A stretch of DNA of 34,950 nucleotides, taken from contig JASJBK010000029.1 in the NCBI GenBank assembly GCA_030066555.1, positions 1 through 34,950 on the forward strand, given 5' to 3'. The stretch comes from Halieaceae bacterium. GTDB lineage: Bacteria > Pseudomonadota > Gammaproteobacteria > Pseudomonadales > Halieaceae. Made by a program: the position numbers and the translations under genes. A model generated the notes under the pieces. It was not told the origin of the DNA. It saw only the letters and a program-made list of their open reading frames with translations, and did no database searches. Below are positions 1 through 34,950 of the stretch, in pieces (positions within the stretch are counted from its first letter, which is position 1; every line of letters begins with the position of its first letter).

Positions 1-904
1 TACAGTTGGCACCTTCGCGGATTGGCCAGCCGTAGTTTTCCCCCAGGCGAACCACATCGATTTCTTCCCAGTCGTCCTGCCCGACGTCACCTAACCAAAG
101 TTCACCGCTGTCACGGTCAAAACTGAAGCGCCAGGGATTGCGAAATCCCCAGGCATATATCTCCGGGCAGTCAGCGGATCCGAAGCCCTGGGTGCAGGGC
201 GGATTGCCCGCAAACGGATTGTCACCCGGTACGCCGAAGGGCTGGTCGCCGTCCACATCGATGCGCAGCATCGCGCCGAGCAGGTTGCTGGTGTCCTGCG
301 CCCGTTCGAGTGGATCATTGCTGCCGCCGCCATCTCCAAGGCCGAAAAACAGCATGCCATCGGGCCCGAAGGCAATATTACCGCCGTTGTGATTGCCCGC
401 GTCCTGCAGCACTGTCAGCACAATGCGCTCGCTGTCGGCTGCCAGCGTCAGGCCACCGTCGAGGCTGAGGAACTCAGATATCCGAGACTCCAGCGGCGCA
501 AGTGGCGCCGTGTAGGAGAGAAACACGCGGCCGTTGTCGGCAAAGCCAGGGTGTAACGCGATCCCAAGCAGCCCGCCCTCACCGCCGCCGGATACCTCGG
601 CGGAGATGTCGACTACCAGGTTTGCCGTGTCGGCTGTATCGCTGGCTTCGAAGCGCCACACACGCCCGGCCCGTTCGATAAGGTACCAGGCTGAGGAATC
701 ACCCGGTGGCTGCACCATGGCCATGGGCGCCTCGAAGTCGAGGGCCGGAAAGGCTGGCGCCAGACCGATGGACACCACGGGGTCATCGGGCGCGGGAGGC
801 GGTATGACAGGCAACGAATTCCCGGATCCGCCGCCGCCACTGCCACCGCAGGCGGTCACAAACATCAGGCACAACAACAGGCGCAAAATCGGGTAAGACC
901 GCAT
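1..904 (-). CDS. PQQ-dependent sugar dehydrogenase-like (glucose/sorbosone dehydrogenase fold) lipoprotein, partial (runs off the window start)
   Basis: Minus-strand reading from ATG at 904: MRSYPILRLLLCLMFVTACGGSGGGG (lipobox-like) ... GGEGGLLGIALHPGFADNGRVFLSYT ... DAGNHNGGNIAFGPDGMLFFGLGDGGGSNDP ... NLLGAMLRIDVDG ... IYAWGFRNPWRFSFDRDSGELWLGDVGQDDWEEIDVV; open to base 1, so absent from the ORF track. Confidence 0.88.
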   Translation of the reverse strand, partial: MRSYPILRLLLCLMFVTACGGSGGGGSGNSLPVIPPPAPDDPVVSIGLAPAFPALDFEAPMAMVQPPGDSSAWYLIERAGRVWRFEASDTADTANLVVDISAEVSGGGEGGLLGIALHPGFADNGRVFLSYTAPLAPLESRISEFLSLDGGLTLAADSERIVLTVLQDAGNHNGGNIAFGPDGMLFFGLGDGGGSNDPLERAQDTSNLLGAMLRIDVDGDQPFGVPGDNPFAGNPPCTQGFGSADCPEIYAWGFRNPWRFSFDRDSGELWLGDVGQDDWEEIDVVRLGENYGWPIREGANC

Positions 905-1063
905 CACGTGACGACCTCCAGCGCGAATACGTCCCGATTAGTGTAGTACTGCTATTCGGTATTCCGAAGGCACCACGGTCTCAAAATTGCGGGCCGATTT
1001 TCGTTTGCTACTATGCAGGCCCATGTACAAACGGAAACGCACCTGGCGTGGGGGTAGTGGCGA

Positions 1064-1891
1064 ATGAAGTGGTTGAAGCGAATCAGTATTGGTCTGCTTG
1101 CGGCTGTTGTTATCCTGGTCGTCGGCCTGAACCTCTGGGGCATGGCAACGCTGGGCACTCTCACGCCTGATCCGGATGCGCTGCGGGATGACAACGCCAA
1201 TCGCGTGGTACTGGTATCCGGAGCCACGGGCTCGGTGGGCGACGCAGTGCTAAAGGCGGCGATGCGCGATCCCGGCATCGAAACTATTCACGTGATCACC
1301 CGTCGCAGTTCTCCACGCATTGACGAGGGAGTGGCCAGCGGCAAGGTGCAAATGCACCTGCTGAAGGATTTTACCGACTACAGCTCACTGGCAGACGTCC
1401 TGCCCCAGGTGAATACGGTGCTGTGGGCGCTGGGTACATCGTCACTGCAGGTGGACGCCGATACCTATACCTGGATTCACGTCGACTTTCCCACTGCCTT
1501 CGTGAAGGCCTGGCTGGAAGCCCGCCAGGATGCACCCATGGCTTTCCACTATGTCACGGGTATGGGCACCGGCGAAGACGAAAGCGCCCGCTGGGCCCAG
1601 GAAAAGGGACGCGCCGAGCGATTGGTGGCAGAAATGGCTGAAGGCACCGGCCTGCGCACCTTCGGTCACCGCTCCGGCTATATACGGCCAACCGCGGAAC
1701 GCGCCAGTTGGGGTGCCTACCTGCTGGAAGCGCTGTGCAAGCCCGGCGACCTGGTCATCGCCGGTACCGACCTTGGCGGCGCCATGCTGGAAATCAGCGC
1801 CCGCACCGAGGAACTGCCTAACGGCAGCATCATCGACAACGCAGATGCGCTGGCCTACGCATCCATCTACCGGGCCAACAATCCCCGCTAG
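1064..1891 (+). CDS. NAD(P)-binding (atypical SDR/NmrA-like) protein with N-terminal hydrophobic anchor
   Basis: 275-aa ORF; N-terminal TM segment; VVLVSGATGSVGDAVLKAA Rossmann motif. Confidence 0.8.
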   Translation: MKWLKRISIGLLAAVVILVVGLNLWGMATLGTLTPDPDALRDDNANRVVLVSGATGSVGDAVLKAAMRDPGIETIHVITRRSSPRIDEGVASGKVQMHLLKDFTDYSSLADVLPQVNTVLWALGTSSLQVDADTYTWIHVDFPTAFVKAWLEARQDAPMAFHYVTGMGTGEDESARWAQEKGRAERLVAEMAEGTGLRTFGHRSGYIRPTAERASWGAYLLEALCKPGDLVIAGTDLGGAMLEISARTEELPNGSIIDNADALAYASIYRANNPR

Positions 1892-1956
1892 CCGCTACTT
1901 GGCCTACACTTAAGCAAGGATCGGCAACATACAGCGCTCATGGCGAAGGGACAGTC

Positions 1957-2484
1957 ATGAATTGGGACGCCATATCTGCGGTAGGTGAAGTGCTCGGCGC
2001 CGCTGGCGTCATTGGTTCCCTCGTCTACCTGTCCGTACAGATCCGACACAACAGTGCCGAGGTGCGTCACGCCTCTGCCGATCGCATGGTGGAGCTGTGG
2101 ACTACCAATATCACCAAGTATGCTGACGACAGTAGCCTGGCCGACCTGGTAGCCAAGCTCAACATCGAGGGCTTCGACGCCCTCAGCCCCGGTGAGCAGA
2201 TGCGTATCCACGGCTACTACGGACGTAGCCTGAGAGTGATGGAGGCCATCCACTGGCACAGCATCGAGGGCACAATCGATTCTGAGCTATGGGACGGCCT
2301 CGACGCCATGGGCCGAGACCTGATGAACGCTCCCGCTCTCCGCGAATACTGGGCCCTGCGCAAGCACTGGTTCAGTAAGCGTTACCAGGCATACGTCGAT
2401 GAAATCGACAGCGGTCCGCGCCCGGACTACCTCGGCAAGCTAGCCAGGCTGGAGCAAGACACTGCGGACCAGCAGCAAGCTTGA
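1957..2484 (+). CDS. Conserved hypothetical protein with N-terminal hydrophobic segment
   Basis: 175-aa ORF MNWDAISAVGEVLGAAGVIGSLVYLSVQIRHNSAEVR...; coding-like composition, no function recognised. Confidence 0.7.
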   Translation: MNWDAISAVGEVLGAAGVIGSLVYLSVQIRHNSAEVRHASADRMVELWTTNITKYADDSSLADLVAKLNIEGFDALSPGEQMRIHGYYGRSLRVMEAIHWHSIEGTIDSELWDGLDAMGRDLMNAPALREYWALRKHWFSKRYQAYVDEIDSGPRPDYLGKLARLEQDTADQQQA

Positions 2485-2542
2485 GCGTCGATAGCAGCAC
2501 TACTGGAAGTATTGTTCCGTCCAGTCTTCCGGTACCCAGGTT

Positions 2543-4201
2543 CTAGTTAGACCAGTAGATGTACTCGTCATCCGGCGCGTCCGGCTGGCTCAGGTCTTTG
2601 TCGATATTGACCGGCGCAGACAGCTGGCTTGGCCAGGCGGGTGGCGCCTGTTCTGCGTTGTGCTTCGCTAGCGCTGCCGTCAGTTCGGCCAGCTTGTCGG
2701 GGCGTTCGTCCGACAGGTCACGCTGTTCCGTCGGGTCGGCGTTCAGATCGAAAAGCCAGCGTCTTCCCGGCGGGTCGCTAACGTTCAGCTTCCAGCCATC
2801 TACCAGCGCCGACTGGGAGGCGCCACTGCGCCAGAACAGGGACCTGTGTGGAACGCCTTCCGCTTCGCCAGTCACAAATGGCAGCAGGTCCACACCGTCG
2901 ATCTTGCGATCGTCGGGAAGCGCGGCGCCGCCTGCCGCGGCCGCCGTGGTGTACAGATCGAAATGGTGCACGGGGCTATCGATTACTGTTCCCGGCGCAA
3001 TGCGCGCTGGCCATTTGGCGAGGAAAGGCACATGGATGCCCCCCTCGAACAGGGTGATCTTCCATCCGCGGAAAGGACTATTGACCTCGGGCAGGCCGAG
3101 GTAGCCTGCTCCTCCATTATCTGAGGTGAACAGCACCAGCGTATTGTCTTCCAGGCCGTTGTTCCTGAGCGCCTCGAGAACCCTGCCGACGCCGCGGTCG
3201 AGGCTCCGAATCATGGCCGCGTACACACGCTCCCGGTGATTATCGATATGCGACAGCGCATCGTAATCCTCGCGCAATGCCTGCAGCGGCGTATGCGGCG
3301 CCCAGTGTGCAAGGTACAGGAAGAACGGCCGGTCCCTGTTGGCCTCGATGACATCGACCGCATGTTCCGTAAAGTAGTCCGTCAGGTAGCGATCCGGTTC
3401 GAAGGCGTCATTGGTGTTGAAGCTGACGCCGAAGCGCATCGCCGCCCACAGGAAGCGGTCGATGGGGTCGAAATCCTGTTTGGAGTTGACCACGTCGGGG
3501 TGGTCCTCCGGCAGATAGAGGCCGCTGGCCATCAGCAGGCTTTCATCAAAGCCCTGGTCTGTCGGCGCCATCCCATTGCTGCGCCCCAGGTGCCACTTAC
3601 CGATGTGCACCGTGTGATAGTCACGCTCTGCGAGGACTTCTGCCAGTGTGATTTCCGAGGGCGGCATGCCCATGTCGTCGTAGTCCAGGACCTCGGCGGC
3701 TTCATGGCGGATACCGTCCCGCAGCCGAGAAGAGTCACGTGGCATCAGTGACATCAATTGCATCATGCCCGGCGGTGTCGGCGTGAATTCAAAGCCGAAC
3801 CGGGTGCCGTAGCGCCCCGACATAATGGCGGCGCGCGAGGGCGCGCAGGTCCCGTTGGCCGCATAACCATTAGTGAAGGTCACGCCCTGCTGAGCGATCG
3901 AATCGATATTGGGTGTGGGCACAGTGCCCTTGGCGACACCGCCGTTCAGCGTTATATCGTTCCAGCCCAGGTCGTCGGCAAGGATCAGCACGATATTAGG
4001 TGGCCGCGCACCCAACGAGCGAGCCTGGCCATCTACTCCGCTCGACCAGGTAATCTCCCTATGGGGTTCAATCTGCGAGCGCCGCTCCATGGCGGCACTG
4101 ATGAGTGACAGGGCGATTGGCCCGCGGAAGGTCCAGGCTGAGTAACCCACGACGATCGCCGCGGCGATTGAGCTGATGATCCACCTGGAGCGGGTCTTCA
4201 T
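2543..4201 (-). CDS. Membrane-anchored/secreted Cys-type sulfatase (arylsulfatase family)
   Basis: PPNIVLILADDLGWNDITLNGG and C-A-P-S-R-A-A-I-M-S-G-R-Y sulfatase signature; likely start is ATG at 4201 (MKTRSRWIISSIAAAIVVGYSAW), 14 codons inside the longest ORF. Confidence 0.92.
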   Translation of the reverse strand: MKTRSRWIISSIAAAIVVGYSAWTFRGPIALSLISAAMERRSQIEPHREITWSSGVDGQARSLGARPPNIVLILADDLGWNDITLNGGVAKGTVPTPNIDSIAQQGVTFTNGYAANGTCAPSRAAIMSGRYGTRFGFEFTPTPPGMMQLMSLMPRDSSRLRDGIRHEAAEVLDYDDMGMPPSEITLAEVLAERDYHTVHIGKWHLGRSNGMAPTDQGFDESLLMASGLYLPEDHPDVVNSKQDFDPIDRFLWAAMRFGVSFNTNDAFEPDRYLTDYFTEHAVDVIEANRDRPFFLYLAHWAPHTPLQALREDYDALSHIDNHRERVYAAMIRSLDRGVGRVLEALRNNGLEDNTLVLFTSDNGGAGYLGLPEVNSPFRGWKITLFEGGIHVPFLAKWPARIAPGTVIDSPVHHFDLYTTAAAAGGAALPDDRKIDGVDLLPFVTGEAEGVPHRSLFWRSGASQSALVDGWKLNVSDPPGRRWLFDLNADPTEQRDLSDERPDKLAELTAALAKHNAEQAPPAWPSQLSAPVNIDKDLSQPDAPDDEYIYWSN

Positions 4202-4445
4202 TGTTATGTCCTCCCCGAAATTGTCGCCGCGCGTCGGGATCAACTGGGCTGCTCAGGCTACCATGAGTCCAGTGTTGTCCGCGTTGCAGTAGACCCACGT
4301 GCGTCGAGCATTGCCGCTATCTGGAATCAATGCAACGCATTATCATCCTGAACATGTGTCGACAGGCCATTACTTCGCCTTTCCATCGAAGCCGCAGACA
4401 GACAGGAGAGAAACCGGTGCCAGACAGACTCTTGATCACGCTCCA

Positions 4446-5093
4446 ATGACCTCCCCGGTGACTACAAGAACACTTATGTGGACAACTGCGCTGGGTGTCT
4501 GGCTCGTGTTCACCTGGTGGTACACCAATACGGGTGGCCCACTCACGGAGGAGGAAACTGATCGCTTTATCAGCGGTTACCTGGAAGCCAACCGCGGCCG
4601 GGAAGTCTCCGCCGCAAACGTAGCAAGGCTGCGCGATTTTCTTATGTCGGATACCGGCAATCAGTTCGTAATGGTGAACATCCTGGACATGGCCGAGAAC
4701 CCACCGGATGTGCCCGGCGCCCAGCCTGGCGAATCATCACAGTCGCTGCTGGGGCGCTATATGGAATTCATGTACCGGGCACTGCTCTCGCGGGCCTGTC
4801 ATCCCGTCTATGTGGGTTTCGCGGTGGCGCCTGCGCTGGACCTCGTCGGCCTGCCCGGCGCCGAGTCCTGGACCCAGGGTGCTCTTATGCGCTATCGCAG
4901 CCGGCGCGATCTGGTGGAAATTGCCAGCAACCCCATTTTTGCCGAGCGACACAAATTCAAGCTGGCGGCGCTGGAAAAAACCGTGGCATTCCCGGTGGAA
5001 AACCAGCTCTACCTGTCAGACCTCAGGTTCCTGCTGGCGCTGCTGCTGTTTTCCATATGCTCGCTGATAGACTTGTGGGTCTGGCGCCGCTAG
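4446..5093 (+). CDS. Hypothetical membrane protein with N- and C-terminal TM helices
   Basis: Internal ATG (MTSPVTTRTLMWTTALGVWLVFTWWYT...) followed by TM; C-terminal LLALLLFSICSLIDLWVWRR; longest ORF begins at 4299. Confidence 0.65.
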   Translation: MTSPVTTRTLMWTTALGVWLVFTWWYTNTGGPLTEEETDRFISGYLEANRGREVSAANVARLRDFLMSDTGNQFVMVNILDMAENPPDVPGAQPGESSQSLLGRYMEFMYRALLSRACHPVYVGFAVAPALDLVGLPGAESWTQGALMRYRSRRDLVEIASNPIFAERHKFKLAALEKTVAFPVENQLYLSDLRFLLALLLFSICSLIDLWVWRR

Positions 5094-5127
5094 CGGTCCC
5101 GAACAAGAACTTGTTGGAGTCGGAAAC

Positions 5128-6162
5128 ATGCAACGCATTTCGAAGCTCGCGATTCTCTTACTCGCTTTCGTCCTAGTCATTTACTACCTGGCCTTGAATA
5201 CTGAGGGCGGGCAAGACTTCCTGCTCAGCCGTGGCACCGCCGCCGCGAACCAGCCTCCCGCGCCGTTGAGTGACGGGCTGCACGTCTATGTCTGCGGTAG
5301 CGCTGCACCGCTGCCGGCTCCCGGTCGTGCCCAGGCCTGTATCGCCGTGCTGACGCCGGAGCACTACTTCATTGTGGATGTTGGTTCGGGCTCCGTTAAC
5401 AACCTGGGCCTGGGACGCCTGCCGGCAGAGCGCCTGGACGGCGTATTACTGAGCCACTTCCACTCCGACCATATTGCTGACTTGCCGACCATCAACGTTA
5501 TCGCGTGGGCGTCGGGGCACGAAGGGCCCTTGAAGGTCTATGGGCCGCCAGGCATAGGGCAGGTGGTCGATGGCTTCAATACCGCGCTAACCCACGATCG
5601 CCAGTACCGCACTGAGCATCACGGCGCAGATTTACTGCCGCCGGCCAGCGGCATCATGGAGCCGGTAGAGCATCCCCTGGAGGCCACGCTGGAATTCGGG
5701 GAGCTGACCATCACTTCTTTCGCTGCAGATCACTCTCCCGTTGAGCCCGCCGTCAGCTACCGCTTCGACTACAAGGGAAGGTCGGTGGTTATCACCGGTG
5801 ACACGGTGGTCACCGATCAGTTGCGCTCGATGGTAGATGACGCCGACCTGCTGGTGACCGACGCCCTCTCCCTGCCTATTGTCGACGCCCTGCACACTGC
5901 CGTCTCAAGTGCAGGTAACGACCGATTCGCCAAGATTCTTGTCGATATTCAGGACTACCATGCGCACGTGGCGGATGTGGCGGAGCTCACGCGCTCTACC
6001 AATGTCGGCACAACCGCGCTCTACCACCTGGTGCCGGGCCCGAGAAACAGGCTGATGGAAAACATTTTCAAACGCGAGTTCACGGACAACATGGTACTCA
6101 CCCACGACCGCATGTGGTTTGAGTTGCCCGCGGGCTCTGACGAGATCAACATCACGGACTAA
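5128..6162 (+). CDS. MBL-fold metallo-hydrolase with N-terminal signal/anchor
   Basis: LLSHFHSDHIADLP (HxHxDH), SFAADHSPVEPAVSYRFDYKGRSVVITGDT, YHAHV motifs. Confidence 0.88.
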   Translation: MQRISKLAILLLAFVLVIYYLALNTEGGQDFLLSRGTAAANQPPAPLSDGLHVYVCGSAAPLPAPGRAQACIAVLTPEHYFIVDVGSGSVNNLGLGRLPAERLDGVLLSHFHSDHIADLPTINVIAWASGHEGPLKVYGPPGIGQVVDGFNTALTHDRQYRTEHHGADLLPPASGIMEPVEHPLEATLEFGELTITSFAADHSPVEPAVSYRFDYKGRSVVITGDTVVTDQLRSMVDDADLLVTDALSLPIVDALHTAVSSAGNDRFAKILVDIQDYHAHVADVAELTRSTNVGTTALYHLVPGPRNRLMENIFKREFTDNMVLTHDRMWFELPAGSDEINITD

Positions 6163-6171
6163 TATGAGAGC

Positions 6172-7566
6172 GTGAACGTTCAACAACAATTCCGCCGTTT
6201 GCCGTCTATCGACGCCCTGCTCGCCAATATGCCTGAGGAAGTGGCGCGCTGGGGTCATACCCAACTGGTCGAAGCCCTCAGGCAACAGCTTGACCAGCTG
6301 CGTGAGGCCATAGCCGCCGGCATTTCGGCTGACATCTCGTCGGAGAGCATCAGGCAGTCCGCCCTGGAGACACTGGCCGCACGTTCGCGCGCCACGTTGA
6401 TTCCAGTGTTCAACCTGACCGGCACAGTCCTGCACACCAACCTGGGGCGCGCCAACCTGCCGCCGGAGGCTATTGAAGCTATAGGCACCGTCGCGGCCGG
6501 CGCCAGCAATCTTGAGTTTGACCTTGCAAGCGGCAAGCGCGGCGACCGGGAATCCCACGTCGAGTCGCTGATCTGCGAAATCACCGGCGCCGAGGCGGCG
6601 ACAGCCGTGAACAATAATGCCGCCGCGGTGCTGCTGGTACTCAATACCCTGGCGCTGGGTCGCACCGTACCGGTATCGCGGGGCGAGCTGGTCGAGATCG
6701 GCGGCTCGTTCCGAATTCCCGAGGTGATGTCGCGCTCGGGGTGCTCACTGGTCGAGGTCGGCGCCACCAACCGCACCCACCTGGATGACTATCGGCACGC
6801 TATCGACAACACCACCGCCCTGTTGATGAAGGTGCATACCAGTAACTACGAGATCCAGGGCTTTACCGCCAGCGTCGCCGAGCCAGACCTGGCGGTACTG
6901 GCAAACGAGCACGACCTGCCCTTCGTGATCGACCTGGGCAGCGGCAACCTCGCAGACTTCAAGGCCCTTGGATTGCCCGATGAGCCCACGGTCGCCCAGG
7001 CGCTGGCCAACGGCGCTGACCTGGTGACCTTCAGCGGCGACAAGCTATTGGGTGGGCCGCAAGCGGGTATTGTCGCCGGCCGCGCCGACCTCATAGCAGC
7101 GATCAAGAGGAATCCTCTCAAGCGCGCCCTGCGCCTGGACAAGATGACGCTGGCCGCACTCGCAGAGGTTCTCACGTTGTACCGGGACCCCGAACAGCTG
7201 GTAAGGAAACTGCCCACGCTGCGACTGCTGACACGGCGGGCATCCGATATCCAGGCACAAGCCAAGTCCTTGCTGCCCGACATCGCCCGCGCCCTGGCAC
7301 CCAAGTTCCAGGTCAGCGTGGAAGACTGTCTGAGCCAGATCGGCAGCGGGTCGCTACCCGTCGACACCCTGCCCAGCGCCGCAATCCGGATCGCGCCTGA
7401 ATCTGGCGACGACAGTGACGTGCGCAAGCTGGCGCAAAGGCTTCGAGAGCTCCCGGTTCCCGTAATTGGCCGGATCCACAAGGGCGCACTGTGGCTCGAC
7501 CTGCGCTGCCTGGAACCGGAACAGCAAACAGGGTTTGCAGACCAACTGGCCGACCTCACCCTGTGA
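6172..7566 (+). CDS. selA: L-seryl-tRNA(Sec) selenium transferase
   Basis: 464 aa, GTG start; PSIDALL...[14 protein letters not shown]...[16 protein letters not shown]...[17 protein letters not shown]; immediately followed by selB. Confidence 0.96.
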
Positions 7567-9497
7567 TCATCGCGACCGCTGGACACGTTGACCATGGCAA
7601 GACCTCCCTGGTTCGACAGCTCACCGGCGTAGAGACCGATACCCTCGCTGAAGAAAAGGCCCGTGGACTCTCGATCAACCTCGGGTACGCCTACCTGCCC
7701 TGCGCCGACGGCAGCCGGCTGGGCTTTATCGACGTACCCGGGCACCAGCGCTTCATCAACACCATGATCTCGGGCATCAGCGGTATCGATATGGGCCTGC
7801 TGGTGATCGCTGCGGATGACGGCCCAATGCCCCAAACCCTTGAGCATCTCGACGTGTTGGACATACTCGGCGTCGAGCAGCTCTCTGTGGTGATCAGCAA
7901 GATCGACCGCGTCAGCGAGTCGAGGCTCCAGGAGGTCGAGCAACACATCCACGGTCTACTCAATGGAAGACGCTGGCATGACGCCGCACTCTTCCCTGTC
8001 TCCAGTGAAACCGGCAGCGGTATACCGGCACTGGAGACCTACCTGCAGCAGCAGGCGCAGCGCATCCGTGCGCGCCAGGCCGAGGGTGGATTTCGACTGT
8101 CTATTGACCGGGCCTTCTCAGCCAAGGGTGCCGGCCTGGTCGTCACCGGTACCGCCAATGCAGGCAAGGTGCTCACCGGAGACCGCTTGCTACTGCTTCC
8201 CGGCAACAGGGAAGTCCGCGTCCGCGATCTGAGGGCCCACAATGAACCGGCGACGGCCGCAGTAGCCGGCCAGCGAGTCGCCCTTAACCTTGCTGGCAGC
8301 GTTTCGGCTTCAGATATCGAGAGAGGTGACTGGCTGGTCGATGCGGACCATGCACTATCCTCCGAACGGCTTGATGTATCGTTCACGCTGCTGAAGGGCG
8401 CACCCTTCCCCCTCAAGCACCTGGCACCGGTAAAACTCCACATTGGCGCCAAGCGTGTTGCCGGGAAGCTGGCGCTGGTGGAGGGATCGTCAGGACGCCT
8501 GCACGCAGGAGAAAGCTGCATCGCCCAGTTGCTGCTGGATGAGCCGGTCAATGCGATGCTGGGCGATCGCTTCCTGCTGCGGGATACCGCGGAGAATGTC
8601 ATCCTGGGTGGCGGAGCGGTGCTGGACCCGCAGGGTCCGAAGTTCGGCAAGTCGCGCCCGGGGCGAATCACCTGGCTGCAGGCGATGCAGGCAGACACGC
8701 CGGAAGACGCGCTGGCCCAGCTTATTGCAAAGGGTCAGTTGGTCGAGCTGAATCGATTCTGGGCCATCCGCAATCGCCGCCTGGATCAGGTCGAAACACT
8801 GCTGCCAGCTGATGCAAAGCGTTTCGAATACGATGGTCGACACTGGGCCATCGGGCAAAAGCAGTGGTCCGAGGCCAGCCAGCATCTCAATTCACTGGTG
8901 GATGACTGGCATGAGACTCACCCGCACAAGCCTGGAATCAAGATGACCGAGCTCAAGGCTGCCGTGAGCCGCGACTACCAAACACCGCTGGTCATGGCCG
9001 CGCTGGTTTCCAGGCTAAAATCAGGCGACCTGCTGCTGCACGATGGACACATCAGTCGCACAGGCTTCCGGAGAACCGAGTCCAAAGAAGTCCAGTCACA
9101 CTGGAAGTCCATGCGCCAGCACCTGGAACAGTGCCAGCTCAGGGTTCCCTTGTTCTCAGAGCTGGCCGCCGCCATCCAGGTGCCCGAGCCAACACTCAGG
9201 CAGGTCGTCAAGGAGGCGACCCGCAGTGGTAACCTGCACCGCCTCAACGACAAACGCTACGCCCTGCCCGAGCACCTGCTGCATTTTTCCAGGCGCGTGG
9301 TCGAGGCAGACCGCGAGGGTGAAGAGCTGTCAGTGATCAATCTCAAGGCGCGCTTCCAGAGCGGACGCAACCTCACCATCGAGCTGCTGGAGTATTTTGA
9401 TAGCATTCACTTCACCCGCCGAGAAGGTAATACGCGTATTGTCATCAACCCTGCGGCTGCCCTGGAGCGCTTCGGGGCACAGGGAACCTCTACATAA
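7563..9497 (+). CDS. selB: Selenocysteine-specific translation elongation factor
   Basis: GTG start at 7563 ([45 protein letters not shown]) overlapping the selA stop (GTGA); GTPase motifs [13 protein letters not shown]-terminal winged-helix-like region; longest ORF begins at 7491. Confidence 0.96.
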
Positions 9498-9501
9498 CCA
9501 C

Positions 9502-9595
9502 GGAAGAGCGACATCCCCGGTGGGGTGCCTGGTCTTCAAAACCAGTGAGGCGCTGACGAAGTGCCTGGTGGGTTCGACTCCTACCTCTTCCGCCA
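9502..9595 (+). tRNA. selC: tRNA-Sec (UCA anticodon), CCA encoded
   Basis: GGAAGAGC GA CATCCC-CGGT-GGGGTG (6-bp D stem) CCTGGT-CTTCAAA-ACCAG (anticodon TCA) T-AGGCGCT-GACGA-AGTGCCT (7-bp long variable arm) GGTGGG-TTCGACT-CCTACC TCTTCCGCCA; starts 5 nt after the end of selB. Confidence 0.95.
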
Positions 9596-9626
9596 CCTTT
9601 CCAGAACCAGGAATCAGCTATAGCGG

Positions 9627-10238
9627 TTACGCGGCAAAGGCCTTCGCACAGGCCGGGCGCGCCAGCAGGCGATCGGCATAGGCGCTCAGGTTCGGGAAAG
9701 CCTCATCGGTAATGATGCCCAGGCGCTTGGACATGATGCAGGCGTGGCCCAGCATGGTATCGGCCGCGGAAAAGTCGCCGATCAGGTATTCCCGTCCTTC
9801 CATGGCCTGCTCGACCGGGCCCCAGGCCTTGGCAAGCAGGCGTTGGGCCTGTTCGCGTACCGTTGCGTCCTGGCGCTCCGGTGGCAGCAGCAGCGTATGC
9901 ACCACGATGGTATTCACCGGTGGCATCACCATGCCTTCGCAATAGTGGAACCACTGCAGGTATTCCGGGAAACGGGGATCTTCCGGCGCGGGCTTCAGGC
10001 CGCCATTCTTGTGGCGCTCAAGGATGTACTCGGCGATCGCACCCGACTCGAAAATGCTGACGTCGCCATCTTCGAGTACCGGAACACGGCCCAGCGGGTG
10101 ACGGGCCCGGTGCTCGTCAGACTTCAGGTCACTGGGATTGAAATCCATCCTGTTGAGTTCGTACTCAAGGCCCAGTTCCTCCAGCAGCCACAGCGTGCGG
10201 CTGGCGCGTGAGTTGGGTGCGAAATGCAGCTTCAGCAT
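9627..10238 (-). CDS. Glutathione S-transferase
   Basis: 203 aa; MLKLHFAPNSRASRTLWLLEELGLEYE...GRVPVLEDGDVSIFESGAIAEYIL. Confidence 0.92.
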   Translation of the reverse strand: MLKLHFAPNSRASRTLWLLEELGLEYELNRMDFNPSDLKSDEHRARHPLGRVPVLEDGDVSIFESGAIAEYILERHKNGGLKPAPEDPRFPEYLQWFHYCEGMVMPPVNTIVVHTLLLPPERQDATVREQAQRLLAKAWGPVEQAMEGREYLIGDFSAADTMLGHACIMSKRLGIITDEAFPNLSAYADRLLARPACAKAFAA

Positions 10239-10253
10239 AAGTGTTTTCCTTGC

Positions 10254-11639
10254 TTAATTTGTGACTGTTGAACTTTCAAGATTGCCGGCTGACGACCCCG
10301 CTCGCCTGCGTATTTCCGCCGCCACCAGCCACAATCGATCCTGTCCCCAGACCGCGAGGTCCGGTTCACCGGCGGGTCCGGACAGCCGGTAGGACGGCAC
10401 GCCCCACAGGCCCATGCCCTCCACCATTTCATCCTGGAATTTCTCGACCGGTTCTTTCCAGTCATCGCTGCCCATCCGCTTGCAGGCCTCGCTCCAGTCA
10501 AGACCGACTTCTTCCACGGCTCTCTTCATGTTCGCGTTCTTGTGAAGCCCCCTGCCCTCCGCCCAGGCATGCCGCAAGAGCGTACTCAGAAGTTCACGAT
10601 CCTTGCCCAGGGAAGCGGCCCAGGGTAGCAGTGAATAGGCTTGCCTGGTGGGCGTGCCGATCGGCGAGACATGATGCCCAAACGGGACCCCGAAGAAATC
10701 CGCCTCGCGCTTGGTATCAAACAGGATATAACGCGCCTTGTCCGGGGTGGCGGGAACGCCCCGCATGATCATTGGCAGGACGGGTTTGTGATGGAGATTG
10801 ATCTTGCAGGCGTCGGCAAGCGCAATAGTCCTGTCGTAGATGATCGAGGTGTACGGACTGTTGAGAGACGGGAAAAAGTGCAGATCAAGTCCGCTGGCAT
10901 CGACACCTGCCAGGTCGATGGATGGCCGCGGCGCGATGTACGGATCCTCGGGCGCTCTGCAGGCGCCCAGGTCCCGCAACCGCTGCTCCAGGTGGAACAG
11001 TCTGTCGACACCCCAGTACCACTCGCCGCCATAGTAGAACATGGCACCTGAGTAATGCCCCAGCTCTGCCAGCCGGGCCGAGCCCCTGTCGAGCGCCTGC
11101 TTGGCCTCAGCCTCCGATGACCGGGCACGTGTGACAGTCTCACCGCGCCACAGGCCCGTGCTGATGCTGTCGATCTCGGCAACGAAGCGTTTGGCGTCCA
11201 GACCAGCCAGTGCCCGTGTGGCAGCCTGTTGAAGTTCAGGATCGGGAACCACGTCAGTATTGGCAGGGAAGCTCATGCCAAGGTGCGGTGCCACCAGCCC
11301 GGCATCACGGCGCGCCCAGACGGCCAGCTTCTCCAGCTCCGGTTGGTTCTTGCCGCCCGACGCGCGAATCAGGTGCGGGATGATCGTTACATCGTAGCGC
11401 TCCGCAAAGCGGGCGAGGACCTGCGCTGTCAGGTGGGAGTACGGATCATCAGGCTGGTGAAAGTACTCAACCTCATGGCGCCGGTTTTCGGCCAGCCGCT
11501 TCTTCTCGAAGTTGGCCCTTTTCTTCTCAATCTGCTCGGTGTTGGCGATGCGACCCAGATACCTGGCCATAAGAAACCGCACAATGCGCGGCGGATCGAC
11601 CATGCTCGGCGGGTTGGGATTATTGTCAGGCTCGAGCAT
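10254..11639 (-). CDS. DsbA-family / 2-hydroxychromene-2-carboxylate isomerase-like protein, apparently two thioredoxin-fold domains in tandem
   Basis: 461 aa; EYFHQPDDPYSHLTAQVLARFAERYDVTIIPHLI and, later, LHFFPSLNSPYTSIIYDRTIALADACKINLHHKPVLPMI ... FQDEMVEGMGLWGVPSYRL. Confidence 0.72.
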   Translation of the reverse strand: MLEPDNNPNPPSMVDPPRIVRFLMARYLGRIANTEQIEKKRANFEKKRLAENRRHEVEYFHQPDDPYSHLTAQVLARFAERYDVTIIPHLIRASGGKNQPELEKLAVWARRDAGLVAPHLGMSFPANTDVVPDPELQQAATRALAGLDAKRFVAEIDSISTGLWRGETVTRARSSEAEAKQALDRGSARLAELGHYSGAMFYYGGEWYWGVDRLFHLEQRLRDLGACRAPEDPYIAPRPSIDLAGVDASGLDLHFFPSLNSPYTSIIYDRTIALADACKINLHHKPVLPMIMRGVPATPDKARYILFDTKREADFFGVPFGHHVSPIGTPTRQAYSLLPWAASLGKDRELLSTLLRHAWAEGRGLHKNANMKRAVEEVGLDWSEACKRMGSDDWKEPVEKFQDEMVEGMGLWGVPSYRLSGPAGEPDLAVWGQDRLWLVAAEIRRRAGSSAGNLESSTVTN

Positions 11640-11742
11640 GCGATGACCCTCCTGGAAACACGCCGCACACTACTAGTCAGGCCCTCGTCACTCAAGCCCT
11701 GCAGGTGCCGCAAACCGGCCACCGGGCCTCGCGCCGGCCGGT

Positions 11743-11761
11743 ATATAGACATTGTCAATAT
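11743..11761. promoter_or_regulatory. Candidate TetR-type operator (imperfect palindrome) upstream of the acyl-CoA dehydrogenase pair
   Basis: ATATAGAC-ATT-GTCAATAT, 8-bp arms with one mismatch; 16/18 identity between 11746-11763 and 14962-14979 upstream of the local TetR gene. Confidence 0.5.
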
Positions 11762-11841
11762 TTATAGTACCCTAGGTCGATCTGGTGATATGTCAATGGC
11801 GGCAGGGCCGCTGAACACTTTTGAGAGGGATGAATACAGGC

Positions 11842-12957
11842 ATGACCGCTCAAGCAGAACCACGCCTATTTGACCTGGGCCGCAGCGAAGACCAGCGGAT
11901 GAACCAGGACACCATGGAGCGCTTCGCCGCCAACGAAATACGCGCGGTGGCCAAGGAGGCCGACGAGGCCGGCGCCACTCCCGAAGGCTTCTACGACAAG
12001 ACCGCAGAGCTGGGCCTGTCACTGCTTCCCATTCCCGAGGCGCTAGGCGGCGCCGGCATGGCGCGCTCCCCGGTTTCCAATGCATTGAACGCCGAGGATC
12101 TTGCCTGGGGTGACCTGGGCCTGACCCTGGGCGCCATCTCACCACAGGCTTTCGTGAATACCCTGCTGGACCAGGGATCGGATGCCCAGCGGGAGAAGTA
12201 CCTGCCGCGTTTTTGCGAGGGCACCTTCTACGCGGCCACCACCGCGCTAATGGAGCCCCGCGCCACCTTCGACCCGACCGTGCCCCAGTGTACGGCGACT
12301 TCCGTTGATAGCGGCTACACCCTTAATGGCAGCAAATGCATGGTGCCGCTGGGCGAAAGCGCCGAGCTGGTGCTGGTAATTGCGCAACTGGACAACCAGG
12401 GGCCTGCCGCCTTCATCGTGGAGGGCACGCCCAAGGGAATGACCCGCACGCGCGAGGAGCATATGGGCTTGCGCACGCTGGAACTCGCTGGGCTCACTTT
12501 CGAGAATGTCGAGCTGCCCGGCGATGCCCTGCTCGGTGACGGCAGCTTCGAGCTGCAGCGCTTCGTGGACCTGTCGCGCATCGGCCTGTGCGCGCTTGCG
12601 GTGGGTTGCTGCCAGGGCGTGCTGGATTACGTGATGGATTACGTGAACGAGCGGGTTGCCTTTGGCGAACCCATCAGCAACCGCCAGGCGGTGGCGTTCA
12701 TGGTGGCGGACATGGCAATTGAACTGGAAGCCATGCGCCTGATGACCTGGCGCGCTGCATCCCGCGCTGAGCAAGGCCTGGATTTCCAGGAGCAGGCCTA
12801 CCTGGCCAAGGTCGCCTGCGCGGAACATGCCATGAAAATCGGCACCGACGGTGTGCAATTGCTGGGTGGCCACGGCTTCTGCCGCGAGCATCCCGTGGAA
12901 ATCTGGTACCGCAACCTGCGGGCAATTGCGATTTTGGACGGCGTGGCGAGCGTATAG
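11842..12957 (+). CDS. Acyl-CoA dehydrogenase family protein
   Basis: GLSLLPIPEALGGAGMARSPVSNALNAEDLAWGDLG ... GTDGVQLLGGHGFCREHPVEIWYRNLRAIAILDG; start could also be ATG 11830. Confidence 0.88.
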   Translation: MTAQAEPRLFDLGRSEDQRMNQDTMERFAANEIRAVAKEADEAGATPEGFYDKTAELGLSLLPIPEALGGAGMARSPVSNALNAEDLAWGDLGLTLGAISPQAFVNTLLDQGSDAQREKYLPRFCEGTFYAATTALMEPRATFDPTVPQCTATSVDSGYTLNGSKCMVPLGESAELVLVIAQLDNQGPAAFIVEGTPKGMTRTREEHMGLRTLELAGLTFENVELPGDALLGDGSFELQRFVDLSRIGLCALAVGCCQGVLDYVMDYVNERVAFGEPISNRQAVAFMVADMAIELEAMRLMTWRAASRAEQGLDFQEQAYLAKVACAEHAMKIGTDGVQLLGGHGFCREHPVEIWYRNLRAIAILDGVASV

Positions 12958-13010
12958 GGGAACCCCTTGAGTCAATTGTTCAGGGGCATTCTTTAGAGGA
13001 ACAAAAAAAG

Positions 13011-14210
13011 ATGATCCAGCTGGAAATTTCCGACAAGCACCAGGAAACCTACAACAACGCCCGCATGCTGGCAGAGCACATGATGCGCCCCTACTCGCGC
13101 AAGTACGACAAGGCGGAGCACACCTATCCCAAGGAAATGGAAGAGGTGGGCAAAATGCTGGCCGGCGCCCGCAGCGGCAGCGGTGGCAGCAAGCCTGACA
13201 GTGACCCTGCTGCCGTGAAGAACGGCGGGAACATGGGTGCGGTGGTCGGCATGCAGGCGCTGGCCTGGGGTGACCTCGGCCTGTTCCTGGCCATCCCTGG
13301 TAGCGGCCTGGGCAATGCCGCAATCAGTGCGGTGGGTACACCGGAACAGCGCGAAAAATACGCGAACTCCTATGCCGCTATGTGTATCACCGAGCCCGGC
13401 ACCGGTTCGGATTCCGCCAATATCAGCACCACCGCCGTGCGCGATGGCGACGAGTGGGTGATCAACGGCGAGAAGATCTACGTCACCGACGGTGAGCGCT
13501 CCGACACCCTGGTGGTGTGGGCCACTCTCGACAAATCCCTGGGCAAGGCCGCCATCAAGTCCTTCATCGTGGAAAAGGGCACGCCCGGCTGTGAGGTCAC
13601 CCGCCTTGAGCACAAGATGGGCATCCGTGCGTCTGACACCGCGGCGATCAGCTTCAATGACTGCCGCATCCCGCTGGAGAACATCCTCGGCAGCGCTGAG
13701 ATCGCCACCGACGATGCCGGACGCAAGAAGGCCTTTGGCGGTGTGATGCAAACCTTCGACAACACCCGCCCGCCGGTGGCCGCTATGGCGGTGGGTATCG
13801 CCCGCGCTGCATTGGACATGACCCGGGAACTTCTCGTGGAGGAAGGCATCGAGCTGGACTTTGGCCGCAAGCCCAGCAATGTTTCTGCCATAGAAGCCGA
13901 GCTCTACAAGATGGAATCAGAGTTCGAGGGTGCCCGACTGCTGGCCCTGAAAGCCGCCTGGATGGCGGACAATGGCCAGCCCAATTCCAAGGAAGCCTCC
14001 ATGTGCAAGGCCAAGGCCGGCCGCATGGGCAACTATGTCACGCTGCGCTGCGTGGAGCTGTGCCAGAGCCTTGGCTACAGCGAGCAACGCCTGCTGGAGA
14101 AATTCGCCCGGGATTCCAAGATCGTCGATATCTTCGAGGGCACCCAGCAAATCCAGCAACTGATCGTGGCACGCCAGGTGCTCGGGAAGTCATCCAGCGA
14201 GCTGAAGTAA
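13011..14210 (+). CDS. Acyl-CoA dehydrogenase family protein
   Basis: 399 aa; MCITEPGTGSDSANISTTAVRDGDEWVINGEKIYVTDGERSD ... KIVDIFEGTQQIQQLIVARQVLGK. Confidence 0.93.
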   Translation: MIQLEISDKHQETYNNARMLAEHMMRPYSRKYDKAEHTYPKEMEEVGKMLAGARSGSGGSKPDSDPAAVKNGGNMGAVVGMQALAWGDLGLFLAIPGSGLGNAAISAVGTPEQREKYANSYAAMCITEPGTGSDSANISTTAVRDGDEWVINGEKIYVTDGERSDTLVVWATLDKSLGKAAIKSFIVEKGTPGCEVTRLEHKMGIRASDTAAISFNDCRIPLENILGSAEIATDDAGRKKAFGGVMQTFDNTRPPVAAMAVGIARAALDMTRELLVEEGIELDFGRKPSNVSAIEAELYKMESEFEGARLLALKAAWMADNGQPNSKEASMCKAKAGRMGNYVTLRCVELCQSLGYSEQRLLEKFARDSKIVDIFEGTQQIQQLIVARQVLGKSSSELK

Positions 14211-14238
14211 CCGTTAGCTCGCCACCGCCGCCATCAGC

Positions 14239-14868
14239 CTATGCGGCGGGATCCAGCTGCTGCCAGAGCATGTCTGCTGCCCCTGCACAGAGCTTCTGGA
14301 CGGAGGCAGATTTGGTATAAACGCCATCGAGCAACAGGCGGCTGATGCCGTGCAGGGTGCCCCAGTAGAGTTGGGCAAACTGAACAACGTCCACATCCTG
14401 GCGGATCTGCTTCTGTTGTTGTCGTTGCTTGAGCCGTTCGACAAAGTCACGAAGCGTGCTCCTGGCAGTATCAGAAAGGGACTGGGTGTGTTCCTCAGAC
14501 TGCCATGAGCTGCGGCCATACATCAGGTCGTAGTACTCAGGATTGTCGCGAGCGAAAGATATATAGGCCGATACATAGGCGCGCATCATCGATCGTCCGT
14601 CGCGATAGTTATTGCTCTTTTCCACCTTGTCCATCTCGTGGCTGAAGCGCCTGAAGCCTTCCTCCGCGACGGCACAGAGCAGGCCTTCCTTCTTTTTGTA
14701 GTGGTTGTACGGAGCGGTTCGGGAAACGCCGAGATTGGTGGCCAGGCGGCGCAGAGAAAGAGCCTCTTCGCCCTCTTCGCGGAGGATACGCGCGGTCTCA
14801 TCCAGCAGTGCCTGCTTCAGGTCACCATGGTGGTACGTTCTGTTGAGTTTCTTGTCGGCCTCGTGCAC
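14239..14868 (-). CDS. TetR/AcrR family transcriptional regulator
   Basis: YHHGDLKQALLDETARILREEGEEALSLRRLATNLGVSRTAPYNHYKKKEGLLCAVAEEGF HTH domain. Confidence 0.92.
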   Translation of the reverse strand: MHEADKKLNRTYHHGDLKQALLDETARILREEGEEALSLRRLATNLGVSRTAPYNHYKKKEGLLCAVAEEGFRRFSHEMDKVEKSNNYRDGRSMMRAYVSAYISFARDNPEYYDLMYGRSSWQSEEHTQSLSDTARSTLRDFVERLKQRQQQKQIRQDVDVVQFAQLYWGTLHGISRLLLDGVYTKSASVQKLCAGAADMLWQQLDPAA

Positions 14869-14958
14869 AGCTCAGTCTCCCAACACCGTTCCGAGCCCAG
14901 GGACTGCACCAGGCAACTCGCACTGACTCGGGTATCTTCTGTGGCCAGTCTAACTTTT

Positions 14959-14977
14959 ATGTAGACGTCGTCAATAT
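14959..14977. promoter_or_regulatory. Candidate TetR operator in front of the TetR gene
   Basis: ATGTAGAC-GTC-GTCAATAT, two-mismatch inverted repeat; matches the motif at 11743-11761. Confidence 0.5.
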
Positions 14978-15064
14978 TTGGGCAGCGGGATGACACTCGA
15001 GGTGACTATCCGAGGGCGCCACGGGAAAATATCGATTGACGACCTATGTGGGAATCGACGGTAT

Positions 15065-15832
15065 TCAGGGTTGCGGTGCGTCGAAGACCTGCTGCATGGC
15101 GGCCAGCACCACAGACGGATCGGAGCGACGCTGGTAATCCTCTGAAACATCCATCCACAGTACCTTGCCATCTGCATCGATCAGCAACGTGGTTGGTACC
15201 GGTAAGGCCTCGGTGTCATCCCCCGGCGGCGCCGAGTGGTAGGCGGTATTGCGCAAGCCGAACTTGTCGGTGACGGCCAGCTGTCGGTCCGACAACATGC
15301 GCGCCTGCAAGCCGTGGAGGTGGCGTTCTTCTGCGATTTCCTCAGGCAGGTCGGTACTCACAGTCACGACCTGCACCCCACGCCGATCGAACTCAGCGCG
15401 CAATTCTTCCAGCCGGCGCAACTCGCCGACACAGTAGGGTCACCAGTGTGCCCGGAAGAACTTGATGAGAGCGAGATGGCCATGAAGGCTGTCAGAGTCA
15501 AAGGTCTCGCCATTGCCATCGACAGCGGTGAAATGCGGGATAGTGTCGCCAACCTTGATCGCCCCACCCTCTTCCAGAACCTGCGGACTGATGTAAATGG
15601 TGAGCGGCAAAAACAGGCCGATGAGTATGCCTACAACAGGCGGCAAACCACCCAGCAAGCTGGTCCCCTTGATGTACGCGGCGAAACCCAGAGCGGAAGC
15701 GGCGAGAAACGCGACGACAAAGGGCGTACGGTCATCGGGAAGACTGACCTGGTGAACCAGGTAGAACCACAACACGGCGGTGCCCAGTGCAAGGACGAGC
15801 GAAGCAATGCCAAGTTTGGTTCCTGTCTTCAT
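15065..15832 (-). CDS. Membrane-anchored peroxiredoxin/thioredoxin-like selenoprotein (AhpC/TSA-type redoxin); UGA at 15440-15442 read as Sec131 in a U-P-Y-C motif
   Basis: ORFs 15440-15832 and 15065-15421 are in the same frame, separated by one TGA: ...HLALIKFFRAHW-U-PYCVGELRRLEELRAEFDRRGVQVVTVSTDLPEE...; continuous Trx-fold homology across the TGA; three N-terminal hydrophobic segments; selA/selB/selC present. Confidence 0.9.
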
Positions 15833-15939
15833 CCTCTGGATTGAATCACAGAAGGTCCGACGTCTTCCAGCGCCAGCAACGGTAGTCGGCGATGCCCGCC
15901 CCTGTGATGGCGGCTATCACCGGGAGTACACTTACTCCT

Positions 15940-17841
15940 ATGGACAAGCACATTACCCGCCGCGACTTTCTTGACGGCATCGCAATCGGAGCCGGTCTCG
16001 GGCTACTTTCCCCGTCCGCGCTACTGGCTCAGGCAACCGGCACTGCTACCGTCCCGGAAACGTCTGCTGCCTATTACCCGCCAACGATGACCGGCTTGCG
16101 CGGCAGCCACGAAGGATCGTTTGAAGTCGCCCACGCGCTGGCCTGGCGGGGGGAAAAGCCTTCGAGCTATCGGCCACTTGACCAGCACTATGACCTGGTG
16201 GTGGTCGGCGCGGGCATGAGCGGCCTGGCGGCGGCGCTGTTTTATCGCCAGAAGATGGGTGACGGGGCAAGCATCCTGTTGCTGGACAACCACGACGACT
16301 TTGGCGGGCACGCCAAGCGCAATGAGTTCCACCACGGCGGACGCATGGTGCTGAGCCTGGGCGGCGCCCAGAACCTCGAAGACCCGGCAAGCTACAGCGA
16401 CGAGGCCAAAGGCCTGCTGGCAGCAATTGGTGTGGACGACAATTTCCTCGACGAAATGGCGGCCAACACACCTGACGACTTCGTACTCGGCGGCAACCTC
16501 GGCGCCACCAGCGCGATCTCGCTGCCCGTCGCAGGCAAGCATGTCACCGTGACCGGTCCGTGGATGCGTTACCTGATGGGAGAAGAAGGCTATGAAGCCG
16601 CGGTGAAGCAGCTTCCCATACCGCCCACACAACAGGACAAACTCATCTCCCTGATTGGAGGCGACCGCGATTACCTCGACGACCTGTCTCTCTCCGAGAC
16701 ATACAGCTATATCAACTCTGTCAGCTACAACCAGTTCGTGACAGAGCGAGTGGGGCTGTCAGCGGATACTATCGCCATACTCGACGCGCGTATGCTGATC
16801 TACTACGGGTTTACCGGCTGGAACCTGAGCGTCATGGAGGCACTTGCCAGTGGTTCCCCCGGCTTTCGTGCAATCGGCTGGGTGGGCAAGATGGTCGGCT
16901 CGGCGGGCCTGGCAATGTTCGATTCCCTGGTCGATCTGCGTATGTTCCCTGACGGCAACGCCTCGATTGCCAGACTGCTGGTACACAAACTGATCCCTAC
17001 GGTGGCCAGCGACATGCAGGGCGCCGCGGATGTTGCCACGGCGCGGTTTCGATATGAGGCATTGGACCGGGAAGGCCAGGACACCCGACTCAGGCTCAAC
17101 AGCACCGTGGTCGGGGTGCGGGAGAATGACGCCCAGCAAGTCGAAATCGACTATGTCACCCACGGCGAAGCACTGCGCGTCACGGCCGATCACTGCATAC
17201 TCGCCTGCTACAACGGGCTTATCCCCCACCTGTGCCCGCAGTTACCGGAGCCACAGAAAGAAGCCTTGCGCTATGGAGTGAAAGTACCCTTCGTCTACGC
17301 CAACGTGCTGTTACGTGACGGCCAGGCCTTTTCAAAACTCGGGGCAACGCTGGTGCAATGCCCGTCTGATCATTTCCTGTGGGTAAGCTCGGCGCCCACC
17401 ATGACTGTCTCTGGGTACAAACCACCTCGCAGTCCCGCGGACCCGATGGCCGTATTCATGCTGGCCGCACCCACCCCTGCACCTGCAGGGGACGAAACCC
17501 TCCGCGACCTCTTGCGCGCCGGCCGCTATAAAGTTTACGCCACGCCGTTTTCCACCTACGAAAGCCAGATTCGTGAGCAACTTCAGGCGCTACTGGGTGA
17601 ACATGGTTTCAACCACGAAAATGATATAGAAGCGATCACGGTCAATCGAATACCCCACGGCTATGCCTATGAGTACATGTCCCTCGAGGATCCGGAGTGG
17701 CCCGAAGGGCAGGCACCCAACGAAATAGGTCGGGCACAGTTCGGCCGTATTTCAATCGCCAACTCGGATGCCGAGGCGCGCGCCTACATGGACGCCGCCT
17801 TCGATGCCGCCTGGCGCGCCGTCAACGAACAGACATCCTGA
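15940..17841 (+). CDS. Tat-exported FAD-dependent oxidoreductase (flavin amine oxidase / spermidine dehydrogenase-like)
   Basis: MDKHITRRDFLDGIAIGAGLGLL twin-Arg signal; YDLVVVGAGMSGLAAALFYRQ dinucleotide-binding motif; LLLDNHDDFGGHAKRNEF. Confidence 0.82.
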   Translation: MDKHITRRDFLDGIAIGAGLGLLSPSALLAQATGTATVPETSAAYYPPTMTGLRGSHEGSFEVAHALAWRGEKPSSYRPLDQHYDLVVVGAGMSGLAAALFYRQKMGDGASILLLDNHDDFGGHAKRNEFHHGGRMVLSLGGAQNLEDPASYSDEAKGLLAAIGVDDNFLDEMAANTPDDFVLGGNLGATSAISLPVAGKHVTVTGPWMRYLMGEEGYEAAVKQLPIPPTQQDKLISLIGGDRDYLDDLSLSETYSYINSVSYNQFVTERVGLSADTIAILDARMLIYYGFTGWNLSVMEALASGSPGFRAIGWVGKMVGSAGLAMFDSLVDLRMFPDGNASIARLLVHKLIPTVASDMQGAADVATARFRYEALDREGQDTRLRLNSTVVGVRENDAQQVEIDYVTHGEALRVTADHCILACYNGLIPHLCPQLPEPQKEALRYGVKVPFVYANVLLRDGQAFSKLGATLVQCPSDHFLWVSSAPTMTVSGYKPPRSPADPMAVFMLAAPTPAPAGDETLRDLLRAGRYKVYATPFSTYESQIREQLQALLGEHGFNHENDIEAITVNRIPHGYAYEYMSLEDPEWPEGQAPNEIGRAQFGRISIANSDAEARAYMDAAFDAAWRAVNEQTS

Positions 17842-17869
17842 TCGCACCACCAGGTACAGGGACCAGTAC

Positions 17870-19210
17870 ATGGACACCAGTTGGATATCACTGATACCCG
17901 CCGCCGTCGCCGTCACCACCGCCATCATCAGCCGACGGCCGGTGGAGTCACTGCTGGCAGGCGTATTCGCAGGCCTGCTGATTATTGGCCCCACCTCTTC
18001 GCCGGCCAATTTCTCGGCCATCCTCCTCGAGGTGATGATGGACGAAACCATCGCCTGGGTAATCATCGTCTGCGGACTGATGGGCAGCTTGATCGCTCTG
18101 TTGATGCGGGTCGGTGCGGCGAATGCCTTCAGTCGCGCTCTCGCCGCCAGGGCCAAGGACAGTCGCGCCGCACTGCTTCACACCTGGTTCCTGGGCCTGC
18201 TGATTTTCATTGATGACTACCTCAATGCCCTCGCCGTTGGCGCTGCCATGCGCAAGGTGACCGACAGGTTTGGTGTTTCCCGCGAGAAGCTCGCCTACGT
18301 GGTGGATTCCACGGCGGCACCGATCTGCGTGCTGGTGCCGGTGTCGACCTGGGCCGTGTTCTTTGCCGGTGTGCTGGAGGCCTCCGGCGCCGCCGCGCCG
18401 GGTCAAGGCATGGCGCTGTATGTCAGCGGCATTCCCTACATGCTCTACCCCTGGATCGCCGCCCTGCTGGTACCCCTGGTGGCGATGGGCAGAATACCTG
18501 ACATCGGCGCGATGAAGGCAGCCGAACTCGCGGCGCACCAGGACAAGCCGGTGGCAGCCCAGGAATTCAACGTGGAGGAAGCTGGCGATACGTCGCGGGT
18601 GCAGATCTATCACTTCCTGGTGCCGATCATTGCCCTGCTGGGCTTCAGTATCTGGTACGACCTCGACGTGCAGCTTGGTGTCATCATGGCAATCGTGGTG
18701 ACGATCCTGCTGTATGGCACCCAGCAACTGCTGGCCTGGACCGAGATGTTTGACGCGGTGATCGAGGGCATCAAGATTATGGTGCCGGCACTGACCATTG
18801 TTGTGGTGGCATTCATGTTCAAGGAAGTGAACGACCAACTGGGGCTCGCATCCTATGTCATCGAGAACGTCACACCGTATATGACCCCCACCACGCTACC
18901 GCTGGTGGTGTTCACCACCATGGCGCTGATTTCGTTCGCGACCGGGTCCAGCTGGGGCGTATTCGCGATCGCCATTCCCATTGTGATGCCGCTGGCTGAA
19001 AGCGTCGGTGTCAGCGCCCCCCTGGCTGTGGGCGCACTGATTTCTGCCAGCGCGTTTGGCAGCCACGCCTGCTTCTACTCGGACGCCACCGTGCTTGCCG
19101 CCCAGGGCAGCGGCTGCGGTGTGATGGAACATGCGCTCACCCAGATTCCCTATGCCCTGATTGCAGCAGTAATGGCAGGGGTGGGGCTGACCTTGCTGGC
19201 CGCCGTCTGA
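17870..19210 (+). CDS. Na+/H+ antiporter NhaC family transporter
   Basis: MDTSWISLIPAAVAVTTAIISRRPVESLLAGVFAGLLI ... FIDDYLNALAVGAAMRKVTD ... STAAPICVLVPVSTWAVFF ... FATGSSWGVFAIAIPIVMPLA; longest ORF begins at 17768. Confidence 0.87.
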   Translation: MDTSWISLIPAAVAVTTAIISRRPVESLLAGVFAGLLIIGPTSSPANFSAILLEVMMDETIAWVIIVCGLMGSLIALLMRVGAANAFSRALAARAKDSRAALLHTWFLGLLIFIDDYLNALAVGAAMRKVTDRFGVSREKLAYVVDSTAAPICVLVPVSTWAVFFAGVLEASGAAAPGQGMALYVSGIPYMLYPWIAALLVPLVAMGRIPDIGAMKAAELAAHQDKPVAAQEFNVEEAGDTSRVQIYHFLVPIIALLGFSIWYDLDVQLGVIMAIVVTILLYGTQQLLAWTEMFDAVIEGIKIMVPALTIVVVAFMFKEVNDQLGLASYVIENVTPYMTPTTLPLVVFTTMALISFATGSSWGVFAIAIPIVMPLAESVGVSAPLAVGALISASAFGSHACFYSDATVLAAQGSGCGVMEHALTQIPYALIAAVMAGVGLTLLAAV

Positions 19211-19231
19211 GGAATTGGGTCGCGTCGCGGG

Positions 19232-19723
19232 TCAGCCCGGCTCCGCCGTCGCCGCCTGTAGCCTCCTCGAAAAGTAGCGCAGGGCCACCAGGTAGCTCGC
19301 TACGCCGGCGGGTAGCGCGATGAGTAATCCCCCGGCCAGCAGCACAAACACCATATCCCAGCCAATAGTGGCGACCAGCGACAGGCTGTCGGTAAAGCCG
19401 GTCTGTTTGATGCTGTCCAACATGCCGCTCACCCTCTCCCAGGTGACCGCATCCTCCACCAGCAGGTTGCCGCAGGTCAGCGCCGCCGAGTACCAGACGA
19501 CAAGCACAAAGGGATTGGCAATCACCGTCCCCACGACGATCGCCGCAACCACGTTTGCCCTGGCCGGAATGGAAACGAGGAATATCAGTACCGACCGAAG
19601 CGGCAATACCGGCATGATCCCCAGGAACACGCCAATGCCACAGCCCAGCGCCAGTGAGTGGGGGGAGCCACTCAGCTTGCGCAGCCGGAGAACTTGATAT
19701 CTCAGGCGCCGGTAGAGGGACAT
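19232..19723 (-). CDS. DUF2062-domain membrane protein
   Basis: 163 aa; SPHSLALGCGIGVFLGIMPVLPLRSVLIFLVSIPARANVVAAIVVGTVIANPF. Confidence 0.78.
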   Translation of the reverse strand: MSLYRRLRYQVLRLRKLSGSPHSLALGCGIGVFLGIMPVLPLRSVLIFLVSIPARANVVAAIVVGTVIANPFVLVVWYSAALTCGNLLVEDAVTWERVSGMLDSIKQTGFTDSLSLVATIGWDMVFVLLAGGLLIALPAGVASYLVALRYFSRRLQAATAEPG

Positions 19724-19768
19724 AAACCTGTTTGAGTCATTCGCAAACGACTAAGGTGGGCAAACAAC

Positions 19769-19969
19769 TCACTCCAGTGTTCTGAGTTGCTCATCTATCT
19801 TGGCAATTTCTTCGAGAGTGACCCTTTCGATTTCCTGCAGGGTTTCACGGTTTTCAAGCTGTATGGCGCGCTCTTCGGAATCGGCATCAAGGCCGCGCCG
19901 ATAATCCGCCCTGATTGCGTCAACACGATCCATCAGCTCTTTGCGTTTCTTGACAAGTTCTTCTTTCAT
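19769..19969 (-). CDS. Small predicted coiled-coil protein
   Basis: 66 aa, charged and helical (MKEELVKKRKELMDRVDAIRADYRRGLDADSEERAIQLENRETLQEIERVTLEEIAKIDEQLRTLE); distinct from random antisense ORFs. Confidence 0.65.
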   Translation of the reverse strand: MKEELVKKRKELMDRVDAIRADYRRGLDADSEERAIQLENRETLQEIERVTLEEIAKIDEQLRTLE

Positions 19970-20087
19970 TGGCGTCTCCCTGTGTGCTCCGCAATGGTAC
20001 GAAAACTGCCTATGGTTTGTCTTTGATCTGTAAGCGCGAGCCTGATGTAAACTGACCGGCTCAGATTAATAAGAACGAGATTGCACC

Positions 20088-21317
20088 ATGGCTATCGATT
20101 TCACTTTCGGTCCCGAGGTAGAGCAGGCGCGCAAGAGTATCGCCGACTTCATGCGCGACACAGTGAAGCCACGCTACCGGGAACTGAAAGAAAACCAGGA
20201 GGCCGGCCGCGAAGACTGGCGCGCGGCCATCAAGGCCCTGCGCCTGGAAGCGAAGGAAAAAGGCTTCTGGCTGCCGCACATGCCCGCGGAAGCCGGCGGC
20301 ATGGGCCTGGGTGTCACCGCGCTGGCGGCCGTCGCCGCCGAGGCGGCGAAGGTACCCTACGGACCCTACATCATGAACGCCCACGCCCCGGACGAGGGCA
20401 ACATGCACACGCTGCACCACTTCGCCACCGAGTACCAACGCGAGAAGTACCTGCAGCCCCTGCTCGACGGCGAGGTGCGCTCCTGCTTCTCAATGACCGA
20501 ACCGGAAGTCGCCGGTTCCGACCCGACCCTGATCCAGACCAGCGCGGTGGAAGACGGTGACGAGTGGGTGATCAACGGCCACAAGTGGTTTACCTCCGGC
20601 GCCCGCGGCGCCGATTTCGCCATTGTCATCGCCCGCACCGACCCGGACGCGGAGATCCCCCAGGCGCGCAATTCCGCCTTTATCGTCGACTGCGACTCAC
20701 CGGGCTTCGACATCGTGCGCGACGTGGAGACCATGGCCGGCAGCCACAACCACTGCGAGATCCGCTATAACGATGTACGCGTGCCCAGAGCCAACCTGCT
20801 CGGCGAGCGTGGTGGTGGCCACAAACTTGGCCAGGTACGGCTGGGTCCGGCGCGCCTCGCCCACTGCATGCGCTGGCTGGGTGAGATCGAGATGGCGCTG
20901 GAGATGCTGATCGAGCGCGCGCAAAATCGCTTCGCCCACGGCTCGCTGCTCAGTGAGAAGCAGAGCATCCAATGGATGATGTCGGACAGTGCCATGGAAC
21001 TGTACGCCGCCAAGCTGATGGTGCTGCACGCCGCCTACAAGATTGAGAACGGCATGGAATTCAAGCAGGAGGTATCCATGGCCAAGCACCACGTCGCCAA
21101 TACCCTGTGGCGGGTGTGCGACCGGGCGGTGCAGGTGCACGGCGCGCTGGGTTACTCCACCGACTCTCCACTGTCGGGCATGCTGCAGCAGGCGCGCTGG
21201 GCGCGGTTCGCCGACGGCGCCGACGAGGTGCACCAGATGCGCATCGCGGAAATTCTCATGCGCACCTACAACGAAACGGGGTCCATCAACGGCGCCGTGG
21301 GCGGCCTGCCCCTGTAA
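20088..21317 (+). CDS. Acyl-CoA dehydrogenase family protein
   Basis: 409 aa; SCFSMTEPEVAGSDPTLIQTSAVEDGDEWVINGHKWFTSGARGADFAIVIARTD; RAVQVHGALGYSTDSPL. Confidence 0.94.
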   Translation: MAIDFTFGPEVEQARKSIADFMRDTVKPRYRELKENQEAGREDWRAAIKALRLEAKEKGFWLPHMPAEAGGMGLGVTALAAVAAEAAKVPYGPYIMNAHAPDEGNMHTLHHFATEYQREKYLQPLLDGEVRSCFSMTEPEVAGSDPTLIQTSAVEDGDEWVINGHKWFTSGARGADFAIVIARTDPDAEIPQARNSAFIVDCDSPGFDIVRDVETMAGSHNHCEIRYNDVRVPRANLLGERGGGHKLGQVRLGPARLAHCMRWLGEIEMALEMLIERAQNRFAHGSLLSEKQSIQWMMSDSAMELYAAKLMVLHAAYKIENGMEFKQEVSMAKHHVANTLWRVCDRAVQVHGALGYSTDSPLSGMLQQARWARFADGADEVHQMRIAEILMRTYNETGSINGAVGGLPL

Positions 21318-21411
21318 ACCGTGAAAGCGCGCTGTACCTACCGCTCCGCCGAGAATCCGCTATTATCTCCATACGCTTGCAGACAATGCAGGGTCCTGGC
21401 AAGGAGCGATC

Positions 21412-21948
21412 ATGATTGAGTATCACAACCCGGACGCGGCGGTGGGAATCGAGGAGACACCCTACGACCTGTCCGTGGCGATTCGCGGGGAAGAAGCCAC
21501 CTCGATTGGTCTGCTGGCGAACGGGTTTCCGGATTCCGTGGAATTCCTCGATGCGCTGGGTGAGTCTCTCAAGGCGCTCCGGCCCGGCATCGTGATACGC
21601 GCCTACAACAAGGGCAATGCCTCAATACCCGCCGGTCAGACACTGCTGGGCGAGATCGGCGGCGAATGTGTGGGAGTGGTTGCCGCCTACGGCCACTGAG
21701 GCTCCTGCACTACCGGCACCGTGCGTGACGGCATCAACCTCGCCCAACTGGGCATCCCTGCGGTGGCGCTGGTCACCGAGGAGTTCTGGCCCCAGGGCGA
21801 CTTCGTCGCCCAGTCCCTGGGCATGCCGGGTGTACCCCGCGTCAAACTACCTCACCCTGTCGCCGGCACCGGCGCGGTCAACATGCGCGAGGTGGCAGAT
21901 GCCATAGCGCCCCTGGTAATCCGTGCGCTCGAGGCAACGGATGACTGA
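21412..21948 (+). CDS. UGSC-motif selenoprotein; UGA at 21697-21699 read as Sec96
   Basis: ORFs 21412-21699 and 21721-21948 are in one frame (offset 309 nt) with a single TGA between them: ...GGECVGVVAAYGH-U-GSCTTGTVRDGINLAQLGIPAVALVTEEFWPQG...; AAGGAG Shine-Dalgarno at 21401-21406; sel machinery in the same window. Confidence 0.9.
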
Positions 21949-23026
21949 TTTACTCTCTGCAGCTGACGAGGCGGAAGCGCTGGAAGATCTGCACAGCCGC
22001 GGGTGTACAGATGGCCTGCCGGTTGTGATTCCCACCCGCGAGCGCGTCGCTCGCATGGTATTGGCCTCCGGCCAGGATGGCGACATGGTCCTCGGCACCA
22101 TGGGCCCCGGCCACGGTATTGCGACGATTGAAAACGTCGCCGTCGCCGCCGTAATGGCGGGTTGCCTGCCAGACTACATGCCGGTGGTAGTAGCGGCAGT
22201 GAAGGCGGTGATCGATCCGATGTTTGACCTGACAGAGATGCAGGCGACCACTCACTGCACGGCGCCATTGGTGATCGTAAACGGGCCTGCACGCCATACC
22301 TGCGGCCCCATCGCCTCCGGCACCGGTGCCCTCGGGCCCGGCCATCGCGCCAATGCCTCCATCGGGCGCGCACTGCGGCTGACGATGATCAATATCGGCA
22401 AGGCCCGCCCGGGCAGCTCCGACATGGCGCTGCTGGGCCACCCTGGCAAGTTCACCTACTGCCTGGCCGAAGACGAGGAGAATAGTCCATTCCCGCCACT
22501 GCACGTCGACCTGGGTTTCGAAGCGGATGACAGCGTGGTCACCGTGTTGGGTGCGGAGGCACCGCATTCAGTACTGTTCGCCGGTGACGGCGATGACCCC
22601 GACGCCTACAAGGTGTTGCTCGACCTTCTGGCCATGGGACTGGCCAATGCGCCCAGCAATAACGCCATCCTGACAGGTGGCGCCGCCACCGTGGTATTGA
22701 ACCCGGAACACAGCGGGGTATTCCAGAAGGCGGGCTTGAGCAGACAGGACATCGCCCGTGAACTGTATGAGCGCTGTTTCCTGGAACCGGAAATGGTCAA
22801 GCACCTGATGTCGGCCTTCGCTGGTGACAACCCCTCCCGTCGCATGGCCTTCACAGGCCCCGAACAGATCCTGATTCTGCAGGCGGGAGGCAGCGGGCTC
22901 TACTCCATGGTTATGCCATCATGGTGCGCCGGCACCCACACTAATGCCGCTGTCAGCGTAAAGGTCGAGGCTGACATGTTCTGCGAAATTCCCGGCCTGG
23001 CGGCATCAGCAGGCCAGACTTCCTGA
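21941..23026 (+). CDS. Conserved protein of unknown function, translationally coupled to the UGSC selenoprotein
   Basis: ATG at 21941 overlaps the selenoprotein stop (ATGACTGA); ~361 aa, MTDLLSAADEAEALEDLHSRGCTDGLPVVIPTRERVARMV...; longest ORF begins at 21923. Confidence 0.85.
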   Translation: MTDLLSAADEAEALEDLHSRGCTDGLPVVIPTRERVARMVLASGQDGDMVLGTMGPGHGIATIENVAVAAVMAGCLPDYMPVVVAAVKAVIDPMFDLTEMQATTHCTAPLVIVNGPARHTCGPIASGTGALGPGHRANASIGRALRLTMINIGKARPGSSDMALLGHPGKFTYCLAEDEENSPFPPLHVDLGFEADDSVVTVLGAEAPHSVLFAGDGDDPDAYKVLLDLLAMGLANAPSNNAILTGGAATVVLNPEHSGVFQKAGLSRQDIARELYERCFLEPEMVKHLMSAFAGDNPSRRMAFTGPEQILILQAGGSGLYSMVMPSWCAGTHTNAAVSVKVEADMFCEIPGLAASAGQTS

Positions 23027-23060
23027 GCTGCATAGACGCTCGACCATAACACCCCCAGGG

Positions 23061-23092
23061 TGAATAGCTACACAGGAAGCTATTTATTTTTA
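23061..23092 (+). terminator. Candidate Rho-independent terminator after the UGSC gene pair
   Basis: TGAATAGCT-acacagga-AGCTATTTA (7 bp plus U-G/U-A extension) followed by TTTTT. Confidence 0.6.
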
Positions 23093-23139
23093 ACGAGTTA
23101 GCTACTGGTTACTGTGCCTTGTTTAGCTCTCGTCGCCCT

Positions 23140-23219
23140 GAACTTGCCTCGATCCGTCACACTCGGGTACGCACCAAGCTCTTGGAAAGAGCTCGCCCCC
23201 CGAGCGACGACGTAAGTTC
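23140..23219. ncRNA. Candidate structured RNA (nested imperfect hairpin) in the intergenic region
   Basis: Nested complementary segments: GAACTT 23140-23145/AAGTTC 23214-23219; CGTC 23155-23158/GACG 23206-23209; CTCGGG 23162-23167/CCCGAG 23199-23204; AGCTCTT 23177-23183/AAGAGCT 23187-23193, loop GGA. Confidence 0.4.
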
Positions 23220-23357
23220 TTCACAAAGGCAAAGGCTCTCATCCAAATCACACACGGATTCCCCTCCGCACAGTACCTGGTGACCTGTAGCTCGCACCGC
23301 ACACGCGGACTTTGGCACCTTCGGCACCGCAACATTATATCTATCAGTCAATAGTTA

Positions 23358-23385
23358 TTGACTTCTTTTGCTGGCTCAGTATATT
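23358..23385 (+). promoter_or_regulatory. Candidate sigma70-like promoter of the split Rieske operon
   Basis: TTGACT (23358-23363) - 16 nt - TATATT (23380-23385). Confidence 0.55.
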
Positions 23386-23401
23386 ACTATCATTTGATAG
23401 T
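23386..23401. promoter_or_regulatory. Candidate operator palindrome at the presumed transcription start of the Rieske operon
   Basis: ACTATCA-TT-TGATAGT, perfect 7-bp arms; same core occurs at 28205-28224. Confidence 0.55.
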
Positions 23402-23427
23402 TAATAACCGATAAGAGGTGACAGCTC

Positions 23428-23937
23428 ATGAATTCAATTACCACATCGCCGGCCGACACGCCGCTTTGGCATGCGGTGGGTATCGCCAGTGATATCCCCG
23501 ACCCCGGTAACTACCTGGCAGCTGACATCGCGTCGGAGCCGCTGGTGGTGGTGCGCAATGGCGACGGCGAACTGCGCGCCTTATCCCGGGTGTGCCGGCA
23601 CCGAGGATTCGACATGTTGGAGGGCGTTGGCCCTCAGGGCGGCGACCTTATCGGCAGGACGGGGAGCGTCAAGCGCATCAGCTGCCCCTATCACGCCTGG
23701 ACCTACGATCTGGACGGCCAGCTGATCGGTGCGCCGGTTGCCGACGGCATACCGGATTTCGACAAGGGCTGCGTCTCACTGCCGAGCTTCGAGGTTGCCG
23801 AGGTGGATGGCCTCGTATTTGTCTGCCTTGATGCCCCCGCCCCCGACCTGGCAGCCCAACTATCGGAGCAAGGCACCAATACAAGTGCGCTTGCACAACA
23901 TCTCAGCCACGATGCAATCCGGGAGGAGAAGCAATGA
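23428..23937 (+). CDS. Stand-alone Rieske [2Fe-2S] domain protein (split ring-hydroxylating oxygenase component)
   Basis: RVCRHRGFDML ... RISCPYHAWTYDLDGQLIGAP: C-x-H ... C-x2-H intact; only 169 aa, no mononuclear-iron domain. Confidence 0.9.
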   Translation: MNSITTSPADTPLWHAVGIASDIPDPGNYLAADIASEPLVVVRNGDGELRALSRVCRHRGFDMLEGVGPQGGDLIGRTGSVKRISCPYHAWTYDLDGQLIGAPVADGIPDFDKGCVSLPSFEVAEVDGLVFVCLDAPAPDLAAQLSEQGTNTSALAQHLSHDAIREEKQ

Positions 23938-25082
23938 CCGCCACACACCCAATTATCGGCCGTGAGGAGTTCGACAGGGTGGTCGCCGACCCGGCCCGCA
24001 CCCTGCCTGGTCACGCCTACCACAGCTCAGCATTTTTCGATGCCGAGGTGGAACACCTGTTCAAGGCACAGTGGTTTCCCGTTGCCCACGAGCAAATGGT
24101 GCCCACCGCGGGCGATTTCTACACCCTTGATCTGTGGGGACTAAAACTGGTCATCGTGCGCGGCGACGACGGAGACATCCGCGCCCTGGACCGCCGCTGC
24201 CTGCAGACGGGGCGCGACCTGTTCTTCAACCCCTTCACCCAGGGCCACTGCGATACCGTACTCGGAAATGTGCTCGGGCACCGCTCCTGGAAATACGACC
24301 TACAGGGACGCGTTATCGACCCGGATCTGGCGACGGAGGAACACGCCCTGCCCCGCTATGCGCTGGAAAACTGGCAGGGTTTCCTGTTGATAAACATCGA
24401 CGGGAAAGCGAAACCATATGAGCCTGAGCTGGCCACCATGGCGGCGGGCCTTAAAAACTATCGCATCAACGAACTGACGCTTGTCCGTGAACCTGTTGTC
24501 TTTGATATGGAAGCCAACTGGAAGCTGGTGGCCGAGAACTACATCGAGGCCTATCATCACCTGGCGACACACCGGAATACCTTCGAGAAGGTCTCCCCGG
24601 CCCGCAGCACCTTTACCGACGATCTCACCGACAAGGTTATCTCCCTGAACATGCCCATCGAAGTGGACTTTGAGCAGGCCTTCGACTGGACACTGCCGCC
24701 TATTGCCAGCCTGGAGGAAGCTGATCGCGGGACCTTCAATGCCTACCTCGCCCTGCCCCTGTTCCTGCTGACCCCGCTGCACAACAGTCTCGCCTGGCTA
24801 CACCTGATACCGGTGTCTGCGGAGCGATCATTCTGGATGATCTACATCCTGGCGCCGGCCGAGTATCTGGAGCGGGAAGAGGATGTCAGGAAGCTGGTCG
24901 ACAGCGGCATCGAAATTCACAACGAAGACATGGATGCCTGCATCGGTAACCACAAAGGCTTCCGCAGCCGCTTCTTCGAGCAGGGCTATGTGCATCCGGA
25001 TCTTGAGAAAGGTGTATCGCTATTGGACCGCCATGTGCTCGAGGCCATCGCCAAAGGTGATCCGGCATTGGTGGGCAATTGA
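23934..25082 (+). CDS. Ring-hydroxylating oxygenase alpha-like catalytic protein with degenerate Rieske ligands
   Basis: WKLVAENYIEAYHHLATHRNTF mononuclear Fe motif intact; Rieske region reads RRCLQTGRD ... NVLGHRSWKYDLQG (His to Gln, Cys to Val); ATGA overlap with upstream gene. Confidence 0.88.
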   Translation: MTATHPIIGREEFDRVVADPARTLPGHAYHSSAFFDAEVEHLFKAQWFPVAHEQMVPTAGDFYTLDLWGLKLVIVRGDDGDIRALDRRCLQTGRDLFFNPFTQGHCDTVLGNVLGHRSWKYDLQGRVIDPDLATEEHALPRYALENWQGFLLINIDGKAKPYEPELATMAAGLKNYRINELTLVREPVVFDMEANWKLVAENYIEAYHHLATHRNTFEKVSPARSTFTDDLTDKVISLNMPIEVDFEQAFDWTLPPIASLEEADRGTFNAYLALPLFLLTPLHNSLAWLHLIPVSAERSFWMIYILAPAEYLEREEDVRKLVDSGIEIHNEDMDACIGNHKGFRSRFFEQGYVHPDLEKGVSLLDRHVLEAIAKGDPALVGN

Positions 25083-25212
25083 TCCCGAACCTATGCCAGC
25101 GGAAGGGCACAAGCCAAGTCGCCGGTGACGGTGTGGCACTACCGAGTGCCACTTCTCGCTCCTCGGCGATGCAGACCGTATACTGTTCACACGGTATTGA
25201 GCGACTGACTTC

Positions 25213-25884
25213 ATGAGCAAAGCCCTGCGGCGGCCGGTAGGACGGCCGCGCGCCAACAAGCAGGTACCCCGGCAACCCGCGCGGGAAGATATCCTGGCCG
25301 CCAGCGCCGAGCTGTTCGCGGAACACGGTTTCAAGGGCACCTCGACCCGCATGATCGCCGAGCGGGTCGGCATTCGCCAGCCGTCCCTCTTCCACCACTT
25401 CTCACGCAAGGCCGACATACTCGAGGCGCTGGTAGACGTCGGCGGGCAGCGGATACTCGACTACCTTGATCGTATCGATTTCGCCGCGGACCCTCGTGTC
25501 CAGCTCTACCAGTTGATCGCCTTTGACTGCCACTTTTTGCTGACCGAGCCCCTGGGCATCAACAAACTGATGGCGCTGCCGGAGGTGCGTAATGGCCCGC
25601 TGGGCGTAAGTGTCGATGCGACCCGAGAGCGCATCCTTGATGCCTACCGGCGACTGATCGCTGCCGGCGAGCAGCAGGGCTACTTTCTTGTGCAGGACCT
25701 TGATGTCGTTACCCACACGGTGTTCGGCATGGGCGAAAGCGTCTGGTCCTGGTGTGCCGGCGGCGTCGATGACCCGCAAGCTACCGCCTGTATCATTGCC
25801 GACATGGCCCTGCGTACACTGTTGCTTGATTCCGCCCGCCTGCCGGAAGTCAGGGAATCGGCCGAGGCTATCCACAACGGTTAG
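25213..25884 (+). CDS. TetR/AcrR family transcriptional regulator
   Basis: REDILAASAELFAEHGFKGTSTRMIAERVGIRQPSLFHHFSRKADILEALV HTH domain. Confidence 0.93.
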   Translation: MSKALRRPVGRPRANKQVPRQPAREDILAASAELFAEHGFKGTSTRMIAERVGIRQPSLFHHFSRKADILEALVDVGGQRILDYLDRIDFAADPRVQLYQLIAFDCHFLLTEPLGINKLMALPEVRNGPLGVSVDATRERILDAYRRLIAAGEQQGYFLVQDLDVVTHTVFGMGESVWSWCAGGVDDPQATACIIADMALRTLLLDSARLPEVRESAEAIHNG

Positions 25885-25965
25885 CTTTCCAGTAGGCGCA
25901 GCAACCCACTATCAACGAATGCCCGGCCTACACCGCCCCGGCCGGAACTACCCGCCAGATTCCCC

Positions 25966-28131
25966 CTATCCCGGCTCCCGCAGTTTTTGCAGCGCAGCCT
26001 CCACGGGCTCGCTGAGCGCTTCGGCTACGCGAAGGCGTTCGCGATCCAGTTCAGCGTAGAGCCGCTCGACCTCCGCCAAATCCCGTAACTCAAGAAACCA
26101 GGGCTCAATCAGCAGTCTTTGCATAAACGGCATGCCGTGCCTCCTTGCATCCATAAGGTACTGAGCGGCGATAGTGTGCTGCTCGATGGCGGCATGACCG
26201 GCTGCAAGCCTGAAATACGGGAACCAGGTGTCCGGGGCTTGATCGCGTTCACGCTCCCAACGAAGCAGATAGTCCTCGGCGAGTTGGCTTGCCACTGAGG
26301 AACCTGCGGCACAATGCAGCGCATATAGGGTGTGCGCGCCGCGCTGGAAATCCGTCAGCACGGTGTCTATCGGCCAGCTTGCCGGTGGCTCACCATCAAA
26401 TATACGCTTCAACGTTGCCACTGCGTCGTCACACCGATTGGCAGTGGCCTGGATGTACGCGAGGTTGTTTAGGGCAGCAAAGTCATCGGGGCGTGCATCC
26501 ACCGCCTTCTCGACCGCCTCTATAGCAAGATCCTCCTGTCCGGCTTGTTGCAGCAGCTTGGCTCGATGATAGAGCACCGTTGCATGCAGCGGCGCGGATT
26601 GCAGGGCACGCTCAGTGAACGCCAGACCCTGATCCAGATGGCCCAGATTCCCCAGGTAGCTTGCAACATGCTCTATGAACCAGGGCGATTCCTCCGCGCT
26701 CGGATAGCCTGCAATAGTCAGCTCTGCTGCTGTCTGCATCTCTCCCAGGAGGAAATATCCGGTCGCAGCTCCTACTGCGGTCACAGACCCCTCAGCCTTC
26801 AGCTCAACCAGTAAGCCGAGCGCTTCCGTCCGTTTGCCTGCTCGGGCGAGAGTGATGGCGTAATTGAGCGTGACCATGGGGTGCAGTGGGTCGGTAGCAT
26901 GCGCCCGCGCCAACAGTTTCAGTGACTCCGGCAGCTGACCCACGGGCTGGACGCTTGCAAGGCGATGAGCGTTCTCGGCATTGTTGGGATCAAGTTCCAC
27001 GGCTCTGCGAAAGTGCGATACAAACGCGCGATCGGTGGCGCCATCGGCCCACTCCAACATCCCCAATGCGGCGTACGCGTCGGCAAGATCCGGTTGCAGC
27101 AACATGGCGCGCTGTATTGCCAGGCGTGCTGCCGACTCCACACTGCTGGTGCTCACGAAACCGTAGAGCGCCTGAAGTACATAGGCATCCGCGAGCGCTG
27201 CCCAGGCGCGCGCGAAGTCGGGATCCAGGGCCACCGCGGCGGCGAATTCACGGGAGGCTATTTCCAGACCAGGTCCGGTACGACTGACCATGGCATGCCG
27301 GCCCCTCAGGAAGTGATCGTAAGCCTGCACGTCGAGTGTCGAGCCTGGCGGTCGTGTGGCAACGTCATCACTGAGAAGGTGTGTGCTGACTTCCTTTCGT
27401 ACCGCTCTGGCGATGTCATCCTGTATGAAGAAAATGTCGTCCAGCTTGCGATCATAGGTCTCGGACCAGAGGTGGAAGCCTGTTTCCACATCTATAAGCT
27501 GCGCGGTGACCCGCACACTGTCGGCGCTCTTGCGAACGCTTCCCTCCAGCACGGTCGCCACGCCGAGCTGGCTGCCTATGAGGCGCAGGTCTTCGTTCCG
27601 GCCTTTGAAAGCAAAGCTCGATGTACGGCCAGCCACCTGGAGATCGGGCAATTTGGCCAGCACGTTGAGCAGCTCCTCGCTGAGCCCGTCGGCGAAATAC
27701 CCGTGTGAGGAATCATCACTCATGTTAACGAACGGGAGAACTGCGATAGAGGCCGCGGGCGGCAGTGTTGCAGCGGTATCGACACGCTCGCGGTAGCTGT
27801 ACACGGTCGCAATTGCAGCCAGTGCAACGAGAACAATAAGCGCCGCGTTCCCAGTGCGGCGGTCGGTTTCCTTGGGCGTAGCCAGGGCTGCCTCGTGGCG
27901 CTGGAATCCCTCTTCCGAGAAGTCGTAGTACCAGGCTAGTAGCAACACCACCGGAAAGGAGGCGACGCAGAAAATCGCGATAGCCTGCAACGCCCAGGCA
28001 GGCCAACCCAAGGTGGGGAAGGCAACTTCACTGGTCTTGAGAATGAACCAGCTGCTCGCAAGGTGCGCGCCTGCTGCACGTAGCACGTTGCGCCGATGTA
28101 ATTCTCCCAGTAGTGAGGCTCTTTGCGCCAT
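25966..28131 (-). CDS. Membrane-anchored TolB/FlgO-like plus TPR-repeat protein (resembles the C-terminal part of CadC/adenylate cyclase-type TPR proteins, without a recognised HTH)
   Basis: LLGELHRRNVLRAAGAHLASSWFILKTSEVAFPTLGWPAWALQAIAIFCVASFPVVLLLAWYYDFSEEG; SIAVLPFVNMSDDSSHGYFADGLSEELLNVLAKLPDLQVAGRTSSFAFKG; multiple C-terminal TPR-like repeats. Confidence 0.82.
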   Translation of the reverse strand: MAQRASLLGELHRRNVLRAAGAHLASSWFILKTSEVAFPTLGWPAWALQAIAIFCVASFPVVLLLAWYYDFSEEGFQRHEAALATPKETDRRTGNAALIVLVALAAIATVYSYRERVDTAATLPPAASIAVLPFVNMSDDSSHGYFADGLSEELLNVLAKLPDLQVAGRTSSFAFKGRNEDLRLIGSQLGVATVLEGSVRKSADSVRVTAQLIDVETGFHLWSETYDRKLDDIFFIQDDIARAVRKEVSTHLLSDDVATRPPGSTLDVQAYDHFLRGRHAMVSRTGPGLEIASREFAAAVALDPDFARAWAALADAYVLQALYGFVSTSSVESAARLAIQRAMLLQPDLADAYAALGMLEWADGATDRAFVSHFRRAVELDPNNAENAHRLASVQPVGQLPESLKLLARAHATDPLHPMVTLNYAITLARAGKRTEALGLLVELKAEGSVTAVGAATGYFLLGEMQTAAELTIAGYPSAEESPWFIEHVASYLGNLGHLDQGLAFTERALQSAPLHATVLYHRAKLLQQAGQEDLAIEAVEKAVDARPDDFAALNNLAYIQATANRCDDAVATLKRIFDGEPPASWPIDTVLTDFQRGAHTLYALHCAAGSSVASQLAEDYLLRWERERDQAPDTWFPYFRLAAGHAAIEQHTIAAQYLMDARRHGMPFMQRLLIEPWFLELRDLAEVERLYAELDRERLRVAEALSEPVEAALQKLREPG

Positions 28132-28204
28132 CAGATGATGCCTCGCTGCGATTCCGGCCCGCCTTCGGCGCTACCAGCACTTGAAGACGCACGGAATCAG
28201 AAAC

Positions 28205-28224
28205 TATCTATCATTTGATAGATA
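28205..28224. promoter_or_regulatory. Candidate operator palindrome upstream of the minus-strand TPR gene
   Basis: TATCTATCA-TT-TGATAGATA, perfect 9-bp arms, same core as 23386-23401. Confidence 0.55.
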
Positions 28225-28500
28225 TATAATCTCCTGAATCGTACCCACTCGTCAACTGCCGTCCAACTCGTGTTCACTCCGGGCGATATGCGATGAGCAA
28301 ATCCGTCTGCCGCCTCTAAACGAAGACAACTCCGCACAACGGAGGCCAAACACGGCTCTGCCACAGCAACCCTGGCGTGAGATGAAACTCAGGAACTCCA
28401 TTCAGATCACATCTCGTTCTGGCGCCGGGTGATGCTATACTGTCGCGCTTTCGCAACCACGCAGCCTTTCGTTAGGGCCGCCACTGACCAGAGATTCAAC

Positions 28501-30447
28501 ATGCCTCAAGTTACACTGCCTGACGGTTCTTCACGTCAATTCGAGCAACCCATCACTGTTCACGATCTTGCCGCTGATATCGGCGCCGGGCTGGCAAAAG
28601 CCGCACTGGCCGGCAAGGTAGACGGCCAGATGGTCGATACCTCATACCTGATTTCGGAGGATGCCGAAGTCGCGATTATTACCACCAAGAGCGATGAAGC
28701 ACTGGAGCTCATCCGACATGACGCCGCGCATGTGATGGCGCAGGCGGTCCAGGAGCTGTTTCCCGGCACCCAGGTGACCATCGGGCCCGCCATCGAAGAT
28801 GGCTTTTACTACGATTTTGCCCGCGAAGAGCCGTTCTCGCCCGACGACCTGCAGAAAATTGAAGATCGCATGCGCGAGATCGTCGGTCGCGACCTGCCCA
28901 TCAACCGCGAGGTGTGGGATCGCGAGCAGGCCATGGCGACGTTTCGCGATATCGGTGAGGACTACAAGGTCCAGATTATCGAAGACATCATTCCACAGGG
29001 TGAAGAAGTTTCCGTGTATCGACAGGGAGACTGGTTTGACGTGTGCCGTGGCCCGCACCTGCCCAGTACCGGCAAACTCCCCAAAGCCTTCAAATTGACG
29101 AAGCTGGCCGGGGCATACTGGCGGGGCGACTCCAACAACGAGATGCTCCAGCGTATTTACGGCACCGCGTGGCGTGACAAAAAAGAGCTTAAAGCCTATC
29201 TGCATCGGCTGGAGGAGGCGCAGAAGCGCGATCACCGCAAGCTTGGGCGCCGGCTTGACCTGTTTCATTTCAGTGATGATGCCCCGGGCTCAGTGTTCTG
29301 GCACCCCAAGGGGTGGACGCTGTTCCTGGAACTGCTGGCCTACATGCGCAAGCGCCAGGAAGAGGCGGGATACGTTGAGGTCAACACGCCCGACGTCATG
29401 GATCGCAGTTTGTGGGAGACCTCCGGGCACTGGTTCAACTACGGCGAAAACATGTTCACCACCGAGACCGAAGATGGGGGCATGTATGCATTGAAACCCA
29501 TGAACTGTCCCGGTTCTGTATCCATGTTTGCCCAGGGCCTCAAGAGCTATCGTGATCTGCCGCTGCGAATGGCGGAGTTCGGCAAAGTGCACCGCTACGA
29601 ACCCTCCGGTGCGCTGTTCGGCCTGATGCGGGTGCGGCATTTCACGCAGGACGATGCGCACATCTACTGCACCGAAGAGCAGATGGAGCGGGAGTGCATC
29701 GATGTGATCGCGCTGGTGCTCGACATCTACAAGGACTTCGGTTTCGAAGATGTGGTTATCAAGCTGTCGACACGGCCTGAAAAGCGCATCGGCAGCGATG
29801 AGATCTGGGACAAGCTTGAAGGCGCCCTCAGCAACGCGCTGGAAGTCATGGGGCTGGATTACATCCTCTACCCCGGTGAAGGTGCGTTCTACGGACCCAA
29901 GCTGGAATTCGTGCTGCGCGACGCGATCGGCCGCGACTGGCAATGCGGCACGCTGCAGGTGGATATGAACCTGCCGGAACGTTTTGATATCTCCTACGTG
30001 GATCAAAGCGGTGACCGCAGCAAGCGTCCGGTAATGTTGCACCGCGCACTGTTCGGCTCGTTGGAACGCTTCATAGGAATCCTGATTGAGCACTACGAAG
30101 GCAAGTTCCCGGTGTGGTTGGCACCGGTGCAGGCCGTGGTGCTGAATATCTCCGACAAGCAGGCCGACTATGTCGGTGAAGTAGAGCAACGCCTGAAAAG
30201 TGGCGGTTTCCGGGTAGCGTCGGACCTGCGCAACGAAAAAGTGGGTTTCAAGATTCGCGAGCATACCCTGCAGGCGGTGCCCTACCTGTTGGTGGTTGGC
30301 GACCGGGAAATGGAGAACAACGAGGTGGCCGTGCGCACCCAGAGCGGCGAAGACCTGGGCACAATGTCGATCGATGACTTTATTGCCCACGTCCAGAACG
30401 AAACCGAGGCGCGCCCCAGCGATCCGGTTGCCTCCAAGGTGGCCTAA
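28501..30447 (+). CDS. thrS: Threonyl-tRNA synthetase
   Basis: [28 protein letters not shown] (TGS) ... [57 protein letters not shown]; longest ORF begins at 28429. Confidence 0.97.
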
Positions 30448-30465
30448 CACCTTCAGCCCAGGGTC

Positions 30466-31671
30466 ATGTCCATGTCCAAGCCTACGTCAGTCCCCCAACA
30501 GAGTAGCGCTGTTTCCCGGTTGAGCTCTATCGAAATGCTCGACCGGCTGGTAGCTTTTCCCAGCGTCTCCCGGGACAGCAACCTGCCCCTGATCGATTGG
30601 GTCGAGGATTACCTGGGCGCATTCGGCGCGCGCTGTCGCCGCACCACCAACGATGCGGGTGACAAGGCCAACCTGTTCGCTGCGATTGGCCCCGACGCGC
30701 CCGGCGGCGTGGTGTTGTCGGGACATACCGATGTTGTGCCGGTCGACGACCAGGATTGGCATACCGACCCGTTCAAGCTGACCGAGCGCGAGGGTCTGCT
30801 CTACGGCCGCGGCACCTCGGATATGAAGGGCTTTTCTGCCGTGTTCCTGTCTCGCCTGGCAGATCTGGACATCGCCTCGATGACGCAACCTCTGTACCTG
30901 GCGCTGTCCTACGATGAGGAAATCGGCTGCCTGGGCATTGATCGCATGGTGGACGATGCCCTGGCCCATGGCGCCAGGCCTGAGTTTGCCATTATCGGCG
31001 AACCCACCAGCATGTGCGTGGTTCGCGCCCACAAGTCCATCAACGTGTTTCGCACCCTCGTCACCGGGCAGGCGGCTCACTCAAGCCAGCCGCATCGCGG
31101 CGCCGGCGCAATCCTGGCCGCGGCGCGCATCATCGAGCACCTGGACGCCCTGGGGCGACAGCGACGAGCTGAAGCTGCGGATTCCGGGTGCGAGCCGCCC
31201 TGGACCACGGTACAGGTCGGCAAAATCCAGGGTGGCACGGCCGTCAATATCCTGCCCGCCCACTGCGAGTTCCTATGGGAGTACCGCGGCCTGCCGGGCG
31301 AGAATCCAGACTTGATCCTCAATGCCCTGCAGGACTTTATCGAGTCAGAGGTATTGCCCGACATGCGCGAATTTGCGCCCCAGGCTGCAATAGAAACCAC
31401 CCCCATCGCACGCGTACCCCCGCTGGTTCCAGACCAGCAGGCACGCGCCGAAGCCTGGGTGCACCAGTTGGCTGGCGTGCGTGAAGGTGGTTCAGGCGAG
31501 GTGTCGTTTGCAACGGAGGCCGGCAGCTTCCAACGCGCAGGCATCAGCAGCGTTGTGTGCGGCCCGGGTTCTATCGATCAGGCTCACCAGCCCAATGAGT
31601 TCATCGATCCGGCCGAGATTGAGCGCTGCGAAGCCATGATCGACGATGTATTCGCCTATCTCTGCCAGTAA
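30466..31671 (+). CDS. argE: Acetylornithine deacetylase (M20 family)
   Basis: GGVVLSGHTDVVPVDDQDWHTDPFKLTEREGLLYGRGTSDMKGFSAVFLSRL; YDEEIGCLGIDRMV. Confidence 0.9.
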   Translation: MSMSKPTSVPQQSSAVSRLSSIEMLDRLVAFPSVSRDSNLPLIDWVEDYLGAFGARCRRTTNDAGDKANLFAAIGPDAPGGVVLSGHTDVVPVDDQDWHTDPFKLTEREGLLYGRGTSDMKGFSAVFLSRLADLDIASMTQPLYLALSYDEEIGCLGIDRMVDDALAHGARPEFAIIGEPTSMCVVRAHKSINVFRTLVTGQAAHSSQPHRGAGAILAAARIIEHLDALGRQRRAEAADSGCEPPWTTVQVGKIQGGTAVNILPAHCEFLWEYRGLPGENPDLILNALQDFIESEVLPDMREFAPQAAIETTPIARVPPLVPDQQARAEAWVHQLAGVREGGSGEVSFATEAGSFQRAGISSVVCGPGSIDQAHQPNEFIDPAEIERCEAMIDDVFAYLCQ

Positions 31672-31749
31672 CCTTGAGCTCCTGAGCCTCAGTCTGTAAT
31701 TTGGCGCGTTCACAGCTCTGAACGGCCTACACCACCCGGAGACGCTACC

Positions 31750-34700
31750 ATGCTTCGATTGATCGGCTTGCCGCTGACCATCGCCCTCGCCCTTCACATC
31801 ATCGCGACGCCCTCGCTTGCCAAAGAACGGGTCGATCCCTCGCTGCTCGACGGCCTGGAGTACCGCCTGCTTGGACCCTGGCGCGGCGGGCGTGTGACCA
31901 CGGTGACCGGCGTACCGGATAATCCGCAGCTGTATTACATGGGCGCTGCCGGGGGCGGCGTGTGGAAAACCCATAACGCGGGAGTGAGCTGGGAGAATAT
32001 CTCCGACGGCCAGATCCCCGTGGGTACCATCGGCGCCATTGCGGTGGCGCCCTCGGATGCCAACGTGATTTATGTCGGCACCGGTGAGGCACCCATTCGC
32101 GGCGTCACCACCAGCCAGGGCGAGGGCCTGTGGAAGTCCACCGACGGCGGCCGCAGCTTTAGCTTCAAGGGCCTGCCGTCGGCAGGGCAGATCGCCGATA
32201 TCCTGGTACACCCCACCGACCCGGACACCGCCTGGGTGGCCGTGCAGGGCCAGATATGGGCGCCAAACTCCGAACGCGGCGTGTACCGCACGCGCGACGG
32301 CGGTGAGAGCTGGGAGCAGGTACTCAAGGTCAACGCGGACACCGGCGCCACCGACCTTGCCATGGATCCCACCAACCCGCGCATTCTCTACGCCGCGCTG
32401 TGGCACCACGGCCGCAAGCCCTGGTACATCAAGTCCGGTGGCGAAGGTGGCGGCATCTACAAGTCAACCGATGGCGGCGATAGCTGGGAAAAGCTCGAGG
32501 GCGGGCTCCCGAAGCTGGTCGGCAAGGTCGGGATTGACGTCTCCGCCTCTCAACCGTCGCGCATCTACGCAATTATCGAGGCCGAACCCGGCCAGGGCGG
32601 GCTGTGGCGCAGCGACGACTTTGGAGAGACCTGGCAGCACCTCAACGCCCATCGCGTTCTGCACACGCGAGCCTGGTATTATATTCACCTGACCGCAGAC
32701 CCGGTCGACCCCGACACGGTGTGGGTGTTGAACGTCCCGCTGATGAAGTCCATTGACGGGGGCAAGACCTTCACAAAGATCAAAACGCCGCATGGGGATC
32801 ATCACGATCACTGGATCAACCCGCGGGACAACCGCATCATGATCAACGGCAACGACGGCGGCGCCACCGTAACCTTCGACGGCGGCAAGACCTGGTCGAG
32901 TATCGAAAACCAGCCCACGGCGCAGTTCTACCGACTCATCACCGACCGGCAGTCTCCCTGGCGGCTGTATGCCGGCCAGCAGGATAACAGCACGGTATCT
33001 ATCGCTGCCTGGGCCTGGGATGGCAGCGTTGGCCGCGATGACTACCATGCCATCGGCGGCGGCGAGAGTGCCCACGTGGCCTTCGATCCCGACAACCCGG
33101 AGCTGATCTACGCCACCACTATCAACGGCACGCTCACCGAATACAACGAGGCAACCGAGAAGAAGCGCTACATCGTGCCCTACCCCGAGCGGGTCTACGG
33201 CGAGGATTCGGGGAAAATCAGGTACCGCAGCAACTGGAACGCGCCGGTGATCACCTCGCCCCACGACCACAGCGTGATCTACTACGGTACCCAGTACCTC
33301 ATGAAGAGCACCGACCGGGGCATGACCTGGCAGGAAATCAGCCCGGACCTCACGCGCAACAACCCGGAACACCTGGGTCGCAACGGTGGCCCCTTTACCC
33401 CCGAAAATGTCGGCGCTGAGTTCTACCACACCATCTTCTACATCGCGGAGTCCGAACAGTCGCAAGGTACCATCTGGGTCGGCGCCGACGACGGCCTGTT
33501 GCACATCACCCGCGACGGCGGCGGTGACTGGCAGGATATTTCGCCGCCGCACCGCGGCGAGGCCATGATCAATGCCATCGAGCTTTCACCCCACGCGGAC
33601 GGTACGGCCTATGTCGCGGTCACCGGTTACAAATTGAACGACTTTGACCCCTACATCTACCGCACCAACAATCACGGCAAGCGCTGGAAGCGCATCGACA
33701 AGGGGCTGCCGGATGGCGCCTTTGTGCGGGTGGTGCGCGAGGACCCGACCGTCGCAGGCCTGCTTTACGCGGGCACCGAGAAGGGTCTTTTCGTGTCCTG
33801 GAACGACGGGGCCGACTGGCAGCCTCTCGATTTGAACCTGCCGGCTGTACCGATCACCGACCTGCGGGTACGCGAGGATGCGCTGGCAGTGGCAACCCAG
33901 GGGCGAGCCTTCTGGGTGCTGGATGACCTTTTCGTGGTGCGCCAGGCTGCACAGGCAGATTCAGCGTCACCCCTGCAACTCTATACACCACCAGCGAAGG
34001 CTATGGGTCGCCCCAAGAGCGACGCCGAGAACTTCGAGGCGGCGAATCCCTCGCCGCACCTGCCCATCTACTACCACCTGAGAGAAAGCCTCCCCGAGGA
34101 CGAGGTGCTGAGTATCGAAATTCTCGACGAGGATGGCGAGGTACTGCGCTCATACGCTAGTGAGGAAACTGACCAGATTCGCTGCCGCATTGCCGGCATG
34201 GATCCGCGCTCCCCCTACAAGCCCAAATATCCCGCTACCGAGGCGGGGCTGCAGCGTTGGCACTGGGACCTGCACGCCGACGACGTGCGCTGTGTCGACG
34301 ACCATACGCTGTTCGAAGGTTACGGCGGCCCCGCCGTTGCGCCGGGCTCTTATACAGTGCGTGTCACAGCGGGCAAGGCATCAGCAAGCACCCCGGTTGA
34401 GGTGCTCGCCGACCCGCGGGTACCTACCAGCGAAGGGCAAATTCGCGAGTGGGTCGCTATGCAGAATGACATCGCCAGACTAATGGATGAAGTGCTGCTG
34501 GCCCTGGAAGGCGCCCGTGGGGCTCGCGCCCAGATCCAGGCGCTGGCCGTCGAGTACGATGACAGCGACCTTCACCAGCTGGCCGCAGCAGGAATCAAGG
34601 CAATCGATGACTGGGAAACAGATATCACCGAGCTGCGGCATGAGACCTTCGAGGACGAGGACGCCTGGGTCGTAAAGCTTGACGGCCAGTTAAGGCATCT

Positions 34701-34881
34701 ACTTAACGTGGTGGAAGCCAGTGGCGCACCGGTGACCGGGGGCGCGAGGGAGCGCTACCAGGATCTGGAGGCGGCCTGGGCGCAGAGCAGGAAGGCGCTC
34801 GATAGTATCAATGCCGGTCCGCTGGCGGCGATCAATCGCTGGGCTGAGGAGCGCCGCGTGCCACACGTGAAAGCTCCCTGA
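31750..34881 (+). CDS. Secreted BNR/VPS10-sortilin-like repeat protein (glycosyl hydrolase-like beta-propeller)
   Basis: 1043 aa, signal peptide; repeated SxDGGxxW/T motifs (GLWKSTDGGRSFSF, GVYRTRDGGESWEQ, GIYKSTDGGDSWEK, LWRSDDFGETWQH, LLHITRDGGGDWQD). Confidence 0.87.
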   Translation: MLRLIGLPLTIALALHIIATPSLAKERVDPSLLDGLEYRLLGPWRGGRVTTVTGVPDNPQLYYMGAAGGGVWKTHNAGVSWENISDGQIPVGTIGAIAVAPSDANVIYVGTGEAPIRGVTTSQGEGLWKSTDGGRSFSFKGLPSAGQIADILVHPTDPDTAWVAVQGQIWAPNSERGVYRTRDGGESWEQVLKVNADTGATDLAMDPTNPRILYAALWHHGRKPWYIKSGGEGGGIYKSTDGGDSWEKLEGGLPKLVGKVGIDVSASQPSRIYAIIEAEPGQGGLWRSDDFGETWQHLNAHRVLHTRAWYYIHLTADPVDPDTVWVLNVPLMKSIDGGKTFTKIKTPHGDHHDHWINPRDNRIMINGNDGGATVTFDGGKTWSSIENQPTAQFYRLITDRQSPWRLYAGQQDNSTVSIAAWAWDGSVGRDDYHAIGGGESAHVAFDPDNPELIYATTINGTLTEYNEATEKKRYIVPYPERVYGEDSGKIRYRSNWNAPVITSPHDHSVIYYGTQYLMKSTDRGMTWQEISPDLTRNNPEHLGRNGGPFTPENVGAEFYHTIFYIAESEQSQGTIWVGADDGLLHITRDGGGDWQDISPPHRGEAMINAIELSPHADGTAYVAVTGYKLNDFDPYIYRTNNHGKRWKRIDKGLPDGAFVRVVREDPTVAGLLYAGTEKGLFVSWNDGADWQPLDLNLPAVPITDLRVREDALAVATQGRAFWVLDDLFVVRQAAQADSASPLQLYTPPAKAMGRPKSDAENFEAANPSPHLPIYYHLRESLPEDEVLSIEILDEDGEVLRSYASEETDQIRCRIAGMDPRSPYKPKYPATEAGLQRWHWDLHADDVRCVDDHTLFEGYGGPAVAPGSYTVRVTAGKASASTPVEVLADPRVPTSEGQIREWVAMQNDIARLMDEVLLALEGARGARAQIQALAVEYDDSDLHQLAAAGIKAIDDWETDITELRHETFEDEDAWVVKLDGQLRHLLNVVEASGAPVTGGARERYQDLEAAWAQSRKALDSINAGPLAAINRWAEERRVPHVKAP

Positions 34882-34950
34882 GCCGGCCGCGGCATGTGTC
34901 ACCATTCAACAGGGAAATGCCCTCGATAGGCTTAAGCCGGGTTCAGTCGA

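Follow-up and report, generated by a model that had tools for sequence, protein, structure and literature searches.

GrdB, of glycine reductase, and PrdB, of D-proline reductase, are reductive enzymes. The roles of selenocysteine (Sec) in these two proteins are established knowledge and have been reviewed (PMC13188914). The UGSC family is a known family of selenoproteins with no assigned function (PMC2398784; PMC13188914), as the earlier note on this DNA had also stated; a thioredoxin-like fold has been suggested for it in the literature. Figure S1A of PMC2398784 includes a domain, Unknown_1, that is fused to UGSC and is reported there from a restricted set of organisms. According to the same source, domains fused in this way usually contain a conserved Cys (PMC2398784).

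The window analyzed here, a 34,950-nucleotide stretch from a Halieaceae bacterium (contig JASJBK010000029.1), contains a UGSC gene, an adjoining gene for a protein of an unnamed family, and most of a Sec decoding system. The features discussed below are:

6172-7566, plus strand: selA, L-seryl-tRNA(Sec) selenium transferase (TIGR00474, 591 bits)
7566-9497, plus strand: selB, Sec-specific elongation factor with C-terminal winged-helix domain (TIGR00475, 411 bits; PF09107, 43.5 bits)
9502-9595, plus strand: tRNA-Sec, anticodon TCA (Rfam RF01852, 72.5 bits; ARAGORN)
21412-21948, plus strand: predicted UGSC selenoprotein gene, 178 aa, Sec96 (TGA) and Cys99 (PF24696 and NF041046 scores; TGA kept in relatives)
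21697-21699, plus strand: predicted Sec UGA codon of the U-G-S-C motif, TGA conserved in 36 aligned relatives
21713-21731, plus strand: predicted SECIS hairpin, CCG 21713-21715 with CGG 21729-21731, CAC 21717-21719 with GUG 21725-21727, loop CGUGC 21720-21724
21941-23026, plus strand: partner protein of an unnamed family, 361 aa, its ATG overlapping the UGSC stop codon by 8 bases

The UGSC frame runs from an ATG at 21412 through an in-frame TGA (21697-21699) to a TGA stop codon at 21946-21948. The motif codons, TGA GGC TCC TGC, read U96, G97, S98 and C99, which is the U/C-G-S-C signature of PF24696. The earlier note had joined two ORFs here into one 178-aa UGSC protein with Sec96 and Cys99, and the frame, coordinates and length are all as it gave them. 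The readthrough protein matches PF24696 at 134.5 bits (gathering cut-off, 25 bits) across residues 29-174, that is, on both sides of the TGA, which upholds the joining of the two ORFs into one selenoprotein. In the comparison with the NCBI model that the note proposed, the protein does match NF041046 (UGSC_fam), but its 97.6 bits lie under the curated equivalog cut-off of 125 bits. Conservation around U-G-S-C, on which the note had staked its reading, is present in homologues on both sides of the TGA. Of 146 genomes of relatives, 32 contain a UGSC match that exceeds the cut-off of the family; the motif is specified with TGA in 27 of these and by a Cys form only in 5. An in-frame UGA, conserved flanks on either side of it and Cys homologues, the marks of a bacterial selenoprotein, are thus found together, and 21412-21948 is, on sequence grounds, one predicted recoded (readthrough) selenoprotein gene.

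The genome has the means to decode it. With selD on another contig of the same genome, selA, selB, selD and tRNA-Sec are all present. Across the surveyed genomes selA follows the TGA form closely, being found in 24 of the 27 genomes with TGA-type UGSC and in none of the 5 with Cys forms only (Fisher p 4e-15 for the association of TGA-type UGSC with selA over all 146 genomes). Two of the three TGA-type genomes without selA are less than 90% complete. The third (G077, locus L023) is 96% complete; its UGSC keeps the TGA and the invariant codons described below, and its partner gene is truncated. A broken partner in a genome without selA fits decay following the loss of Sec decoding, and this UGSC gene is possibly such a decaying copy.

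The selA-selB-tRNA-Sec cluster (6172-9595) lies about 12 kb upstream of the UGSC gene on the same contig. UGSC and selA are less than 14 kb apart in seven genomes, this one included, and 85 bases apart in one of them; such closeness is far above that expected from random placement (p about 3e-9 in a simple model), as though the genes for Sec decoding and those that depend on it were travelling together. The window holds a second likely selenoprotein on the minus strand (15065-15832), of AhpC/TSA type (PF00578, 90.9 bits), whose ORF reads on through a TGA at 15442-15440 as ...HWUPYCVGEL (UxxC). A CGGCG-AGUUG-CGCCG hairpin follows that TGA, with a loop that starts 16 nt past the UGA.

Downstream of the UGSC TGA, codons +6 to +10 (21715-21729; GGC ACC GTG CGT GAC) are identical in all 36 sequences of the window clade, which come from two phyla (Gammaproteobacteria and Acidimicrobiia). 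All other conserved degenerate positions in the aligned region use two to six synonymous codons. Five invariant codons amid such variation indicate selection on the RNA. The hairpin that covers them, CCG.CAC[CGUGC]GUG.CGG, has six pairs and one mismatch, and its loop starts 20 nt past the UGA. Consensus folding and pair counts indicate that it can form in all 34 sequences aligned for folding; the middle outer pair changes from C-G to U-A on both sides in four Acidimicrobiia, a single compensatory change. In keeping with the published bacterial SECIS model (PMC13188914), the second and third loop positions are G and U. The core energy is -6.0 kcal/mol, against -7.5 or lower in that model, and in its context the window sequence prefers other folds, the conserved hairpin not being the minimum-energy one. 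In the other UGSC clades this position is taken by a cleaner hairpin with a loop that is mostly AGUNU. Its closing pair alternates between C-G, G-C and U-A, with 17 compensatory cells at this one pair in the sister clade. The conserved hairpin at 21713-21731 is the predicted insertion signal for Sec96. The earlier note had thus located the signal in the correct stretch downstream of the UGA but chosen the wrong pairing. Its short CCGT-GCGTG-ACGG hairpin (21719-21731) loses a pair in the same four Acidimicrobiia sequences that carry the compensatory change, its longer stem (21703-21710 with 21721-21728) is neither conserved nor part of the consensus fold, and the folding check it had suggested was uninformative on the single sequence of the window (z 0.69).

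In a tree of 100 UGSC domains the window protein falls in a clade of 33 sequences, all with Sec, that is set apart by a long branch of 1.8 (SH-aLRT 99). Cys forms make up 11 of the 100; they have Cys at the Sec position and reflect four changes, each outside the window clade. Members of the window clade that were tested score 98-115 bits on NF041046, three of them 100-115 and all under 125, as compared with 128-155 bits for six of seven members of other clades (Sec and Cys forms both) and 120 bits for the seventh, a Sec member. Forming a separate clade under the NCBIfam cut-off, the window protein is best regarded as a variant of a known family.

The second gene, at 21941-23026, begins inside the end of the UGSC gene (ATGACTGA, 21941-21948). 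Its product has no match in Pfam or NCBIfam (up to E 10 in both) or, by sequence, in the PDB, matches no recognizable catalytic family, and has no homologue in the viral contigs searched. Conserved blocks of the partner are D24-G-L-P27, T103-T104, G115-P116 and R136-A-N-A139. A relative of this partner adjoins UGSC in 30 of 30 loci from the relatives' genomes, truncated in one, and is placed either after UGSC, mostly with an overlap of 4-8 bases, or before it. An independent scan with the partner alone, covering one genome per species for 84,980 species, gave 539 confirmed candidates. In the best-scoring 80 of these, to which the pairing figures apply and not to more distant homologues, a UGSC domain lies on the same strand and mostly abuts the partner in 74 loci; another locus has UGSC on the opposite strand, L089 starts at a contig end, L091 ends close to one, and L075, L105 and L133 have the partner without UGSC. 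A single ORF containing just one in-frame TGA spans both proteins in at least nine loci (L078, L083, L095, L096, L097, L100, L102, L123 and L127). Hosts of the pair include Pseudomonadota, Actinomycetota, Chloroflexota, Rokubacteria, Acidobacteriota, Binatota, Bacillota and, with the Cys form, haloarchaea. Candidimonas nitroreducens and Natrialba asiatica are examples of cultivable hosts with the Cys form. The UGSC gene thus belongs to a conserved unit of two genes, 21412-23026, whose pairing is obligate on sequence comparison. The earlier note had missed this second half, as it had the distinct all-Sec clade, the Sec machinery elsewhere in the window and the relation to GrdB described below.

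Some of these loci deserve comment in their own right. One Chloroflexi genome (JACPQD) has at least six partner loci (L087, L094, L111, L113, L126 and L133), five of them with UGSC, and this multiplicity points to related enzymes with different substrates. The contigs of L072, L102 and L121 bear the titles Klebsiella pneumoniae or Bordetella parapertussis; they come from metagenome bins, and since their sequences cluster with those of environmental bacteria the titles are probably wrong.

The AlphaFold2 model of UGSC, built with 51 homologues, is confident (pLDDT 94.8, pTM 0.89). Its strands and helices alternate and form a sheet of Rossmann/flavodoxin-like type, in which strand three leads into a helix that begins with Sec96. 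Foldseek returned only generic flavodoxin-like matches for it (TM about 0.47), and neither UGSC nor the partner has anything of note in the PDB by sequence. The thioredoxin-like fold suggested for the family was rejected, the model being Rossmann/flavodoxin-like and thioredoxin absent from the Pfam, NCBIfam and Foldseek matches listed. The model of the partner is likewise confident (pLDDT 91.3). Its Foldseek matches, to class I fumarase and cyclic amide hydrolases, are weak (TM about 0.25), too weak to name the fold, and were not used for that purpose.

In a pairwise hhalign comparison with a shallow alignment (Neff 1.9) of GrdB proteins gathered from Bacillota genomes, UGSC matched GrdB with a probability of 95.7 and an E value of 9.4e-9 over 88 columns. 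The alignment pairs UGSC with UGTC, the 'GIP' strand that follows, and PHPVAG with PHPLG. PrdB alone reached 64.6, and reversed controls 4-16 overall and 4-5 for GrdB. These comparisons indicate that UGSC is homologous to the Sec domain of glycine reductase GrdB, a kinship predicted at the level of profiles. PF07355 is absent both from the matches of the window protein and from the genome of the window. The partner is unrelated by profile to GrdE, PrdA, GrdB and PrdB; for GrdE and PrdA (PF09338) the probability is 0.1 or lower, and its candidacy as a pyruvoyl subunit of that kind was rejected. The GrdB match, the lack of a PF07355 gene and a partner unlike GrdE and PrdA together suggest a stand-alone GrdB-like Sec domain that acts outside the glycine and proline reductase systems.

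The surroundings of the pair are less constant than the pair itself. No wider conserved operon was found among the loci examined. Recurrent neighbors are CoA-transferases, SDRs, TctC receptors, acyl-CoA dehydrogenases and synthetases, P450s and MmgE/PrpD proteins; in the window, the pair comes after an acyl-CoA dehydrogenase and before Rieske proteins. Thioredoxin reductase was considered as a constant neighbor and rejected, a thioredoxin-reductase-like gene occurring in only three loci. The neighbors suggest catabolism of organic acids or CoA esters and no more; since they vary between genomes, the substrate is not readable from context.

We favor, with moderate confidence, the reading of 21412-23026 as a two-subunit selenoenzyme that combines selenol chemistry of the GrdB type with a novel subunit for the substrate. 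The hairpin at 21713-21731 would direct SelB to insert selenocysteine 96 into the small Rossmann/flavodoxin-like subunit, and the second gene, presumably coupled in translation through its 8-base overlap, would make the 361-aa partner. That the two proteins form a physical two-subunit enzyme is highly probable, and the partner probably builds the substrate pocket together with the UGSC subunit. By homology with the Sec domain of GrdB, the Sec96 selenol would probably attack an activated carbon in its substrate, a small organic acid or a CoA-linked compound, and a leaving group would be expelled. The selenium intermediate would next be resolved by Cys99, giving a Se-S bond for cellular thiols to reduce. 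Attack by the selenol on an activated carbon, with Cys99 as the resolving thiol and reduction as the net outcome, is a proposal that we judge to have close to an even chance. We name a small organic acid or CoA-linked compound as the substrate only tentatively.

Other readings of the locus have been weighed against this one. The most basic is that the TGA is an ordinary stop, leaving two short proteins or a decaying gene. Mechanically the frame is indeed two ORFs, but distant relatives are conserved across the TGA, Cys replaces it in genomes without selA, the five codons 3' of it are invariant and the genome encodes the Sec machinery; on these computational grounds the ordinary-stop reading is refuted, and we give it hardly any weight. 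A thioredoxin-like thiol-disulfide oxidoreductase, which the literature has proposed and for which the partner would be a dedicated client or reductase, is suggested by the resemblance of UxxC to redox motifs and by the thioredoxin-reductase-like gene near the pair in three loci. The confident model of UGSC speaks against it, however, with its Rossmann/flavodoxin-like sheet, as do the missing thioredoxin match (among the Pfam, NCBIfam and Foldseek matches listed) and a profile match that goes to GrdB instead; the partner, moreover, is large and conserved and carries enzyme-like invariant blocks, and the oxidoreductase reading is improbable.

Somewhat better placed, and still unlikely, is an enzyme of lyase, hydrolase or isomerase type that depends on selenium and uses Sec as a covalent nucleophile, with no net reduction taking place. 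The CoA transferases, MmgE/PrpD proteins and acyl-CoA enzymes nearby are typical of acid and CoA-ester turnover, and the partner's weak structural matches, class I fumarase and cyclic amide hydrolases, would suit such an enzyme. Those matches have a TM of only about 0.25, however; the conserved U-x-x-C pair favors a redox step, and the relatives GrdB and PrdB are reductive. The GrdB-type selenoenzyme remains the preferred reading.

A near-constant partner, fusions and kinship to GrdB turn UGSC into a concrete two-subunit enzyme that can be expressed and assayed. Annotation protein by protein misses half of the UGSC system, and the NCBI model (NF041046) misses the window clade at its cut-off. 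With the unnamed adjoining partner as the overlooked second half, the function of UGSC is now open to testing.

Compared with what has been described, the window protein resembles the UGSC family (PF24696; NF041046; 'UGSC-containing protein' in PMC2398784) in motif, length and overall alignment. It differs from its nearest NCBIfam-type relatives in gene order, UGSC preceding the partner here and following it there, and its clade has a different SECIS hairpin. Unknown_1 (PMC2398784) is probably of the same protein family as the partner at 21941-23026; unlike the fusion domain reported there, the partner is here a nearly universal neighboring gene. With GrdB and PrdB (PF07355, TIGR04483) UGSC shares a U-G-T-C/U-G-S-C site that occupies the same position of an alpha/beta domain and precedes the 'GIP' strand and a PHP motif, and also the pairing of a Sec subunit with a second subunit, sometimes fused. 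PrdA and PrdB form one reading frame in two Bacillota genomes (L181, L182), a parallel to the UGSC-partner fusions. The pair may constitute an unrecognized class of two-subunit selenoenzymes, with selenol cleavage of the GrdB type in aerobic bacteria, a substrate subunit of new fold and several paralogues in some Chloroflexota, a possibility that we rate just short of even. Unlike GrdB, UGSC is without the GrdB N-terminal domain, and unlike both GrdB and PrdB it is found largely beside catabolic genes of aerobic type.
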